The notes under the pieces are model-generated. The model did not search any database and was not told the DNA's origin. It saw only the letters and a list, made by a program, of their open reading frames with translations. This document shows positions 1 through 64,000 of a stretch of 64,000 bases of DNA, in pieces. The position numbers and the translations under genes were made by a program. The stretch covers positions 312,471-376,470 of the forward strand of contig NZ_JALBVB010000056.1 in assembly GCF_022669155.1 (NCBI RefSeq), written 5' to 3'. Each line of letters opens with the position of its first letter. Within the stretch, counting starts at the first letter, position 1. The stretch is from Kineococcus sp. TRM81007. Lineage in GTDB: Bacteria; Actinomycetota; Actinomycetes; Actinomycetales; Kineococcaceae.

Positions 1-20
1 CCGGCCCCGCGTCGCGTCCC

Positions 21-42
21 GAACCGAGTCAGAACCGAGTCA
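21..42. repeat. 11-bp tandem duplication over a stop codon
   Basis: The unit gaaccgagtca occurs twice back to back (21-31 and 32-42). The second copy contains the stop codon of the WXG100 gene (TCA at 40-42, TGA on the minus strand). The other copy therefore places a second TGA just downstream, in another frame. The same arrangement recurs at three other genes in this window. Confidence 0.85.
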
Positions 43-330
43 GCCGGCGAACATGCGCGCGTTGGCCGCCTCCACGTCCGCGTACTGACGGCCCGCCTGC
101 GCCAGGGCGCGCTGGATCTCCTCCAGGGAGGCCCGCACCCGGTCCTGCGTGCCGCGCCACTGCGCGCTCAGCGCCTGGAACCCCGCTGCCGCCTGCCCCT
201 TCCAGCACGACTCCAGGTCCAGCAGGTGGCGCATCATGCCGTCCACCTCACCCGCCAGGGCGGCCGCGGAAGCGGACACGGCGGCGCTCGCCTGCTCCAC
301 GCGCGCGCTGTCGACCTCGAACCTGCTCAT
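40..330 (-). CDS. WXG100 family (ESAT-6-like) secreted protein
   Basis: A 96-residue, largely helical protein with a Trp-Lys-Gly turn (in CWKGQAA, near residue 44). This is the WXG signature of the ESAT-6/CFP-10 superfamily, whose members form helical hairpin dimers and are exported by type VII secretion. The length of about 100 residues is typical. I start it at the ATG of MSRFEVDS because homologues begin there; the frame stays open for eight more codons upstream. No EssC/EccC secretion ATPase is visible in the window, so the export machinery must be elsewhere. The stop codon lies in a tandem duplication. The family call is firm; the specific role is unknown. Confidence 0.85.
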   Translation of the reverse strand: MSRFEVDSARVEQASAAVSASAAALAGEVDGMMRHLLDLESCWKGQAAAGFQALSAQWRGTQDRVRASLEEIQRALAQAGRQYADVEAANARMFAG

Positions 331-524
331 GGGATCCTCCTCCGCGCGGGTCACCCGCGCCGCGTGGGGGAGAGCCGTCCCTCCCCGCCGGGAACCCCGA
401 CGCTAGGCGGCACGAGGAGCCCCGTGCCGAGGTCGTCCACAGCCGCGTCCCCTCCCGCCCGCACCGGGCGCCGGTGGACACCGCGACGCACCTGCCGGGC
501 CGAGGACCGGGGGCGGGCCCCGCG

Positions 525-1139
525 GTGAGCGTGCTCGTCGACCCGCCCCGCTACCCCGCCCACGGTCGCTGGTGGGCGCACCTGGCCAGCGACTCCTCGC
601 TGGAGGAGCTGCACGCCTTCGCCGCCGCCCTCGACGTGCCGCGCGGCGCCTTCGAGGGCGACCACTACGACGTGCCCGCCGAGCTCGTCGAGCGGGCCGT
701 CGCCCGCGGTGCCGAGCCCGTCGCCACCCGTGAGCTGCTGCGCCGCGTGCGCGCGGCCGGGTTGCGCACCCCCAAGCGGCGCGGGGAGAAGGTCCTCGGC
801 ACCGCCGTCGTCGCGGGCGCCCGCGTGGACGTCGTGCGCGCCGCGCGCGTGCCGGCGCCGCACGGCACCCACGGGCTGCTCGTGGTGACCGGGGACGCGG
901 TCCTCCTGGCGCCCGACGGCCGGCTGCCCCCCGCGGCGGAGCCGGGGCAGCGGCCCGTGCTCGGGTTCCGCCGCACCTGGCGGCGCGCCGGCGGGCGCAC
1001 CGCCGTCGTGCACGACGGCCTGCTGCTGCCCGCCGACGGCGATCGACCGGCGACCGGGGTGCGTGCCGTGCCGCTGGACGACCCCGCCGTCGCGACCGCC
1101 TGGTGGTGGCCCCTGGTGCGAGCGCACCCGCGCGCCTGA
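525..1139 (+). CDS. DUF4031 domain protein
   Basis: The N-terminus (SVLVDPPRYPAHGRWWAHL, then SDSSLEELHAFA) matches the short DUF4031 domain, which is often an N-terminal module in actinobacterial proteins of unknown function. The remaining ~120 residues are rich in Arg, Val and Pro and carry no motif I recognise. I choose the GTG at 525 because it puts the domain at the N-terminus; an in-frame GTG at 474 would add 17 low-complexity residues. It is transcribed away from the WXG100 gene and ends in a perfect palindrome shared with the convergent gene. The biochemical function is unknown. Confidence 0.7.
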   Translation: MSVLVDPPRYPAHGRWWAHLASDSSLEELHAFAAALDVPRGAFEGDHYDVPAELVERAVARGAEPVATRELLRRVRAAGLRTPKRRGEKVLGTAVVAGARVDVVRAARVPAPHGTHGLLVVTGDAVLLAPDGRLPPAAEPGQRPVLGFRRTWRRAGGRTAVVHDGLLLPADGDRPATGVRAVPLDDPAVATAWWWPLVRAHPRA

Positions 1140-1145
1140 GCGGAC

Positions 1146-1179
1146 CCGGGGTGTGCGGGTGCGCACCCGCACACCCCGG
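1146..1179. terminator. Perfect palindromic bidirectional terminator
   Basis: A perfect 34-bp palindrome (17-bp arms, no spacer) centred between 1162 and 1163. It lies between two convergent stop codons, 6 bp after the DUF4031 stop and 3 bp before the cell-wall-binding-protein stop. No T-tract follows on either side, as is common for intrinsic-type hairpins in high-GC actinobacteria. Confidence 0.7.
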
Positions 1180-1182
1180 CCC

Positions 1183-2703
1183 TCACAGCCCCAGCAGCGC
1201 CTTCGCCTCCGCCAGCACCGGTGCCGGGACGACGCCCTCGCCGCCGAGCACGTACACCGCCTCGACCCTCCCGGCCCCGGCCGCCAGGTACTCCCGCACC
1301 GCCTCCGGCAGCCGGTCGCCGACCAGCAGCACCGCCGCGTCGCGCCGGCCCGCGGCCGCCGCGCCCGCCAGCGCGTCCGGGAAGGTCGATCCCGTCGCCA
1401 GGACGACCGTCGTCGCGTCCGGGAAGAGCGTCCCGGCGATCCGTGCGGACGTCTCGTACCGGTCCGAGCCCGCCAGGCGCTCCGCCTCGAAGCCGCCGGC
1501 CGCCAGCTCCGCCAGGACCGCGTCGCCGACCGACGCGGCGCCACCGGCGACGTGGACCTCCACGTCGCCCAGCCCCTGGAGGAACGCCAGGACGCGCGGG
1601 TCCAGCGCGTCGGGCGCGGTCAGCAGGACCGGGGCCTGCGCGCTCGCCGCGAACGCAGCCCCCGACAGCGCGTCGGCGAAGCCGGTGCTGCCGGCGAGGA
1701 CCACCTCGTCGACGTCGACGCCGGCGTCCACGAGGAAGCTCCCCAGCTGCAGCGCGGTCCCCACCCGGTCCTCACCGGCGATGCGGACCACCTCGTAGCC
1801 GGCCGCGCGCAGGCCGTCGGCCACCGAGGGGGCGATGGCGTTCTCGCCGCCCAGCAGGTAGACGGTGCCCGTGGCCCCCAGGGCGCGCGCGATCTCGGCC
1901 CCGACGCTGTCGGGCAGCGTGGCGGTGTCGGTCAGCAGCACCGGGGCCTCCTCCCACACGGCCACCGGGGCGGCGGCCAGCGCGTCGGCGAAGGCGTCGG
2001 CCCGGGCCAGCAGCACGGCCCCGGCGTCGCCGTCGGCGGGGAAGTCCTCACGCGCGAGCCGGTTGGCCGTCTGGAAGCGGTCCGCGCCGCCCAGGCGAGC
2101 GCTGCCGCCGCCGACCTGGACCTCGACGGGCACGCTGACGGGGGTGCCGCCGTCAGGCGTCGCGGTGACGGTGACCGTGTAGGTGCCCGCCTGCGCGTAC
2201 GCGTGCTTGCCGAACGCCTTCACCTCGTCGCGCCCGGGACCCGCCACGCGCATCGGCTGCGGCTCCGACCCGTCGCCGAAGTCCACCACGAGCTCGACGC
2301 CGGCGGCCGGGCGCCCCGCGGCGAGGGTGGCGGTACCGCCGTCGGTCGTCTCCTCGCCGTCGGTCGTCTCCTCGCCGTCGGTGCCCTCCCCGGTGGTGTC
2401 CTCGCCCTCGCCCTCGTCCTCGGGGTCGCCCTCGCCCTCGTCCTCGGGGTCGTCCTCGTCCTCGGGGTCGTCCTCGTCCTCGGGGTCGTCCTCGTCCTCG
2501 TCCGTCTCGTCGAGCTCGTACTCGGCGGCGACCGTGACGACCCCGCTGGGCGTGGCGATCGCCGGGCGGACCTCCACCTCCAGCACGTCCGCTGCGGCCT
2601 CGCCGCTCTCGTCCGCCTGCGCCGGGGTGCCCGCGGTGCCGAGCGCCAGAGCCAGCACCAGGGCGGCGCCGAGCTCGCGGCGGGAACGGCTGCTGTTCGT
2701 CAC
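1183..2703 (-). CDS. Secreted PKD-like and cell-wall-binding-repeat-2 protein (internal start)
   Basis: Starts at a GTG (2703-2701) preceded by AGGAGG four bases upstream on the minus strand, followed by a signal peptide (RRELGAALVLALALGTAG, then AQA). Next come an acidic Asp/Glu/Pro repeat tract, a PKD-like domain (VDFGDGSE ... HAYAQAGTYTVTV) and three cell-wall-binding-repeat-2 units ending at the C-terminus, each with an AGADRF/AGSDRYET-like start and a VYLLGGE-like core. Such repeats anchor surface proteins non-covalently to the wall. The strong ribosome site and signal peptide argue that this is made as its own 506-residue protein even though the HtrA frame reads into it. A cargo function is not evident. 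Confidence 0.75.
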   Translation of the reverse strand: MTNSSRSRRELGAALVLALALGTAGTPAQADESGEAAADVLEVEVRPAIATPSGVVTVAAEYELDETDEDEDDPEDEDDPEDEDDPEDEGEGDPEDEGEGEDTTGEGTDGEETTDGEETTDGGTATLAAGRPAAGVELVVDFGDGSEPQPMRVAGPGRDEVKAFGKHAYAQAGTYTVTVTATPDGGTPVSVPVEVQVGGGSARLGGADRFQTANRLAREDFPADGDAGAVLLARADAFADALAAAPVAVWEEAPVLLTDTATLPDSVGAEIARALGATGTVYLLGGENAIAPSVADGLRAAGYEVVRIAGEDRVGTALQLGSFLVDAGVDVDEVVLAGSTGFADALSGAAFAASAQAPVLLTAPDALDPRVLAFLQGLGDVEVHVAGGAASVGDAVLAELAAGGFEAERLAGSDRYETSARIAGTLFPDATTVVLATGSTFPDALAGAAAAGRRDAAVLLVGDRLPEAVREYLAAGAGRVEAVYVLGGEGVVPAPVLAEAKALLGL

Positions 2704-4296
2704 GTGTCCTCCTGGAGGTCTGCCGTCCGGCCGTCCGGCCGTCCAGCCCTGAGGATCGGCACGTCGCCGGGGCGCACGCAGGGGCCGGGCGGGGGAGACC
2801 CGGCCGGAGCAGCCGTGACGGGGCGGGCGCGCGGTCAGGGTGGCGGTCAGCGTCTCCTCGGAACCGTCGCGCACGACGGTCAGCTCCACCTCGCTGCCGA
2901 CCGCGACCTCGCGGACCGCCGCCGTCAGCGCCTCGTAGCCTGCGGTGAACTCGCCGTCGACCGCGGTGATGACGTCGCCGGCCCGCAGACCCGCCTGCGC
3001 GGCCGGGGTGCCCTCGCTCACCGCGGCGACCTGCGCGCCCGTGCGGGTCACCTCGCCCACCGTCACCGCCGGGTCGTCCTGCGTCAGGCTCACGCCCAGC
3101 CACGCGTGGTCGGCGGTGCCGTCGGCCACGAGCTGGTCGGCGATCATCCCCACCTCGTTCGCGGGGATCGCGAAGCCCAGGCCGATGCTGCCGGACTGCG
3201 CGGAGGCCGACGAGCTCAGCGTGGCGATGGAGGAGTTCACGCCGATGACGCGGCCGCTGGAGTCCAGCAGCGCCCCGCCGGAGTTGCCCGGGTTGATCGC
3301 CGCGTCGGTCTGGATGGCGTTCGTCGCCACGGTCTCCGTGGTCGTCTGCTGACCGAACGGGCCGCCGTAGGGGTTCTGCGCCTCCGTCTCGGCGGTCGTC
3401 AGCACCGGCCGGTCCACCGCCGAGACGATGCCCGTGGTGGCGCTGCCGGCCAGGCCCAGCGGGTTGCCCAGCGCCATGACGGCCTGCCCGGGCACGACCT
3501 CGTCGGAGTCGGCGAAGGTGGCCGGCGCCAGGTCCGCGGGCGGGTCCTGCAGCTGCAGCACGGCCAGGTCGGTCGCCGGGTCGGTGCCCACGATCGTCGC
3601 CTCGTACCGACGCCCGTCGCTGAGGGTGACGACGATCTGCGCGTTCGCGCCGGCGCCGGTGACGACGTGGTTGTTCGTCACGACGTGGCCCTGCTCGTCG
3701 TAGACGATGCCGGAGCCCACGCCGGAACCCTGCGCGGAGCTCACGCCCACCGCGACGACGCTGGGGGAGACGGAGTCCGCCACGGCCTGCCAGTTGACGG
3801 TCGTCTCGCTGACGCCCTGGATCGTGCCGCCCGAGCGGGCGGACACCGTGGTGCCCGTGCCCGCCTCCTGCCCGAAGGCGCCCAGCAGGCCGGCCGTCAG
3901 GGCGCTGGCGGCCACGGCGCCGGCGACGGCCACGCCCGCCACCCCGGCCCAGCCGGGACGCCGGCGCGGCCCCCGGCCGCCGCCACCGTCGCCGCCGGAG
4001 CCGCCGTCACCGCCCCCGGGAGGGGTGGGGCCGCCGGGCGTCGCCCACGGGTCGTGGGGCTGAGCGCCCTGCGGTCCGTAGGGGGAGGGGCCGTAGGGGC
4101 TGCCCCCCCGCAGGGGCTGGGTGGGGTGGCTGCCCGGGTAGCCGTGCTGGGCCGGTGCCTGCGGCGCGGTGGGGGCCCCGCCGTCGGGGTCGGGGCCGTA
4201 CCCGCGGGCCTGGACCGCGGTGCCGGCGGAGGGGGAGCCGCCGAACGGCGCGGCGCTGCCGTCGGCGGTGCGGTGCTGGTCGGCGGTGCGGTCCAT
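1183..4296 (-). CDS. HtrA/DegP-type membrane serine protease, in-frame with a downstream cell-wall-binding protein
   Basis: A 1037-codon frame. Residues 1-110 are Gly/Pro/Gln-rich and cytoplasmic, 114-140 form one membrane helix, about 165-370 are a trypsin-like domain, and 395-492 a PDZ domain. The catalytic triad is visible: His210 (in VVTNNHVV), Asp243 (in DPATDLAVL) and Ser339 (in GNSGGALL). A normal HtrA should stop near residue 493 (about base 2818). Here no stop intervenes, and the frame runs through 38 linker-like residues into a separate-looking secreted protein that starts at 2703. Either a fusion protein is made by readthrough, or a frameshift or sequencing error removed the HtrA stop. 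It sits downstream of the two-component pair, which suggests envelope-stress proteolysis. Domain calls are firm; the fusion is uncertain. Confidence 0.8.
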   Translation of the reverse strand: MDRTADQHRTADGSAAPFGGSPSAGTAVQARGYGPDPDGGAPTAPQAPAQHGYPGSHPTQPLRGGSPYGPSPYGPQGAQPHDPWATPGGPTPPGGGDGGSGGDGGGGRGPRRRPGWAGVAGVAVAGAVAASALTAGLLGAFGQEAGTGTTVSARSGGTIQGVSETTVNWQAVADSVSPSVVAVGVSSAQGSGVGSGIVYDEQGHVVTNNHVVTGAGANAQIVVTLSDGRRYEATIVGTDPATDLAVLQLQDPPADLAPATFADSDEVVPGQAVMALGNPLGLAGSATTGIVSAVDRPVLTTAETEAQNPYGGPFGQQTTTETVATNAIQTDAAINPGNSGGALLDSSGRVIGVNSSIATLSSSASAQSGSIGLGFAIPANEVGMIADQLVADGTADHAWLGVSLTQDDPAVTVGEVTRTGAQVAAVSEGTPAAQAGLRAGDVITAVDGEFTAGYEALTAAVREVAVGSEVELTVVRDGSEETLTATLTARPPRHGCSGRVSPARPLRAPRRRADPQGWTAGRPDGRPPGGHVTNSSRSRRELGAALVLALALGTAGTPAQADESGEAAADVLEVEVRPAIATPSGVVTVAAEYELDETDEDEDDPEDEDDPEDEDDPEDEGEGDPEDEGEGEDTTGEGTDGEETTDGEETTDGGTATLAAGRPAAGVELVVDFGDGSEPQPMRVAGPGRDEVKAFGKHAYAQAGTYTVTVTATPDGGTPVSVPVEVQVGGGSARLGGADRFQTANRLAREDFPADGDAGAVLLARADAFADALAAAPVAVWEEAPVLLTDTATLPDSVGAEIARALGATGTVYLLGGENAIAPSVADGLRAAGYEVVRIAGEDRVGTALQLGSFLVDAGVDVDEVVLAGSTGFADALSGAAFAASAQAPVLLTAPDALDPRVLAFLQGLGDVEVHVAGGAASVGDAVLAELAAGGFEAERLAGSDRYETSARIAGTLFPDATTVVLATGSTFPDALAGAAAAGRRDAAVLLVGDRLPEAVREYLAAGAGRVEAVYVLGGEGVVPAPVLAEAKALLGL
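2401..2509. repeat. Coding minisatellite for an acidic Asp-Pro-Glu-Asp tract
   Basis: Imperfect tandem copies of a 15-base unit related to gtcctcgtcctcggg. On the minus strand they encode repeated DPEDE units in the linker between the signal peptide and the PKD-like domain of the cell-wall-binding protein. All changes are multiples of three, so the frame is kept. Confidence 0.8.
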
Positions 4297-4445
4297 CCTC
4301 GTTCACCTCTGGTGTGCGGTGCCGGTGGGCACGGGGAGCCGGTGGGGCACGGGGAGCCGGTGCCCCCCGTCCTGCGGGGGCGTGCCCCCGTCTCCCCTCC
4401 ATTGACGGTCCCCGCCCTGCAGGAGCGCCCGGAACGGGCTGGACG

Positions 4446-6038
4446 TCAGCTGTGAATCCGGGAACCGACGCGCTCGCCGCCGCCCGGACCACCCCCGTCG
4501 CCGTGGCTCCCCCCGCCGTCCTCGCCGCCGAGCTGGGCCGGCGCGGCGCGGAAGCGCACCCGGAACGTCGCGCCGCCGCCCGGCGTGGGCACGGCCGCCA
4601 CCGTGCCGCCGTGGCCGGCCACGATGCTCGCCACGATCGCCAGGCCCAGCCCCGAGCCGCCGCCCGTGCCGCGCCGCCGGGAGGCGTCCAGCCGGTAGAA
4701 GCGCTCGAACACCCTCTCGGCCTCCTCGGGCGGCAGACCCGGGCCGTGGTCGCGCACCTCCAGCACCGACTCCGGACCCGACGGCCCGGCCACCAGGCCG
4801 ACGGCGACCTCCACCGGGGTGCCGGCCGGGGTGTGGTGCAGGGCGTTGCCCAGCAGGTTCGTCACCACCTGCCGCACACCCGCCTCGTCGGCCAGCACCA
4901 CCGCCGAGGCCGGGCCGGTGCCCTCCTGCACGCCGGTCAGCCGCACCTGCCGGTCCGGCGCCAGCGCCCGCGCGTCGTGCACCGCGTCGGAGGCCACGAC
5001 CACCAGGTCCACCGGGTCGCTGCGCCTGTCGGGACGGCGCTGCGCCTCGTCCAGGCGGGCCAGCGCCAGCAGGTCCTCCACCAGGCGGCCCAGGCGGGTG
5101 GACTCGCCCTCGATGCGCCCCATGACGTGCACCACGTCCTGCGGTTCGCGCACGGCGCCCTGCCGGTACAGCTCGGCGAACCCGCGGATCGCCGCCAGCG
5201 GGGTCCGCAGCTCGTGGCTGGCGTCGGCGACGAACCGGCGCATCTGCTCCTCGGAGCGCTGCCGGGCCCGGAAGGAGTCCTCGATCCGCGCGAGCATCGC
5301 GTTCAGCGCCGCGGCCAGCCGCCCGATCTCCGTGGTCGGCGGGGCGCTGCGCACGCGGCGCGACAGGTCGCCGGCCGCGATGGCCGAGGCGGTGCGCTCG
5401 ATGTCGTCCAGCGGCCGGAAGGAGCGGCGGATCACCACCGCGGCCAGGCCCGTGCCCAGCAGCAGCACCGACGCGCCCGCCAGCAGGGCGACCGTGCGGT
5501 AGCGCGCGAGCGTCTCCTGCACGCCGGCCAGCGGCAGCGCCACGGCCGCGTTGACGGGCACGGTGTCGAAGGTGACGAGCAGCACCCGCCACTGACCACC
5601 GTCGTCCTCGCCGCCGACGGTGAAGGCGGTGCCCGCCCGCTCGGCGACCACCTCGCTCGTCAGCTCCGGCAGGTCCGGGCGCGCCGTGCAGCCGCGCGAG
5701 CCGTCCGCGGGTGGGCACAGCTCGTCCAGGCTGCCGCCGTCCGCGTCGGTCAGGAGCACGTAGAAGGAGGAGAAGGGCACCGCGTCGCTGGGGTAGCCCT
5801 GGGCCAGGTGCGACAGGGACACCTCCACCGCGACGCGCCCCCGGCCGTTCAGCTCCTCGTCCACCTGCCGCAGCAGGTTCGAGCGCAGCAGCGTCAGCGA
5901 CACCCCGCCGAAGACGGTCATCGCCACCAGCAGCAGCGCCACGGCGATGACCAGCAGCCGCGTCTGCAGCGGCACCCGCTCCTCGGCGGCGCGCACCCGC
6001 CCGCGCCAGCGGCCCGGCACCGCCCCGGCCCGGCTCAC
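4446..6038 (-). CDS. HAMP-domain sensor histidine kinase
   Basis: A 530-residue two-membrane-pass sensor. It has an N-terminal helix (LLVIAVALLLVAMTVFGG), an extracytoplasmic domain of ~140 residues with two cysteines, a second helix and a HAMP linker (FRPLDDIERTASAIAAGDL). The H-box is ADASHELRTPLAAIRGF (phospho-acceptor His), followed by N-box NLLGNALHHTP, G1 DHGPGLPPEE and G2 GGGSGLGLAIV. All catalytic boxes are intact. The GTG start (6038-6036) overlaps the TGA of the response regulator (GTGA), so the two are translationally coupled. The cognate regulator is directly upstream and the HtrA protease directly downstream, which suggests an envelope-stress circuit; this is inference. Confidence 0.93.
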   Translation of the reverse strand: MSRAGAVPGRWRGRVRAAEERVPLQTRLLVIAVALLLVAMTVFGGVSLTLLRSNLLRQVDEELNGRGRVAVEVSLSHLAQGYPSDAVPFSSFYVLLTDADGGSLDELCPPADGSRGCTARPDLPELTSEVVAERAGTAFTVGGEDDGGQWRVLLVTFDTVPVNAAVALPLAGVQETLARYRTVALLAGASVLLLGTGLAAVVIRRSFRPLDDIERTASAIAAGDLSRRVRSAPPTTEIGRLAAALNAMLARIEDSFRARQRSEEQMRRFVADASHELRTPLAAIRGFAELYRQGAVREPQDVVHVMGRIEGESTRLGRLVEDLLALARLDEAQRRPDRRSDPVDLVVVASDAVHDARALAPDRQVRLTGVQEGTGPASAVVLADEAGVRQVVTNLLGNALHHTPAGTPVEVAVGLVAGPSGPESVLEVRDHGPGLPPEEAERVFERFYRLDASRRRGTGGGSGLGLAIVASIVAGHGGTVAAVPTPGGGATFRVRFRAAPAQLGGEDGGGSHGDGGGPGGGERVGSRIHS

Positions 6039-6754
6039 CCGGCGTCCGACGGCACGCGCAGCACGTAGCCGACGCCGCGCTTGGTGTGGATCAGCGGCAC
6101 CAGGCCCTCGGTGTCCAGCTTGCGGCGCAGGTAGGAGATGTACGACTCCACGATGCCCGCCTCGCCGTTGAAGTCGTAGTCCCACACGTGATCCAGGATC
6201 TGCGCCTTCGACAGCACCCGGTTCGGGTTGAGCATCAGGTAGCGCAGCAGCTTGAACTCGGTGGGCGACAGCTCCACCGCCCGGCCCGCGCGGCGCACCT
6301 CGTGGGAGTCCTCGTCCATCTCCAGGTCGTGGAAGACGAGGTGGCCGGACTCGGCCCCGGCCGGGCCGCCGGTGCGCCGCAGCACCGCGCGGATGCGCGC
6401 CACGACCTCCTCCAGGCTGAACGGCTTGGTCACGTAGTCGTCGCCGCCGACGGTCAGGCCGTTCACCTTGTCCGCGGTGTCGTCGCGGGCCGTGAGGAAC
6501 AGCACCGGTACCGGACGACCGCGCTCGCGCAGCTTGCGGGTGACGGTGAACCCGTCCAGGTCCGGCAGCATGACGTCCAGCACCACCAGGTCCGGGCGCA
6601 CCTTCTCGGCGAGCTCCAGCGCCTGGGCGCCGTCGGCGGCCGAGGTCACCTCGAAGCCCGCGAAGCGCAAGCTGGTGGCGAGCAGTTCGCGGATGCTCGG
6701 CTCGTCGTCCACGACGAGCAACCGGGCCTCCGGGGGTGTGTTCGCGCTCCTCAC
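6035..6754 (-). CDS. OmpR/PhoB-family response regulator
   Basis: A 239-residue regulator with a receiver domain (LLVVDDEPSIRE, phospho-Asp in VVLDVMLPD, Lys in YVTKPFS) and a C-terminal winged helix (SPTEFKLLRYLMLNPNRVLS, VESYISYLRRKLD, RGVGYVLR). I chose the GTG at 6754, which begins VRSANTPPEARLLVVDDE just before the receiver core. The frame extends 61 codons further upstream, but those residues are low-complexity and overlap the divergent promoter region. It is first gene of the kinase operon and probably autoregulates together with the downstream HtrA gene. The family is certain; the stimulus is unknown. Confidence 0.93.
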   Translation of the reverse strand: MRSANTPPEARLLVVDDEPSIRELLATSLRFAGFEVTSAADGAQALELAEKVRPDLVVLDVMLPDLDGFTVTRKLRERGRPVPVLFLTARDDTADKVNGLTVGGDDYVTKPFSLEEVVARIRAVLRRTGGPAGAESGHLVFHDLEMDEDSHEVRRAGRAVELSPTEFKLLRYLMLNPNRVLSKAQILDHVWDYDFNGEAGIVESYISYLRRKLDTEGLVPLIHTKRGVGYVLRVPSDAG

Positions 6755-6845
6755 CCCCCCGATCCTGCCCCCGACGGCTGGGAAGCACCTGGGGAGGTGC
6801 TGGGGCGAGGGGACGGGTGCGGGGGTGGCTGGCAGACTCCCGGGC

Positions 6846-7631
6846 GTGCTGCGCTCCGTGACCGCCACCCGGTACGTGCTGCCGCTGCGCGAGGGCGGCA
6901 GCATGCCGGGCCTGTGCGAGGCCGACGACCTGGGCACCTACGTCGTGAAGTTCTCCGGCGCCGGGCAGGGCCGCAGGGTCCTCGTCGCCGAGGTGCTCGC
7001 CGCGCGCCTGGCCGCGGCCCTGGAGCTGGCGGTGCCCGAGCTGGTCGTGGCCGAGGTGGACCCCGTCATCGGCCGCGGCGAGCCGGACGAGGAGGTGCAG
7101 GACCTGCTGCTGCGCTCGCCGGGCGCGAACCTGGGCACGGACTTCCTGCCCGGGGCGCTCTCGTTCGACCCGGCGGTGGACCCGGTGGACCCCGGCTGGG
7201 CGGCGCGGGTGCTGTGGTTCGACGCCCTCGTGCTCAACGTGGACCGCTCCTGGCGCAACCCCAACGCGCTGTGGTGGGGCGGGCGCCCCTGGCTGATCGA
7301 CCACGGTGCGGCGCTGTACTTCCACCACGACTGGGCGCGCGCCGCGGCGAGCGCGACCCGGCCGCTGCGGCACGCCGAGGACCACCTGCTGCTGCGGGCC
7401 GCGGCCGACGTGGCGGACGTGGACGCGGCGTGCGCGGCGGCGCTGACGCCGGACGTGCTGCGGGCCGCGGTCGGCGACGTGCCGGACGTGTGGCTGGACG
7501 CGGAGCCGGGGTTCGGTTCCGCGGACGAGGTGCGCGAGGCGTACCTGGAGTGGTTCACCGCGCGGCTGGCGCCACCACGGCCCTGGGTGGGCGAGCTGGC
7601 CGCCGTGCAGGGGGAGGCGCGCCGTGGCTGA
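6846..7631 (+). CDS. HipA-like (HipA_2 type) kinase
   Basis: A 261-residue single-domain HipA-fold protein, much shorter than the ~440-residue HipA toxins and lacking their N-terminal subdomain. Visible kinase features are Lys35 (TYVVKF), the catalytic segment LVLNVDRSWRNPN (Asp133, Asn138, Asn140) and a DFG-like IDHGAAL (Asp152). It starts at a GTG divergent from the response regulator. Its last 8 bases overlap the start of the DUF3037 gene, so the two are co-translated. This pairing is known in many bacteria, but the substrate and role are not established. No HipB-type repressor is present, so a classical toxin-antitoxin module is not supported. Confidence 0.8.
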   Translation: MLRSVTATRYVLPLREGGSMPGLCEADDLGTYVVKFSGAGQGRRVLVAEVLAARLAAALELAVPELVVAEVDPVIGRGEPDEEVQDLLLRSPGANLGTDFLPGALSFDPAVDPVDPGWAARVLWFDALVLNVDRSWRNPNALWWGGRPWLIDHGAALYFHHDWARAAASATRPLRHAEDHLLLRAAADVADVDAACAAALTPDVLRAAVGDVPDVWLDAEPGFGSADEVREAYLEWFTARLAPPRPWVGELAAVQGEARRG

Positions 7632-8016
7632 GGGCCTGGACGTCTACGAGTACGCGGTGGTGCGGGTGGTGCCGCGCGTGGAGCGCGCGGAGTTCCTCAA
7701 CGCCGGGGTGGTGCTGTGGTGCCGCGCGCGCGAGCACCTGGCCGCCCGCACCGCGCTGGACGACGCCCGCCTGCGGGCGCTGGCACCGGACGTGGACGCC
7801 GCGGCGGTCGCCCGGCACCTGGACGCGCTGGAGCGGGTGTGCGCGGACGACCCGGCCGCCGGTGCCGCCGCGTCCGAGGCGCGCGGGGCGCGGTTCCGCT
7901 GGTTGACGGCCCCGCGCAGCACCGTGGTCCAGACCTCGCCGGTGCACTGCGGGCTGACCGCCGACCCGGCCGCGGAGCTGGACCGGCTGCTGCGCGCCCT
8001 CGTCACCGGTCCCTGA
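7624..8016 (+). CDS. DUF3037 protein, partner of the HipA-like kinase
   Basis: A 130-residue protein matching DUF3037: an N-terminal YEYAVVRVVPRVERAEFLNAG segment and a later TSPVHCGL motif with an acidic C-terminal helix. It begins at a GTG inside the end of the upstream kinase gene (8-base overlap). In many genomes DUF3037 genes lie next to HipA_2 kinases, so the two probably act as one unit, perhaps as substrate, regulator or inhibitor. No catalytic motif is visible. It converges on the PhoX gene across a short G+C hairpin region. Confidence 0.8.
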   Translation: MAEGLDVYEYAVVRVVPRVERAEFLNAGVVLWCRAREHLAARTALDDARLRALAPDVDAAAVARHLDALERVCADDPAAGAAASEARGARFRWLTAPRSTVVQTSPVHCGLTADPAAELDRLLRALVTGP

Positions 8017-8029
8017 CCCGCCGCCGACC

Positions 8030-8053
8030 CGCCCCCGGACGCGCCCGGGGGCG
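8030..8053. terminator. G+C hairpin between convergent genes
   Basis: 8-bp perfect arms (cgcccccg at 8030-8037, cgggggcg at 8046-8053) around an 8-base loop, between the DUF3037 and PhoX stop codons. A second short hairpin (gaccgcccccgggcggtc) follows near 8079-8096. Neither has a T-tract. Confidence 0.45.
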
Positions 8054-8104
8054 GCCGGGGGAGCCGAAGCCCCACCCGACCGCCCCCGGGCGGTCCCGCC
8101 TCGA

Positions 8105-10129
8105 TCAGGCGCGGTAGATCTGGCAGACCGACGGGCGCGGCTGGCCGGTGCCGTCGTAGGGGAAGGTGGACGCCGGCGCGTCGATGGTCGCGGTGTCGAT
8201 CTCACCGGGGTGCTGCACCGCCAGGAACACGGTGCGGCCGTCCTCGGCGATGACCGGGCCGCAGGCCTCCGCGCCGACCGGCACGGACGCGAACTGCCGC
8301 ACCTGGCCGCGGTTCGGGCCGTCCACGACGACCTCGAACAGGCCGTCGTTGGTGCCCAGTGTGCTGCCGTCCGTGGAGATCCACAGGTTGCCGGTGCTGT
8401 CGAACGCCACGTTGTCGGGGCAGGAGATCGGCGAGACCTGCGCGGGGTCGAAACCGCCGAAGTAGGTGCTCTGGTCCTCCGGGTCGCCGCAGACGAGCAC
8501 GAGGTTCCAGAAGAACTCCGTCGCCGCGGCGTCGTCGCGGGCCTCGACGATCTCGATGACGTGCCCGTCCTTGTTGATGGGGCGGGGGTTCGCCTCGTCG
8601 ACGGCGGGCTTGTACAGGGTGCCGCGCTGGGTGTTGTTGGTGCACGCCAGGTACACGCGGCCGTTGACGGGGTTGCGCTCGACGTCCTCGGGGCGGTCCA
8701 TCTTCGTGGCGCCCACGGCGTCACCGGCGGCGCGCGCGTTGATCAGCACCTCGTCGACCGACATGCCCGGCACGAGGGAGCGGCCGTCGCGGGTCAGCTG
8801 CACCCAGCGGCCGCGGCCGTCGTAGCGCTCGTCCTCGATGCCGTCGCCCTCGAAGACGGCCACGTACAGGTCGCCGTCCTCCAGCAGGCGCATGTTGTGC
8901 TTGCGGTCGCCCTCGCGGTACTTGCGCTTGGAGATGAACTTGTACAGGTACTCGAAGCGCTCGTCGTCGCCCATGTAGGACACCGCGCGCCCGTCGGCGG
9001 CGATGGAGATGGTGGCGCCCTCGTGCTTCATGCGCCCCATCGCGGTGTGCTTGCGGGGCGTGGAGGTCGGGTCGTGCGGGTCCACCTCGACGACCCAGCC
9101 GAACCGGTTGGGCTCGTTGGGCTCGGCCACGGAGCCGAACCGCTCCTCGATGCGCTCCCAGCCGCGGCCGCTGCTGCCGACCACGCCGTAGCGGTCGCTC
9201 TCGCCGGGGCCCTCGCCGCCGGGCTCCTCGGCGGAGAAGAAGTAGCCGTTGAAGTTCTCCTCGCCGGACAGGACCGTGCCCCACGGCGTGGTGCCGCCGG
9301 CGCAGTTGCCGAAGGTGCCGATCGGCTTGCGGCCGGACGGGTCGGAGTTGGTGCGCAGCGCCTTCGCGCCGGCGGCCGGGCCGGTGAACTCGAACTGGGT
9401 CATCGGCGTGATGCGGCGGTTGAACTCCGAGCCGCGCACGTACGCCCACGGGGAGTTCTCGTCCGCGCGGCGCAGCTCCACGACGGACATGCCGTGCGCG
9501 GCCAGCGAGATGAGCAGCTGCTCGTCCGTGGCGTCCTCCGCGCCGGTCCAGTCGCGGAACATCAGTTCCTCGTTGGTGTACTCGTTGTTGCACACCAGCA
9601 GGGCCCGGTTCGGGTCCTGCATCGGGACGATGGTCGTGTAGTCGTTGTTGTAGCCGAACTGGCCCAGCTGGGCCTCGGCGGTCTGGTTCTCGAAGTCGAA
9701 GTCCGGTGCGCCGGGCAGGATCGGGTCGCCCCAGGAGATCAGCGGCGCCCAGGTCCAGCCGGCCGGCACGTCGAAGGAGTCCACGTCCGCCGGGACGGGT
9801 GCGATGACGTCGAAGTCCACGGCGTGGCCCGGGTCGAACGGGTCGGCCAGCAGGTTCACGTCGCCGGAGGTGCCGAAGGCGCTGGCGCTGGCCTGGGGGG
9901 CCTGCGCCACGGCGGCACCGGCGACGCCCAGGCCCACGAGCCCGGCGAGGACGCCGCGCCGCGAGACGGCCGAGCGGACGACGTCGCCGAAGTAGGCGTT
10001 CTCGGTGCGGTTGGGGACGGGCTTCGCGCACGAGGTCGCGCAGCGGTAGTGGCAGGTCATCGAGCTGCGACGCCCGGCGGGGGCGTAGGGCAGCAGTTCC
10101 AGCGTCGGGCGGCAGGCGTCCGTCGTCAC
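8105..10129 (-). CDS. phoX: PhoX-family (DUF839) Tat-exported phosphatase
   Basis: A 674-residue protein with the PhoX layout: the N-terminal MTCHYRCATSCAKPVPN segment, a twin-arginine signal (SRRGVLAGLVG, Arg57-Arg58), then the beta-propeller with LVCNNEYTNEELMF, KHEGATI, RPEDVERNPVNGRVYLACTNNT and CPDNVAFDSTGNLW. Such enzymes are calcium/iron-dependent alkaline phosphatases that act outside the membrane to release phosphate from organic esters. I chose the GTG at 10129 because GAGGAG lies upstream and homologues begin there. A candidate PHO box about 115 bases upstream suggests control by PhoP under phosphate limitation. Family certain; substrate inferred. Confidence 0.9.
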   Translation of the reverse strand: MTTDACRPTLELLPYAPAGRRSSMTCHYRCATSCAKPVPNRTENAYFGDVVRSAVSRRGVLAGLVGLGVAGAAVAQAPQASASAFGTSGDVNLLADPFDPGHAVDFDVIAPVPADVDSFDVPAGWTWAPLISWGDPILPGAPDFDFENQTAEAQLGQFGYNNDYTTIVPMQDPNRALLVCNNEYTNEELMFRDWTGAEDATDEQLLISLAAHGMSVVELRRADENSPWAYVRGSEFNRRITPMTQFEFTGPAAGAKALRTNSDPSGRKPIGTFGNCAGGTTPWGTVLSGEENFNGYFFSAEEPGGEGPGESDRYGVVGSSGRGWERIEERFGSVAEPNEPNRFGWVVEVDPHDPTSTPRKHTAMGRMKHEGATISIAADGRAVSYMGDDERFEYLYKFISKRKYREGDRKHNMRLLEDGDLYVAVFEGDGIEDERYDGRGRWVQLTRDGRSLVPGMSVDEVLINARAAGDAVGATKMDRPEDVERNPVNGRVYLACTNNTQRGTLYKPAVDEANPRPINKDGHVIEIVEARDDAAATEFFWNLVLVCGDPEDQSTYFGGFDPAQVSPISCPDNVAFDSTGNLWISTDGSTLGTNDGLFEVVVDGPNRGQVRQFASVPVGAEACGPVIAEDGRTVFLAVQHPGEIDTATIDAPASTFPYDGTGQPRPSVCQIYRA

Positions 10130-10243
10130 GGGGGGATCTCCTCGGGCGGGGCGTCCAGCCGGGGCGGCACCCGGCCGTCGACCGCTCGGATGGCGGTCGT
10201 GCGGGGTGGACGTTATGGATGCCGGGCGGCGGTTGAGGCCACC

Positions 10244-10265
10244 GGCGGGTGGCGCGAAGGTGAAC
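10244..10265 (-). promoter_or_regulatory. Candidate PHO box upstream of phoX
   Basis: Read on the minus strand, 10265-10244 contains two adjacent 11-base units: GTTCACCTTCG then CGCCACCCGCC. Against the Streptomyces PhoP direct-repeat consensus (GTTCACCCGCC, second base G or T) they match at 8 and 9 of 11 positions. The site is about 115 bases before the phoX start, as expected for a PhoP-controlled alkaline phosphatase. The match is by eye; no binding data are implied. Confidence 0.45.
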
Positions 10266-10341
10266 CGTCGATGACCAGTCGCGAGCATGGTTTGCCTCAC
10301 CTTCCTCGATGCGCTACAGGGTGTTGCGGCAGGATCACGCC

Positions 10342-12405
10342 ATGAGCCCCGCCGACGGCCTGCCCGTGGACAACCCGTTCGCCGCTCCCAGCGACCTGCC
10401 CTTCGGGCTGCCGCCGTTCGGGGAGATCCGCGGCGAGCACTTCGCCCCCGCCTTCGACGCGGGGATGGCCGCTCACCGCGCCGAGCTGGACGAGCTGCTG
10501 GCCGCCGAACCGACCGCCGCGGCGTTCCTCGACGGCCTGGAGGCCGGCGGGCGGCTCCTCGCCCGCGCCGAGGCGGTCTTCTGGAACCTCACCGGCACCG
10601 ACGCCGACGACGCCCTGCGCGCGGTGCAGGAGGAGTACGCCCCCAGGCTGGCCGCCCACCACGACGCCGTGCGGCTGGACCCGCGCGTGGTGGCGCGGGT
10701 GCGGGCCCTGCACGAGGACCCGCCGGCCGACCTGGACGACGAGGCGCGCCGCCTGCTGGAGCGGCTGCACTCCGACGCCGTGCGCTCCGGGGCGCTGCTG
10801 GACGCCGCCGGAGCCGAGCGGCTGCGCGAGCTGAACGCCGAGCTGAGCGCCCTGACCACCCGCTTCGACGTGGAGCTGCTGGCCGACACCAACGACCTCG
10901 CGGTGCGGTTCACCGACGCCGCGGAGCTGGAGGGGCTGGCGCCGGCCGACCTCGCCCGCGCCGGGCAGGCCGCCCGCGCCCGCGGCCTGGACGGCTACCT
11001 GCTGCCGCTGGCGCTGCCCACCGGCCAGCCCGTGCTGGAGCAGCTGCGCCGGCGCGACTCCCGCGAGCGCGTGCACCGCGCGTCCGTCTCCCGCGGCGGC
11101 CGCGGCGGCGAGCACGACACGCGCATCCTGCTGCAGCGCATCGCGGCCCTGCGCGCCGAGCGCGCGCAGCTGCTCGGCTTCGCCGACCACGCCTCCTGGG
11201 TGGTGGCCGACGAGACCGCCGGCGACGCCGAGGCCGCCGCCGGCCTGCTGCGCCGGTTGGCCCCGGCCGCCGCCGCCAACGCCCGCGCCGAGGAGGCCGA
11301 GCTCACCGAGGTCCTCGTCGCCGCCGGCGAGGAGGCCCCCCTGCGCGCCTGGGACTGGGCGTGGTGCGCCGGCCTGCTGCGGCAGCAGCGGTTCTCCCTG
11401 GACGCCGAGCAGCTGCGGCCCTGGTTCGAGCTGGAGCGCGTCCTGGTGGACGGGGTGTTCGCCACCGCCTCGGCGCTGTACGGGCTGTCGTTCACCGAGC
11501 GCGACGACCTGCCGGTGTACTCCACCGGCGTGCGGGTGTTCGAGGTCGCCGGCCCCGACGGCCCGTTCGGGCTGTACCTGTTCGACCCGTACGCCCGGCC
11601 CTCCAAGCGGGGCGGCGCGTGGATGAGCTCGTTCGCCGAGCAGTCCCGCCTGCTGGGCACCGCCCCCGTCGTCGTGAACTGCCTGAACGTGCCCGAACCC
11701 GCGGCGGGGGAGCCGGCGCTGCTCACCGTCGACGAGGTGGAGACCCTCTTCCACGAGTTCGGGCACACCCTGCACGGGCTGCTCTCCGACGTGCGCTACC
11801 CGCGGTTCTCCGGCACGAACGTGCCCCGCGACTTCGTGGAGTTCCCCTCCCAGGTGAACGAGTTCTGGGGTTTCGAGCCGGAGGTGCTCCAGCGGTACGC
11901 CCGCCACCACGTCACCGGCGAGCCGCTGCCCGCCGGGGCGGCCGAGGCGCTGCGCGCCGCCCGCTCGTTCGGGCAGGGTTTCTCCACCCTGGAGTACCTG
12001 GCCGCCGCCCTGCTCGACGCCGCCTGGCACCGGGTGGCCCCCGGCGACCTCGACGGCGCCGGGCCCGACGACGTGCAGCGGTTCGAGGCCGCCGCGCTGG
12101 CCGAGGCGGGCGTCGCGCTGGAGACCGTGCCGCCGCGGTACCGCAGCAGCTACTTCCACCACGTCTTCGGCGGCGGGTACGCCGCCGCCTACTACTCCTA
12201 CGTGTGGAGCGAGGTCCTCGACGCCGACGCCGTGGAGTGGTTCCGCGAGAACGGCGGGCTGCGGCGGGAGAACGGCGAGCACTTCCGCCGGACCCTGCTC
12301 TCGCGCGGCGGCGCCGTGGACCCGGTGCGGGCGTACCGCGACTTCCGCGGCCGGGACGCGCAGATGGAACCGCTGCTGCGCCGCCGCGGCCTGACCGCGG
12401 CCTGA
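10342..12405 (+). CDS. M3-family zinc metallopeptidase (peptidyl-dipeptidase Dcp / oligopeptidase A type)
   Basis: A 687-residue cytoplasmic peptidase. The zinc motif HEFGH (residues 471-475, in ETLFHEFGHTLHGLLS) is intact, and the third ligand glutamate lies in the following DFVEFPSQVNEFW segment. Upstream is the family's FDPYARPSKRGGAWMSSF block, and downstream the YYSYVWSEVLDADAVEWF block. Members cleave short peptides late in protein turnover. The start ATG at 10342 follows AGGA eight bases upstream; the frame extends 11 codons further without a ribosome site. It diverges from phoX and converges on the GGDEF/EAL gene with a shared palindrome. Confidence 0.93.
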   Translation: MSPADGLPVDNPFAAPSDLPFGLPPFGEIRGEHFAPAFDAGMAAHRAELDELLAAEPTAAAFLDGLEAGGRLLARAEAVFWNLTGTDADDALRAVQEEYAPRLAAHHDAVRLDPRVVARVRALHEDPPADLDDEARRLLERLHSDAVRSGALLDAAGAERLRELNAELSALTTRFDVELLADTNDLAVRFTDAAELEGLAPADLARAGQAARARGLDGYLLPLALPTGQPVLEQLRRRDSRERVHRASVSRGGRGGEHDTRILLQRIAALRAERAQLLGFADHASWVVADETAGDAEAAAGLLRRLAPAAAANARAEEAELTEVLVAAGEEAPLRAWDWAWCAGLLRQQRFSLDAEQLRPWFELERVLVDGVFATASALYGLSFTERDDLPVYSTGVRVFEVAGPDGPFGLYLFDPYARPSKRGGAWMSSFAEQSRLLGTAPVVVNCLNVPEPAAGEPALLTVDEVETLFHEFGHTLHGLLSDVRYPRFSGTNVPRDFVEFPSQVNEFWGFEPEVLQRYARHHVTGEPLPAGAAEALRAARSFGQGFSTLEYLAAALLDAAWHRVAPGDLDGAGPDDVQRFEAAALAEAGVALETVPPRYRSSYFHHVFGGGYAAAYYSYVWSEVLDADAVEWFRENGGLRRENGEHFRRTLLSRGGAVDPVRAYRDFRGRDAQMEPLLRRRGLTAA

Positions 12406-12435
12406 CCGGTGCGCGGCGCGGCGCCGCGCACCGGT
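12405..12435. terminator. 31-bp inverted repeat shared by convergent genes
   Basis: 15-bp perfect arms (12405-12419 and 12421-12435) with a single-base spacer. The repeat fills the whole interval between the metallopeptidase stop (TGA ending at 12405) and the GGDEF/EAL stop (12436-12438). It probably works as a bidirectional terminator. Confidence 0.7.
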
Positions 12436-14679
12436 TCAGCAGGCGGCTGCCACGGCCCGCGGTGCCCAGCGCGCGGACAGCTCCGGCGCCGGCACCGGCC
12501 GGGACCAGTGGTACCCCTGCGCCCGGTCGCACCCCAGCTCCCGCAGGGCCCGTGCGTGCTCGCCGCTCTCGACGCCCTCGGCGACCGTCTCCAGCCCCAG
12601 CGCCCGGGCGAGGCCGACGACGGTGCGCACCAGCGCCGCGTCCTGCGCGCAACTCATCCCCTGCACGAAGGACCGGTCCACCTTCAGCACGTCCACCGGC
12701 AGCCGGCGCAGGTACGACAGCGAGGAGTACCCCGTGCCGAAGTCGTCGACGGCGATGCGCACGCCGTGCTCCCGCAACCGCGCCAGGACCTCCCGGGCGA
12801 CCTCGCCCTCGCGCACCAGCACCGTCTCGGTGACCTCCAGCACCAGCGCCGACGCCGGCAGGCCGGTGTCCCGCAGCACCCCCAGCACCTCGGCGACCAG
12901 CTCGGGGCGCAGCTGCGCCACCGACAGGTTCACCGCCACGGTGAGCCCACCCGCTCCCGCCGCGCGCCAGGCCGCGGTCTGCGCGCACGCCTGGCGCAGC
13001 ACCCAGCTGCCCAGGGCCTCCACCGCACCGCTCTCCTCCGCCACCGCGATGAACGCGTCGGGGAACAGCAGCCCGCGGCGCGGGTGCTGCCAGCGCACCA
13101 GCGCCTCCACCCCGGTCGTCGCGCCGTCGGCCAGGCGCACCGTCGGCTGGTAGTGCAACCGCAACTGCCCCTCGGCGGCCGCGACCGCCAGGTCCGACTC
13201 GAGCTCCAGCCGGTCCGCGCGCGCCTCGTGCATCGCGCGCTCGAACACCGCCACCGTCGGGCCCACCGTCGGGCGGGCCGCGCCCTTGGCCGCGTACATG
13301 GCGGTGTCGGCGTCGCGCAGCAGCGTCGCCGCGGTCGTGCCCTGGTGCCCGGGCGCGGCCACGCCGATGCTGCAGCCCACGGCGAGCGAGCGCCCGTCGT
13401 GCTCCACGGGCAGGCGCAGCCGCCGCAGCAGCCGCTCGGCGAGGCGCACCGCGGCGGGCACGTCCACGCCGTCGAGCAGCACCGCGAACTCGTCGCCGCC
13501 CAGGCGGGCCGCGGTGTCCTGCGGGCGCAGGCACTCGCGCACCCGCTCCGCGCACGCCTGCAGCACCGCGTCCCCGGCGTCGTGCCCGCAGCGGTCGTTC
13601 ACCGCCTTGAACCCGTCCAGGTCCAGGTACAGCAGCGCGGTGGGGCGCCCGCAGCGCTCGTGGCCCTCCAGCGCGGCACCGAGCCGGTCCAGGAACAGGG
13701 CGCGGTTCGGCAGCCGCGTCAGCTGGTCGTAGAACGACTCGCGCAGGGTCTGCTCCGTGTACGCGTCGTTGAGCGCGGCACCCGCGTGCTCGGTGAACGT
13801 CGCCAGCAGGTGGCGGGTGGCCGGGACCGCGCCGCCCGGGGCGTCCACGACCAGCAGCGCCCCCACGGACCGCCCGTGCGCGCGCACCGGCGCGGCCCGC
13901 CAGGTGCAGTCCCCGTGCCGGCCGTGCACCTCCGCCCCGGCCCGCACCGCCTCGGCACCGTGCCCGGCGAGGTCCGGGCACGACGGCGGCCCGCCGGCGG
14001 TGCCGTGCGCGCGCACCTCCAGCCGGTCCCGGTGCAGCGGGTTCTCCAGCACCACGACGACCTCGTCGCCGCCCAGGACGCGCTGCGCCCCGTCGCACAG
14101 GAGGTCCAGCACCTCCTCCAGCGGCCGGCGGTGCGAGATCGCCCGCTGCAGCGTCAGCACCGTGCTGAGCACCAGCTCCCGTTCCTGCAACGTCCGCAGC
14201 AGCTCCTCGCGCTCGCGCGCGAGCCGCTCGCCGTGCTCACGCTGCTCGCGCTCGCGCCGCAGCGCCCGGGCGGCCTGCAGCGCCTGGCCGAGCAGGCGCC
14301 CGGTGCCCAGCAGCAGCAGGCGCTCGGCCGCGTCGAACGGCTCCTCGGCGCGCGCGACCACCAGCACGGCGGGGAGCGCCGGGTCGGGCACCTCCGCGTC
14401 GACGACCTCGGCGCCGGGCAGCCCGGGCAGGTCGACCGGGCCGCCGTCGCCCACCGCCGCGAGCAGCGCGGCCGTGCCCGCCTCGTCGCCGGGCAGCAGG
14501 CCGACCGCGGCCACCAGCTCCCCGCCGCGCACCACCGCGGCGACCTCGCTGTCCAGCTGCTCGGCCACCCACTGCACGGCGCGGGCCGCCATGGTGCGCG
14601 TCTCGCCGACCTGCGCGAGCGTCGTCAGCAGCTCCACCAGCAGCAGCCCCTGCTGCTGCCCGTGCTCCCCGGTGCTCAC
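12436..14679 (-). CDS. GAF-GGDEF-EAL cyclic-di-GMP enzyme
   Basis: 747 residues: a GAF-like domain (about 15-125), a charged coiled coil (about 135-185), a second GAF-like region (190-310), a GGDEF domain with intact GGDEF at 394-398, and an EAL domain with EALVRW at 525-530, VTETVL, DDFGTGYSSLSYL and AEGVES. An inhibitory I-site RPQD (385-388) sits the usual five residues before GGDEF. Both cyclase and phosphodiesterase sites look intact, so it may switch activity with its sensory input. The GTG start overlaps the stop of the FIST gene (GTGA), which ties it to that sensor. No membrane segment is seen, so it is cytosolic. Confidence 0.92.
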   Translation of the reverse strand: MSTGEHGQQQGLLLVELLTTLAQVGETRTMAARAVQWVAEQLDSEVAAVVRGGELVAAVGLLPGDEAGTAALLAAVGDGGPVDLPGLPGAEVVDAEVPDPALPAVLVVARAEEPFDAAERLLLLGTGRLLGQALQAARALRREREQREHGERLAREREELLRTLQERELVLSTVLTLQRAISHRRPLEEVLDLLCDGAQRVLGGDEVVVVLENPLHRDRLEVRAHGTAGGPPSCPDLAGHGAEAVRAGAEVHGRHGDCTWRAAPVRAHGRSVGALLVVDAPGGAVPATRHLLATFTEHAGAALNDAYTEQTLRESFYDQLTRLPNRALFLDRLGAALEGHERCGRPTALLYLDLDGFKAVNDRCGHDAGDAVLQACAERVRECLRPQDTAARLGGDEFAVLLDGVDVPAAVRLAERLLRRLRLPVEHDGRSLAVGCSIGVAAPGHQGTTAATLLRDADTAMYAAKGAARPTVGPTVAVFERAMHEARADRLELESDLAVAAAEGQLRLHYQPTVRLADGATTGVEALVRWQHPRRGLLFPDAFIAVAEESGAVEALGSWVLRQACAQTAAWRAAGAGGLTVAVNLSVAQLRPELVAEVLGVLRDTGLPASALVLEVTETVLVREGEVAREVLARLREHGVRIAVDDFGTGYSSLSYLRRLPVDVLKVDRSFVQGMSCAQDAALVRTVVGLARALGLETVAEGVESGEHARALRELGCDRAQGYHWSRPVPAPELSARWAPRAVAAAC

Positions 14680-15857
14680 AGCGCCAGCGCGACGACGGTC
14701 TGGTTGTGGCAGCCCGCGGCGCCCGAGACGCGGGCGATCTCGCCGTTGCTGTAGTTGAGCACCACGTCGGCACCCCCCGCCGCCTCCAGCGCGGCACGGG
14801 CCTCGCGCAGCGGGCCGGTGCGGCTGAGCAGCCCGCGCCGCGCGACGCAGCTGAAGACCAGCATCCCGGCGGGCGTCGCACCGCCCAGGGCGGCGGCGGC
14901 GTCCCGGCAGGCGCGGCCCGCCCCGGCCACCACCGCCTCCTCGTCGCCGGCCATGACGTGCACGAGGCTGCCGTGCGGCACCTCGGACACGAAGGTCAGC
15001 GTCCGCTCGCGCACGTCCAGCCCCACGACGGTGCGCACCTCCTCGCGCCGGCGGCGCACCAGGCCCAGCGGGTGCGCGAACCCCAGGCCGGTCAGCGCCT
15101 CCTCGCCGAGCGCGCCGGCGTCCACGCCCAGGTGCTCCAGGTACACGTCCAGCGCGGGCCGGCCGTCCAGCGCCCGCACGGTGAAGCCGTCGGAGTCGCT
15201 GACGACCATCGGCTCGCCGACCCGCTGCAGGCCGTGGGCGGTGCCCACGCCCAGCGGGCGGTCGGTGCCGAGCCAGGCCCCCACGAGCCCGTTCTCGACG
15301 ACGTCCACGGCGGTGCGGCCCGCGGCGTCGGGCGCGCCGTGCAGCTGCCAGCTGCGCCGCGCCACCACGTCCCCGCCGGAGCCGCCACCCACGATCGGCA
15401 CCGCGGGGCCCAGCTCCGAGTAGGCCCCGCGCACGACCGCCTGCTGCTGCAGGTCGGTGCCGTTGGGCAGCAGCAGCACGGTCGAGTGCGCGCGGGAGGT
15501 GTCCCGGCAGGCGGCCGCGACCCGCGCACCGCGCTCGTACGGGGGGTCGTCCCGGGCCGCCGAGGCGGTGCGCACCGACACGCCCGGGCCCCCGATCGCC
15601 GTGACCACCACGCCGGCGGGCGCCTCGTCGCCGCCCGCGTACGTCGTCACCGTGCTCGTGCCGACCACTGCGGCCCCGCCCGCGGCGGCGCCCACGCCGG
15701 CGGCGACGGCGGCCAGGTCCAGGTCCCAGCGGGCCATCACGACCAGCAGCCCGGCGCGGCGCCCGGCGCGGGCGCGTTCCACGGCCAGCGCGGCGGACGC
15801 GGCGACGTCGGTGCCGGCGTCCGCCGAGCCCACGGACGACCAGCGGTCAGCGTTCAC
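14676..15857 (-). CDS. FIST domain sensory protein
   Basis: A 393-residue protein with FIST N and C regions: GVVVTAIGGPGVSV, VLLLPNGTDLQQQAVVRGAYSELG, PIVGGGSGGD, LGLVRRR and, at the end, GGADVVLNYSNGEIAR. FIST domains are small-ligand sensors, probably of amino acids or related molecules, often linked to signalling enzymes. Here the gene is translationally coupled (GTGA) to the GAF-GGDEF-EAL gene, so it likely supplies input to c-di-GMP turnover. I chose the GTG at 15857 (VNADRWSS); codons further upstream are low-complexity and lack start codons close by. The ligand is unknown. Confidence 0.85.
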   Translation of the reverse strand: MNADRWSSVGSADAGTDVAASAALAVERARAGRRAGLLVVMARWDLDLAAVAAGVGAAAGGAAVVGTSTVTTYAGGDEAPAGVVVTAIGGPGVSVRTASAARDDPPYERGARVAAACRDTSRAHSTVLLLPNGTDLQQQAVVRGAYSELGPAVPIVGGGSGGDVVARRSWQLHGAPDAAGRTAVDVVENGLVGAWLGTDRPLGVGTAHGLQRVGEPMVVSDSDGFTVRALDGRPALDVYLEHLGVDAGALGEEALTGLGFAHPLGLVRRRREEVRTVVGLDVRERTLTFVSEVPHGSLVHVMAGDEEAVVAGAGRACRDAAAALGGATPAGMLVFSCVARRGLLSRTGPLREARAALEAAGGADVVLNYSNGEIARVSGAAGCHNQTVVALAL

Positions 15858-16121
15858 CCCCGCAGGGTCGACACCCGGCGGCACCGGGTTGACCCGTCGG
15901 CCACCACCACGACCCGTTCGGCTCACCGGGACCGGTCCTCCAGCGACCCGCCCGGCGTGCCGAAGCAGTCGGGGAGCACCCGGGAGGCACGCACCGGCGG
16001 CGGTCGCCGGCGTCCGGGTGCACCGGTGGGGGACTCGGTGGACGACAACGGTCAGCGGTTCGTCACGCCCGCTCCGCGCGGCGGCCACCTCCCGGACGCC
16101 GGGCCCGGGCAGGGTGGGGGT

Positions 16122-16991
16122 GTGGTCAGCGCAGCTCCGCTCACCCCGCCCCTGGTCATCGCCCACCGGGGGTACTCCTCGGTGGCGCCGGAGAACACGC
16201 TCGCCGCCTTCGAGGCCGCGCTGCGCTGCGGCGCCGACATGGTGGAGACGGACGCCCACCCCACCGTCGACGGTTCCGCGGTCCTCATCCACGACGAGGT
16301 CGTCGACGCCACCACCGCCGGTCGCGGCCGCGTCGCCGACCTGCCCGCCGGCGAGCTGGCCCGCCTGGACGCCGGCTCCTGGTTCTCGCCCGCGTACAGC
16401 GGTCAGCGGGTGCCGCTGCTGGCGGACCTGCTGGACCTGATCGCCGAGCACGCCGGCGCCCAGCTGCTGCTGGAGCTGAAGGGCCGCTGGAGCGCGGCGC
16501 AGGTCGCCGCGGCGCTGACCGACGTGCGCCGCGCCGGCGCCGTGGAGCAGGTGGTGGTGCAGAGCTTCGAGACCAGCACCCTCGCGCACGTGCAGGAGGT
16601 CGCTCCGGAGGTGCGCCGCGCGGTGCTGCTGGACGCTCCCGCGCCCGACGCCCTCGCGCAGGGCCGTGCGCTGCGCCGCGACCTCGGCGTGCTGGCCTGC
16701 AACCCCTCCGTCGCGTCCCTGGTGGCGCGCCCCGGCGCCGTCGCCGAGCTGCACGCCGCCGGTCTGCAGGTGTGGTCCTGGACCGTGGACGAACCGGTGC
16801 TGTGGCGGGCGCTGACCGAGGCGGGCGTGGACGGCGTCATCACCAACCGCCCCGACGGGTTGCGCGGCTGGACCGAGGCCCTCGCCGGCGTGCCCGGCGA
16901 ACCCGCCGACCTGGTGCTGGCCGCGGCCAGCCAGGGCGGCCGGGCGCGCGCGGCCACCGACGCGCGGCCGGCGCGCGCCGGCGGCCGCTGA
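16122..16991 (+). CDS. Glycerophosphodiester phosphodiesterase family protein
   Basis: A 289-residue TIM-barrel enzyme with the GDPD signatures: HRGYSSVAPENT (catalytic His-Arg and Glu-Asn), a metal-binding ETDAHPTVDG, IHDEVVDATT and LLLELKG. It hydrolyses glycerophosphodiesters to glycerol-3-phosphate and an alcohol. No signal peptide is visible, so it is probably cytosolic. The GTG at 16122 follows a purine-rich gcagggtgggg. Near 15888-15909 lies a weak PHO-like direct repeat (GTTGACCCGTC plus a poorer unit), which would fit a phosphate-starvation gene but is not convincing alone. It diverges from the FIST gene. Confidence 0.9.
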   Translation: MVSAAPLTPPLVIAHRGYSSVAPENTLAAFEAALRCGADMVETDAHPTVDGSAVLIHDEVVDATTAGRGRVADLPAGELARLDAGSWFSPAYSGQRVPLLADLLDLIAEHAGAQLLLELKGRWSAAQVAAALTDVRRAGAVEQVVVQSFETSTLAHVQEVAPEVRRAVLLDAPAPDALAQGRALRRDLGVLACNPSVASLVARPGAVAELHAAGLQVWSWTVDEPVLWRALTEAGVDGVITNRPDGLRGWTEALAGVPGEPADLVLAAASQGGRARAATDARPARAGGR

Positions 16992-17085
16992 GGGGCGCCC
17001 GGTGCCCCGATCGGCCCCGACGGCCCGCCGGGACCGCGGGCGGGACCCCGGCGGCGCCACCCGGTGAGGTGCGCACCGCCGGTGC

Positions 17086-18762
17086 TCACTCGCCCGGCAG
17101 GACCCCGTCCGCGTCCGGCACGCCGCCGTCGATGTCGTCGGCGTCCACGATGCGGTAGGCGTAGCCCTGCTCGGCGAGGAACCGCTGCCGGTGCGCGGCG
17201 AAGTCCTGGTCCTTCGTGTCCCGCGCCACCACCGTGTAGAAGCGGGCCGTGCCGTGGTCGCCCTTCGGCCGCAGCACCCGGCCGAGGCGCTGGGCCTCCT
17301 CCTGCCGCGAGCCGAACGAACCGGAGACCTGGATGGCGACCTTCGCCTCCGGCAGGTCGATGGAGAAGTTCGCCACCTTCGAGACCACCAGCGTGGTGAC
17401 CTCCCCGTGGCGGAACGCGTCGAACAGCCGCTGGCGCTCCTTCACCGAGGTGTCGCCCTTGATGACGGGTGCGTCCAGCCGGTCGGCGAGGTCGTCGAGC
17501 TGGTCGATGTACTGGCCGATGACGAGCGTGGGCTCCCCGGCGTGCTGGGCGACGAGCCTCTCCACCACGCGGGACTTCTCCGGCGACGTCGAGCACAGCC
17601 GGTACCGCTCGTCGTCCTCCGCCGTCGCGTACGCCAGGCGCTCGCCGTCCGGCAGCGTCACGCGCACCTCCACGCAGTCCGCCGGGGCGATGTAGCCCTG
17701 CGCCTCGATGTCCTTCCACGGCGCGTCGTAGCGCTTCGGGCCGATCAGGGAGAACACGTCGCCCTCCCGGCCGTCCTCGCGCACCAGCGTCGCCGTCAGG
17801 CCCAGGCGGCGGCGCGCCTGCAGGTCCGCGGTCATCCGGAAGATCGGCGCCGGCAGCAGGTGCACCTCGTCGTAGAGGATCAGGCCCCAGTCGCGCGCGT
17901 CGAACAGCTCCAGGTGCGGGTAGACGCCCTTCCGCTTCGCCGTCACCACCTGGTAGGTGGCGATCGTCACCGGGCGGATCTCCTTGCGGGCCCCGGAGTA
18001 CTCCCCGATCTCGTCCTCGGTCAGCGAGGTGCGCTTGAGCAGCTCGTCGCGCCACTGCCGCGCCGACACGGTGTTCGTCACCAGGATCAGCGTCGTGGCG
18101 CGCGCCTTCGCCATCGCCCCGGCGCCCACGATCGTCTTGCCCGCCCCGCAGGGCAGCACCACCACGCCGGAACCGCCGTGCCAGAAGCCGTCCACGGCCT
18201 CCGACTGGTACGGGCGCAGCGACCAGCCGTCCTGCGCCAGGTCGATCGGGTGCGCCTCGCCGTCGACGTACCCGGCGAGGTCCTCCGCCGGCCAGCCCAG
18301 CTTCAGCAGCGCCTGCTTGAGGTTGCCGCGCTCGCTGGGGTGCACCGCCACCGTGTCGGGGGCGACGCGCTCACCCATCATGGGCGCGACCTTCTTGCTG
18401 CGCAGCACCTCCTCCAGCACCGGGGTGTCCAGGGCGCGCAGCACCAGCCCGTGCGCGGGGTCGTTCGCCAGCTGCAGGCGCCCGTAGCGCGCCATCGTCT
18501 CCGCGACGTCCACCAGCAGCGAGTGCGGGACCGAGTAGCGGGAGAACTCCAGCAGCGTGTCGACGACCTGCTCGGCGTCGTGGCCGGCCGCGCGGGCGTT
18601 CCACAGCCCCAGCGGCGTCAGCCGGTAGGTGTGCACGTGCTCGGGGGCGCGTTCCAGCTCCGCGAACGGGGCGATCGCCGCGCGGGCGGCGCCCGCGCGC
18701 GGGTGGTCGACCTCCAGGAGCAGCGTCTTGTCGCTCTGGACGATGAGGGGGCCGTCGGTCAC
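17086..18762 (-). CDS. XPB/Rad25-type DNA repair helicase
   Basis: A 558-residue SF2 helicase of the actinobacterial XPB type. It has an N-terminal domain (DKTLLLEVDHPRA), Walker A PCGAGKT (204-210), DEVH (298-301), the XPB-specific RED motif (328-330), the thumb-like region after it, and motif VI QRLGRVLRPK. These are ATP-dependent 3'-5' helicases; a repair role in bacteria is inferred from homology. The start is GTG with no clear ribosome site. The neighbouring 791-residue helicase-associated gene on the same strand is a common companion in this group. Confidence 0.93.
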   Translation of the reverse strand: MTDGPLIVQSDKTLLLEVDHPRAGAARAAIAPFAELERAPEHVHTYRLTPLGLWNARAAGHDAEQVVDTLLEFSRYSVPHSLLVDVAETMARYGRLQLANDPAHGLVLRALDTPVLEEVLRSKKVAPMMGERVAPDTVAVHPSERGNLKQALLKLGWPAEDLAGYVDGEAHPIDLAQDGWSLRPYQSEAVDGFWHGGSGVVVLPCGAGKTIVGAGAMAKARATTLILVTNTVSARQWRDELLKRTSLTEDEIGEYSGARKEIRPVTIATYQVVTAKRKGVYPHLELFDARDWGLILYDEVHLLPAPIFRMTADLQARRRLGLTATLVREDGREGDVFSLIGPKRYDAPWKDIEAQGYIAPADCVEVRVTLPDGERLAYATAEDDERYRLCSTSPEKSRVVERLVAQHAGEPTLVIGQYIDQLDDLADRLDAPVIKGDTSVKERQRLFDAFRHGEVTTLVVSKVANFSIDLPEAKVAIQVSGSFGSRQEEAQRLGRVLRPKGDHGTARFYTVVARDTKDQDFAAHRQRFLAEQGYAYRIVDADDIDGGVPDADGVLPGE

Positions 18763-18829
18763 GGGGCGTTCAACCCCGCGGAGCGCCGAGTGCTTCCGCG
18801 CCGCGCCGCCGCGGTGCCGGTGGAGCCGC

Positions 18830-19444
18830 TCACACCCGGACCTGCCGGGCCACGGAACCGAAGTCGTACTCGTGGCCGTCGTAGCCGTACTGCGTGCCCT
18901 GCTGCGCGGCCCAGGCGACGAACACCGCGACGCCCACGACGAACAGCACCGTCAGGGCGATCGTCACCCAGGAGATGATCTTGCCGGCGAGGAGGAAGCC
19001 CAGCCCGCGCCGGGCGCCCTGCGAGGCGACGATCTCCCGGCGGGCGGCCGGGGTCAGCGCCAGGGACACGATCGAGGCGATCCAGCCCAGCCCGGTGCCC
19101 AGCAGCACCAGGCCGCCGACGGCCGTCCACAGCACGGCGTGCGCGGTGCCCGTCACCGGCGGCTCGCCGTAGCCCTGCGGGTAGCCCTGCCCGTGGCTCT
19201 GGTCGTGGCCCTGCCCGTAGCCCGGCGGGTAGCTCTGGTCGTAGCCCTGCCCGTAGCTCTGCCCGTAGCCCTGCGGGTAGCTCTGCCCGTAGCTCTGCGG
19301 GTAGCTCTGGTCGTAGCCCGACGCGTGATCCCGCTGGTCGGGCTGCCCGGGGCGGGGCTCCTGGGCGTCCCCGGTGGGGCGCGCTGCGTCGTCCGGCTCC
19401 ACCCACCACGAGCGCTGCTGCTCGTCCCGGTCCGGCTCACCCAT
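18830..19444 (-). CDS. Repeat-rich membrane protein with YGQSYPQG tract
   Basis: 204 residues. Residues 1-42 are charged, 43-93 are a tandem Tyr/Gly/Gln/Ser/Pro tract, 104-130 and about 148-183 are membrane segments (LWTAVGGLVLLGTGLGWIAS and SWVTIALTVLFVVGVAVFVA), and the short tail is acidic. The layout, a disordered Gly/Tyr/Gln/Pro head before two helices, resembles DUF4190-type actinobacterial membrane proteins, though I see no catalytic residues. It lies between two helicase-related genes on the same strand with 67- and 80-base gaps, so it may be independently transcribed. Function unknown. Confidence 0.75.
   Translation of the reverse strand: MGEPDRDEQQRSWWVEPDDAARPTGDAQEPRPGQPDQRDHASGYDQSYPQSYGQSYPQGYGQSYGQGYDQSYPPGYGQGHDQSHGQGYPQGYGEPPVTGTAHAVLWTAVGGLVLLGTGLGWIASIVSLALTPAARREIVASQGARRGLGFLLAGKIISWVTIALTVLFVVGVAVFVAWAAQQGTQYGYDGHEYDFGSVARQVRV
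19166..19318. repeat. Coding tandem repeat (Tyr-Gly-Gln-Ser/Gly-Tyr-Pro-Gln)
   Basis: Degenerate tandem copies of 12- and 15-base units built from ccgtagctctg and ccgtagccctgcggg. On the minus strand they encode the low-complexity head of the membrane protein. The units keep the reading frame. Confidence 0.85.
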
Positions 19445-19524
19445 CGCCTGCTCCCTCCAGCCCGTCGCACCGCACCGCCCGCCGCGGTGGGGCGGCTGTC
19501 GACGCTAGCCGACGCCGGCGGTGC

Positions 19525-21900
19525 TCACGCGTCCCGTACCGCCACACCGGTGACGCGGTGCACCGAGAAGGTGCGCACCGCCCCGTCCGCGCGGTCCAGG
19601 GCGGTGATCCGCCCGCCCGCCACCTCGATCGGCTCCACGAGGTGCCGGCGCGGTGCCCCGTCGGCGTCGGCGTACCCGATCCACGCCGCGCGGCGCTCGG
19701 CGGCGGCCTGCCGCAGCAGCACCAGGGAGGTGGAGGGGTCCAGGTGGTCCAGCGCCGGTGCGTCGGCGTGCTCGGCGCGGCGCCGCTGACCGGCCTCGGC
19801 GTCCTCGTCCCCGGTGCGCAGCGAGCGCACCGCCGCCGTCAGCAGCGCCGGCGACGGCGGGGGAGGCTCACCGGTGACCGGGCGGGGCGGGGTCCGCGGG
19901 CCGCTGCGCAGCACCGGGGGCCGGTGCACCAGCAGCTCCCCGCCGGGGCCCTCGGCGGCGGGCGCCAGGCCCACCGCGCGCAGCGCCGCCAGCACCTCCT
20001 CGGGCTCGGCCTGCGCGGCCAGCACGGTCGGGGCCAGGGGCCGCAGCCCCAGGCGGGCGCAGCGGCGGTCGGTGAGCAGCTCGGCCAGCACGGCCGGGTC
20101 CTCGGCGCGCACGTAGCTGCCCGCCCGGCCCACCCGCACCCGCCCGTGCCGGCGCGCCACGTCCCGCACCAGGTACTCCAGCGGCTGCGGCACACCGGTG
20201 GCGGAGACGTCCGCGAGGAAGCGCAGCGCGTCGTCGGCGGTCAGCCCCTCGTCCAGGCCGTGCCGGACGGTGGCGGCGTCGAACCGGTACACCGTGGCCC
20301 CGCCGCGGCTCTCGACCCGCGCCAGAGCGGCCAGCCGCTGCGCCAGGTGGCTCTCCAGCGGGCCGGGCGCCACGGCCGTCAGGTCCGCCTGCAGCAGCAC
20401 CTCGGTGACCGGCGCTGGCAGCGCCAGCGCCAGGGCCGCCGCCGCGGCGTCCTCGTCGCCGTCCAGCAGCGCGCGCCCGGCCGGCGCCAGCGCCCCGGCG
20501 CCGACCACGCCCAGCCAGCCGGCGTCGCGCAGGGCGGAGCGCACCAGCTCCTCGCGCAGCCGCCCCGCGCGGCGGGGGGCGTCCCAGCGCAGGCGCGCGG
20601 CGAGGTCGTCCGCGGCGACCGCACCGCCCTCGCCGGCGGCCGCCAGCTGGGCCAGCACCGAGCGGCGCACGGCGAGGGCGGCGCCGCGGTCCAGGTCCGG
20701 GCCCAGCGCGTTGCGCAGGGCGTCCTTCACGTCGCGGGTGCCCACCAGCGCGGGCACCCGGGTGGAGCCCAGCCACGGCCGGGCCAGGTCGAGCCAGCGG
20801 GTGGGGACGTCCTCCTCGCGCCAGGCGTCGAAGGCCGGCGTGGGCAGCCAGCGCGGCTCCACCTCGGCGTCGTCGGCGACCAGGCCCGCCAGGTGCGCGA
20901 CCTCGGCCACCAGGGCCGCGGTGGCCTCGTCCACCTCCAGCGCGGCGGCGGTGCGGCGCAGCTCGCGCACCCCCACGCCGCCGGCGCGCAGCACCGGCGG
21001 GGGAGCGGAGCCCCACAGCAGGCCCAGCTCCTCCACCAGGCGGCACGCCTCGGCCGCGGCCTCCGCCGCCGCGGCGGTCACCTGCTCCGGGCGCCGCTGC
21101 TGCACCCGCGGGGCGGGCGGCTCCCGGTCGGGCGACCGGTGGACCCGCCCGCCGCGCAGCGCCAGGCCCACCTCGCGCGGCAGCACGACCGTGCCCGGAC
21201 CGGACACCGCCAGCAGCCCGTGCGCGAGCAGCCAGTCCACCGGGCCGGTTGCGCCGGCCGCCCGCACCTGCCGGTCGGCGCGCTCCACCGACCCCGTCGG
21301 CGGGCCCCACGTCAGCTTCTCCAGCAGCGCGCGCACCCCCTCGGGCGCGTCGCCCAGCAGGGGTTCCAGCACGGCGGCGTCGCCCAGGTGGGCGGCCAGC
21401 CGGCCCAGCGCCGCCTCGGGGTCGTGGGTCACCGGCAGGCCGAGGTCCTCCAGCAGCTCGGCCAGGCGCTGCGGGGAGCGCCGCCCCAGCGCGTCGGCCA
21501 GCGGCGGTCCCAGGCCCGCCGGGTGGGGGCCCAGCAGGTCCCGCACCGCGTGCACCAGGTGCAGCCGGCGGTCGGGCCCCCACAGCAGCGCCCGCTCGCG
21601 CAGCTGCGCGAGGACGCCGTTCGCCCTGGCTCCCCAGGTGCGCGCGACCGCCGTGGCGCTGGTGGGGGAGGGCAGCACGGCCAGCACTTCCGCGACCTGC
21701 AGCGCGGGGGTGTCGAGGGCGTCCAGCGCCCGCTGCACGCTGGCGCGGGTGGTGGCCCGGGTGGCCAGCGCCGTCGTCGATCCGGGCAGCGGGGAGGCCA
21801 GGTCGGGGCGGGCGGCGAGCAGCGCCTCGAGCTCGCCGTCGCCGCGCGCGCGCAGGTCCTCCGCGAGGGAGCGCGGGGTGCTGCGGGCGGGGGTGGCCAT
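19525..21900 (-). CDS. Helicase-associated protein with helicase C-terminal and WYL-like regions
   Basis: A 791-residue Leu/Ala/Arg-rich protein of the actinobacterial family annotated with a helicase XPB/Ssl2 N-terminal-like (Helicase_C_3) domain: a repeat-helical N-terminal half, a middle LLQADLTAVAPGPLES segment typical of the family, and a C-terminal WYL-like domain (AAWIGYADADGAPRRHLVEPIEVAGG). I see no Walker motifs, so it is not a helicase by itself. The gene is usually near the XPB helicase, as here, which suggests a regulatory or DNA-binding partner. The ATG at 21900 is the only sensible start; the longer frame upstream overlaps the sigma factor gene. Confidence 0.82.
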   Translation of the reverse strand: MATPARSTPRSLAEDLRARGDGELEALLAARPDLASPLPGSTTALATRATTRASVQRALDALDTPALQVAEVLAVLPSPTSATAVARTWGARANGVLAQLRERALLWGPDRRLHLVHAVRDLLGPHPAGLGPPLADALGRRSPQRLAELLEDLGLPVTHDPEAALGRLAAHLGDAAVLEPLLGDAPEGVRALLEKLTWGPPTGSVERADRQVRAAGATGPVDWLLAHGLLAVSGPGTVVLPREVGLALRGGRVHRSPDREPPAPRVQQRRPEQVTAAAAEAAAEACRLVEELGLLWGSAPPPVLRAGGVGVRELRRTAAALEVDEATAALVAEVAHLAGLVADDAEVEPRWLPTPAFDAWREEDVPTRWLDLARPWLGSTRVPALVGTRDVKDALRNALGPDLDRGAALAVRRSVLAQLAAAGEGGAVAADDLAARLRWDAPRRAGRLREELVRSALRDAGWLGVVGAGALAPAGRALLDGDEDAAAAALALALPAPVTEVLLQADLTAVAPGPLESHLAQRLAALARVESRGGATVYRFDAATVRHGLDEGLTADDALRFLADVSATGVPQPLEYLVRDVARRHGRVRVGRAGSYVRAEDPAVLAELLTDRRCARLGLRPLAPTVLAAQAEPEEVLAALRAVGLAPAAEGPGGELLVHRPPVLRSGPRTPPRPVTGEPPPPSPALLTAAVRSLRTGDEDAEAGQRRRAEHADAPALDHLDPSTSLVLLRQAAAERRAAWIGYADADGAPRRHLVEPIEVAGGRITALDRADGAVRTFSVHRVTGVAVRDA

Positions 21901-21935
21901 CCGCGCGAGTCTAGGTCGGGGCCGGGGCGCGCGCC

Positions 21936-23045
21936 TCAGCGCGTGGGCGGCGACGACGGCGGGTGGGGCGGCAGCTCCGGCGGCAGCCCGAAGTGCGCGA
22001 ACAGCCGGGTGTCCAGGAACGAGGTGATGCGGCGGATCCGCCCGTCGCGCAGCTCCAGCACGTGCAGCGCCCACGGCGCCAGCGCCCCGTCCGGCCCGCC
22101 CGGCTTGTACTGGGCGAACGCGGGGGAGCCGTTGACGTCGGCCCGCACCAGGCGCGAGCCGCGGCACGCGCGGCCGGGGCCCACCATCCAGCGCACCACG
22201 TCCCGCGGGCCCGACAGCCACATCTCGAACGGCGGCATGTTCTGCGTCACGTCCTCGGCCAGCAGGGCCACGAAGGCGTCCATGTCGTAGGACTCGAAGG
22301 CCCGCACGTACCGCTCCAGCAGGTCGCGGTGGCCGGCGTCCAGGTCCGCCTCCCGTGCGCCGGTGACCGCCTCCGGGTCCACGTCGGGGCGCGAGGACAG
22401 CGTGGCGCGGGCGCGCTGCAGGGCGCTGTTGACCGACGCGGTGGACGTCTCCAGCAGCCCGGCGACCTCCTCCGCCCGCCAGCGCAGCACGTCGCGCAGG
22501 ATCAGCACGGCCCGCTGGCGCGGTGGCAGGTGCTGGAGGGCGGCGACGAACGCCAGCCGGATCGACTCGCGGGCCACCGCCACGTCGGCGGGGTCGCCGG
22601 CCGCCGGCAGCACCCGGCTGTCCACCATCGGCTCCAGCCAGGTGTCCTCCGGCTGCCGGGCGGCCAGCGAGGCCTCCACGGGCTCCCACGCCGAGGCGGA
22701 CAGGTCCATCGGGCGCGCACGCCGGCCGCGCGTCTCGATCGCCGTCAGGCACACGTTCGTGGCGATGCGGTACAGCCACGAGCGCAACGAGGAGCGGCCC
22801 TGGAAGCCGCCGGCGCCCTTCCAGGCGCGCAGCAGCGTCTCCTGCACCGCGTCCTCGGCGTCGAAGGCGGAGCCGAGCATCCGGTAGCAGTAGCCGGTCA
22901 GCTCGCGGCGGTGCTGCGCGAGGAGCGGTTCGAGGTCGGCGGCCGCGACCCCGGGAGCGTCGGTGCGGAGGGCGGCGACGGTGCGATCGGACGGAGCGGG
23001 GGCGGGGATCGTCACGCCGCACAGACAAGCACGGGGCACCGACAC
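21936..23045 (-). CDS. ECF RNA polymerase sigma factor with SnoaL-like C-terminus (SigG/TIGR02960 type)
   Basis: 369 residues: sigma region 2 (GYCYRMLGSAFDAEDAVQETLLRAWKG, quoted in part: FDAEDAVQETLLRAW), region 4 (HLPPRQRAVLILRDVLRW and ETSTASVNSALQRAR), then a ~120-residue SnoaL-like domain (FESYDMDAFVALLAEDV ... LRDGRIRRITSFLD). Sigma factors of this type usually have no anti-sigma neighbour and are thought to be controlled by the attached domain; none is seen here. The GTG at 23045 and a second GTG at 23015 are both possible, and neither has a ribosome site. It diverges from an MFS gene. Confidence 0.88.
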   Translation of the reverse strand: MSVPRACLCGVTIPAPAPSDRTVAALRTDAPGVAAADLEPLLAQHRRELTGYCYRMLGSAFDAEDAVQETLLRAWKGAGGFQGRSSLRSWLYRIATNVCLTAIETRGRRARPMDLSASAWEPVEASLAARQPEDTWLEPMVDSRVLPAAGDPADVAVARESIRLAFVAALQHLPPRQRAVLILRDVLRWRAEEVAGLLETSTASVNSALQRARATLSSRPDVDPEAVTGAREADLDAGHRDLLERYVRAFESYDMDAFVALLAEDVTQNMPPFEMWLSGPRDVVRWMVGPGRACRGSRLVRADVNGSPAFAQYKPGGPDGALAPWALHVLELRDGRIRRITSFLDTRLFAHFGLPPELPPHPPSSPPTR

Positions 23046-23113
23046 GTCGGGGGTGCGCTGTGAAGTCGATCACGAAACCCCCTCCCCGCCGGTGCTCGCA
23101 CAGGATCGAGGTC

Positions 23114-23119
23114 TACGGT
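23114..23119 (+). promoter_or_regulatory. Candidate -10 element of the MFS/TetR operon
   Basis: TACGGT fits the TAnnnT pattern of actinobacterial -10 elements. The predicted start of transcription (about 23126) falls at the edge of the TetR-type palindrome. No convincing -35 is visible. Confidence 0.35.
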
Positions 23120-23126
23120 CTGCGAG

Positions 23127-23146
23127 CCGACCGAGCGCTCGGTCGG
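23127..23146. promoter_or_regulatory. TetR-type operator palindrome
   Basis: A perfect 20-bp palindrome with half-site CCGACCGAGC, 41 bases before the MFS start codon and just after a candidate -10. The core ACCGAGCGCTCGGT is typical of TetR/AcrR-family operators. The TetR gene at the end of the same operon is the obvious ligand-controlled repressor. Confidence 0.75.
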
Positions 23147-23187
23147 TCGGGTGACGCAGCCGTCGCCCGTGAGCTCGAGGAGGCGCT

Positions 23188-24483
23188 GTGGCCCTGTCGA
23201 ACGAACCCCGCGTCCCGGTCGCACCGGGCACGCCGGCCGTCCCCGCCGCACCACCCGGAGGTGCGCGCGGCGCGCGCGGCCTCGTGGTCCGGCTGACCCT
23301 GGCCCAGTTCGGGCTCTTCGTGGCGCTCATGGCGCCCGTCATGGTGAGCCTGGCGCTCAAGGCCCAGCAGGTGCGTCCGGACGACCCCGCCTCCGTGGTC
23401 GGCACCGTCAGCGCCTGGGCGGCGTTCGGCGCGTTCATCGCCAACCCGCTGTTCGGGATGCTCAGCGACCGCACCCGCAGCCGCTTCGGCCGCCGCCGGC
23501 CGTGGATCCTCGGCGGGCTGGTCGTCTTCACCCTCGCGCTGGTGTGGGTGGCCTTCACCGACAGCGTGCTGCAGCTGGGCGTCGCCTGGGTGCTCGCCCA
23601 GATGGGCGCCAACGCCGTGCTCGCGTGCCTCGTCGCCGTCATCGCCGACCAGGTGCCCGCCGAGCAGCGCGCCGGCGTCTCCTCCTGGGTGGGCATCGCC
23701 CAGAACGTCGCCATCCTGCTCGCCACCCTGTGCGGCGCGCTGTTCCCCACGAGCATGCTGCCGCTGTTCCTGGTCCCGGCGGGCATCAGCTTCGTGCTCG
23801 TCGCCGCCTTCGCCCTCACCATGCGCGACGAGCCGCACCCCGAAGCCCGTGAGCCGCTCGACCTGAAGGCGTTCGCCCGCACCTTCTACACGAACCCGGT
23901 GGCGCACCCCGACTTCGCGCTCGCCTGGTGGTCGCGGTTCTTCATCGTCTTCGGCACCTTCATGTTCACCACCTACCGGCTGCTCTACCTGCAGCACCGC
24001 TTCGGCCTGGACGCCGCGGCGGCCGCCCGCGCCGTCCTGCTGGGCGTGCTCGTCTACACCGCGGCCCTCGTCGTCGCCGCGCGCGCGGCCGGGTGGGCCT
24101 CGGACCGCACCGGCCGGCGCAAGCCCTTCGTCTTCGCGTCCACCGCCCTGTTCGCCGCCGGGCTCGTCGTGCTCGCCCACGCCGGGTCGGTCGGTGCCTT
24201 CTACGTCGCCGAGGTCGTCCTCGGCGTCGCCTACGGCGTGTACGTCGCCGTGGACACCGCCCTCGTCATCGACGTCCTGCCGTCGGAGGCGCAGGCCGGC
24301 AAGGACCTCGGCGTCTTCAACATGGCCAACGCCCTGCCGCAGAGCCTGGCGCCTGCCGCGGCCCTCGTCCTGCTCGGCGTGGGCAGCGCGGCGAACCAGA
24401 ACTACCAGCTCATGCTCTGGGGCGCGGGTGCGGTGACCGTGCTCGGCGCCGTCGCGATCCTCTTCGTCCGCAAGGTCCGGTGA
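23188..24483 (+). CDS. Major facilitator superfamily transporter
   Basis: A 431-residue protein with about 12 hydrophobic segments. The loop after helix 2 (GMLSDRTRSRFGRRRPWI) is the family's A-motif, in the form seen in sugar-type (GPH/SLC45-like) carriers, and a second copy (GWASDRTGRRKPFVF) lies at the midpoint. The start is GTG with GAGGAGG five bases upstream. It is followed after 5 bases by a TetR regulator, and a perfect TetR-type palindrome lies in its promoter. The substrate is unknown; control by the TetR protein suggests a drug or a metabolite. Direction of transport cannot be read from sequence. Confidence 0.88.
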   Translation: MALSNEPRVPVAPGTPAVPAAPPGGARGARGLVVRLTLAQFGLFVALMAPVMVSLALKAQQVRPDDPASVVGTVSAWAAFGAFIANPLFGMLSDRTRSRFGRRRPWILGGLVVFTLALVWVAFTDSVLQLGVAWVLAQMGANAVLACLVAVIADQVPAEQRAGVSSWVGIAQNVAILLATLCGALFPTSMLPLFLVPAGISFVLVAAFALTMRDEPHPEAREPLDLKAFARTFYTNPVAHPDFALAWWSRFFIVFGTFMFTTYRLLYLQHRFGLDAAAAARAVLLGVLVYTAALVVAARAAGWASDRTGRRKPFVFASTALFAAGLVVLAHAGSVGAFYVAEVVLGVAYGVYVAVDTALVIDVLPSEAQAGKDLGVFNMANALPQSLAPAAALVLLGVGSAANQNYQLMLWGAGAVTVLGAVAILFVRKVR

Positions 24484-24488
24484 GGGCC

Positions 24489-25130
24489 GTGGCGGTGCAG
24501 ACTGCCCCCGTGAGCACCGCCGCGACCGCCCCGAGCACCGCAGCCGTCCCCGCCGCCCGCGAGCGCGCCCTCGACGTCGCGCTGGAGCTGTTCGGCGCGC
24601 GCGGCTACCGCGGCACCTCCATCGCCCTGGTGGCGCAGCGGGCCGGGCTGAGCCAGTCCGGCCTGCTGCACCACTTCCCGACCAAGGCGGCCCTGCTGAC
24701 CGCCGCCCTCGCGCACCGCGACGCCCGCACCACCCCGGTGATCGTCGGACGGGAGGAGCCGGTCGGCTGGGCGGCGTTCGAGGGGCTGGAGCGCCTCGTG
24801 GTCGCCAACGCCCGCGACCGCGAGTGGGTGGAGCTGTTCGTGACGATCTCCGCGGAGGCCGTGGACCCCGCGCACCCCGCGCACGAGTGGGCCCGCGAGC
24901 ACTACGCGGGCATCACCTCGTGGATCGCCGCGGCCCTGCGCGCCGGCGTGGACGCCGGGGAGGTCTCGCCCGAGGCCGACGTGGACGCGATCACGGCCGC
25001 CACCGTCGCCGTCCTGGACGGCCTGCAGGTGCAGTGGCTGCACTCCGGTGAGCCGGAGGGCACCGCGATGGTCGCCGGGTTCCGGGCGTTCAGCGAGTCG
25101 CTGCGGGCCCGCTGGGGCACCGCGGGCTGA
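24489..25130 (+). CDS. TetR/AcrR-family transcriptional regulator
   Basis: A 213-residue repressor with an N-terminal helix-turn-helix (ARERALDVALELFGARGYRG, then SIALVAQRAGLSQSGLLHHF) and an all-helical ligand-binding C-terminal region. It lies 5 bases after the MFS stop, so they form one operon. GTG codons at 24489, 24495 and 24510 are all in frame; I take the first because a GTGAGG sequence precedes it. It most likely binds the palindrome at 23127-23146 and releases it when the transporter's substrate is present. Confidence 0.88.
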   Translation: MAVQTAPVSTAATAPSTAAVPAARERALDVALELFGARGYRGTSIALVAQRAGLSQSGLLHHFPTKAALLTAALAHRDARTTPVIVGREEPVGWAAFEGLERLVVANARDREWVELFVTISAEAVDPAHPAHEWAREHYAGITSWIAAALRAGVDAGEVSPEADVDAITAATVAVLDGLQVQWLHSGEPEGTAMVAGFRAFSESLRARWGTAG

Positions 25131-25138
25131 ACCGCCCC

Positions 25139-25175
25139 GCGCACGGCCCGCCCCTCGCCGGGGCGGGCCGTGCGC
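25139..25175. terminator. Bidirectional terminator hairpin (16-bp arms)
   Basis: Perfect 16-bp arms (25139-25154 and 25160-25175) around a 5-base loop, between the TetR stop and the HelR-like stop. It has no T-tract. Confidence 0.7.
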
Positions 25176-25178
25176 GCG

Positions 25179-27497
25179 TCAGCCCCCGGCGGCCGGCGCC
25201 ACCGAGCCCATCGACGCGGGCAGGTCCTCGGCGTGCAGCACCAGCAGCCGCTGCGTCGCCCGGGTCAGCGCCACGTACAGGTCGTTCGCGCCCCGCGGGC
25301 GGCGCAGCACCGCCGCCGGCTCCACCAGCACCACCACGTCGAACTCCAGGCCCTTGGCCCGGTGCACGTCCAGGACGCTGACCTCGGCGTCCAGGTCGTC
25401 GGGGGAGGCGGCCACCGCCCCCGGCTCCAGCACCCGCGCCACCGCGGCGCGCAGCGCGTCCGAACCCAGCGGACCGCCCTCGTGCGCGGTCAGCACCGCC
25501 ACCCGGCCCTCGTCCAGCTCACCCAGCACCCGCCGCACCTGCGCCACCACGCCCGCGGCGTCCTCCGGGCCGGCCAGGCGCACCGCCGCCGGGTCCACCT
25601 CCCCCTCGCGCACCGGCGTCGGCGGCTTCGCGTCGATCCCCGCGGCCAGCAGGACGTCCGCCGCCACCCGCGCGATCCTCGCGGGCGTGCGGTAGTTCAC
25701 CGTCAGCTCCTCCAGCCGCCAGCGGTCGTCCACCACCGGCTTCAGGGCCTCCGCCCAGCTGCGCGCGCCCGCCGGGTTCGACGTCTGCGCCACGTCGCCC
25801 ACCAGCGTCATCGAGCGCGCCGGGCAGCGCCGCTCCACCAACCGCCACGCCATCGCCGACAGCTCCTGCGCCTCGTCGACCACCACGTGCCCGTACGCCC
25901 ACGTGCGGTCCGCGGCGGCCCGCTCGGCGACCGTGCCGCTCGGGCCGTCACTGGCGAACCGGTCGGCCAGCAGCTCCGGCGTCACCAGCGTGTCGCCCAC
26001 CCCGGAGGCCTCGAAGGCCTCCAGCACCTCGCGGGCGTGCGCCAGCTGCTCCTCGCGCTCGGCCTCGCGCGCCCCCGCGGCGCGGTTCTCCTCCAGCGGG
26101 CCCAGCAGCTCGGCCAGCTCGTCCAGCAGCGGCACGTCCGCCTCGCTCCACGCCTGCGCGTCCTCGCGGTGCAGCGCCTCGCGGTCCGCGCGCGAGAGCT
26201 GCGGCGCCGCCCGGCGCAGCTGCTCCGGGTAGCGGTACAGCCCTGCCAGCACCTTCTGCGGCGTCAGCGGCATCCAGCACAGGTTCACCTCGCGGCGCAC
26301 GTCCACCGACTCGCGCAGCTCGGCCAGCAGGTCGTCGCGCTCCTCGCCCAGGTCCACCCCGCGCGCCCGCGCCAGCTGCTGCACCAGCGTGTTCAGCACC
26401 TCGCGGACGAAGGTCACGCGCGCGGCGTTGTGCGGCTTGCGGCTGCGCCGGGCCCGGGTGCGCGCCGAGACGACCGCCTCGGGGCGCAGCAGCAGCGCGG
26501 TGCCGTCCAGGTCGAAGCGGACCGCCCGCTCCGGCACCCGCTGGCGCGCCGCGACCGCCGCGGCCAGCACGTCCACCATGACGGCCGAGCCCTTCACCCG
26601 CGCCGCGCGCGGGGAGTCCGCCCCGCGCGCCACGACGCCCGGGAACAGCTCACCCAGCGTCATCGTCACCACGCCCGTCTCGCCCAGCGCCGGCAGCACC
26701 TGCTCGACGTAGCGCAGGAACACCGGGCTGGGGCCCAGCAGCAGCACACCGCTGCGCGCCAGCCGGTCGCGGTGCGTGTAGAGCAGGTAGGCGGTGCGGT
26801 GCAGCGCCACGGCCGTCTTGCCGGTGCCCGGGCCGCCCTGCACGACGAGCACGCCGCGCTCGGAGGCGCGGATCACGCGGTCCTGCTCGGCCTGGATGGT
26901 GGCGACGATGTCGCCCATGCGCCCCGTGCGCGGCGCGGTCACCGCGGCCAGCAGCGCCGCGTCGCCGGTGGTCCGCTCGCCGTCCGCGGCCACCAGGACC
27001 TCGTCGTCGACGGCCGTGACGTGCCGGCCCTTCGTGAGCAGGTGCCGGCGGCGCACCACGTCGCGCGGGGCGGCCGCGGTGGCCTGGTAGAAGTCCTGCG
27101 CCGCGGGGGCGCGCCAGTCCACCAGCAGCTGCTCGCCGCGCTCGTCGGCCAGGCCCAGGCGGCCCACGTAGCGCCGCGGGTCCTCCGTGCCCTCCCGCAG
27201 GTCGAGGCGCCCGAAGCACAACCGGTTCTCCACCGACCACAGCTGCGAGAGGCGGTCCTCGTACAGGGTGGCGAACGCGTCGCGCTCGAAGCGGTTCTGG
27301 TGGGTGCCGGTGGCGCGGGTGCGGCGCACCTCGGCCAGCTGGACGGCCGTCTGCTCGCGCAGCTCGTCCAGGCGCGCGTACAGCCGCCCGACGTGGGCGT
27401 CCTCGCGCGCGACCTCCTCGGCCGCGCGCTCCTCGGCGCCGCTGCCGTTCGCTGCGCTGGTCCCGTGCCCGTCGGGGCGCTCGGTGGACTGGCTCAC
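25179..27497 (-). CDS. helR: HelD/HelR-like RNA polymerase-recycling ATPase
   Basis: A 772-residue UvrD-like SF1 protein. It has an N-terminal coiled coil (LYARLDELREQTAVQLAEVR) ending in a 'TGTHQNRFERDAFA' segment, the YVGRLGLADERGEQLLVDWRAP region common to HelD proteins, Walker A GGPGTGKT (221-228), DEAQELS and the C-terminal VYVALTRATQ. This architecture is that of the actinobacterial HelD/HelR proteins, which bind core RNA polymerase and recycle it, and can dislodge rifampicin. GTG start with AGGAG about ten bases upstream. I do not see a rifamycin-associated element upstream, so inducibility is not supported here. Confidence 0.85.
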   Translation of the reverse strand: MSQSTERPDGHGTSAANGSGAEERAAEEVAREDAHVGRLYARLDELREQTAVQLAEVRRTRATGTHQNRFERDAFATLYEDRLSQLWSVENRLCFGRLDLREGTEDPRRYVGRLGLADERGEQLLVDWRAPAAQDFYQATAAAPRDVVRRRHLLTKGRHVTAVDDEVLVAADGERTTGDAALLAAVTAPRTGRMGDIVATIQAEQDRVIRASERGVLVVQGGPGTGKTAVALHRTAYLLYTHRDRLARSGVLLLGPSPVFLRYVEQVLPALGETGVVTMTLGELFPGVVARGADSPRAARVKGSAVMVDVLAAAVAARQRVPERAVRFDLDGTALLLRPEAVVSARTRARRSRKPHNAARVTFVREVLNTLVQQLARARGVDLGEERDDLLAELRESVDVRREVNLCWMPLTPQKVLAGLYRYPEQLRRAAPQLSRADREALHREDAQAWSEADVPLLDELAELLGPLEENRAAGAREAEREEQLAHAREVLEAFEASGVGDTLVTPELLADRFASDGPSGTVAERAAADRTWAYGHVVVDEAQELSAMAWRLVERRCPARSMTLVGDVAQTSNPAGARSWAEALKPVVDDRWRLEELTVNYRTPARIARVAADVLLAAGIDAKPPTPVREGEVDPAAVRLAGPEDAAGVVAQVRRVLGELDEGRVAVLTAHEGGPLGSDALRAAVARVLEPGAVAASPDDLDAEVSVLDVHRAKGLEFDVVVLVEPAAVLRRPRGANDLYVALTRATQRLLVLHAEDLPASMGSVAPAAGG

Positions 27498-27608
27498 TCG
27501 GCGGTCTCTCCTGACGCGCGTGCCTCGTTCACGGACCCGGAGAGCCTAGGCCCGAGCCCGCCGCGACGGACACGCCGGTCACCCGCCCGCGCACCGCCCC
27601 CGCCGGGG

Positions 27609-28115
27609 TCAGCGGCGGCCGAGCACCCCGGCCACGAACGCCGCCTGCGCCGCGTGCTCCAGGTCGTCGTCCAGCACGCTCACCAGGCGGACCCCCAGCG
27701 TCACCGGCGGGTCGTGGGAGTCGTCGACCACGCGGTCGAGGTCCGCGTCCGTGAGGGTGCGCAGGTAGCGCTCGGTGCGCTCGTGCACCGCGTCGACGTA
27801 CCCGCCGAGCAGCTCGGCGCTCGCCCGCACCCGCCCGACCTGCTCGGCGCTGAAGCCGTAGCCGGTCTCCTCGTCGCCGAAGGGCAGGTCGAAGCGCCGC
27901 GCCCACCCGTCCGCGGTCCACACCTGCTCGTGGCCGGCGACCTCGCTGACGTGGTCGTCCTGCACGCGCGCCAGGTGCCACAGCAGCCAGGCGATCGTGT
28001 TCGCGCCCCGGTCCAGCCGGGCCGTCAGGGCCGTGTGGTCGCAGCCGCCGAGGACGGCGTGCACGGCGGGCGGGATGCGGCCGAAGCCGTCGAGGAGGAG
28101 GTCCTTGGCGTCCAC
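27609..28115 (-). CDS. DinB-family (DUF664) mycothiol-dependent-type protein
   Basis: A 168-residue four-helix-bundle protein. The metal-binding pattern is visible: a His in the second region (TIAWLLWHLARVQDDHV) and another near the end (DLEHAAQAAFVAG). Actinobacterial members of this group are mycothiol transferases or isomerases; the specific reaction is unknown. GTG start (VDAKDLLLDGF) preceded by GGCAGGGGGC. It follows the HelR-like gene's upstream region on the same strand with a 110-base gap, so it may have its own promoter. Confidence 0.8.
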   Translation of the reverse strand: MDAKDLLLDGFGRIPPAVHAVLGGCDHTALTARLDRGANTIAWLLWHLARVQDDHVSEVAGHEQVWTADGWARRFDLPFGDEETGYGFSAEQVGRVRASAELLGGYVDAVHERTERYLRTLTDADLDRVVDDSHDPPVTLGVRLVSVLDDDLEHAAQAAFVAGVLGRR

Positions 28116-28158
28116 GCCCCCTGCCTAGCGCCCCGGCCGCCCGCCCGCACCCCGGCCG

Positions 28159-29712
28159 TCAGCGCAGCCAGCGCCGCAGCTTGCGCGAGGACGCGGCCTC
28201 CCAGGCGGCGTCCACGGCCTCACGGCTGGCGGCGGCGTGCCCGACCTCGGCGGCGAACAACCGCCCGCAGGTGAACGCCAGCGCCTGCGGGTCGCGGCCG
28301 GCGAGGCGGTGCAGCACCTCGCGCACCACGACGGAGTCCTGGTGCTCGCCCAGCACCTCCTGCAGGCCCTCCACCGCCTTCGCGTACGCCTTGGCCTCCT
28401 CGCCCCACAGCGGCACCAGCGACTCCCCGGCGTAGCGGGCCTCCTTGGCGCGCTTGCGGGCGTCGTGGAACAGCTCGTCGGCGTCGGCGGCGGGCACCGA
28501 CGGGTCGGCGTCGGCGGCGTACGCGCTGCGCACGCGCTTGCGCAGCTTGCGGTCGGTGGCGCGCACCATCGCCGGCAGCACGTCCTTCGCCCGCTCCAGC
28601 GCCACCGGCGACCAGGGCCCGTCGTCCAGGGGCGCCTCGACCAGCTCGTCCAGCTGCTTCAGCAGCGCCGCGTACCGCTCGCCGTCCAGCGCGCGCAGCA
28701 GCTCCTCGTGCGCGGCCCGGTAGTCGGCCTCCATCACCTCGCGCAGCGCTGTCGCGGCCGCGGCCGGGTCCTCGCCCTCCACGGGCTCCAGCTCGCCCAC
28801 GGCGGCCACCAGGCGGTCGCGCATGACCTCCGCGTCGCGGGCGCCGCCCAGCTCGTCGGCCAGCCAGGACAGCTCCTCGCGCAGCCGCTCGGGCACCCCC
28901 TCGGCGAACAGCGGCCGGTACGTCTTCAGCGCGCTGCGCAGCCGGCGCGTGGCCACGCGCGCCTTGTGGACGCTGTCGGGCACGTCCAGGCGCACCAGCG
29001 GGTCGTTCGAGGTGATCTGGTGCACCTGCGCGGCCAGGTGCGCGCGCACCACCTCACCGGCCGGCGAACTGCGCTTCAGCGCCGCCGGAGCCGGCGCCTC
29101 CGCACCGGTGCCCAGGGCGCGGGCCAGCTTCGAGCCGTGCGGGGCCTCGCTCAGGCCGTGCGCGCGCAGCTGCGCGTCCAGGGACCGCAGCAGGCCCGCA
29201 CCGCCCTCGACCAGCTCCACCTCCAGCTCGCGCCAGGTGTCCGGCTCCGCGGCCGGGCCCTCGGCGAGCAGGCGGCGCGCCTGGACGCGGTCGTCGGCGA
29301 CCTCCGCCATCACCCGCCCGCCGTCGTCCACGACGTGCCGCACCGTGCGCTCGGTGGTCAGCTGCGCCACCGGCACCAGCGGCTCACCGCGGGTGAGCGC
29401 CCGCACCGTGCCGGCCAGCTGGGCGGGCACCTTGCGGGTGGCGCGCCCCAGGGGCAAGCGGACCTCGCGGCGCGCACCCGCCACCGGCAGCTTCAGGTGC
29501 CAGCCGGCGTCGTCACCACCGGTGCGCCGGCGCAGCGTGACGCGGGCCGCCGCCAGGCGCTGCCCGGGGGTGTCGAAGTAGAGGGCCTCCAGCCGTGCCG
29601 TGCGGGCCTCGGCGTCGAGACCGTCCAGCTCGGGCAGCACGAAGTCCTCGTCGACCGCGTACTTCAGCTCGACCTCGTCGTGGGTGGTGGCGTCCCGGTG
29701 CTGTGCAGACAT
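28159..29712 (-). CDS. CYTH and CHAD domain protein
   Basis: 517 residues. The N-terminal CYTH domain begins with the E-x-E-x-K motif (HDEVELKYAV, Glu13, Glu15, Lys17) and continues to about residue 200, with LEALYFDTPGQRL and LKLPV. The C-terminal CHAD domain (about 225-510) is helical and rich in conserved His and Arg/Lys residues (VHKARVATRRLRSALKTY and DARKRAKEARYAGES). CHAD domains bind polyphosphate; CYTH domains hydrolyse triphosphates. The pair is thought to act in polyphosphate metabolism. The ATG at 29712 starts MSAQHRDATTHDEVEL; upstream codons are low-complexity. Confidence 0.92.
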   Translation of the reverse strand: MSAQHRDATTHDEVELKYAVDEDFVLPELDGLDAEARTARLEALYFDTPGQRLAAARVTLRRRTGGDDAGWHLKLPVAGARREVRLPLGRATRKVPAQLAGTVRALTRGEPLVPVAQLTTERTVRHVVDDGGRVMAEVADDRVQARRLLAEGPAAEPDTWRELEVELVEGGAGLLRSLDAQLRAHGLSEAPHGSKLARALGTGAEAPAPAALKRSSPAGEVVRAHLAAQVHQITSNDPLVRLDVPDSVHKARVATRRLRSALKTYRPLFAEGVPERLREELSWLADELGGARDAEVMRDRLVAAVGELEPVEGEDPAAAATALREVMEADYRAAHEELLRALDGERYAALLKQLDELVEAPLDDGPWSPVALERAKDVLPAMVRATDRKLRKRVRSAYAADADPSVPAADADELFHDARKRAKEARYAGESLVPLWGEEAKAYAKAVEGLQEVLGEHQDSVVVREVLHRLAGRDPQALAFTCGRLFAAEVGHAAASREAVDAAWEAASSRKLRRWLR

Positions 29713-29845
29713 CCCGCTGATCCAACCGGACGCGGCGCCCGGACGCACCTCGAGGCCCCGCCCCGCCGCCCGCCCGCCCCCGTCCCGTTGGGCCGGTCGG
29801 GGGACACCGCGTTTCACCGCGGGCCCCTGCCGCGATGAGCAGCAC

Positions 29846-30094
29846 GTGAACCCGACCGCAGCCCTCGAGCAGTGGTGGGCGTCCCTCGACGAGGGTCAGC
29901 GCCACCAGGCCCTCGCCATCGCCCCCGGCGACCCCCTCCCCGAGGTGGTCGCCCTGGAACTCATGCTGAACGGCGTGCACGTGCCGGACGTCACCGTCGT
30001 GCTGGACGTGGACGGCCTGCTCACGCGCACCACGGTGCACGTGCAGCCCGCCGCGCTGACCGAGTTCCTCGCTGGGGTGCGCGCCGTCCTCTGA
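29846..30094 (+). CDS. Small conserved-looking protein of unknown function
   Basis: An 82-residue acidic protein beginning at GTG (VNPTAALEQWWASLDEGQRH). It continues with a hydrophobic mid-section (VPDVTVVLDVDGLL) and a Val/Gln-rich end. Codon use looks like a real gene: G/C at third positions and a stop followed by a strong G+C stretch. There is no clear ribosome site, so it may be leaderless. No domain recognised. It diverges from the CYTH-CHAD gene and converges on the potassium channel gene. Confidence 0.55.
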   Translation: MNPTAALEQWWASLDEGQRHQALAIAPGDPLPEVVALELMLNGVHVPDVTVVLDVDGLLTRTTVHVQPAALTEFLAGVRAVL

Positions 30095-30114
30095 GCGCCG
30101 GGCGGGGCACGGGG

Positions 30115-30168
30115 CTCACCCCGCCACGACGTCTCACCCCGCTACGACGTCTCACCCCGCCACGACGT
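30115..30168. repeat. Three 18-bp tandem copies over the potassium-channel stop
   Basis: Units at 30115-30132, 30133-30150 and 30151-30168 (ctcaccccgccacgacgt; the middle one has one T for C). The third holds the stop codon (TCA at 30152-30154 on the plus strand) and the last codons. Since 18 is a multiple of three, the extra copies add in-frame backup stops after the gene. Confidence 0.9.
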
Positions 30169-31159
30169 ACAGCAGCCGGTCCCCGGCCCGCAGCGTCGCC
30201 ACGTCCGGGTCGCCGTACCGGTACGGGCGCCCGTCGCGCACGACGGCCAGCACCGGCACGTCGAAGGACTCCGGGGAGCGGCCCACCTCGCCGGCGTGCA
30301 CCTCCCGCTCGGCCAGGTCCAGGCCGGTGCCGAAGGAGACCAGGTCCTCCACCACGTCCACCGCGGCGGGGCTGTCGGTGGCCATGCCGAGCAGGCGCCC
30401 GGCCGTCTCGGAGGAGACCACCACCGAGCTCGCCCCGCTCTCGCGCAGCAGCTCGGCGTGCTCGGCCTCGCGGGCGGCGGCCACCACCGTCACGCGCGGG
30501 TTCAGGCGGCGCACCGCCAGGGTGGCGAGGATCGCGGCGTCGTCGCGGTCCAGGGCCACCACGACCCGCGCCGCCCGGTCGATGAGCGCGGCGCGGAAGG
30601 TGGCCGAGCGGGTGGCGTCGCCGGTGACGGAGACGTACCCCTCCTGGGCGGCGTCCGCGGTCGCCCGGGGGTCGCTGTCGACCACCACCACCCGGCCCTT
30701 CGGGTGGCCGTGCATGCACAGCTGCCGCACCGCGCTGCGGCCCTTCGTGCCGTAGCCGAGGACGATGACGTGCTCACGCATGCGGGACCTCCAGCGGGCG
30801 AGGCGGATCTCGGTGCGGGAGCGCTCGGTGAGCGCCTGGATGGTGGTGCCGACGAGCACGATGACGAAGAGGATCCGCATCGGCGTCACCACGAAGGTGT
30901 TCAGCAGCCGGGCGCTCGTCGTGACCGGGACGATGTCGCCGTAGCCGGTCGTCGTCAGCGTGACGGTCGTGTAGTAGAGCGCGTCGAGGACGGAGACCTC
31001 GCCGTCGAGGCTGTCGGAGTAGTCGCCGCGCTCGAACACCACCATGCCCCACGCCACGAGCACGAGGGCCAGCGCGATGCCCAGGCGGCGGGCGATGGCG
31101 CGCAGCGGCGACGTCGACCGCCCCCGCGGCAGGCGCGTCCTCACATCGGGTTGGTGCAC
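30152..31159 (-). CDS. Potassium channel with RCK (TrkA-N/TrkA-C) domains
   Basis: A 335-residue Kch-type channel: two membrane helices (LGIALALVLVAWGMVVFERG; TFVVTPMRILFVIVLVGTTI) flanking a pore helix with selectivity filter TTTGYGD (residues 69-75). A Rossmann-type RCK-N domain follows (VIVLGYGTKGRSAV, then VVVDSDP), and an RCK-C domain (DVPVLAVVRDGRPY ... LRAGDRLLYVVAG). Such proteins form tetrameric ligand-gated potassium channels. GTG start with AGGGG upstream. The stop lies in the third copy of an 18-bp tandem repeat. Family assignment is certain; the gating ligand is not known. Confidence 0.93.
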   Translation of the reverse strand: MHQPDVRTRLPRGRSTSPLRAIARRLGIALALVLVAWGMVVFERGDYSDSLDGEVSVLDALYYTTVTLTTTGYGDIVPVTTSARLLNTFVVTPMRILFVIVLVGTTIQALTERSRTEIRLARWRSRMREHVIVLGYGTKGRSAVRQLCMHGHPKGRVVVVDSDPRATADAAQEGYVSVTGDATRSATFRAALIDRAARVVVALDRDDAAILATLAVRRLNPRVTVVAAAREAEHAELLRESGASSVVVSSETAGRLLGMATDSPAAVDVVEDLVSFGTGLDLAEREVHAGEVGRSPESFDVPVLAVVRDGRPYRYGDPDVATLRAGDRLLYVVAG

Positions 31160-31273
31160 GACCCCTGCCTACCGCGCGGCGACCCCGACCGCCCCCTCGG
31201 CTCGCCGGTGCACCCCGGTGAGCGGCGCGGCGGGGCCCGGTGACGGGCGGTACCCGGGAGCGCGGGGGCCGCC

Positions 31274-31957
31274 TCAGGGCTGGCGGCGCTCGAGGCGCCA
31301 GGCCGCCGGGTCGTCCAGGGCCGCGGGGGCGCCGTCGCGGCTGAGCAGGACGAGGCGGTCGTGCAGGCGCGAGGTGCGGCCCTGCCAGAACTCCACCTCG
31401 TGCGCCCGCACGAGGTAGCCGCCCCAGTGCGGCGGCGCCGGCACGTCGTCCGGCGAGCCGGTGTCGGGGAAGCGCCGGCGCAGCTCCTCCTCGCGCGCGC
31501 GCAGCTCGGCGGAGGAGGCGATCGGCCGGGACTGCTCGCTGGCCCACGCCCCGATGCGTGAGCCGTGGGGGCGCGAGGCGAAGTACGCCTCCGTCTCGGT
31601 GCGCGGGACGGCCTCCGCCCTCCCGCGCACGGCGACCTGCCGGTGGGGCCCGTGCCAGGTGAACAGCAGGGCCACGCGCGGGTCGTGGGCGATCGCCAGC
31701 GCCTTGCGGGAGCGCTGGTTGGTGTAGAAGACGAAGCCGCGCCCGTCGACGCCCTTGAGCAGCACGGTGCGGGCGGAGGGACCGTCCGGTCCGGCGGTGG
31801 CCAGCGTCACGGCGTTCGGCTCGGGGACCGCGGCCTCGACGGCCTCGGAGTACCACCGCTGGAACTGCGCCAGCGGGTGCCCGGCCAGGTCGTCCGGCTC
31901 GAACGAGCGCGCGCCGTAGTCGACGCGCCGCTGCGCGGGGTCCTCCACCCCGCCCAC
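31274..31957 (-). CDS. pdxH: Pyridoxamine 5'-phosphate oxidase
   Basis: 227 residues, the standard PdxH length, with family blocks FQRWYSEAVEAAVPEPNAV, PSARTVLLKGVDGRGFVFYT, FTWHGPHRQVAVRG, RIGAWASEQS, PPHWGGYLVRAHEVEFWQGR and the terminal WRLERRQP. It oxidises pyridoxine and pyridoxamine phosphates to pyridoxal phosphate using FMN and oxygen. GTG start (VGGVEDP) or the next in-frame GTG three codons later. It is monocistronic as far as seen, flanked by an unusual 42-bp inverted repeat upstream. Confidence 0.93.
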   Translation of the reverse strand: MGGVEDPAQRRVDYGARSFEPDDLAGHPLAQFQRWYSEAVEAAVPEPNAVTLATAGPDGPSARTVLLKGVDGRGFVFYTNQRSRKALAIAHDPRVALLFTWHGPHRQVAVRGRAEAVPRTETEAYFASRPHGSRIGAWASEQSRPIASSAELRAREEELRRRFPDTGSPDDVPAPPHWGGYLVRAHEVEFWQGRTSRLHDRLVLLSRDGAPAALDDPAAWRLERRQP

Positions 31958-31982
31958 CCTAGGGCCGGCCCCGCCCCACCCC

Positions 31983-32024
31983 CCCCGGTGATCAAGGAAG
32001 TCGCAACTCGCATGATCACCGGGG
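31983..32024. repeat. Inverted repeat with TGATCA ends (REP-like candidate)
   Basis: Perfect 12-bp arms (CCCCGGTGATCA at 31983-31994, TGATCACCGGGG at 32013-32024) around an 18-base loop (aggaagtcgcaactcgca). It lies between the pdxH start and the next gene on the plus strand, where an mRNA terminator would be odd. The loop is AT-richer than the surroundings, and the arms read the same outside-in, as in repetitive extragenic palindromes. No second copy is in this window. Confidence 0.6.
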
Positions 32025-32134
32025 AGGGAGAGGGTGCCGAGGTGCCGCCCGGGGGTGGTCGCCGTAGCGTGACGGCCGGTGCAGCAACGACCGCAACAGG
32101 CGCCCGCCGCACGGCGGGCAGGACGGAGCGGAAC

Positions 32135-32716
32135 GTGGACGTGACGCAGAAGGCGCGGGAGGTCGTCTCCTCCGCCGTGGGGGCCGCCTCCCGGGTGCTG
32201 CCCGGGAACCGGGGCGGCGCGGGTGCGGCCCGGCAGACCCTGACGATCTCCCGGTCCGCCGAGGACGTGCTGGCCGCCTGGCGCGACCCGCTGGTGGTCT
32301 CCCGGCTGCTCGGCGACCTCGGTCGCGCCGAGGCCGACGGCGAGCGGTGGACCTTCACCCTCACCGCGGGGCAGGGAGCCACCGTCGAGGCGGAACCCGT
32401 CAGCACCACCGCGGGCGTGGAGTTCCGCCGCCCGGGCCCGGGTGCCGGGCAGGGGCAGGCGCGCGACGCCGAGGACGACACCGAGGGCGGGCGCACCGGG
32501 CCCGAGGGCTCCGGTGGGGCGGTCCTGCTGCGGGTGGGCACGCGTCCCGCCCCCCGCGACCTGGGCACCGAGGTGACCTGCGAGGTGGCGCCCGAGTTCA
32601 GCGCCGGCGTGGGCGCGGTGCCGTTCACGCTGCTGTACCGGCTGCGCGCCCTGCTGCTCACGGGGGAGATCCCCACCCTGCGACCCAACCCCTCGGCCCG
32701 GGAGGAGGAGCGCTGA
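32135..32716 (+). CDS. SRPBCC-like protein
   Basis: A 193-residue protein with an SRPBCC-type core: SRSAEDVLAAWRDPLVVSRLLGD, then WTFTLTAGQGATVE, VEFRRPG, and a C-terminal helix VPFTLLYRLRALL. Such folds bind hydrophobic ligands. The N-terminal ~30 residues (VDVTQKAREVVSSAVGAAS) may be an extra helix. GTG start with GGAG eight bases upstream. The TGA of this gene overlaps the ATG of the alcohol dehydrogenase (TGATG), so they are co-translated. The pairing with a zinc dehydrogenase is suggestive, but no function is known. Confidence 0.7.
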   Translation: MDVTQKAREVVSSAVGAASRVLPGNRGGAGAARQTLTISRSAEDVLAAWRDPLVVSRLLGDLGRAEADGERWTFTLTAGQGATVEAEPVSTTAGVEFRRPGPGAGQGQARDAEDDTEGGRTGPEGSGGAVLLRVGTRPAPRDLGTEVTCEVAPEFSAGVGAVPFTLLYRLRALLLTGEIPTLRPNPSAREEER

Positions 32717-33885
32717 TGCGCGCGCTGGTGTGGAACGGCGTCAACGACCTGGCGGTCGAGACCGTCCGCGACCCCTCGATCGTCAACCCGCACGACGTGG
32801 TCCTGGACGTGACGCTCACCGTCACGTGCGGTTCGGACCTGCACTTCATCGACGGGTACCTGCCCGGGATGCGTCGCGGCGACGTGTTCGGCCACGAGTT
32901 CATGGGTGTCGTGGTGGAGGCCGGCCCCGAGGTGCGGAACGTCCGCGTGGGCGACCGCGTCGTGGTGCCCTCGTTCATCGGGTGCGGCGAGTGCTTCTAC
33001 TGCCGCAACGACATGTGGTCGCTGTGCGACACGACCAACCCGAACGCGCCGCTGCAGCAGCCGGTGCTGGGTTTCCCCAGCGGCGGCATCTACGGGTACA
33101 CCCACCCCTTCGGCGGCTACGCGGGGTCGCACGCGGAGTTCATCCGGGTCCCGTTCGCCGACGTGAACTGCTTCCCGGTCCCCGAGGGGATCTCGGACGC
33201 GCAGGCCCTCTTCACCTCGGACGCCGCCCCGACGGGATTCATGGGTGCGGACTTCTGCGACATCACCCCCGGTGACACGGTCGCGGTGTTCGGTGCCGGC
33301 GCCGTCGGGCTGATGGCGGCCGCCGGGGCGAAGCTCATGGGTGCCGAGCGCGTGATCGTGGTGGACCGCCTGGACGAGCGGCTCGAGCTGGCGCGCACGC
33401 ACCTGGGCGCGGAGACGATCGACTACTCCGACACCGACAGCGTCCAGGAGGCGCTGCGCGAGTCCACCGGAGGGCGCGGCCCGGACGCGGTCGTCGAGGC
33501 CGTCGGCATGGAGGGGCACGGCACCGGCGTGCAGGAGGTGTACGACCGGGCCAAGCAGGCCCTGCGGATGGAGACCGACCGGGCCACGCCCCTGCGTGAG
33601 GCGATCCTGGCCTGCCGCAAGGGCGGTGTCGTGTCGGTGCTCGGCGTCTACGGCCTCACCGACAAGTTCCCCACGGGGGTCGTCCTGAACAAGGGCCTGA
33701 CGATCCGCTCGGCGCAGCAGCACGGTCAGCGGTACGTGCCGAAGCTGCTGCAGCACATCGCCGACGGCGAGCTCGACACCGGTTTCCTCGCCACGCACGA
33801 GATGCCGCTGGAGGACGCCGTGCGCGGGTACGAGATGTTCAAGGAGAAGCAGGACGGTTGCCTGCGGGCGGTCTTCCGCCCCTGA
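32716..33885 (+). CDS. Zinc-dependent alcohol dehydrogenase (formaldehyde dehydrogenase-like)
   Basis: 389 residues of the MDR superfamily. The catalytic zinc ligands are Cys38 (VTCGSDLH) and His60-Glu61 (FGHEFMG). A structural zinc site is made of Cys90, Cys93, Cys96 and Cys104 (CGECFYCRNDMWSLC). The NAD-binding motif is AVFGAGAVGLMAA. The GFPSGGIYGY segment resembles glutathione-independent formaldehyde dehydrogenase-like enzymes. Substrate unknown. TGATG overlap couples it to the SRPBCC gene, and a small acidic protein gene follows after 40 bases with a strong ribosome site. Confidence 0.88.
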   Translation: MRALVWNGVNDLAVETVRDPSIVNPHDVVLDVTLTVTCGSDLHFIDGYLPGMRRGDVFGHEFMGVVVEAGPEVRNVRVGDRVVVPSFIGCGECFYCRNDMWSLCDTTNPNAPLQQPVLGFPSGGIYGYTHPFGGYAGSHAEFIRVPFADVNCFPVPEGISDAQALFTSDAAPTGFMGADFCDITPGDTVAVFGAGAVGLMAAAGAKLMGAERVIVVDRLDERLELARTHLGAETIDYSDTDSVQEALRESTGGRGPDAVVEAVGMEGHGTGVQEVYDRAKQALRMETDRATPLREAILACRKGGVVSVLGVYGLTDKFPTGVVLNKGLTIRSAQQHGQRYVPKLLQHIADGELDTGFLATHEMPLEDAVRGYEMFKEKQDGCLRAVFRP

Positions 33886-33925
33886 GCCCCGCCCCGAGGA
33901 CCCGACCCCCGAGGAGAGGAACACC

Positions 33926-34093
33926 ATGAGCACCCAGCCCAGCCAGGAACCCGGCAGCGCCGAGGCGGCCGAGGCGCCCACCGAGCCCGGCTACGGCAAC
34001 GACACCGGGTTCGCGCAGGAGGCCGAGGAGGCCGACGAGGGCACCGGCGACGACGCGGGTGGCGAGCAGCGCTCCGGCGAGCACGGCGGCTGA
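33926..34093 (+). CDS. Small acidic, disordered protein (55 residues)
   Basis: A short ORF beginning at ATG with a strong ribosome site (gaggagagga) a few bases upstream. The product is rich in Glu, Asp, Gly and Ala (MSTQPSQEPGSAEAAEAP, later FAQEAEEADEG) and has no hydrophobic or cysteine content, so it is probably unstructured. It follows the alcohol dehydrogenase stop by 40 bases on the same strand, so it is likely the third gene of that operon. No known domain recognised; role unknown. Confidence 0.7.
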   Translation: MSTQPSQEPGSAEAAEAPTEPGYGNDTGFAQEAEEADEGTGDDAGGEQRSGEHGG

Positions 34094-34238
34094 CCCGTCC
34101 GGCGACCGCCGCGCCCCGGTCCGCCGCGCCCTGCGCGCGGCGGGCCGGGGCGTTCGTCGTCGAGGGGGCGTTGACCGGTGGTCGGGGGTGTGGCACGCTG
34201 CCGGGAAAGCGTATTCCAGCCCGCGAAGGAGCGAGCCC

Positions 34239-35054
34239 GTGGACCCCCGGCGCCTCAGCCTCAACCAGATCACCGTCAACTCCTGGTCCCTGGAGCAGGC
34301 CGTCGCCGGGTGCGAGCGGCACGAGATCGGCGCCATCGCCCTCTGGCGCGACAAGATCGCCGACGCGGGCCTGCCGCGCGCCGCGAAGCTGGTGCGCGAC
34401 GCCGGTCTGCACGTCAGCTCGGTGTGCCGCGGCGGCATGTTCACCGACCCGTCCGCTGACCCGGGCGCCGTCCTCGACGACAACCGCCGCGCCGTGGAGG
34501 AGGCGGCCGAGCTCGGCGCGGACGCCCTCGTCCTCGTCTGCGGTCCGCTGGTGGACGGGGACCTGCCCGCCGCCCGCGCCCGCGTGCGCGACGGCATCGC
34601 CGCCCTGCTGCCGCACGCCGCCGCCGCCGGCGTCACGCTCGGCATCGAACCGCTGCACCCCATGATGATCAGCGCCCGCTCCGTGGTCGTCTCCCTCGCC
34701 CAGGCCCTCGACCTCGTCGAGGAGCTGGAACCGGCGCACCCCGGCCACCTCGGTGTGGTCGTCGACGCCTACCACGTGTGGTGGGACCCGGCCCTGGAGC
34801 AGCAGCTGGCGCGGGCCACCGGCAAGGTCCTCGGCTACCACGTCTCCGACTGGCTGCCCCGGACCTCCGACCTGCTGCTGGACCGCGGGATGATGGGCGA
34901 CGGGTTGATGGACCTGCCCCGCTTGTCCGCCCAGGTCGCCGCCACCGGCTTCGACGGGCCCGTCGAGGTGGAGATCCTCTCCTCCCACTGGTGGGCACAG
35001 GACCCCGACGACGTGCTGCGCCTGGTGCGCAAGCGGTTCGAGGAGTCCGTCTGA
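34239..35054 (+). CDS. Sugar phosphate isomerase/epimerase (AP-endonuclease family 2 TIM barrel)
   Basis: A 271-residue TIM-barrel protein: LSLNQITVNSWSLEQAVAGC, VSSVCRGGMFTD, LVLVCGP, LGIEPLHP, GVVVDAYHVWWDPAL, GYHVSDWLPRT and FDGPVEVEILSSHWWA. These strand-end residues are those of xylose-isomerase-like sugar epimerases, which bind a divalent metal (Glu and His/Asp ligands in IEPLHP, DAYHVW and VEVE). GTG start with AAGGAG nine bases upstream. The substrate is unknown. It is monocistronic, flanked downstream by a long hairpin. Confidence 0.82.
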   Translation: MDPRRLSLNQITVNSWSLEQAVAGCERHEIGAIALWRDKIADAGLPRAAKLVRDAGLHVSSVCRGGMFTDPSADPGAVLDDNRRAVEEAAELGADALVLVCGPLVDGDLPAARARVRDGIAALLPHAAAAGVTLGIEPLHPMMISARSVVVSLAQALDLVEELEPAHPGHLGVVVDAYHVWWDPALEQQLARATGKVLGYHVSDWLPRTSDLLLDRGMMGDGLMDLPRLSAQVAATGFDGPVEVEILSSHWWAQDPDDVLRLVRKRFEESV

Positions 35055-35097
35055 GCGGTGCGCGCACCCGCCGCCGCCCCGCCGGGACCCGGACGTC

Positions 35098-35177
35098 GCG
35101 CACGGCCCGCGACCTTCGGGTGACCGCCCGCCGGCCCGCGAACGACCTCCGGCGGTAGCCGTGCGCGGGCCGTGCGC
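35098..35177. terminator. Long inverted repeat, possible terminator
   Basis: 14-bp perfect arms gcgcacggcccgcg (35098-35111) and cgcgggccgtgcgc (35164-35177) with a 52-base loop that itself can pair (ccgccgg with ccggcgg). It ends the sugar epimerase gene and lies 42 bases before the secreted serine hydrolase start. It lacks a T-tract. Confidence 0.5.
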
Positions 35178-35219
35178 GGGAGGTTCGTGCCCTCAGCCGG
35201 TCCACAGGAGGGCACGACG

Positions 35220-36404
35220 ATGACCCAGACCCCGTCCCGCACCGCCCGCACCAGCCACCGCCGTCGCGCCGCCGCGGTGCTGACGTGCGCGGCGCTGCTC
35301 ACCGCTCCCGCGCTCAGCGCGGCCGCGGCCCCGCCGGTCACGGCTCACGCCCGCGTCGTCGACCGCGGCGTCGACCGCGCGGTCGCCCAGCGGGCGCTGG
35401 ACGAGCTGGCCGCCACCGGCGCGCAGGGCGCGCAGGCCCGGATCACCGACGGCCGCCACCGGGCAGTCCTGACCAGCGGCAGCGCCCACCACGAGCGCAG
35501 CACGCCCGTGCCGCGGAACGGCCGGTTCCGCGCCGGCAGCATCACCAAGACGTTCGTCGCCACGGTGGTGCTCCAGCTCGTCGCCGAGGGGGGCGTCGGG
35601 CTCGACGAACCCGTGTCCCGGTACCTCCCCGGTCTGCTGCCCGACGGGGACCGGATCACCGTGCGGATGCTGCTGCAGCACACCAGCGGCCTGGCGAACT
35701 ACACCGAGCTGATCCCCACGGACCCGCAGGCGGTGCCCACGCCCGCCGCCTACGAGCAGGTGCGCTACCAGCACCACGAGGCCCGGGACCTCATCGCCCT
35801 CGCGACCGACCGCCCGCTGGACTTCGAACCCGGCACGAGCTGGAGCTACTCCAACACGGGGTACCTGGTGCTGGGCCTGCTCGTCGAGGAGGTCACCGGC
35901 GAGCCGTACGCCCGCGCCGTCGAACGGCGCGTCCTCGACCCCCTCGGCCTGCGCCGGACGTCCCTGCCCGGCGACCGGGTGGCCCTGCCCCCGCCGCACG
36001 CCCACGGGTACGCGCGCATCGGCGGGCAGGTCGTCAACGTCACCCGCCTGAACCCCTCGGTCGCCGGGGCCGCGGGGGAGCTGGTGTCCACCACGGCCGA
36101 CCTGGACCGGTTCCTCGACGCGCTGCTGGACGGCCGGCTGCTGCCCCCGGAGCTGCTGGCGGAGATGAAGCGGACCACGGAGGTCTCCCCGGCGTACGGG
36201 CTGGGTCTCACCGTGGCACCGCTGGCGTGCGGTGACACCGTCACGACCGTGTACGGCCACGACGGCGGCATCCCCGGCTACCTCAGCACCGCGCTGAGCA
36301 CGGAGGACACCGGGCGGCGCCTCGTGGTCTCCCTCACCACCGCCCCGGACCCGGGGGAGTTCCGCGGTCAGGCGGAACTGCTGGCCGAGGCGTTCTGCGG
36401 CTGA
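35220..36404 (+). CDS. Secreted serine hydrolase (beta-lactamase/DD-peptidase fold)
   Basis: 394 residues with an N-terminal signal peptide (RRRAAAVLTCAALLTAPALS, then AAAA). The penicillin-binding-type motifs are S-x-x-K (SITK, Ser107-Lys110), Y-S-N (Tyr210, in WSYSNTGYLVLG) and H-D-G (YGHDGGIPGY), which replaces the KTG motif. Class C-type hydrolases of this group include D-aminopeptidases, esterases and DD-carboxypeptidases. ATG at 35220 with AGGAGG eight bases upstream. It likely acts outside the cell; whether on peptidoglycan or an ester is unknown. It converges on the exopolysaccharide-linked secreted gene. Confidence 0.9.
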   Translation: MTQTPSRTARTSHRRRAAAVLTCAALLTAPALSAAAAPPVTAHARVVDRGVDRAVAQRALDELAATGAQGAQARITDGRHRAVLTSGSAHHERSTPVPRNGRFRAGSITKTFVATVVLQLVAEGGVGLDEPVSRYLPGLLPDGDRITVRMLLQHTSGLANYTELIPTDPQAVPTPAAYEQVRYQHHEARDLIALATDRPLDFEPGTSWSYSNTGYLVLGLLVEEVTGEPYARAVERRVLDPLGLRRTSLPGDRVALPPPHAHGYARIGGQVVNVTRLNPSVAGAAGELVSTTADLDRFLDALLDGRLLPPELLAEMKRTTEVSPAYGLGLTVAPLACGDTVTTVYGHDGGIPGYLSTALSTEDTGRRLVVSLTTAPDPGEFRGQAELLAEAFCG

Positions 36405-36414
36405 TCCGCTGGAC

Positions 36415-36443
36415 CCGGGGCGGCGGGTGCGCCGCCGCCCCGG
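36415..36443. terminator. 12-bp-arm terminator hairpin
   Basis: Perfect arms ccggggcggcgg (36415-36426) and ccgccgccccgg (36432-36443) around gtgcg, between convergent stop codons. It has no T-tract. Confidence 0.65.
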
Positions 36444-36447
36444 CGGC

Positions 36448-37317
36448 TCACCCGCCGGTGGGCGCCACGATCTCCCGCACGCTGGCGTCCCGGTAGACCA
36501 GGCCCCCCTCGTGCACCCCGTCGCTGCGGAAGTACACGCTCAGGTTGGGCTTGCCCGACTCCGAGCCGGGCCGGTCCGGTGAAGCGGTCAGGGGCATCGC
36601 AGGGTCGATGCCCTCCGCGCAGGCCTCGTCGCCGAAGACCTCACCGTCGTCCACCAGTTCGTTCACCAGGCGCCAGTCGCCCCCGTCCTCCCCGCCGGAC
36701 GTGTCGAGCCACAGCTCCAGCTTGACGTTCCCGTCCGGGAGGTCGTGCACGACGAACTTGTAGCCGAACCAGACGTCCGTGGGCATGCCGTCGGGCCACA
36801 GGACCTCGCTGGCCGCCGCTTCGTTGGCGGGGTGGGCCGTCTCCTTCTCGAAGTCCACCAGCCCGTCGTAGCGCATGCGAGCCCCGTAGCCCCGGCTGTC
36901 GCAGAGGTCCTCCTCCACGGGACCGGTCACCCCGTGGTTCGAGCGGGCGACCGCGGTCATGCCCGCGTAGGGGACCCCCTCGTCCGAACGGCGCATGAAG
37001 TACGTGGTGATCTCCACGTCCCGCCACTGCTCCTGCAGGGACGGGTCGCGCACGTACATGCGGGGGGCCCTGCCGCTGACGGCGAGCTCACCACCGGAGG
37101 CCGCGTAGGACCCCGAGCCGTCCGTGGCGAACCAGGGGTCCTGCGGGTCCTCGCTGCCGAAGCTGCGCGGCTCGTCCCACGCGGACTCCCAGTGCATGCC
37201 GCCGGGACGAGTGGGGTGGATCTCCCGGACGCCGCTGTCGGGAGCCCACGCCACCGCGCCGCCGGCCACCAGGAGCGCAGCGGCCCCGGCGACCAGGACC
37301 GCCCGGAGACCACGCAC
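36448..37317 (-). CDS. Secreted protein, possible concanavalin A-like fold
   Basis: 289 residues. A signal peptide or anchor (MRGLRAVLVAGAAALLVAGGAVAWA) precedes a beta-rich domain with many Trp, Asp and Gly residues (WFATDGSGSYAASGGELAV, RMYVRDPSLQEQWRDVEI, YAGMTAVARSNHG, WFGYKFVVHDLPDGNVKLELW, VYFRSDGV). The pattern of Trp/Phe-rich strands is similar to polysaccharide-lyase or concanavalin A-like domains, but I cannot name a family. GTG start. It is the last gene of the exopolysaccharide cluster strand, so it may bind or modify that polymer; this is inference. Confidence 0.6.
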   Translation of the reverse strand: MRGLRAVLVAGAAALLVAGGAVAWAPDSGVREIHPTRPGGMHWESAWDEPRSFGSEDPQDPWFATDGSGSYAASGGELAVSGRAPRMYVRDPSLQEQWRDVEITTYFMRRSDEGVPYAGMTAVARSNHGVTGPVEEDLCDSRGYGARMRYDGLVDFEKETAHPANEAAASEVLWPDGMPTDVWFGYKFVVHDLPDGNVKLELWLDTSGGEDGGDWRLVNELVDDGEVFGDEACAEGIDPAMPLTASPDRPGSESGKPNLSVYFRSDGVHEGGLVYRDASVREIVAPTGG

Positions 37318-37359
37318 GCCCCACCGTACCGCGGGCGTGGTCCCCCGGGCGGCGGGGAA

Positions 37360-38544
37360 CTACTGCTTCGGGACGGCCAGGGTGGCGCCGACCTTCGCGT
37401 TCGCCTCCAGCCACCGGCGGGCCTCGCCGTGACCGCTGAGCACGATCGAACCCGACGGCACCCGGATCCCCGGCTTGCTCCTCGAGACGCTCACCACGCG
37501 GCCGCTGCGGACGACGACCTCGGTCCCGTACTGGTTGGTCCCCGTGCTGGAGCCCGCCTTCGTGTACGCCACCAGCGCGTCAGCCGTCCGCGAGACGTTG
37601 AAGCCCTTCAGCGGGAACGTGGAGCCGGTGCCGGAGCGGACGACCCGGGCACCGCTCGTCGACGAGGTCGCCGGACCTACGGGCGCCACCGGGGCGACGG
37701 GAGCCACCGAGGTGGAACCGGACTCCGGCAGGTTGCGCGCGTCGTAGATCCTCTTCAGCTCGGCCTGCGTCAGCTTCCGGTCGAAGAACGCCACGCGCCG
37801 CAGGCGGCCCACCAGGAAACCGGTGGACATGTCGCGGGTGCCCAGGCGCACCGGTGCACCGCCGTTGCCCGGCTTGATGCTGTACCCGGACATCGGGTCG
37901 GAGTCGCGCTGCTGGCCGTTCTTCCACATGGAGATGGTGCTCATGTCGGCCATGCCGGTGACCATGCGCTCGGTGCCGGCGGCGTCCGCGTCCTGGAAGT
38001 AGGAGCCGGCGCCGAGGCCGCCGGAGGTGTTGAAGTGGTAGAAGCTGGTCCGGTACTGGCGGCTGCTCGCCTCACCGGTGCCGCCCTTGACGTAGTGGCG
38101 GAAGACCCACTCGTGCGAGCCCGCCGCCCCCTTGCCCATCCAGTGCACGTACTCGGAGGCGCCGGCGCCCCTCCAGTCGTCGATCGTGTTGAAGGCGACG
38201 ATCGTCAGGGCGCCCCTGGTGACCACGGAGAAGTCGCTGTGGTCGGGGATCTCGATGTAGCTCTTGCCGTCGAAGCGCGCGTGGGTGTCGAAGGCGACGT
38301 TCCCGTGCGCGGTGCCGTGGGTCCCGCCGACCACGTCGCGCGCCTGGCTGGCGCGGTCCAGCGGGTAGTAGTGCTTCAGACCGGGGATGTTCGTGATGAC
38401 GTCGCGGAAGGTCACGGTGGCTGCGTTCGCGGAGGGCGTGCAGGTCAGCGACGCGGTCGCCGCCGCACCGAGCCCCAGGAAGGTCAGGAAGCCGCGGCGC
38501 GACACGCTGGAGGAAGTCGAGGAAACATGGCCCGAAGTAGTCAT
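37360..38544 (-). CDS. Secreted LamG-like protein with C-terminal glycosidase-associated domain
   Basis: 394 residues. Twin-arginine signal (SVSRRGFLTFLGLGAAATAS). Residues ~50-250 form a LamG/concanavalin A-like lectin fold (YIEIPDHSDF, LTIVAFNTIDDW, VRLGTRDMSTGFLVGRLRRVAF, LTQAELKRIYDARN). After a Pro/Val/Ala linker, the C-terminal 100 residues resemble the N-terminal region found in phosphodiester glycosidases (FNVSRTADALVAYTKAGSST, IVLSGHGEARRWL). The ATG start has little ribosome site, so the mRNA may be leaderless. It sits 119 bases after the glycosyltransferase and is read the same way, suggesting a role in binding the exported polysaccharide. Function inferred. Confidence 0.7.
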   Translation of the reverse strand: MTTSGHVSSTSSSVSRRGFLTFLGLGAAATASLTCTPSANAATVTFRDVITNIPGLKHYYPLDRASQARDVVGGTHGTAHGNVAFDTHARFDGKSYIEIPDHSDFSVVTRGALTIVAFNTIDDWRGAGASEYVHWMGKGAAGSHEWVFRHYVKGGTGEASSRQYRTSFYHFNTSGGLGAGSYFQDADAAGTERMVTGMADMSTISMWKNGQQRDSDPMSGYSIKPGNGGAPVRLGTRDMSTGFLVGRLRRVAFFDRKLTQAELKRIYDARNLPESGSTSVAPVAPVAPVGPATSSTSGARVVRSGTGSTFPLKGFNVSRTADALVAYTKAGSSTGTNQYGTEVVVRSGRVVSVSRSKPGIRVPSGSIVLSGHGEARRWLEANAKVGATLAVPKQ

Positions 38545-38663
38545 GGACTACGTGTCGGGGCGCCCGTACCCCACCTTGAGCGGTGTCGCGGGCGTCACGC
38601 CGGACTGCCGGTGATCGCCCGGTGCGATCGGTCAGGGCCCTGCGCGGCCCCCGTCCGGCGGGA

Positions 38664-40121
38664 TCACGGGGCCGGGGTGCCCGTGGCCGGGGCGGCCACG
38701 GCGGCCGGGACGGCCTCCGCGGCGGGCAGGATCACCTCGCGGGTGTGCCAGCTCGTGGAGCGGAGCTTGGTGAGCGCGGCGTAGGCGGCCGGCCGGAGGA
38801 TCACCAGCCCGAAGACGGGGTAGACGGGGGAGAGCGCCCACTGCTGCAGGCGCTCGGCGAGGGTGAAGCCGGGCCGGTAGACGGCGTAGACGGCCGTCTG
38901 CGTGATCGCGCACACCACCCAGTAGAGGATCCCGTACCCCAGCGCGAGACTGCCGTAGCGGACGGAGAGCGTGATCAGCACGGCGACCGCGAGGGGCCAC
39001 AGCAGGGCGAAGACCAGCGGGAACGTGTAGAAGACCACCACGAGCCAGCGCAGGTTCGTCCACACGAAGCCCGTGCCGAGCCACGCCGACTTCGACCACC
39101 GCATGCGCTGCCGGAAGGCCCCGTCCCAGGTGGTCGGCAGCTGCGTCGCCACGACCGCCTCGCTGACGCCCACGACCTGGCCGCGCAGCAGCGCGTAGAA
39201 CGACAGGCGCCTGTCGTCGCCCGCCGTGCCCGAGGTGACGTAGTCCTCCAGGTTGTCGTAGATCACCGCGGAGCGGTACAGGGCCAGGGCCCCGCTCGTC
39301 GGCGACACGATCCCGAGCCACGAGCGGACCATGCGGAAGAGGAGGCAGCTGGTGACCACGTTGATGTCGGTGAGCCGGGTCAGGAGGTTCACGTTCCAGT
39401 TCCGCATGAGGATCATCCCGGTGCACGCCTGCACCCGGTCGTCGCTCATCGCCTCCAGCATGCGTTCCAGCGCGTCGTCGTCGAGTACGGAGTCCGAGTC
39501 CACCGTCAGCACGAAGTCGAACTCGCGGGCGGAGAACATCCGCAGCACGTGCGCCTGCGCGTGGCGCTTGCCGGAGTTGGCGATCCGGTGCCAGCGCACG
39601 AGCGGGTCGTCGAAGGTCCCCACGGGGACGACCGACCCGTCGTCGACCACGTGGATCTCGTCCGGCAGGATCGTCTGCCGCAGCAGGGCGCGCACGGCGG
39701 CGTGCACGAGGTGGTCCTCCTCGTTGTACACGGGGACGATGCACAGGACCCTGCCGTGCGCGGGGTTCAGGTGCGAGAAGGAGCGCCAGAACGTCCCGGA
39801 CACCAGGAAGCAGGTCACCAGGACCGCGTTGACCCCGAAGAAGGTGATGAGGAAGGCCACGTCCGTCGACGCCCAGCCGAAGTAGCTCCACAGCACGTAC
39901 CCCAGGAACAGCGCGGGGGCGAGGAGGGCGAGCGCCCGGCGGCGACCCCGCAGCGGCCGGCTCCTGCCGACGTCCCGGGCGCCGGGCACACGGCTGCTCC
40001 GCACGACGTCGCGAGCGGTGTGCCTGGCGGCCGGGTCACCGGACCGGCGGGGAGAGGCCCCCGGTGGTCTGCCCGGGCCTGCGGTGCGGGTGCGGACGTG
40101 CTTACCCCGTGCGGCGCGCAT
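38664..40121 (-). CDS. Processive family-2 glycosyltransferase (hyaluronan/chitin synthase-like)
   Basis: 485 residues with two N-terminal helices, a GT2 domain, and about three C-terminal helices. Key motifs: VDDGS, DSDS (208-211), the SGALALYR segment, GDDRRLS (301-307, like GDDR of hyaluronan synthases) and QRMRWSKS (338-345, the Q-x-x-R-W processivity motif). These mark polymerising enzymes that couple synthesis to export (HasA, NodC, IcaA/PgaC). Which sugar is polymerised cannot be read. The ATG start overlaps the end of the deacetylase gene by 20 bases. Key enzyme of the exopolysaccharide cluster. Confidence 0.88.
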   Translation of the reverse strand: MRAARGKHVRTRTAGPGRPPGASPRRSGDPAARHTARDVVRSSRVPGARDVGRSRPLRGRRRALALLAPALFLGYVLWSYFGWASTDVAFLITFFGVNAVLVTCFLVSGTFWRSFSHLNPAHGRVLCIVPVYNEEDHLVHAAVRALLRQTILPDEIHVVDDGSVVPVGTFDDPLVRWHRIANSGKRHAQAHVLRMFSAREFDFVLTVDSDSVLDDDALERMLEAMSDDRVQACTGMILMRNWNVNLLTRLTDINVVTSCLLFRMVRSWLGIVSPTSGALALYRSAVIYDNLEDYVTSGTAGDDRRLSFYALLRGQVVGVSEAVVATQLPTTWDGAFRQRMRWSKSAWLGTGFVWTNLRWLVVVFYTFPLVFALLWPLAVAVLITLSVRYGSLALGYGILYWVVCAITQTAVYAVYRPGFTLAERLQQWALSPVYPVFGLVILRPAAYAALTKLRSTSWHTREVILPAAEAVPAAVAAPATGTPAP

Positions 40122-41115
40122 AGCGCTTGCTCCTCGTCCCGTAGCGGTACGCGACCATCGCGGCGACGGCCACCAGCAGCCCCGACGCGATCACGTTCGA
40201 CTGGCTGATCCCGATCCCGGCCACCGTGAACGCCACCGTGCGGTTCCGCGCGTCGTCGGCCGCCGGGACGAGCCGTTCCAGCGGTGTGCCGACCACGGGC
40301 CGCGGCGAACCCCCGGCGACCTCGGACACCGTCGCGACGCGCGTGGCGGGCCCCCTGGCCGCCAGCCACTCCACGAACGCCGCGAAGTCGTGCGGGGAGA
40401 TCGCCGCGCTGCCCTCCTCCGGGCAGGTGCAGACGTGGTGGAAGACCAGGGGTACCCAGCCGCCGCCCGAGCGCTCCGCCTGCAGGACCCGCTCGCGCAG
40501 CAGTTCCGGTGCCACGTCCGTCCCGCTGGTGCGGATCCGCCAGCTGTCCGTGGCCGCCGGGTCCTCGGCGGGCGGGCAGGAGTCGCACTCCGTCGGTGAG
40601 GCGTAGAGGCCGGACGAGGCCCGGGCGCTGCTGTAGCCGCACTCCTGCACCACGCGCCGCACCTCGGGGCTCGTGGCGCCGTAGGGGTACGCGAAGCTGC
40701 GCGGGTCGAAGCCGAGCGCGGCGAGGGTCGCCCGGTCGTCGCAGACCTGCGTCCTGGCGGTCGCGAGGGGCACCTCGGGGAGGGACTCGTGGTCGAGACC
40801 GTGGCCGCCGATCTCGTGCCCCGCGGCGGCCAGGCCCCGCAACTGCTCCACCGTGAGGTTGGCCGGGTAGCCGATGGACGAGGAGTTGACGTAGAAGGTC
40901 CCCGCCATCCCCCTGTCGGCGAGCACCTGGGCGGCGACCTCCTGGCTCTTCAGCCCGTCGTCGAACGTCAGGGACACCACCGTGCCCCCGGCGGGGAGCG
41001 TCAGCGGTTCGCGGCCCGGTCCGCCCGCCGGGGCGCCGTGGGCCGCGGCGGGCGGGCCCACGACGGCTGCCGCGAGCGCGATGGTGAGGACGGTCGCGCG
41101 GTCGCGGAGCCTCAC
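40102..41115 (-). CDS. Polysaccharide deacetylase (NodB-type, membrane-anchored)
   Basis: 337 residues. An N-terminal signal or anchor (VLTIALAAAVVGPPAAAHGA) precedes the NodB domain: TFDDG (residues 50-54, catalytic Asp), metal His105 and His109 (EIGGHGLDHESLPE), and motif 3 FAYPYGA. A C-terminal helix (VIASGLLVAVAAMVAYRY) followed by basic residues anchors it at the outer face of the membrane. Such enzymes remove N-acetyl groups from polymerised GlcNAc. The GTG start overlaps the TGA of the dehydrogenase (GTGA), and the synthase overlaps its end, so they are co-translated. Its likely substrate is the polymer made by that synthase. Confidence 0.88.
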   Translation of the reverse strand: MRLRDRATVLTIALAAAVVGPPAAAHGAPAGGPGREPLTLPAGGTVVSLTFDDGLKSQEVAAQVLADRGMAGTFYVNSSSIGYPANLTVEQLRGLAAAGHEIGGHGLDHESLPEVPLATARTQVCDDRATLAALGFDPRSFAYPYGATSPEVRRVVQECGYSSARASSGLYASPTECDSCPPAEDPAATDSWRIRTSGTDVAPELLRERVLQAERSGGGWVPLVFHHVCTCPEEGSAAISPHDFAAFVEWLAARGPATRVATVSEVAGGSPRPVVGTPLERLVPAADDARNRTVAFTVAGIGISQSNVIASGLLVAVAAMVAYRYGTRSKRYARRTG

Positions 41116-42359
41116 AGCCGGACGACGTTGCTCGACGCCGGGACGGCGTGCCGGCAGTCGAGCACCAGGCGGGCCTCCGAGGCGATCTTCTCGTAGTCGA
41201 AGTCGTCGTGGTCCGTGACGAGCACCACGAGGTCGAAGCTCGGCAGCGAGGGGATCATCTCCTCCAGGGAGAGCACCGGGCTCAGCGTCCAGCGGTCGAC
41301 GTGGGGGTCCACCACCGTCACGTCGAGCGCGCGGGCCTGCATCTGGCGGACCACCTCGACGGCGGGGCTCTCGCGGACGTCGCCGACGTTCGGCTTGTAC
41401 GCGGTGCCCAGCACCAGGACGCTCCTGCCGCCGGCGTTCTCGACCAGTTCCGCGGCGCGTTCCGCCACCAGGACGGGTCGCTCCTCGTTGACCTGCTGCG
41501 CCAGTTCCGCGAACCGGAACGGCCGGCCGAGCTCCTCGCGGGCGAGCCACGCCAGGTAGATGGGGTCGATGGGCAGGCAGTGCCCGCCCACGCCGGGACC
41601 GGGGGTCCAGCGGGCCATGGAGTGCCCCTTCGTCATCGAGGCCTCCACAACCTCCCAGACGTCGATGCCGAGCAGCCTGCAGAGCTCGGCCATCTCGTTG
41701 ACGAGGGCGATGTTCGTGTTGGCCTGGATGTTCTCGAAGAGCTTGGTGATCTCGGCCGTCCGGGGGTTGCTCACCGGGACGGTCCGCTCCACGACGGTGT
41801 CGTAGAACGCCTGGACGGCGGCCAGCCCCGTCGGGGTGGTGGCGGACACGAGCTTGGGCGTGTTCACCAGCGTGTTCACCTTGTTCCCCGGGTCGATGCG
41901 CTCGGGGGAGAAACCGAGGTGGAAGTCGTGGCCGGCTTTCAGCCCGCTCTCCTCCTCCAGCACCTCCGCCAGCAGGCCCTCCGTCGTCCCCGGGTACGTC
42001 GTGCTCTCCAGGACGACGGTGCTGCCCCGGCGGAGGAACCGCCCCAGCGTGCGCCCCGCCGCTTCGACGCAGGAGAGGTCCGGTTCGCCGTCGCGCAGGG
42101 GAGTGGGGACCACGATGATCCCCACGTCGAAGTGCAGCATGTCCGGTGCCGGGTTCGCCGAGACGTGGAACGCGCCGTCCGCCAGCACGTCCTGCAGCTC
42201 CTGGCTGGAGACGTCCTCCACGTACGTGCGCCCGGCCTGCAGCGCCTCGATCTTCGCGGGGTCCAGGTCGAGGCCGAAGACCCGGTGGCCGGCCTGCGCC
42301 GCCCGCACGGCCAGCGGCAACCCCACGTAGCCCAGGCCCACCACCACGACGCGGCTCAC
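41112..42359 (-). CDS. Nucleotide-sugar dehydrogenase, UDP-HexNAc type
   Basis: 415 residues of the UDP-glucose/GDP-mannose dehydrogenase superfamily: GLGYVGLPLA nucleotide site at the N-terminus and catalytic Cys261 in GVGGHCLPIDP. The segment FSPERIDPGN followed by NTPKLV matches the WbpA/TviB group, which oxidises UDP-N-acetylhexosamines to uronic acids, rather than UDP-glucose dehydrogenases, which have NPEFLREG-type residues there. Product: UDP-HexNAc uronic acid for polymer synthesis. GTGA overlaps at both ends (WbqC upstream, deacetylase downstream). The HexNAc assignment is from motif comparison only. Confidence 0.85.
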   Translation of the reverse strand: MSRVVVVGLGYVGLPLAVRAAQAGHRVFGLDLDPAKIEALQAGRTYVEDVSSQELQDVLADGAFHVSANPAPDMLHFDVGIIVVPTPLRDGEPDLSCVEAAGRTLGRFLRRGSTVVLESTTYPGTTEGLLAEVLEEESGLKAGHDFHLGFSPERIDPGNKVNTLVNTPKLVSATTPTGLAAVQAFYDTVVERTVPVSNPRTAEITKLFENIQANTNIALVNEMAELCRLLGIDVWEVVEASMTKGHSMARWTPGPGVGGHCLPIDPIYLAWLAREELGRPFRFAELAQQVNEERPVLVAERAAELVENAGGRSVLVLGTAYKPNVGDVRESPAVEVVRQMQARALDVTVVDPHVDRWTLSPVLSLEEMIPSLPSFDLVVLVTDHDDFDYEKIASEARLVLDCRHAVPASSNVVRL

Positions 42360-43078
42360 GCCGTCGCTCCTTCGCGCTCGGGGAGGACGACTTCTCCCGG
42401 TGCCCCCTCGGACCCGGGCAGGACGATCTCCGCCGGCGTCACCTCGCGCTCGGCGAGGACGATCTCCATCGGGTCGTCGTAGTCCATGAGGACGGACAGG
42501 ATCGAGTCTCCCGTCACGGGTTCGTGCGGGGACCAGATCACGGGGATCCCGGCCTCGTCGAACTCGCGGCAGTCACCCATGTAGGCGCGCGCGCCGGTCC
42601 CCGACAGGTACGTGGGCTCGCCGTAGGTCTTCAGGACGCTCACCAGGCCCACGCTGCCGCCCCCTTCCGTCGCCACGCTGACCGACAGCGGCGTGCGGAT
42701 GCCGAGGACGTCCCGCACCAGGAGGATGAGTTCCGTGTTGAAGTGCCAGAGCCGGTCCGTGTGGATGGAGAGGATGCTGTCCACGAGCATGGGGCCGTAC
42801 TTGTCCCAGTTCCTCGACCCGCAGTAGCGGCCGCGGATCACCTGGGCCAGAGCCCTCGGGGACTCCACGGGGTCGATGCGCACCTCGCAGATGGGTGCGT
42901 ACTTGTGCTTGCCCGTCACGGGCAGCGATGCCCAGGTGCCGCGCATCTTCACGCGGCGCTGGTAGCCGCGGTCGACGAACTGGTCGAAGATCTTCAGGTC
43001 GAACAAGTCGGCCTTGGCCATCTTGTACCAGAAACCGGAGTAGGGCAGGAGGTCTGCCTGGTGGCTTGCGACGATCAC
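42356..43078 (-). CDS. WbqC-family protein
   Basis: A 240-residue protein of the WbqC family: the start IVASHQADLLPYSGFWYKMA, FVDRGYQRRVKMRG, KYAPICEVRID, RYCGSRNWDKYGPM, and GGGSVGLVSVLKTYGEPTYLSG. WbqC genes are found in O-antigen and exopolysaccharide loci; their enzymatic role is unproven but they are thought to act on amino-sugar nucleotides. The last ~35 residues hold three copies of a short repeat (EIVLAEREVTP, EIVLPGSEGAPG, EVVLPEREGATA), an unusual tail that may be recent. The GTGA overlap ties it to the dehydrogenase. Confidence 0.8.
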   Translation of the reverse strand: MIVASHQADLLPYSGFWYKMAKADLFDLKIFDQFVDRGYQRRVKMRGTWASLPVTGKHKYAPICEVRIDPVESPRALAQVIRGRYCGSRNWDKYGPMLVDSILSIHTDRLWHFNTELILLVRDVLGIRTPLSVSVATEGGGSVGLVSVLKTYGEPTYLSGTGARAYMGDCREFDEAGIPVIWSPHEPVTGDSILSVLMDYDDPMEIVLAEREVTPAEIVLPGSEGAPGEVVLPEREGATA

Positions 43079-43220
43079 TGTTCCCCCGTGGGTGTCACTG
43101 TGGAGCGCGCGCTGGTGCGCGCCGGTACGCGCAGCGCGACGGTCGCGCTGCCGTGGCGGGTCGTCCGGCGAGGACGGGGTGCCCCCGCGCCCCCTCGCCT
43201 GCGTCAGACCCGGGTGTCGG

Positions 43221-43862
43221 TCACCGGATGGTCCGCACCAGGGCGTACTGCTCGGCGAACGCGGTCTGGCGCTGGCTCCCGAGGGAGCGCGCGGTGGCCT
43301 TCAGTTCGTTGCACGCGTGCGGTCCGGAGGCCACCTGCGACTGGTAGCAGGCGAACGCCTCGGCCTTGCGGTCCACCTGGTCCTCCGTCAGCGACTCGAA
43401 GTGGTTCCAGCGCAGGTTCGACGGGTACAGCGTCAGGTCGTAGGCGGCCACGTCGTAGACCATCACCGTCGGTGTGAACCAGTGGCGTGTCCCCATCGCC
43501 ATGCGCGATGCCCTCATGCCCGCCTCGTAGGCGGCCACGTGGTCCTGGTGCAGGGAGGGGAACGGCAGGTAGATCTCCTCGGGCCGGCAGGTGTCGATGA
43601 CGTGGTCGATCATCCCGACGAGAACCGTCATGTCGGCGCCCACGGCTCCGTCGGTGAGGTTCAGGAGCCAGGACCGGGAGTACCCGAGGCATTCCCGTGC
43701 CTCCTCGAACTCCTTGTGGCGCAGCGGGTCGGGGCGGGCGAGCACCACGACGCCGCACTCGGGGGCGTACTTGGCGAGCAGCCCCCCGCACCCGAGCACT
43801 TCGTCGTCGCAGTGCGGGGCCACCACGAGCCTGCGGATCGAGCTTCCCTGGTCAGAGGTCAT
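43221..43862 (-). CDS. PIG-L/LmbE-family deacetylase
   Basis: 213 residues. The zinc motif PHCDDE (residues 16-21) is intact, with the distal His in the FPSLHQDHVAA segment. Members include the MshB-type N-deacetylases and GlcNAc deacetylases. It is the first gene of the cluster, 142 bases before WbqC, and so probably supplies a deacetylated hexosamine, or removes an acetyl group from a precursor. The substrate is unknown. The ATG has only a weak ribosome site. It is preceded by a 448-bp gene-free leader. Confidence 0.85.
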   Translation of the reverse strand: MTSDQGSSIRRLVVAPHCDDEVLGCGGLLAKYAPECGVVVLARPDPLRHKEFEEARECLGYSRSWLLNLTDGAVGADMTVLVGMIDHVIDTCRPEEIYLPFPSLHQDHVAAYEAGMRASRMAMGTRHWFTPTVMVYDVAAYDLTLYPSNLRWNHFESLTEDQVDRKAEAFACYQSQVASGPHACNELKATARSLGSQRQTAFAEQYALVRTIR

Positions 43863-44310
43863 TGCGAGGGTTTCCGTTTCTCTTCGGGTGGAACCGCCGC
43901 TCGGCGACGGCCCCCCTCGACGGTCCCGGGGTCGACGTGCCCGCGCAGCCGGGCGGTGTCCGTGCGGCGTGGTGCGGGTGGAGGTGCGGTGCAGCCCGCA
44001 GGAGCTCTCGTGCGGGGTTCAGGTGGCCGGTGCTGCGGTGCTGGGCGGGCGTGCGCGATCGTCGCGGTTCCCTGCCGGTGGACGGCGGCGCACGTCGCTG
44101 TGGTGTCTCATCGGGGAGCCTGTCTGTGGGTCTTCCGTGAGGTGGCTACGCCTTGCTACCACGCGCAACCGCACCGTGGGGAGGGGAAGACGGAACCCGA
44201 AGTGCTCGACCAGAGGTTTCCCACGCTGAGTAGCTCCATTGCTACTCAGCGTTGCTGGAATGGGTCCCCTTCGGGGGGACGCCACGTGCGGCGGGGAGGG
44301 TGGTCCAGCG
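43863..44310. other. 448-bp gene-free leader of the exopolysaccharide cluster
   Basis: No convincing ORF, RNA or known riboswitch is visible. It holds a perfect 12-bp inverted repeat (44223-44252) and, near 44141-44160, a poorly matched palindrome (ggtggctacgccttgctacc). The composition is less G+C-rich than the coding DNA around it. It likely contains the promoter and long 5' leader of the cluster; no -10/-35 pair stands out. Confidence 0.6.
44223..44252. repeat. 12-bp inverted repeat with 6-base loop
   Basis: Arms acgctgagtagc (44223-44234) and gctactcagcgt (44241-44252) around tccatt. It lies 59 bases past the DUF1810 stop and about 360 bases before the PIG-L start, in DNA of unusually low G+C. 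It could be the DUF1810 terminator or an operator for the cluster. There is no T-tract on either strand. Confidence 0.55.
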
Positions 44311-45970
<1,660 letters not shown>

Positions 45971-45987
45971 CCTTCCTATTCCCTCGG

Positions 45988-46043
45988 CGAAGGAATGCCT
46001 TACCTACGCATTCCCCGAAAGGCGCAGGAAAGGCGTTCCTTCG
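45988..46043. repeat. Nested hairpins before the DUF1540 gene
   Basis: Two mutually exclusive pairings: cgaaggaatgcctt (45988-46001) with aaggcgttccttcg (46030-46043), 13 of 14 matches, and inside it ggaatgc (45992-45998) with gcattcc (46008-46014). This region lies after serC and before the DUF1540 gene and is AT-richer than its surroundings. Alternatives of this type can act as a terminator for serC or as a switch. Confidence 0.5.
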
Positions 46044-46079
46044 TGGCGGGGAGGGCTTTTCGCCGTTATGGTCGAAGGC

Positions 46080-46379
46080 ATGGCGACCGTGAAGCTGGAC
46101 CTGACCCCCATCCACCAGTGCTCCGTCAGCGGGTGCACCTTCAACGCGGACGTGAGCTGCCACGCCCCCACCATCACCGTCGGTGACCACGGGGCGAACC
46201 ACTGCGGCACGTTCCTGGGCCTGCCCACCAAGCACAAGACCGCGCCGGACGGCCACGTCGGCGCCTGCCAGCTGGGCGACTGCAAGCACAACTCCGAGCT
46301 GACCTGCACCGCGTCCGCCATCGACGTCGGCACCGCCGACTCCGGCGAGACGAAGTGCCTCACCTACAGCGCGGCCTGA
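46080..46379 (+). CDS. DUF1540 cysteine-rich protein (two copies)
   Basis: A 99-residue protein with two DUF1540 units, each with a Cys-x4-Cys pair followed by C-x-A and a final Cys (residue blocks HQCSVSGCTFNADVSC and VGACQLGDCKHNSELTC), typical of small metal-binding modules. The ATG at 46080 has no ribosome site; a second ATG four codons upstream (46068) is in frame. The transcript may be leaderless, as TATGGT lies about 7 bases before. Its stop overlaps the end of the convergent methyltransferase gene by 16 bases. Function unknown; metal binding is inferred from the cysteines. Confidence 0.78.
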   Translation: MATVKLDLTPIHQCSVSGCTFNADVSCHAPTITVGDHGANHCGTFLGLPTKHKTAPDGHVGACQLGDCKHNSELTCTASAIDVGTADSGETKCLTYSAA

Positions 46380-47617
46380 GCCTCCCGGTCGCCCGCCTCC
46401 CGGTCGCCCGCCGGCCGGCCGGCGAGGGCTGAGCGCACCGCGTCCAGCTCCGCCGCCAGCTCGGCGGCCAGGGCGGGCTGCACGCCCCACTCGCGGCACA
46501 GCCCGTCGAACTCCGCCAGGTGCTCCGCGCGCGGTGCGGACCCCGTCCGCACCGCGCGCAGCATCGCGTTGCGCGGCGTGTGGGCGGAGTCGATGAACTC
46601 CACCACCTCCACCCGGTAGCCCAGCAGCTGCAGCACCAGCGCGCGCAGCGCGTCGGTCAGCACGTCGGCGAACCGCTCGCGCAGGATCGCGTGGCGCACC
46701 ACCGGCCCGCGCTCCCCGGCGGCCACGATCTGCCGCTGCACGTCCCGGTGGCAGCACGGTGCCGCCAGCACCAGCGGCGCGCCCCAGCGCACCGCCCGCG
46801 CCAGCGCCTCGTCGGTCGCGGTGTCGCACGCGTGCAGCGCCAGCACCACGTCCGGCCGCTCGCCCTCCTCGAACGGCTCCGCCCCGGCGATGCTGCCGCG
46901 CGCGAACCCCAGACCCGCCAGGCCCGCCTCGCGCGCCGCCCCGCGGCCGTTCTCCAGCACGTCCTCGCGCACGTCGACGCCGACGGTGCGCAGCTCCTTC
47001 TCGCGCCCGCCCGCCTCCCGCGCCAGCCAGCGGTGCGCCGCGAACGTCAGGTAGGCGTTGCCGCAGCCGAGGTCCACCGCCCGCACCACCGGGCCCGCCT
47101 GCTCCAGCACGGCCGGGGCCAGCGGCGCGAGCTGGCGCACGAACGCCTCCACCTGCCGGCGCTTGTCCCCGCCGGCGCCCAGCACCCGGAACACCGGGTC
47201 GTCGGGGTCCACCAGGCGCTGCTTGACGCGGTCGTGCGCCTGCGGCCCGGCCGGGGCGGTGCCCTCGCGCGCGGCGCGGTGCACCTGCGCGTCGCCCTTC
47301 TTCGTCACCCGCAGCTGGAGCGTCTCGCCGGCCGTCTCCACGTGCCAGTTGCCGTGGGGCAGGGCCAGCAGCTCGTCCACCACCGCTGCGGCCTCGGCGG
47401 CGGGCACGTTGCGGGTGCTGACCACCGGGCCGCTGCGGAAGAGCACCTGCAGGTGCGGGCCCGAGCGCAGCGCGACCGGGCGCACCTCCACCCGCTCGTG
47501 CTCGGGCGGCTGCACCCCGCGCCGGCGGCCCGCCGCGACCGCCCGCACGAGGTGCTGCTCGTCCAGCAGCAGCGCGCGGACGTCGGCCAGGGCGGAGGCG
47601 AGGTCGGTGGTGGGCAC
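46364..47617 (-). CDS. Class I SAM-dependent methyltransferase (rRNA/tRNA-type)
   Basis: 417 residues. The N-terminal ~180 residues form a mixed domain (GNWHVETAGETLQLRVTKKGD), then a Rossmann methyltransferase (AVDLGCGNAYLTFAAHRW, GVDVREDVLENGRG, VLALHACDTATDEALARAV, LVLAAPCCHRDVQRQI). The LHACDTATD and APCCHRD motifs match the GSTCD/methyltransferase-32 group, some of which act on RNA. The C-terminal residues are duplicated (GDREAGDREA) by a 15-bp repeat. It ends 16 bases inside the DUF1540 gene. Substrate not known. Confidence 0.82.
   Translation of the reverse strand: MPTTDLASALADVRALLLDEQHLVRAVAAGRRRGVQPPEHERVEVRPVALRSGPHLQVLFRSGPVVSTRNVPAAEAAAVVDELLALPHGNWHVETAGETLQLRVTKKGDAQVHRAAREGTAPAGPQAHDRVKQRLVDPDDPVFRVLGAGGDKRRQVEAFVRQLAPLAPAVLEQAGPVVRAVDLGCGNAYLTFAAHRWLAREAGGREKELRTVGVDVREDVLENGRGAAREAGLAGLGFARGSIAGAEPFEEGERPDVVLALHACDTATDEALARAVRWGAPLVLAAPCCHRDVQRQIVAAGERGPVVRHAILRERFADVLTDALRALVLQLLGYRVEVVEFIDSAHTPRNAMLRAVRTGSAPRAEHLAEFDGLCREWGVQPALAAELAAELDAVRSALAGRPAGDREAGDREAQAAL
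46381..46410. repeat. 15-bp tandem duplication in the methyltransferase tail
   Basis: The unit cctcccggtcgcccg occurs at 46381-46395 and 46396-46410, in frame, and gives the Gly-Asp-Arg-Glu-Ala duplication near the C-terminus. The stop itself (TAG, 46364-46366) is outside the repeat. Confidence 0.85.
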
Positions 47618-47656
47618 TGCACCATTGTCCGCCGTGGCGGCGGGTGCCCCGGACCG

Positions 47657-48952
47657 TCAGGCCGCGGCGACGTCGCGCTCGTCGCCGTCGGGGGAGCGCG
47701 CCGGCACCACGCGCAGGTGCGGGGTGGTGCGGAACGAGTACGCCAGGCGCACCCGCGCCCGGCGCAGCACGAACACCGCCACCACCACGGCCGTCAGCCC
47801 CGAGGGGATCGAACCGGCGAGCACCGACCACTCCGCTCCGAAGCGGGTGCCGATCCAGCCCACGAGCGGGCCACCGACCACGGTGCCGCCCTGCATGAGC
47901 GACATGTACAGCGCCATGACCCGCCCCCGCAGTCGCGGCTCGGTGCTCATCTGCACCGTCGCGTTGGCCGCCGTCAGCAGCGTCAGCGAGGACAGGCCCA
48001 GCAGCGGCAGCACCACCAGGTACAGCCAGTAGTTCGGCATCACGGCGGACACCGAGGCGGTCACGGAGAAGGCGACCGCCGCGCCGATCACCAGGCGCCA
48101 GCGGGGCCGCTCGCGCCGCGCGGCGATCAGGGCGCCCAGCAGGGAGCCGACGGCCAGCACAGTGCCGGCGACGCCGAACGCGGCGGCGTCCCGGCCGAAC
48201 TTTACGCTGGTGATGAGCGCGGAGGTGAGCTGGAAGTTCAGCCCGAAGGTGCCCACGACGCCCACCAGGGCGAAGATCGCCATGAGGTCCGGGCGGGCGC
48301 GCACGTACCGCAGTCCCTCGCGCACGCCCCCGGAGCCCTTCGCGGGGCGCTCGCGGCGCACCGGCTGGGCCGGGCGCATCAGGTGCAGGGTGGTCAGCGG
48401 CCCGAGGAACGACAGCGCGTTGATCAGGAACACCGGCCCGGTGCCGAAGGCGGCGATGAGCAGCCCCGCCAGGCCGGGGCCGATCAGGCGCGCGGAGTTG
48501 AAGGACGCGGAGTTCAGCCCGATGGCGTTGGGCAGGTCCTCCGGCGGCACCAGCTGCCCGACGAACGTCTGCCGCACGGGGCCGTCGACCGCCGAGACGC
48601 AGCCCAGCAGGGTCGCCAGGACGTACACGTGCCACAGCCGCACGGCGCCGGTGAGGACCAGGGCGGCCATCACCAGGCCCAGCAGCATCATCGCCGCCTG
48701 GGTGGCCATCAGCGTGCGCCGCTGCGGGAACCGGTCGGCGACCCAGCCGGCGAGCGGCGCCAGCAGCAGGATGGGACCGAACTGCAGGCCGGTGGTGATG
48801 CCGCCGGCGGTGCCGGAGCCGTTCGTGAGCACCTGGATGACGAGCCAGTCCTGAGCGACCCGCTGCATCCAGGTGCCGGTGTTGGACACGATCGCGCCGG
48901 TGGCCCACAGGCGGTAGTCGCGGTGCCGCAGGGAGCGGAAGGTCCGGTTCAC
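47657..48952 (-). CDS. MFS exporter (MFS_3/EntS-like)
   Basis: A 431-residue, ~12-helix transporter. The N-terminus (VNRTFRSLRHRDYRLWATGAIVSNTGTWMQRVAQDWLV, shown in part: RHRDYRLWATG) and the LVPPEDLPNAIGLNSASFNSARLIGPGLAG block are those of the MFS_3 (EntS-like) group, which includes siderophore and drug exporters. The A-motif is GWVADRFPQRR. The GTG start overlaps the stop of MarR (GTGA). Likely an efflux pump controlled by the MarR gene just upstream. Substrate unknown. Confidence 0.88.
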   Translation of the reverse strand: MNRTFRSLRHRDYRLWATGAIVSNTGTWMQRVAQDWLVIQVLTNGSGTAGGITTGLQFGPILLLAPLAGWVADRFPQRRTLMATQAAMMLLGLVMAALVLTGAVRLWHVYVLATLLGCVSAVDGPVRQTFVGQLVPPEDLPNAIGLNSASFNSARLIGPGLAGLLIAAFGTGPVFLINALSFLGPLTTLHLMRPAQPVRRERPAKGSGGVREGLRYVRARPDLMAIFALVGVVGTFGLNFQLTSALITSVKFGRDAAAFGVAGTVLAVGSLLGALIAARRERPRWRLVIGAAVAFSVTASVSAVMPNYWLYLVVLPLLGLSSLTLLTAANATVQMSTEPRLRGRVMALYMSLMQGGTVVGGPLVGWIGTRFGAEWSVLAGSIPSGLTAVVVAVFVLRRARVRLAYSFRTTPHLRVVPARSPDGDERDVAAA

Positions 48953-49431
48953 TCCTGGACCACCGCGCGCAGCAGGCGGGCCGCGGCGGCCAGGGTGGCG
49001 CGCTCGTCGTCGTCGAGGCGGGCGAGGCGCTCGCGCAGCCACGCGGAGCGGCGCGCGCGGGTCTCCTCCACGGCGGCGGCGCCGGCGGCCGTGAGCAGGA
49101 CGAGGACCTGGCGGCCGTCGTCGGGGTGGCCGGTGCGCTGGACCCAGCCGGCGCCCTCGAGGGCGGCCACGGTGCGGGTCATGGACGGCGGGCGCACGTG
49201 CTCGGCCTCGGCGAGCTCGCCGGGGGTGCGCGGTCCGTGGACGTGCAGGTGGGCCAGGACGGAGAACTGGGCGTCGGTGAGGTCGTCGACGCTCTTCTGC
49301 GAGCGCAGGCGGCGTGCGGTGCGGAGCAGGGCGATGCGCAGCTCGACGGCGAGGTCGCCCGTCGGGTCGTCGGGGGCCGCGTCACCGTGCGCTGCGCCCG
49401 CCGGGAACGGTGTGGGGGTGGCGCCGGTCAC
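48949..49431 (-). CDS. MarR-family transcriptional regulator
   Basis: A 160-residue winged-helix regulator: LTDAQFSVLAHLHVHGPRTPGELAEAEHV, PPSMTRTVAALEGAGWVQRT and HPDDGRQVLVLLTAAG. MarR dimers bind small phenolic or drug ligands and release DNA. It is the first gene of the operon, with the MFS gene overlapping its stop. GTG start with AAGGAG about 12 bases upstream. A 13-bp inverted repeat (49448-49460) upstream is the likely operator. Ligand unknown. Confidence 0.9.
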   Translation of the reverse strand: MTGATPTPFPAGAAHGDAAPDDPTGDLAVELRIALLRTARRLRSQKSVDDLTDAQFSVLAHLHVHGPRTPGELAEAEHVRPPSMTRTVAALEGAGWVQRTGHPDDGRQVLVLLTAAGAAAVEETRARRSAWLRERLARLDDDERATLAAAARLLRAVVQE

Positions 49432-49447
49432 GCCGGCAGGCTACTCC

Positions 49448-49460
49448 TTAGCCTCGCTAA
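49448..49460. promoter_or_regulatory. Candidate MarR operator palindrome
   Basis: TTAGCCTCGCTAA: arms TTAGC and GCTAA with a 3-base centre, 17 bases upstream of the MarR start codon and AT-rich against the surroundings. A candidate -35 (TTGCCG on the minus strand) lies nearby, so a bound repressor would block the promoter and the ribosome site. Confidence 0.5.
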
Positions 49461-49588
49461 TTACCAACGGCAACGATCGAGTTCAGGTGTTCGGTTCCCC
49501 CTTGCCTCTACGGGGCGTTACAGTCCATGACGTTGAGTAGTCTCACAGCACCGGGCGGGACGGCCTGCTCGAGGACGGGAGCGGACGA

Positions 49589-51769
49589 GTGACTGGTTCT
49601 CCGGCGGCCTCGGCCTGCTCCGCCGCCGAAACCGCCCCCCGGACCGCGGCCCGGCCCCCCCGGGCGTCGGACCCCGGCACCCCCCGCGACGACGTCACGG
49701 CCACCGGCGCCGAGGCCACCGCCGCCCTGCTGCGCGCCCAGCGCCGCTTCACCGACTGCACCGACCCGTCCGCCCTCGCCGAGGAGGTGGCCGACGAGGT
49801 GCAGCGCGCCGGGTTCTGCGGCGTCCTGCTGCTGGCGCCGGTCGCCCGCTCGCGCCACCGCGAGCTGGACGTCCTCGCCACCCGCGGCTGCGCGACCCCG
49901 CAGCCGGGCCGGAGCACCACCGGTGCCGACCTCGCCCGCAGCGCGCCCGCCGCCGTCGTCGAGCTCGTCCCCGGCGACCCCACCGCGCCCCGGCTGGCCG
50001 TGTGGGGCGCCCCCGGCGCGGACGGCGCGCCCCTGGAGCTGCTGGCCGCCGCCGCCGGCACCGCCTGGCGCGCCGCGCGCGCCGCCCGCGAGGCCCAGCT
50101 GGCCACCGCCGAGCTCGCCGGCGCCCGGCAGCTGCTCGCCGGCGCCGTGCGCCTGGCCGGCCTCGGCTCCTGGTCCTGGGACCCCGACACCGACCGCGTC
50201 ACCCTCGACGACCGGCTGCGCGACCTGCTGGGCGTGGCCCCCACCGACCCGGACCCGGACCTGGCCACCTGGCGCGAGCGCGTCCACCCCGACGACCGCG
50301 GCCCCTTCACGGGCGTGGACGACCCCGCCGCCCGCACCGGCTCGCCGGTGCCCTACCCGTTCCGGGTGCGCACCGCCGACGGCACCGAGCGCACCCTGCT
50401 GGGCACCAGCGTCCCGCTGCGCCCCGGCCGCCCCGGCATCGTGCAGGGTCTCGTGCTCGACCTGGCTCCCGGCGACAGGTCCACCGGCGAACTGGTCCGC
50501 CTGGCGCAGTGCGACTCCCTGACCGGCCTGGCCAACCGCTCCGTGCTCGACGTGCGGCTGGAGGAGGCGCTGCGCACCGCCACCCCCACCTCCGCCGTCG
50601 CCCTCGTCCTGCTCGACCTGGACCGCTTCAAGCTCGTCAACGACACCCTCGGTCACCAGATCGGCGACGCCCTGCTGCGGCAGATCGCCGCGCGCCTGCA
50701 GCAGGCCGCCCCCGCCGGCTCCACCCTGGCCCGCCTGGGTGGCGACGAGTTCGTGCTCATGGTCCCCGGCGTGGACCGTCCCGAGTCGGCGGCCGCCATG
50801 GCGCACAACATCATCCGGCGGCTGCGCGTGCCGGTCCTGCTGCCCGGGCTGCCCGAGCCGTTCGTGTGCACCTGCAGCGCCGGCGTCGCCGTCGGTCACG
50901 AGGGCAGCGGCGACGAGCTGTTCCGCAACGCCGACATGGCCCTCTACCGGGCCAAGGACGCCGGCCGCGACCGCGTGGCCGCCTTCGACTCCGCCATGCG
51001 CGAGGACGCCGAGGCGCGCCGCGAGGCCGAGCACAAGGTCCGCCGCGCCCTGCGCACCGACGGGCTGCGCGTCGTCTGGCAGCCGATCGTCGACCTGCGC
51101 GACGAGCGCCTCGTGGCCGCAGAGGCCCTCGTGCGCCTGCAGGACCCCGTCGAGGGGCTGCTGGAGCCCAAGCGGTTCGTCGACACCGCCGAGGACACCG
51201 GCCTCATCGTCGACGTCGACACCTGGGTGCTGGGGGAGGTGCTGCGCCAGCTGGGCGAGTGGCGCAGCGCCGGTGCCGGCCTGCAGGTCTCCTTCAACGT
51301 CTCCGGCAAGACCCTGGAGCACCCCGCGTTCGCGCACCGCCTCGCGCACAGCGTCGAGAGCAGCGGCGCCGCCGGGTCGAGCCTGCTCGCCGAGGTCACC
51401 GAGCGCACCCTCATCGACCTGTCGACCTCCACCCGGGCCAGCCTCGGCGAGCTGCGCAGCGTCGGCGCCCGCGTCGGCCTCGACGACTTCGGGACCGGGT
51501 ACTCCTCGCTGTCCTACCTGGACCGCTTCCCGCTGAGCTTCCTGAAGATCGACATGAGCTTCGTGCGGCCGCTGGGCACCTCCGAGCGGGCCGCGGCCGT
51601 CGTGCGCGCGCTCATCGGCCTGGCCCACGCGCACGGCATGGTCGTCACCGCCGAGGGCGTGGAGACCCGCGAGCAGGCGACGCTGCTGCGCGAGATGGGC
51701 TGCGACCGCGCCCAGGGCTGGCTGTTCGGGCGCCCGGTGGAGGCGCGCCGGCTGAACACCGCCGGCTGA
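49589..51769 (+). CDS. PAS-GGDEF-EAL cyclic-di-GMP enzyme
   Basis: 726 residues: an N-terminal GAF-like stretch (about 45-180), a PAS-like region (about 185-295, GLGSWSWDPDTDRVTLDD), then GGDEF at 384-388 (RLGGDEFVLM) and EAL at 513-515 (AEALVRLQD), DDFGTGYSSLSYL and AEGVETRE. There is no RxxD at the I-site position (PAGS there), unlike the first GGDEF/EAL protein. Both active sites look intact. GTG start with gggagcggacga upstream. No membrane helices. The stop lies in a 14-bp tandem repeat. Confidence 0.92.
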   Translation: MTGSPAASACSAAETAPRTAARPPRASDPGTPRDDVTATGAEATAALLRAQRRFTDCTDPSALAEEVADEVQRAGFCGVLLLAPVARSRHRELDVLATRGCATPQPGRSTTGADLARSAPAAVVELVPGDPTAPRLAVWGAPGADGAPLELLAAAAGTAWRAARAAREAQLATAELAGARQLLAGAVRLAGLGSWSWDPDTDRVTLDDRLRDLLGVAPTDPDPDLATWRERVHPDDRGPFTGVDDPAARTGSPVPYPFRVRTADGTERTLLGTSVPLRPGRPGIVQGLVLDLAPGDRSTGELVRLAQCDSLTGLANRSVLDVRLEEALRTATPTSAVALVLLDLDRFKLVNDTLGHQIGDALLRQIAARLQQAAPAGSTLARLGGDEFVLMVPGVDRPESAAAMAHNIIRRLRVPVLLPGLPEPFVCTCSAGVAVGHEGSGDELFRNADMALYRAKDAGRDRVAAFDSAMREDAEARREAEHKVRRALRTDGLRVVWQPIVDLRDERLVAAEALVRLQDPVEGLLEPKRFVDTAEDTGLIVDVDTWVLGEVLRQLGEWRSAGAGLQVSFNVSGKTLEHPAFAHRLAHSVESSGAAGSSLLAEVTERTLIDLSTSTRASLGELRSVGARVGLDDFGTGYSSLSYLDRFPLSFLKIDMSFVRPLGTSERAAAVVRALIGLAHAHGMVVTAEGVETREQATLLREMGCDRAQGWLFGRPVEARRLNTAG

Positions 51770-51821
51770 ACACCGCCGGCTGAACACCGCCGGCTGAACA
51801 CCGCCGGCTGAGCACCCGCCG
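51751..51821. repeat. 14-bp tandem repeat over the GGDEF/EAL stop
   Basis: Four exact copies of gctgaacaccgccg (51751-51764, 51765-51778, 51779-51792, 51793-51806) and a fifth, one base longer (51807-51821). The second copy supplies the stop codon (51767-51769). As 14 is not a multiple of three, the later copies put TGA in the other two frames (51781 and 51795). Confidence 0.95.
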
Positions 51822-51841
51822 GGGCGCTCCGGCCCCCGCCG

Positions 51842-52642
51842 TCAGGAGGGGCGGCGGTGCACGTGCGCCGCGTCCGCCTGCTGCACCGGCCGCACCACGA
51901 CCCGGTCCAGGTCCACGTGCGGCGGGCGCGTGACCGCGAAGGCGACGACCTCCGCGACGTCCTGCGCGCTCAGCGGCGTCAGGCCCTCGTAGACCTTCGC
52001 GGCCGCCCCGGCGTCGCCCAGGCGCACCAGCGAGAACTCCGTCTCCACCATGCCCGGCGCGACCTCGGTGACCCGCACCGGCTCGCCCACCATCTCCTGG
52101 CGCATCGTGCGGCACAGCGCGTTCACGGCGTGCTTGACGGCCGTGTAGCCCCCGCCGCCGGGGTAGGTCTCGAACCCGGCGATGGAGCCGAGGACCACCA
52201 CGTGCGCGTCGCCGCCGCGCCGCATCGCCGGCAGCAGCGCCCGGTGCACCCGCAGGACCCCCAGGACGTTCACGTCGTACATGCGCCGCCAGCCCTCGAC
52301 GTCGCCGTCCTCGACCCGGTCGGTGCCCAGCGCACCCCCCGCGGAGTGCACCACGACGTCCACCTCCGGCAGCGCGTCCACGAGCGCCGCCACCGAGGCG
52401 TCGTCGGTGACGTCCAGGGCCACGGCCCGCCCGCCCACCTCGCGCGCCAGCTCCTCGCAGCGCTCCACCCGGCGCGCGGCCGCGACCGTGTCGAAGCCCG
52501 CCGCGGCCAGCGCCCGCACCGTCGCGGCGCCGATGCCGCTGCTGGCGCCGGTCACCAGCGCGGTGCGCCGGCGCGGCGACGGGTCGGTCAGCGCCACGGC
52601 GGGCTGCTGGACGGGGCTCTGCGCGGGTTCCTGGTCGGGCAC
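51842..52642 (-). CDS. Short-chain dehydrogenase/reductase (SDR)
   Basis: 266 residues with the classical SDR motifs: TGASSGIG nucleotide site, DVTDD, VVHSAGGALG, NVLGVLRVHRALLPAM, catalytic Ser in GSIAGFETYP, and Y-x-x-x-K in YTAVKHAVNAL, plus a PGMVETEF segment. NAD(P)-dependent; substrate unknown. GTG start at 52642. Single gene divergent from the DUF2530 gene (42-base gap). It does not appear to be in an operon. Confidence 0.9.
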   Translation of the reverse strand: MPDQEPAQSPVQQPAVALTDPSPRRRTALVTGASSGIGAATVRALAAAGFDTVAAARRVERCEELAREVGGRAVALDVTDDASVAALVDALPEVDVVVHSAGGALGTDRVEDGDVEGWRRMYDVNVLGVLRVHRALLPAMRRGGDAHVVVLGSIAGFETYPGGGGYTAVKHAVNALCRTMRQEMVGEPVRVTEVAPGMVETEFSLVRLGDAGAAAKVYEGLTPLSAQDVAEVVAFAVTRPPHVDLDRVVVRPVQQADAAHVHRRPS

Positions 52643-52684
52643 GGGCCCATCCCAGCAGACGCGCCCGCCCGGCACACTGGGGGT

Positions 52685-52987
52685 GTGCGCCTGTACCTGC
52701 CGCCGTCGAAGGCCAAGCCCGCGCCGCCCCCGCTGCGCACCGACGACCGCCGCGCCGTCCTGGTGGGCCTCGCCGTGTGGGGCGTGCTGCTCGTCGTCGC
52801 CCTCGCCGTGCCCGAGGTGCGCGACACCGGCGAGGGGCGCTGGCTCGGCTCGTGCGTCGCCGGCCTGGCGCTGGGTCTGGTCGGGCTCGCGCACGTGCAC
52901 CGCCGCGAGCGGCGCGCGGCCCGGCGCAGGGAGGACGGGCCCGCCGGGGCGGGCGACCCGCGACCGCACGAGCGCCCCGGTCCCTGA
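52685..52987 (+). CDS. DUF2530 small membrane protein
   Basis: A 100-residue protein with two membrane segments (AVLVGLAVWGVLLVVALAV; LGSCVAGLALGLVGLAHV) and basic, Arg-rich ends; the pattern PPSKAKPAPPPLRTDDRRAV before the first helix matches DUF2530. Role unknown. GTG start at 52685 preceded by a G-rich stretch. Its stop lies at the start of an 18-bp tandem repeat. Confidence 0.82.
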   Translation: MRLYLPPSKAKPAPPPLRTDDRRAVLVGLAVWGVLLVVALAVPEVRDTGEGRWLGSCVAGLALGLVGLAHVHRRERRAARRREDGPAGAGDPRPHERPGP

Positions 52988-53031
52988 CCCGCTCGAACCC
53001 CTGACCCGCTCGAACCCCTGACCCGCTCGCA
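52984..53031. repeat. 18-bp tandem repeat over the DUF2530 stop
   Basis: ctgacccgctcgaacccc at 52984-53001 and 53002-53019, with a partial third copy (53020-53031). The first copy holds the stop (TGA at 52985-52987). Since 18 is a multiple of three, the next copies add in-frame stop codons. Confidence 0.95.
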
Positions 53032-53127
53032 CGCGTGGGCCCCGGCGTGCAACGCGGCGCACCGCCCCGGCGTCCCCCCTGCAGGAGCGGGGACCGGCCC
53101 CGCACCGTCAGGACGAGGAGACGCGCC

Positions 53128-53658
53128 GTGCGAGACCACACCGAGCCCCACACCGAGCACACCGAGCACACCGCCGGGCGCCGTGCGGGCAGCACCCGCA
53201 CCGCCGGCCGCGGGCCGTCCACGCACCGGCGGCGCGCCGGGGCCGCCGCTGCCGCCGCGCTGGCGATCGCCGGGGCCGCCGCGGCCGCGACCTCGTCCTC
53301 CGCCGCCACCCCGGCTCCGCCCGCGCCCACCCGGGCCTCGGTCGTCGCGTCCGGGGAGGACGCGCACGCCGTCGACGCCCTCGCCGCCGGCCCGCTGGCC
53401 TCCGTGCTGGGCACCGGGGTCCTGCTGACCGCCGCCGACGCCCTCCCTGCCGCCACCGCCGACCAGCTTCGGGAGCGCGACCCGGGCCTGGTGTACGTCG
53501 TCGGCGGGGCGGGCGCCGTCTCCGAGCAGGTCGTCGACCAGATCGACGCCCTGCTGGGCGCGGACACGGTGGTGCGGCTGGACGGCAGCGACCGCTGGGC
53601 CACCGCCGCGCGCGTCACGGCGGCCACCGAGGGCTTCGTGGAGGCCCCCCTGGAGTGA
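53128..53658 (+). CDS. Secreted single cell-wall-binding-repeat protein
   Basis: A 176-residue protein. The N-terminus is His/Thr/Arg-rich (TEPHTEHTEHTAG), followed by a signal-peptide-like helix (AAAAAALAIAGAAAAAT). The remainder is a cell-wall-binding-repeat-2 unit (VVASGEDAHAVDALAAGP, VYVVGGAGAVS, LDGSDRWATAARVTA). GTG start with GAGGAG eight bases upstream. It carries only about one repeat, unlike the three in the protein at 1183-2703, and has no other domain. It may be a small wall-binding relative or a decayed larger gene. Confidence 0.72.
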   Translation: MRDHTEPHTEHTEHTAGRRAGSTRTAGRGPSTHRRRAGAAAAAALAIAGAAAAATSSSAATPAPPAPTRASVVASGEDAHAVDALAAGPLASVLGTGVLLTAADALPAATADQLRERDPGLVYVVGGAGAVSEQVVDQIDALLGADTVVRLDGSDRWATAARVTAATEGFVEAPLE

Positions 53659-53662
53659 GGTC

Positions 53663-53697
53663 CGGCGGCGGCGCCGTCAGGACCGGCGCCGCCGCCG
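53663..53697. terminator. 13-bp-arm bidirectional terminator
   Basis: Perfect arms (53663-53675 and 53685-53697) around gtcaggacc, between the cell-wall-binding gene and the sacsin-like gene (converging). It has no T-tract. Confidence 0.65.
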
Positions 53698-53705
53698 CGG
53701 GTGCG

Positions 53706-56700
53706 CTAGCCGGGCAGCTCCTCGGCCAGCAGGCGGGCGCGCCGCCCGGCTTCCGCGCCCAGCAGGTCGGCCACCACCCGGCGCAGCGCCCAGCGGCCCG
53801 CCGCCAGCGCCAGCCCCGCCGCGGCGCCCGGCGGGTCCACCGCGAGCACCCGGCCCACCGGGCCGGGTGCACCGGGAGGACCGGGAGGACCGGTCCAGAA
53901 CGCCACCGGCCGCCCGTCCACGCGCAGGCCCGGCGCCTCTTCCCACGTCGGCGGGCAGCCCGGCAGCAGCGCCCGCACCTCCGCGGGGACGTCGCGGTGC
54001 CGCACCGGGCCGGTGTCCACCCGCCCGTCGGCCCGGTCGGAGGCCAGGTCCAGCTCCAGCAGGTCGGCCACCGCCGCGGCGTGCCGGGACGGCACCAGCA
54101 ACCGCGGGCCCAGGTCGGTGCGCTGCGCCCAGCACGGGTCGTCGGCCACCACGACGTCGTCGGCCGCCGCCCGCACCACCCGCCCCGCCCCGTCCAGCGC
54201 AGACAGCTCCTCCGGCGCCCCGCCGGGCGGCAGGTCGGCGGCGTGCCCGGCCAGCAGCACCCACACCCGCAGCAGGTCCGCCACCGGCACCGCCGCCGGG
54301 TCCGCGGCGGCCGCGTCCAGCAGCGCACGGGCGTCGGCCGGTCCCGCCGCGGTCAGCTCGTCCAGCACGCCCAGCGCCGCGCGCACCGCCGCCGGCAGCC
54401 CGCCCGTCCAGCCCGGGGCGGGCGGCAGCCAGGCGGGGGCGGTGCCGCCGGCGGCCCGGCTGACCGCGGGCAGCGGCCCGCGCGTGCGCAGCCACCAGGC
54501 CGCCGGACCCGGGCGGTGCCGGCCCGCCACCGACCACGGGCGGGTCAGGGCCGTCGCCCCCGCCGGTGCGGCGGCCAGCTCGCCCAGCACGTCCGGCCAC
54601 CGGTCCACCACGAGGTCCAGGTCGGGCACGGCCCAGGCGTCCTCCACGACGGTGCCCGCCGGCCCCGCCGGGCCCTCGTCCAGCAGGTCGCCCCAGACCT
54701 CCTCGGCGTACTCGTCGAGCCCCGCCAGCCCCCGCTCGACGGCGTCGCCGACCTCGTCCGGGTCGGCCAGGTCCAGGGCGTGCACGGGGACCGCCGCGAG
54801 GGCGCTGAGCACCCCGGCGGCCCGCAGCACCCCCGGCCCCCACGCCGCGAGCAGGTCCGGGTCCACCTCGGCCACCGCGTCCGGGTCCAGCGCACCGGCG
54901 GCGAGCGTGCCGGACAGCACCAGCGCGCTCGCGGGGGCGAGCTCGCCGTCCGCGTCGCGCAGCGCCAGGTCGCGCAGCACCGGCACGTCGTGCGCCGCCC
55001 GGACCACCGCGCCCTCGTCGACCGCGTCCTCGTCGTCGGCGCCGCCGGTCACCGCGGCCTCCACGACCGCGAGCACCGCATCCGCGACGGCGTCGGGGTC
55101 CTCGGCGTCGGGGGAGCCCGCCACCGCTGCCGCCAGCGCCGGGTCCGTCAGCAGCGCCCACGCCCCGCCCTCGCGCGCGCCCAGGCGCACCAGCAGCTCA
55201 CCCGCCGGGCCGGCCACCGCGTCCGGGTGGGCCACCCGCAGCCCGTGCCCGGCCAGCAGCCGCGCGGCGTCCGCGTCCAGGGCCGCCGCGCTCGCCGCGT
55301 CCGGGACGACGACGCCGCGAGCGCCGTGCACGGTGCGCCCGTCCAGCAGCGGCACCGGCAGCCCCGACATCGCCTCGCGCGCCGGGCCGTCGCCCGCCAG
55401 CGGCAGCAGCGCCGCGAACAGCTCCCGCGCCGTGCCCGGCGAGCCGCCACCGGGCAGCAGCTCCAGCGCGTCGGCCAGCCCGAGGCGCAGAACCCCCAGG
55501 TCGGTGAGCAGGCGGTCCACGGCGCGCGGGGCCGCCACCAGACCCGCCAGCGACGGCGCCAGCGCCGCCAGCAGGCGCCGGTCGTCCGACCCCGCCCCGC
55601 GCAGCGCGACCGCCGACGCCGGGCGCAGCAGCAGCCGGCCGGCGTCCTGCCCGGCGTCCTCCGGGGCGCCTTCCACGGCCGGCAGCAGCGGGACCTCGCG
55701 GGCGCGCCGCAGGACCCGCTCGCGCAGCTCCGCGTCCAGCCGCCCGGCGGGCACCCCGTGCGGCAGCAGCGGCAGGGCGTCACCGCCGTCGGCGGCCACC
55801 TCCACCAGCAGGTCGCAGTACGCCCCGGCGGCCGCGTCCAGCACCGCGTCCGCGGCCGGGCCCGGCACCACCCGGCGGCGATCCGGGCCCAGTGGCAGGG
55901 TCGCCACCAGCAGCGCCGGCCACGGCAGGTCCTCGTCGGTGGGGGTGGGCGCGCACAGCACCCCGGGCCCGGCGACGGGGGAGGCCCCGGCGGCGGGGGA
56001 GAGGAGGTCGGTGGCCGGGGTCGCGGCGGGCGCCGTGCGCGGCAGCGCCCACGCCAGGTGCCACGCCGGACGCTCACGCTCCTCCACGCCGCGCCCGGCC
56101 AGCGCGGCGGCCCCGTGCCGGCCGGAGCGGTGCAGCACCCGCCAGCGCTCCGCGACGTCGCGCAGCACGCGCCGCGGCTCTCCCGGCACCTCCACCACGA
56201 CCTCGTCGAGCGCCGGCAGCGCCAGCAGCAGCACGTCGTCCACCCCGGCCAGCAGCGCGGCGGCCAGCTCCCGGGCCGCGGCGTCGCGCAGCGGCAGCTC
56301 CACCGCGGTGTCGTACCCGGCGGGTGGCGGCTCGGCCGCGACGGCGAACGGCAGCCGCAGGACGGGGACGTGCCCGCCGCGCCGCTCCACCTCCGCCCGC
56401 AACCCCTCCCCGCCCGGGGCCCGCGCCGCCACGTCCACCAGGTCGGCGCTCGCGGTGCGGGAGAAGCCCACCGCCCCGGTGGTGGAGGTGACCACCGGGG
56501 CGTCGGTGACGGCGAGCACGGCGGAGAAGCCCACGCCGAAGCGGCCCACCAGGTCGCTGCCCGCACCGCGCTTGGCGGAAGCGCGCAGCGTCGCCAGCCC
56601 CTGCACGCCGGCCGCGTCCAGCGGGGCGCCGGTGTTGGCGGCCAGCAGCCGCCCCGCCCCACCGGCGGGGTCACCGGCCCGGTCACCGGCCCGGTCGCCC

Positions 56701-56945
56701 GCCGGGTCGTCGGTCAGGCGCAGCAGGAGGCGTCCGGGCACCCCGGCGGCCGCGGCGGCGTCGGCGGCGTTCTGCGCCAGCTCCACCACCAGCCGGTCGC
56801 GGTAGGCGCCGAGGGCGGCGTCCTCCTCGGCGTTGGCGTCCTCCCGCAGCCGCGCCGGGGAGGCCGTCCAGGCGTCCAGGACGTTCCGGCGCAGCCGCGC
56901 GGTGCCGAACGGGTCGCCGGCGGCCGCGCCCGCGGGCCGGCTCAG
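53706..56945 (-). CDS. Sacsin/Hsp90-like (GHKL) ATPase of unknown function
   Basis: 1079 residues. N-terminal GHKL ATP-binding domain: YRDRLVVELAQNAADAAAA (N-box), LLAANTGAPLDAAGVQGLATL, SAKRGAGSDLVGRFGVGFSA (G2). The remaining ~850 residues are Leu/Ala/Arg-rich repeats with no domain I know. Similar actinobacterial proteins are called sacsin N-terminal ATP-binding-like. No ATG, GTG or TTG is in a reasonable place: the frame has only a CTG (56945-56943) overlapping the stop of DUF3027 as CTGA. Upstream GTGs would lie more than 150 bases inside the neighbour. An AGDRAGDRAGD repeat (about residue 80) is due to a tandem duplication. ATPase call likely; start uncertain. Confidence 0.75.
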   Translation of the reverse strand: MSRPAGAAAGDPFGTARLRRNVLDAWTASPARLREDANAEEDAALGAYRDRLVVELAQNAADAAAAAGVPGRLLLRLTDDPAGDRAGDRAGDPAGGAGRLLAANTGAPLDAAGVQGLATLRASAKRGAGSDLVGRFGVGFSAVLAVTDAPVVTSTTGAVGFSRTASADLVDVAARAPGGEGLRAEVERRGGHVPVLRLPFAVAAEPPPAGYDTAVELPLRDAAARELAAALLAGVDDVLLLALPALDEVVVEVPGEPRRVLRDVAERWRVLHRSGRHGAAALAGRGVEERERPAWHLAWALPRTAPAATPATDLLSPAAGASPVAGPGVLCAPTPTDEDLPWPALLVATLPLGPDRRRVVPGPAADAVLDAAAGAYCDLLVEVAADGGDALPLLPHGVPAGRLDAELRERVLRRAREVPLLPAVEGAPEDAGQDAGRLLLRPASAVALRGAGSDDRRLLAALAPSLAGLVAAPRAVDRLLTDLGVLRLGLADALELLPGGGSPGTARELFAALLPLAGDGPAREAMSGLPVPLLDGRTVHGARGVVVPDAASAAALDADAARLLAGHGLRVAHPDAVAGPAGELLVRLGAREGGAWALLTDPALAAAVAGSPDAEDPDAVADAVLAVVEAAVTGGADDEDAVDEGAVVRAAHDVPVLRDLALRDADGELAPASALVLSGTLAAGALDPDAVAEVDPDLLAAWGPGVLRAAGVLSALAAVPVHALDLADPDEVGDAVERGLAGLDEYAEEVWGDLLDEGPAGPAGTVVEDAWAVPDLDLVVDRWPDVLGELAAAPAGATALTRPWSVAGRHRPGPAAWWLRTRGPLPAVSRAAGGTAPAWLPPAPGWTGGLPAAVRAALGVLDELTAAGPADARALLDAAAADPAAVPVADLLRVWVLLAGHAADLPPGGAPEELSALDGAGRVVRAAADDVVVADDPCWAQRTDLGPRLLVPSRHAAAVADLLELDLASDRADGRVDTGPVRHRDVPAEVRALLPGCPPTWEEAPGLRVDGRPVAFWTGPPGPPGAPGPVGRVLAVDPPGAAAGLALAAGRWALRRVVADLLGAEAGRRARLLAEELPG

Positions 56946-57793
56946 GGCGCCGGTGCGGGCTCGGCCTGCTCCGCCGCCGCCTCCGGCCCGTCCGCCGGTT
57001 CCGCCGCGGGGTCGACCAGCTCCAGCTCGTCCGCCGTCAGGTCGTCCACCAGCGGCGCGCTCGGCGTCTCCGGCTCGGCCTCCACGTCCGTCTCGCTGTG
57101 CGCGCCGCACCCGTGGTCGGCGCTGACGACGCGACCGTCCTCGGGCGACCACTCGTTGGCGCACACCCCGAACACCTGGCGCAGCGAGCCGGCCAGCAGC
57201 AGGAAGTACCCGCACGTGGAGCACGGCGCCTTCGCGTGCTCGGCGACCTCGGAGGCGGGACCGCGGTCGCCCTCGTACCAGCGTCGCGCGGCCTCGTCCC
57301 GGCCCAGCGCCGACACGACGCGCTCGCGGCCCAGGCCCAGCTCGAACAGCGCCAGCTCGTCGGCCTCGGTCTCACCGGTCGCCTGGTAGCCCTGCTCCAG
57401 GTACGGGTCGTCCGCCCTGCGCGGCAGCGTGTCCTTCGGGCCGACGTCACCGGGCGCGATGCGCTCGGCCCACGGCAGCCACTCCGGGGGGCGCAGCGCG
57501 TCCTCGCCCGGCAGCAGGCACACCTCGTTGACGGTGACGTTGCGGGCGCGGGAGGCGCGCGTGAGCGTCACCGTCCAGCGCCAACCCCGGTACCCCGGCA
57601 GCAGGCACGCGAAGGTGTGGCTGACGAGGCGGTCGCCCTCGGCGACGGCACCCAGGTGCTCGCCGACGGCGCCCTCCTCGGCGATCTCCTCGGCCGCGGA
57701 GCGGGCCAGGTCCACGGCCGCGGCGGCCGCCGCGTCCAGGGCGGGCCTGCGGGTGCGGCGCGGCCTGGCCGCGGTGCTCTCGGCCACCCTCAC
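56942..57793 (-). CDS. DUF3027 protein
   Basis: 283 residues with the DUF3027 layout: GDRLVSHTFACLLPGYRGWRWTVTLTRASRARNVTVNEVCLLPG (e.g. YRGWRWTVTLTRA), then EDALRPPEWLPWAERI, a zinc-like CSTCGYFLLLAGSL, VCANEWSPEDGRVVS and GCGAH. The tail is acidic. The cysteine pairs suggest metal binding, not proven. The GTG start overlaps the cold-shock gene's stop (GTGA), and the sacsin-like gene overlaps its end. This three-gene set is likely one operon. Function unknown. Confidence 0.85.
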   Translation of the reverse strand: MRVAESTAARPRRTRRPALDAAAAAAVDLARSAAEEIAEEGAVGEHLGAVAEGDRLVSHTFACLLPGYRGWRWTVTLTRASRARNVTVNEVCLLPGEDALRPPEWLPWAERIAPGDVGPKDTLPRRADDPYLEQGYQATGETEADELALFELGLGRERVVSALGRDEAARRWYEGDRGPASEVAEHAKAPCSTCGYFLLLAGSLRQVFGVCANEWSPEDGRVVSADHGCGAHSETDVEAEPETPSAPLVDDLTADELELVDPAAEPADGPEAAAEQAEPAPAP

Positions 57794-58173
57794 GCCTCGA
57801 GGTCGTCGGCGACGGCGCGCAGCACGGTGGCGACCTTCCGGGCGCCGCCCTTCTCGGGGTAGCGGCCCCGGCGCAGCGACGCGGAGACGCCGTCGAGCAG
57901 CTTGATGAGGTCCTCCACGATGACGACCATGTCCTCCGGCTTCTTGCGGGTGGCGCGCGCCACCGAGTGCGCCGGCTCCAGCAGGCGCACCGACAGCGCC
58001 TGGGCGCCGCGCTGGCCCTGCACCACGCCGAACTCCACGCGCGCGCCCTTGGCGAGCGTCGTGGTGCCCGCGGGCAGCGCCGAGGTGTGCACGAACACCT
58101 CCCCGCCGTCCTCGGCGGCGAGGAAGCCGAAACCCTTGTCGGTGTCGAACCACTTGACCTTGCCAGTCGGCAC
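57790..58173 (-). CDS. Cold-shock domain protein with C-terminal extension
   Basis: 127 residues. Residues 1-~70 are a cold-shock domain: VPTGKVKWFDTDKGFGFLAAEDG (RNP1 KGFGFL), GGEVFVHTSAL (RNP2), RVEFGVVQGQRGAQALSVR. The remaining ~55 residues are a helical extension (KKPEDMVVIVEDLIKLLDGVS). It binds single-stranded nucleic acid; the extension suggests a specific partner. GTG start with gagaagg upstream. First gene of the DUF3027/sacsin-like operon. Confidence 0.88.
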   Translation of the reverse strand: MPTGKVKWFDTDKGFGFLAAEDGGEVFVHTSALPAGTTTLAKGARVEFGVVQGQRGAQALSVRLLEPAHSVARATRKKPEDMVVIVEDLIKLLDGVSASLRRGRYPEKGGARKVATVLRAVADDLEA

Positions 58174-58283
58174 GGGAACCTTCTCGTCTGAGCGTCGGTC
58201 GCGGCGCGGAGCCGCGGCCCGGGTGATCGTCGGTCGTCTGCGGGCCGTCGCGCCGCCCGGAGGGTCGCGACGGTCCCCCAAGG

Positions 58284-59015
58284 TTAACGGGGCGCGGGTG
58301 CGCCGCCTTCCCCTCCGTCCGCGGACGCCGCCGCCAGGGCGGCGGCGTGCGAGGCCAGCCAGGCGGGGAAGGCGTCCAGCCCGTCCAGCACCACGTCGGC
58401 GCCCGCCTCGCGCAGCGCCGCCGCGTCGTGCGCGCCGGTCGTCACGCCCACGGCCACCGCACCGGCCACCCGCGCGGCCCGCACGTCGCCGGGGTGGTCG
58501 CCGACGTAGGCGGTCGCGCCCGCCTCGGCCAGCCGCTCGCCCTTGCGCTCGGCGAAGAGGTCCCCGGCGACGTCCTCGGGACGCACCGCGCCGTCCAGCC
58601 CCGCGGACGCCAGCACCCGGTGCACGTTCGGGGTGTGCTTGGCGCTGACGACGACGCTGCGCCCGCCGTGCGCGGCCGGCGCCGCCAGGGCGGCCGCCGC
58701 CCCCGGGTAGGCCCGCACGCCCGGCACGCCCAGCGACGGGTACAGCTCCCGGTAGCGCGCGGCCAGCTGCTCCACCCGCTCCGGGGAGGTGCCCGGGGCC
58801 AGGCCGGCGACGATGAGCTCCAGCGGCATCCCCGCGTACGGCCACACGTCCGCGGCGCCCACGTGCACCCCCGCCTCCGCGAGCGTCGCGCGCAGCGTCG
58901 CGGCGATGCCCTCGCTGGAGTCCACCAGCGTCATGTCCAGGTCGAAGCCGACGACGGGCGCCGCGGGGGCGGGCGGCGTGGGCGCGGGGCGGTCGGTCTC
59001 GGCCGGGGAGGTCAC
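58284..59015 (-). CDS. HAD-family hydrolase (phosphoglycolate phosphatase-like)
   Basis: 243 residues. HAD motif I is FDLDMTLVDSS, followed by a C1 cap (about residues 35-95), motif II VVVSAKHTPN (the usual Thr/Ser replaced in part by Ser), motif III Lys (FAERKGERL) and motif IV GDHPGDVRAAR. The cap type fits phosphoglycolate phosphatase-like enzymes; the true substrate is unknown. GTG start without a ribosome site, possibly leaderless. It diverges from the superoxide dismutase gene. Confidence 0.87.
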   Translation of the reverse strand: MTSPAETDRPAPTPPAPAAPVVGFDLDMTLVDSSEGIAATLRATLAEAGVHVGAADVWPYAGMPLELIVAGLAPGTSPERVEQLAARYRELYPSLGVPGVRAYPGAAAALAAPAAHGGRSVVVSAKHTPNVHRVLASAGLDGAVRPEDVAGDLFAERKGERLAEAGATAYVGDHPGDVRAARVAGAVAVGVTTGAHDAAALREAGADVVLDGLDAFPAWLASHAAALAAASADGGEGGAPAPR

Positions 59016-59214
59016 GCGGACAACAGTGCCAGGCGCCACCGACACCCCGTCCACGGCGGCGTGATCACCAGGTGGGATGCTGGCCGCGGCCGGTTGCGCG
59101 GCCCGGTGGGCTGCGCGAAGGTCGAGCGCGCGGGTGCCCCGCAGCCCGGGGACCCCCGGGGCCGTCCGCCCCGCGCGAGGACCCACGTGAAGGACGAGGA
59201 GACGACGAGACGAC

Positions 59215-59838
59215 ATGGCTGACTACGCGCTGCCGGACCTTCCGTACGACTACTCCGCGCTCGAGCCCCACATCTCGGGGACGATCATGGAGCTGCACCA
59301 CGACAAGCACCACCAGGCGTACGTGACGGGTGCCAACACGGCCCTGGAGAAGCTGGCCGCGGCGCGCGACGCCGACGACCTGGCGACCGTGAACCTCCAC
59401 GAGAAGAACCTGGCCTTCAACCTGGGTGGGCACGTGAACCACTCGGCGTTCTGGCCGAACCTGTCCCCCGAGGGCGGTGACAAGCCGACCGGTGAGCTGG
59501 CCGCCGCCATCGACGAGCAGTTCGGCTCGTTCGACAAGTTCCGCGCGCACTTCGCGGCCGTGGCCGCCGGCGTGCAGGGTTCCGGCTGGGCGATCCTCGC
59601 CTGGGACTCGGTGGGGCAGAAGCTCATCAACGTGCAGCTGTACGACCAGCAGGGCAACATCGCGCTCGGCCTGGTGCCGATCGTGCTGCTGGACGTGTGG
59701 GAGCACGCGTACTACCTGGACTACAAGAACGTCCGCGCCGACTACGTCAAGGCGTGGTGGAACGTCGTGAACTGGGCCGACGCCGCCCAGCGCTTCGAGA
59801 AGGCGCGCACGCAGACGGCGGGCCTCATCGTCCCCTGA
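59215..59838 (+). CDS. sodA: Superoxide dismutase (Fe/Mn family)
   Basis: 207 residues. The metal ligands are all present: His28 (MELHHDKHH), His76 (HVNHSAFW), Asp160 and His164 ([12 protein letters not shown]). The GGHVNH segment is typical of the Mn type, but metal preference cannot be settled from sequence. It converts superoxide to oxygen and peroxide. ATG with gacgaggagacgacg-like purine-rich upstream sequence. It is read towards the LysR gene, and a strong hairpin follows. Confidence 0.94.
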
Positions 59839-59874
59839 TCGTGCGGTGACGGTGCGCCGAGGCGCGGCGTCGGG

Positions 59875-59907
59875 CGAGGGGCGGTCCCCGGTGGGGGCCG
59901 CCCCTCG
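59875..59907. terminator. Terminator hairpin after superoxide dismutase
   Basis: 10-bp perfect arms cgaggggcgg (59875-59884) and ccgcccctcg (59898-59907) around a 13-base loop that contains a cccc/gggg inner pair. It lies between convergent sodA and LysR genes. Confidence 0.65.
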
Positions 59908-59939
59908 TCGCGTCCGCACCGGTGCGGCCACCGGTGCGC

Positions 59940-60818
59940 TCAAGCCGGCAGGTGCGCGGCGAGCAGCGCGAGGAACGCCCGCGCCGCCGCGGACGACCCG
60001 GCTCCCGCGTGCACGGCGCACACCCGGCGCACGGGCGCGTCGGCCACCGCCACGGCCCGCACCCCGCCGGCGGTGCGCGCGGCCGCGGCGGGCAGCAGGG
60101 CGACGCCCACGCCGGCGCGCACGAGGTCCAGCAGGAACGGCGCGGAGGAGCTCTCGACGGCGACGTCGCGCGCCAGGCCGGCCGCGGCGAACGCCTCGTC
60201 GCTCTGCCGGCGGCCGCTGGTGCCGGCGGGGAAGTCCACCCCCGGGCGCCTCGCCACTTCCCGCAGCCGCAGCCGGTGCCGCCGGGCCCACGGGTCGTCC
60301 TCGGCGACGACCGCCACCAGGGGCTCGGTGGTGATCACCTGCGTCTGCACGCCCACCGGCGGCTCGCTGAGCGCGGTGCCGGTGAACCCGACGTCGAGGG
60401 TGCCGGCGACGACGTCGGCCACGGTCCGCGCGGAGGTCTGCTCCACGACGGTGGCGCGCACGCCGGGGTGCTGCTCGCGCAGCCGCGCCAGCAGGCCCGC
60501 CAGGTCCACGTCCGCCAGCGTCGGGATGGTGCCGATGCGCAGCGGTCCCTCGACGGCCCCGGTGGCCGCGGCGACGTCGGTGCGCAGCCGGTCCAGCTCG
60601 GCCAGCACGGCGCGGGCGCGCGGCAGCAGCGCCTCGCCGGCGGAGGTGAGCCGCACGCTGCGGCTGGTGCGCTCGAACAGCGCCGTGCCGAGCTCGTCCT
60701 CCAGCCGGGCGACGTGGGCGCTGAGGGCGGACTGGGCGATGCCGACCTCGTGCGCGGCGCGGGTGAAGTGCAGCGTCCCGGCGACGGCCAGGGCGCACCG
60801 CAGCTGCAGCGGGGTCAC
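59940..60818 (-). CDS. LysR-family transcriptional regulator
   Basis: 292 residues, full LysR length: helix-turn-helix (LQLRCALAVAGTLHFTRAA, QSALSAHVARLEDELGTALF, RLTSAGEALLPRA) and the periplasmic-binding-like effector domain (LRIGTIPTLADVDL, LDVGFTGTAL, VRAGVGVALLPAA). The inducer and targets are unknown; the divergent neighbour at 60995 is a possible target. GTG start. Confidence 0.9.
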   Translation of the reverse strand: MTPLQLRCALAVAGTLHFTRAAHEVGIAQSALSAHVARLEDELGTALFERTSRSVRLTSAGEALLPRARAVLAELDRLRTDVAAATGAVEGPLRIGTIPTLADVDLAGLLARLREQHPGVRATVVEQTSARTVADVVAGTLDVGFTGTALSEPPVGVQTQVITTEPLVAVVAEDDPWARRHRLRLREVARRPGVDFPAGTSGRRQSDEAFAAAGLARDVAVESSSAPFLLDLVRAGVGVALLPAAAARTAGGVRAVAVADAPVRRVCAVHAGAGSSAAARAFLALLAAHLPA

Positions 60819-60994
60819 GGGCGCGAGGCTAGGCCCTGCCGGTCGAGCCCGGCGGGTGGCGCCCGGGACGGCCCCCGCGCGGTGTGGCGGGCAGGGGTGG
60901 TGGTCGGCATGATCGAGCCGGGAACCCGCACCGCTGGGCGCGATGGCGACGAGCGGACCGGGGACGACGAGCAGATCCAGGAAGTGGGCAGGAC

Positions 60995-61852
60995 ATGGCC
61001 GACGACCCGGCCGTCAGCGACGAGCAGGTCGCGCGCGCCTTGAGCGTCTACGCCGCGATGGTCGAGCACGTCCTGAGCGACCCGCAGCGCTGGCTCGGTC
61101 TGGACGACGACCCGCCGCCCACCGCCTCGTTCCCGGCGCGGGCCTTCGACGCCCTGCGTGATCGTGCCCTGGGAGAGGTCACCCCCGCCTCGCCGCAGTG
61201 GGGCAGCCGACCGCAGCGGCAGCGGGTGGACTGGTGGGTGACCCGGATCGGGATCAGCGCCGGGCTGGCTGCGGCCACGCCCCGCTTCGCCGGTGCCCTG
61301 GCCGACCGGATCCCGCTGCAGGCGGCCCTCGGGGCCTCCGCGGCCGGGTTGGCGGTGTGCGCCACCGCCCGTGAGCACGGCCGCAGCGCCCCTGCGGACT
61401 GGGTGCCGCTGCTGGCGAAGGTGCTCTTCGACCGCGACCTGGACGCCGCCGCCGCGGCTCTGCCCGCCGCGGAGGAGGCCGAGCACCGCCTGGACACCGA
61501 CACCGACGCCGGCCCCAGCGGTGAGGGTGAGGGCGGTGGCGGTGAGGGCGGCGGCGGTGAGGGCGGCGGCGGTGAGGGCAGTGGCCGTGCTGCGGCGCTG
61601 GGCCGTGGTGCTCAGCGGGCCGCTCGCACCGTGTGGCGCCTGGCTCGCGCCTTCCTGGAGGTGCAGCAGATGCTGGAGGAGCGCCCTCGCGGCAACCTGC
61701 TGACCCGAGCGATCGGCAAGCTGCCGGTCGTCGGTGTGGCCGGGGGCTGGTTGGACGAGCGGGCCGGCATCCGGGAAGCAGCCCGCCAGACCGCCGGCCT
61801 CCTGGAGCCACCCTCGTCGCCGGCACCTCGCAGGGGACCGCCGCGCAGGTAG
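60995..61852 (+). CDS. Membrane-associated protein with Gly/Glu repeat, possibly EcsC-like
   Basis: 285 residues. A charged head (MADDPAVSDEQVARALSVY) is followed by hydrophobic stretches (WWVTRIGISAGLAAATPRF, LQAALGASAAGLAVCATA), then a Gly-rich tract of Gly-Gly-Gly-Gly-Glu units (about residues 176-197), and a C-terminal helix with LPVVGVAGGWLDERAGIREAA. The two hydrophobic regions and the last block faintly recall EcsC proteins, but I would not commit. ATG with GCAGGAC four bases upstream. It diverges from the LysR gene. Function unknown. Confidence 0.6.
   Translation: MADDPAVSDEQVARALSVYAAMVEHVLSDPQRWLGLDDDPPPTASFPARAFDALRDRALGEVTPASPQWGSRPQRQRVDWWVTRIGISAGLAAATPRFAGALADRIPLQAALGASAAGLAVCATAREHGRSAPADWVPLLAKVLFDRDLDAAAAALPAAEEAEHRLDTDTDAGPSGEGEGGGGEGGGGEGGGGEGSGRAAALGRGAQRAARTVWRLARAFLEVQQMLEERPRGNLLTRAIGKLPVVGVAGGWLDERAGIREAARQTAGLLEPPSSPAPRRGPPRR
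61520..61583. repeat. Coding minisatellite (Gly-Gly-Glu-Gly tract)
   Basis: About three to four copies of a 15-base unit ggtgagggcggcggc, in frame, giving the Gly/Glu tract of the protein at 60995-61852. Confidence 0.85.
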
Positions 61853-62085
61853 GCAGCACCCGGTCGTGCAGCGGTCCCCGGGAACCCCTCGATCCTCGAC
61901 ACCCGGGTCCGCCCCGGGGCCGGTCGCGGTGGTGCTGGCCGGGTCGTGGCGCGCGTCCTCCTGGGCGGGGCGGCTCGGAGCCTGCCGCCGGGTGGTCGCC
62001 GCGGGCGGACCCATCGCGTTCCGCGATCGGTTCCTCCCGTCCGATCGCTTGGACGCGGGGTGCCGCCCGGGAGCACCCTGAGCCC

Positions 62086-63306
62086 GTGCTGACCCGCCCC
62101 CTGCTGCTCCTCATGGCCGTCGCGACCGGCCTGACCGTCGGCGGCAACTACGTCAACCAGCCCCTGCTGGACACCATCGCCGCCGACCTCGCGGTGCGGC
62201 AGGGCACCGCCGCCACCCTGGTCACCACCGCGCAGGTCTCCTACGGCCTCGGCCTGCTGCTCGTGGTGCCGCTGGGCGACCTGCTGGAGCGCCGCCGGCT
62301 GCTCACCGTCCTGGCGCTGCTGGCCGCCGCCGGGCACGCGCTGTGCGCGCTGGCGCCCTCCTTCGCGGTGCTCGCGGTCGGCACCGCGGTGGCCGGGCTG
62401 TTCTCGGTGGCCGCCCAGGTCCTCGTGCCGTTCGCGGCGGAGCTGGCCGAACCCGGCCGCGCCGGCCGGGCGGTGGGCACCGTGATGAGCGGGCTGCTCG
62501 TGGGCGCGCTGCTGGCGCGCAGCGTCTCCGGCCTGCTGGCCGACGTCGCCGGCTGGCGCGCCCCGTACGCGGTGGTGGCCGCCGCCCTGGTGGTCCTCGC
62601 CCTGGTGCTGCACCGCCGCCTGCCGGTGAGCGTTCCCGAGCGCGTCGGCGGCTACGCGGCCACGCTGGCCTCCACCGCCGCCCTGGTGCGCTCCGAGCCG
62701 CGGCTGCGCACCCGCGCGCTGCTGGGCGCGGCGGGGTTCGCGGGCGTCTCGGTGCTCTTCAGCACGATGACGTTCCTGCTGGCGGGGGAGCGGTTCGGGC
62801 TCGGCGAGGCGCAGATCGGGCTGATCGGCCTGGCGGGGGCGGGTGCCGCCGCGGCGGCGTCGGTGACGGGCCGGCTGGCCGACGCCGGGCGGGGCCAGCT
62901 CGCCACCGGCGCCGGGGCGCTGCTGTTCGCGCTCGCGTGGGGCGCGCTGGGGCTGTCCGCCTCCGGGGCGGTGACGTCGCTGGTGCTGTTCGTCGTCGGG
63001 TACGCGCTGGTGGACCTGGCGCTGCAGGTGGTCCACGTCTCCAACCAGAACGTGATCTACCCGCTGCGCCCGGACGCCCGCGCCCGCCTGAACTCCGCCT
63101 ACATGACGACGTACTTCGCCGGGGGCGCGCTCGGCTCGGCGGTCGGCTCCGCCGCCTGGATCGCGGGCGGGTGGGGCGCGGTCACCCTCGCCGGCGCGGT
63201 CCTCACCGCCGCGACGCTGGCGCTGTGGCTGGTGGACGTGCGGGTGGAGCGGCGCGCGCGCCCGGCCGCTCGCCGGGTCAGCCCCGCCGGCGCCGGCGCG
63301 CGATGA
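62086..63306 (+). CDS. MFS transporter
   Basis: 406 residues, about 12 helices, starting GTG (VLTRPLLLLMAVATGLTVGG). A-motif-like GDLLERRRLL after helix 2, then SGLLADVAGW. The SNQNVIYPLRPDARARLNSAYMTTYFAGGA block (e.g. ARARLNSAYMTTYF) is characteristic of a group of drug/sugar efflux-like MFS proteins. The substrate is unknown. Its stop overlaps the CopC stop region by 29 bases (converging genes). The preceding 233 bases hold no recognisable feature. Confidence 0.87.
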   Translation: MLTRPLLLLMAVATGLTVGGNYVNQPLLDTIAADLAVRQGTAATLVTTAQVSYGLGLLLVVPLGDLLERRRLLTVLALLAAAGHALCALAPSFAVLAVGTAVAGLFSVAAQVLVPFAAELAEPGRAGRAVGTVMSGLLVGALLARSVSGLLADVAGWRAPYAVVAAALVVLALVLHRRLPVSVPERVGGYAATLASTAALVRSEPRLRTRALLGAAGFAGVSVLFSTMTFLLAGERFGLGEAQIGLIGLAGAGAAAAASVTGRLADAGRGQLATGAGALLFALAWGALGLSASGAVTSLVLFVVGYALVDLALQVVHVSNQNVIYPLRPDARARLNSAYMTTYFAGGALGSAVGSAAWIAGGWGAVTLAGAVLTAATLALWLVDVRVERRARPAARRVSPAGAGAR

Positions 63307-63934
63307 CCACCGCGAGGCCCACGGCCAGCGCGACCACCGCGAGCACCGCGGCGGCGACCACGCCGGTGCTCACCCCCTCGCCCTCCGCGGCGGCGTCCCC
63401 CGGGGCGTCCACGACCGGGTCCGCCTCCCCGTCGGGGGCGGGGGAGGTCTCCGCGGTGGTGGAACCGTCCGCGGGGGAGGAGGTGACCACCTCGGGCGTC
63501 GGCGCGGTGGTCGCGGCCGCCGCGCCGGCGGCCGCCGTCTCCGCGGTGAACGTGAAGGAACCCGAGATCGGGTGCCCGTCGGAGGACGTCACCCGCCACT
63601 GCACCTCGTAGGTGCCGGCGGGCCGCTCCGCGGCCAGCGCCTGCGTGACCTCCTCGTCGACCACCTGCGGCTCACCGGTGGACACCACGCCCGTCGGACC
63701 GGTGACCTCCACCTGCGTGCCCAGGGCCACCGGGGGAGCCGACATCGTCAGCACCACCTGCTCCGGCGCCTGCTCCAGCACGGCGTCCGCGGCCGGGTCG
63801 GTGGACAGCAGCCGGTCGTGCGCCCAGGCCCCGGGGGCCGCGGCGAGCGAGGCGCCGAGGGCCAGCGCCACGGCGGTGGCGCCGCGAGCGGCGCGGCGGT
63901 GGGTGGGGCGGTGGGTGGTCAGGCAGGCGGGCAC
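63278..63934 (-). CDS. copC: CopC-domain copper-resistance protein, membrane-anchored
   Basis: 218 residues. A signal peptide (TAVALALGASLAAAPGAWA) precedes the CopC domain, which begins with His (AHDRLLSTDPAADAVL) as expected for a copper ligand at the mature N-terminus, and ends with VTSSDGHPISGSFTF. After a Ser/Thr/Pro/Glu-rich linker comes a membrane helix (VSTGVVAAAVLAVVALAVGL) and a basic end. It binds copper outside the membrane. Converges on the MFS gene with a 29-base overlap of the coding ends. Confidence 0.9.
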   Translation of the reverse strand: MPACLTTHRPTHRRAARGATAVALALGASLAAAPGAWAHDRLLSTDPAADAVLEQAPEQVVLTMSAPPVALGTQVEVTGPTGVVSTGEPQVVDEEVTQALAAERPAGTYEVQWRVTSSDGHPISGSFTFTAETAAAGAAAATTAPTPEVVTSSPADGSTTAETSPAPDGEADPVVDAPGDAAAEGEGVSTGVVAAAVLAVVALAVGLAVVIARRRRRG

Positions 63935-64000
63935 CCGCCCACCCTACGAACCGGTGCCCGCGCGGGGTGGCGGCCCCCGCCCACCGGCTGCTGGCACAGT

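Follow-up and report, generated by a model that had tools for sequence, protein, structure and literature searches.

A Kineococcus operon for a probable hyaluronan-synthase-like system and a putative N-modified amino-uronic polymer

Seven genes at 36448-43862 on the minus strand of the window, i.e., the whole 64,000-nucleotide stretch of DNA analyzed from the soil bacterium Kineococcus, are one real, selected and rare operon, and are best read as encoding a hyaluronan-synthase-like system whose putative product would be an amino-uronic polymer with N-modification. The genes encode, in this order, a PIG-L protein (pigL), WbqC (wbqC), a nucleotide-sugar dehydrogenase (ndh), a NodB-type deacetylase, a processive GT2 synthase (gt2) and two secreted proteins. 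We think it somewhat probable that a negatively charged polysaccharide resembling hyaluronan is made and exported by a five-step scheme, in which the dehydrogenase, PIG-L/WbqC, the GT2, the membrane tail with its NodB domain, and the secreted proteins act in turn. A polymer of the hyaluronan type whose sugars are N-modified or zwitterionic would be a new material, and exopolysaccharide synthases of actinomycetes have seldom been characterized. The locus is also a compact system for two questions: the role of the widespread PIG-L/WbqC pair, and whether GT2 synthases require tiny single-helix partner proteins in the way that cellulose synthase requires the BcsB tail anchor. In the literature searched, neither an operon of this kind nor a polymer of the proposed type was found.

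Results

The preliminary description of this DNA, made from the sequence, had read the seven genes as one exopolysaccharide operon, and this reading is supported. All seven are present on the one strand, and all but the last were assigned to families by Pfam. The three GTGA or overlapping joints that it had reported were recovered: wbqC and ndh share a 4-bp GTGA (42356-42359), as do ndh and the deacetylase gene (41112-41115), and the deacetylase gene overlaps gt2 by 20 bp (40102-40121). The description had staked its reading on the gene order not being absent from all relatives, and the order is indeed kept: in Kineococcus indalonis all seven genes are syntenic (75-88% identity), and in a Nocardioides MAG six of the seven (35-61% identity), mostly overlapping or abutting. 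This synteny therefore argues for a real, selected and rare operon; pN/pS relative to K. indalonis was 0.24-0.49, indicating purifying selection on each of the seven genes. Within 36448-43862 there was neither an Rfam family nor a tRNA, and no promoter or terminator was convincing.

The synthase gene gt2 (38664..40121, minus strand) encodes a processive, hyaluronan-synthase-like glycosyltransferase of 485 aa (Pfam GT2, 1.1e-18) with membrane segments at its N- and C-terminal ends. The D-S-D-S, GDDR and QRMRW motifs noted previously are present at residues 208-211, 301-304 and 338-342, the last within QRxRWSKS. In profile comparison, its closest solved relatives were the hyaluronan synthases 8smm and 7sp7 (E 4e-12 to 8e-12), so that gt2 combines these features of a class I hyaluronan synthase: a single GT2 module, membrane segments, GDDR and QxxRW, and closest similarity to known HAS. 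An alternative, which we consider unlikely, is that the product of the GT2 is a homopolymer of the poly-N-acetylglucosamine or chitin type, partly deacetylated by NodB in the manner of MatAB/Ica/Pga or NodC, and that the dehydrogenase, PIG-L and WbqC are no more than co-regulated with it, supplying a distinct sugar to a different glycan. Consistent with this, the best curated model for gt2 was NodC (TIGR04242), and the PNAG synthase model (TIGR03937, PgaC/IcaA) also matched; however, the scores of 100.7 and 56.4 bits lie far under the respective cut-offs of 550 and 422.3, and the nearest solved relatives, like the GDDR and QRxRWSKS motifs, are those of hyaluronan synthases and not of PgaC types. 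The NodB-type deacetylase gene adjoins and overlaps gt2, reminiscent of MatB, where a membrane helix connects GT2 to CE4 (PMC5972031), yet the Nocardioides operon does without the deacetylase domain and keeps the dehydrogenase in the overlapping unit. Homologues of gt2 also occur in several genomes without an adjacent dehydrogenase of the ndh type, and gt2 may therefore not need a uronic donor. In the hyaluronan-synthase-like reading, the third step of the scheme, the GT2 would build a chain of the uronic sugar, by itself or in alternation with GlcNAc, and pass it through a channel of its own in the membrane.

The donor would come from ndh (41112..42359, minus strand), a predicted UDP-HexNAc-type 6-dehydrogenase of 415 aa (TIGR03026, 1.3e-116; Pfam UDPG_MGDP_dh N, central and C domains, 2e-37, 2e-26 and 2e-18). 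HexNAc dehydrogenases of the WbpA/TviB/WbpO type are marked by the motifs SPERxxPG and GGHCxPxDP. In a motif table, ndh carries both in place of PEFLREG and GGSCFPKD, as SPERIDPG (41886-41909) and as GVGGHCLPIDP with the active-site Cys261, bearing out the WbpA/TviB-type residues that had been noticed before. In a tree with no characterized WbpA included, the supported clade that holds ndh was separate from the dehydrogenases for UDP-glucose and UDP-ManNAc, and ndh scored below all curated equivalog cut-offs (TviB 169 against 592 bits, WecC 216 against 459 bits). Motifs and clade together suggest a partner dehydrogenase that is not of the UDP-glucose type. The first step would thus yield the UDP-N-acetylhexosaminuronic acid by oxidation of the corresponding UDP-N-acetylhexosamine, which is most likely UDP-GlcNAc. 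It is quite improbable, in our estimate, that the dehydrogenase in fact uses UDP-glucose and that the operon makes true hyaluronan or another GlcA-containing polymer. The similarity of the GT2 to hyaluronan synthases fits such a product, and the motifs are not absolute, since CalS8 has a PER motif and yet is a UDP-glucose dehydrogenase. Against it, ndh has SPERIDPG and GGHC rather than PEFLREG and GGSC; PIG-L and WbqC would be left without a substrate in the uronic branch; and canonical UDP-glucose-type dehydrogenases already sit elsewhere in the genome, beside another GT2. The four other such dehydrogenase genes of the genome have the UDP-glucose signature NPEFLREG/GGGCLPKD and about 1300 identical bases in common.

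The first two genes look like a precursor-tailoring module that deacetylates and re-acylates, perhaps with glycine, rather than a route to free amines. pigL (43221..43862, minus strand) encodes a cytosolic PIG-L/LmbE-type zinc de-N-acetylase of 213 aa (PF02585, 3.4e-13; 50.7 bits against a cut-off of 28.2), with intact metal motifs PHCDDE and HQDH corresponding to H-x-D-D and H-x-D-H. It aligns over these motifs with the BshB-type deacetylases 1uan and 6p2t, and is 60-88% identical in Nocardioides and K. indalonis. wbqC (42356..43078, minus strand) encodes a 240-aa member of the WbqC family (PF08889, 3.4e-23; 83.1 bits, cut-off 21.3), a putative N-acyl or aminoacyl transferase; no sequence relative was found among solved structures in the PDB, an AlphaFold model built from three sequences was poor (mean pLDDT 48), and literature searches found nothing on WbqC function. 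At six of the seven other genome loci examined wbqC lies near pigL, and the pair recurs in many unrelated contexts. The lack of a signal peptide in PIG-L, together with its pairing with WbqC in these contexts, fits re-acylation of a precursor better than free amines. In the second step, the weakest of the five, PIG-L would remove the N-acetyl group of a cytosolic precursor and WbqC might add another acyl or aminoacyl group, perhaps glycine, to the amine.

The preliminary description had proposed an amino-uronic polymer with free amino groups. The dehydrogenase motifs favor the first part of this proposal; the free amines are doubtful, as the NodB domain is missing from the Nocardioides operon and the PIG-L/WbqC pair suits re-acylation better. 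A version close to that proposal, which seems to us very improbable, would have no exchange of N-acyl groups: PIG-L would expose the amine of the uronic sugar, which would stay free in the polymer, and WbqC would form an amide at the carboxyl group, for instance with glycine. The overlap of wbqC with the dehydrogenase gene would suit it, and O-antigens of the E. coli O91 type provide examples of uronic acids that carry amide-linked amino acids. However, PIG-L/WbqC pairs at other loci (L017, L018, L020-L022) have no nearby ndh-type dehydrogenase, which links WbqC to PIG-L and not to a carboxyl-forming enzyme.

The deacetylase gene (40102..41115, minus strand) encodes a NodB/CE4 protein of 337 aa (PF01522, 2.7e-20; 73 bits against a cut-off of 23.1), with a signal peptide and a C-terminal membrane tail as judged by hydrophobicity. 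The motifs TFDDG, HGLDH and AYPYG are intact, and the Asp-His-His metal motifs align with those of 8hfa. Its C-terminal ~40 residues (40102..40233, FTVAGIGISQSNVIASGLLVAVAAMVAYRYGTRSKR...) form a separable, conserved membrane segment that the preliminary description missed. In the Nocardioides operon the NodB domain is absent and the tail alone is kept, as a 42-aa frame before the synthase; the homology of the two was clear (score 75, z = 12.9, 0/2000 shuffles as high), and the NodB domain is not core to the operon. Between the two Kineococcus species, the tail is more variable than the catalytic domain. Streptomyces and other actinomycetes have a similar protein of ~50 aa upstream of the GT2, usually with an LAxTG-like motif, and three Streptomyces-type loci show a minimal form, dehydrogenase-microprotein-GT2. 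In a position scan, a small single-helix membrane protein preceded the GT2 in most relatives examined, and none was found among about 220 control genes. The NCBIfam family NF058583, of about 54 aa with an LAXTG motif, resembles the S. coeruleorubidus microprotein in size and motif and matches it at 1.1e-6 (28.2 bits, below the cut-off of 65); this model had no match in the Kineococcus tail or the Nocardioides protein, neither of which has an intact LAXTG motif. Plasmid searches with the microproteins gave no match, and the low-complexity filter may hide them.

The 42-aa frame and the ~50-aa proteins before the GT2 therefore indicate that the synthase likely has a partner subunit, a tiny membrane protein overlooked so far, which is fused to the deacetylase here. 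The contrast previously drawn with ica/pga holds on the PgaC score and on the additional dehydrogenase and WbqC, but not on one of the grounds given for it, a lack of second partner subunits. In the fourth step the conserved single helix would serve as a tail-anchor-type partner of the synthase; in Kineococcus it would also carry the extracellular NodB deacetylase, which may trim some N-acetyl groups of the emerging chain, a part of the step absent in Nocardioides.

A concanavalin-like fold is suggested for each of the two secreted proteins, by Pfam in one case and by a model of modest confidence in the other. The first (37360..38544, minus strand; 394 aa) is a LamG protein with a twin-arginine signal (Laminin_G_3, 7e-7; TAT_signal_seq), 82% identical in K. 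indalonis and 35% identical over the LamG part in Nocardioides. The last protein (36448..37317, minus strand; 289 aa) represents a new family: a Pfam search returned no family and plasmid searches no match. Its AlphaFold model (mean pLDDT 56) predicts a concanavalin-like beta sandwich, and compared with the CBM66 structure 4azz gave a VIA Z of 16.3 over 155 residues (rmsd 2.7). In Nocardioides the start of its gene overlaps the end of the GT2 gene. Foldseek also returned the polysaccharide lyases PL7, PL14, PL20 and PL28; since these matches are at the fold level only, and CBM66 and lectins scored best, lyase activity is not claimed. In the fifth step, the two proteins may bind, organize or cut the polymer outside the cell.

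Discussion

A wider proposal, rather unlikely as a whole, would be that actinomycete HAS-like enzymes depend on a ~50-residue, sortase-signal-like microprotein, which in Kineococcus is fused to a deacetylase so as to couple synthesis to trimming, and that a dehydrogenase/PIG-L/WbqC relay supplies a polymer of N-aminoacylated amino-uronic acid, paralleling the linking-sugar pathway of sortase-anchored proteins.

The class I hyaluronan synthase system (hasA/hasB; CvHAS, 7sp7; XlHAS1, 8smm), whose product is alternating GlcNAc-GlcA, is alike in its single processive membrane GT2 with GDDR and QxxRWSKS and in having a dehydrogenase for the uronic donor, which is of the UDP-glucose type there and HexNAc-type here. 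The Kineococcus operon has in addition PIG-L, WbqC, a secreted deacetylase with a tail helix, and two lectin-like secreted proteins. It is thus not hasAB in the strict sense, as had been stated, although the distinction calls for care because the GT2 profile is closest to hyaluronan synthases. MatAB of Streptomyces, a PNAG system, and Ica/Pga likewise use a membrane helix to couple a GT2 with an extracellular CE4 deacetylase, but there CE4 and GT2 share one polypeptide, the GT2 is PgaC-like, and no dehydrogenase, PIG-L or WbqC is described (PMC5972031).

A precedent for deacetylation followed by aminoacylation of an amino-uronic sugar is the Wbp/Vim linking-sugar pathway of Porphyromonas and Tannerella, in which the N-acetyl group of the UDP-GlcNAc 6-dehydrogenase product is thought to be removed and an amino acid put in its place (PMC7468200). 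That pathway uses VimE (CE4-type), VimA (GNAT/FemAB-type) and WbpB/D/E, whereas Kineococcus has PIG-L, WbqC and a polymerizing synthase; Pfam and NCBIfam showed no VimA-type GNAT/FemAB aminoacyl transferase or WbpB/D/E among the seven genes. Finally, BcsB, whose C-terminal tail anchor suffices as a partner of cellulose synthase (PMC11470070), is like the Kineococcus deacetylase an extracytoplasmic protein anchored by a single helix at its C-terminus, and its gene accompanies that of a processive GT2 synthase. The two tails have no known sequence relation, and the helix described here also exists as a separate microprotein that often has an LAxTG-like motif.

Conservation and rarity of the seven-gene operon

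The preliminary description had observed a seven-gene set, and this was borne out: all genes were found, in a single direction (minus strand) and with three overlapping joints. They encode, in order, PIG-L (pigL, window 43862-43221), WbqC (wbqC, 43078-42356), a nucleotide-sugar dehydrogenase (42359-41112), a NodB/CE4 deacetylase (41115-40102), a GT2 synthase (40121-38664), a TAT-exported LamG-type protein (38544-37360) and a second secreted protein (37317-36448). The intergenic gaps measure 142 bp (pigL-wbqC), 119 bp (gt2-lamG) and 42 bp (lamG-last gene), and the remaining joints overlap by 4, 4 and 20 bp. On one side the operon is flanked by a small DUF1810-like gene, read from the sequence, and serC, and on the other by a beta-lactamase-fold gene.

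The described gene order is kept in relatives. Kineococcus indalonis T90, the nearest named relative in the collections, has 7/7 genes at 75-88% identity with identical neighbours on both flanks, and pN/pS against this species is 0.24-0.49 for each gene. A Nocardioides MAG (loci L005/L029) carries a counterpart with identities of 60% (pigL), 61% (wbqC), 55% (dehydrogenase), 59% (GT2), 52% (last secreted protein) and 35% (LamG protein), in which the latter two are swapped in order, the NodB domain is absent, and pigL through the last secreted protein overlap or lie a few bases apart. The GT2-secreted protein-LamG part also stands at a contig end in a second genome of the Nocardioides group. Since K. 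indalonis keeps all seven genes, each with pN/pS in this range, and a Nocardioides counterpart exists, the operon goes beyond a chance arrangement. The operon is also rare: by WbqC search within the genus it occurs in the window's genome and 1 of 10 other Kineococcus genomes, the GT2 search agrees except for one distant 30% match, and in a class-wide sample of 395 genomes the last secreted protein was found in the window's own genome only. In the Nocardioides operon, a SARP-type regulator (BTAD domain; L005:6510-7445) lies 3' of the LamG gene on the same strand.

Dehydrogenase and synthase

The dehydrogenase matches the general family TIGR03026 (NCBIfam, 1.3e-116) and falls below every NCBIfam equivalog cut-off, the best of these models being those for UDP-ManNAc dehydrogenase. 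Its motifs are SPERIDPG and GVGGHCLPIDP, as opposed to PEFLREG and GGSCFPKD in UDP-glucose dehydrogenases; a SPER/GGHC-type signature is an established mark of UDP-GlcNAc/GalNAc 6-dehydrogenases (WbpA, TviB, WbpO). In a tree that took in WecC and Ugd of Escherichia coli, five enzymes of known structure and Streptomyces and Sinorhizobium proteins, it fell in a supported clade with the Streptomyces and Sinorhizobium proteins sharing SPER[IE]DPG, apart from both the UDP-glucose and the UDP-ManNAc enzymes. The other four family members in the genome (two on contig C35, one each on C41 and C42) have ~1300 bp of identical sequence in common. In the one copy that was read, the UDP-glucose signature NPEFLREG/GGGCLPKD is present, and this copy adjoins another GT2 and beta-helix-like proteins. 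Because genes with this signature exist elsewhere in the genome, the operon enzyme is unlikely, as judged from sequence, to be the cell's UDP-glucose dehydrogenase.

The four near-identical UDP-glucose-type genes lie at or near contig ends (loci L070-L072, e.g., L070:1-8777). On C35, copies flank a processive GT2 (L070:5705-7261, minus strand) and beta-helix-like proteins, a repeated alginate- or hyaluronan-like cluster that apparently breaks the assembly. The operon's dehydrogenase subfamily also adjoins a polysaccharide lyase, an adenylate/guanylate-cyclase-domain protein, a NodB-type deacetylase and a GT4 in Sinorhizobium medicae (L058:5117-13336), and on a Streptomyces sp. ADI95-16 plasmid (L056:5878-10221) the genes downstream of it encode a NodB-type deacetylase and then a glycosyltransferase not detectably similar to the operon GT2.

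A profile of five GT2 sequences, searched against solved structures, gave hyaluronan synthases as top matches (Xenopus HAS1, 8smm, 3.7e-12; Chlorella virus HAS, 7sp7, 7e-12), with chondroitin and chitin synthases ranking below. The alignment runs through both the catalytic and the membrane/gating halves as far as the conserved W-x-T-R, and matches to the curated PgaC and NodC models were far under cut-off. The bare set of dehydrogenase, microprotein (a small membrane protein encoded before GT2) and GT2, without pigL or wbqC, occurs in three Streptomyces-type loci; in other actinomycete loci the GT2 has no adjacent SPER-type dehydrogenase.

A membrane segment preceding the synthase

In Nocardioides, a 42-aa frame lies between the dehydrogenase and GT2 genes, its GTG (L005:2991) in a GTGA overlap with the dehydrogenase stop and its own stop two bases 5' of the GT2 ATG. 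Aligned with the C-terminal membrane tail of the Kineococcus deacetylase (its final 40 residues), the frame scores 75 (z = 12.9, 0/2000 shuffles). At the same place, Streptomyces-type relatives encode a protein of 57 aa (annotated) or 54 aa (unannotated), with pN/pS 0.12 for the 57-aa pair. Across 12 GT2 loci, nine had such a small membrane segment: in two it forms the tail of the deacetylase, and in seven it is free. Six of these seven combine an L[AP]xTG-like motif with one hydrophobic helix and a basic tail. As a control, a stricter rule applied to 231 gene starts gave four matches, all GT2 genes, and none among ~220 other genes. At L047, two microprotein-like frames apparently stand in tandem 5' of GT2.

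The Kineococcus tail is more weakly similar to the Streptomyces-type microproteins (z 3 to 6), so their common descent rests mainly on position. The NCBI model 'LAXTG motif-containing small protein' gives the Streptomyces version 28 bits, against a cut-off of 65. Because FTVAG/CTVAG stands at the motif place in the Kineococcus and Nocardioides versions, these were not called sortase signals. When the two Kineococcus species are compared, however, the catalytic domain of the deacetylase proves better conserved than its tail.

PIG-L, WbqC and the secreted proteins

PIG-L stands in the immediate neighbourhood of WbqC homologues at 6/7 further genome loci, usually without an operon-type GT2 or dehydrogenase, which makes the two a separate module. 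The metal motifs of PIG-L are intact, and no hydrophobic signal was found in it. For WbqC, no solved relative was found; according to the Pfam entry, one family member has been suggested to act as a glycine transferase in the synthesis of O-antigen. The C-terminus of WbqC in the window's genome is extended (window 42356-42430) and contains an imperfect repeat (EIVLPGSEGAPGEVVLPEREG); relatives lack this extension.

The 394-aa protein, which bears a TAT signal, contains a LamG domain; the 289-aa protein matches no known family. The model of the latter (mean pLDDT 56, core strands about 70-83) predicts a concanavalin-like sandwich, comparable with CBM66 (Z 16.3, rmsd 2.7, 155 residues) and many lectins (Z 13-15). 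Numerous Arg, His, Tyr and Lys residues are invariant across its three sequences and would suit an acidic ligand, bound or cleaved.

Comparison with known systems

We favour an exported, hyaluronan-synthase-type polymer containing N-acetylhexosaminuronic acid as the product. The preliminary description was thus right in what it observed and partly right in how it read it; it had missed the probable tail/microprotein partner and the possible role of PIG-L/WbqC as a precursor-tailoring module. The enzyme classes are already known; less to be expected by a specialist are how rare the operon is, the new family of secreted protein and the probable partnership with a microprotein.

For the proposed tailoring, the Wbp/Vim pathway offers a chemical precedent: there UDP-GlcNAc is dehydrogenated and passes through additional steps, after which the C2 acetyl is believed to be taken off by a deacetylase and serine or glycine to be transferred by VimA (PMC7468200). 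PIG-L and WbqC might act likewise by deacetylation and aminoacyl transfer; the Wbp/Vim enzymes, however, belong to other families, so the comparison is an analogy only. For the membrane segment, BcsA needs no more of BcsB than its tail anchor to make cellulose in vitro (PMC11470070), and by analogy the simplest reading of the tail/microprotein is a tail-anchor-type partner of the GT2 synthase, which in Kineococcus, alone among the relatives examined, would also tether an extracellular deacetylase beside the synthase.
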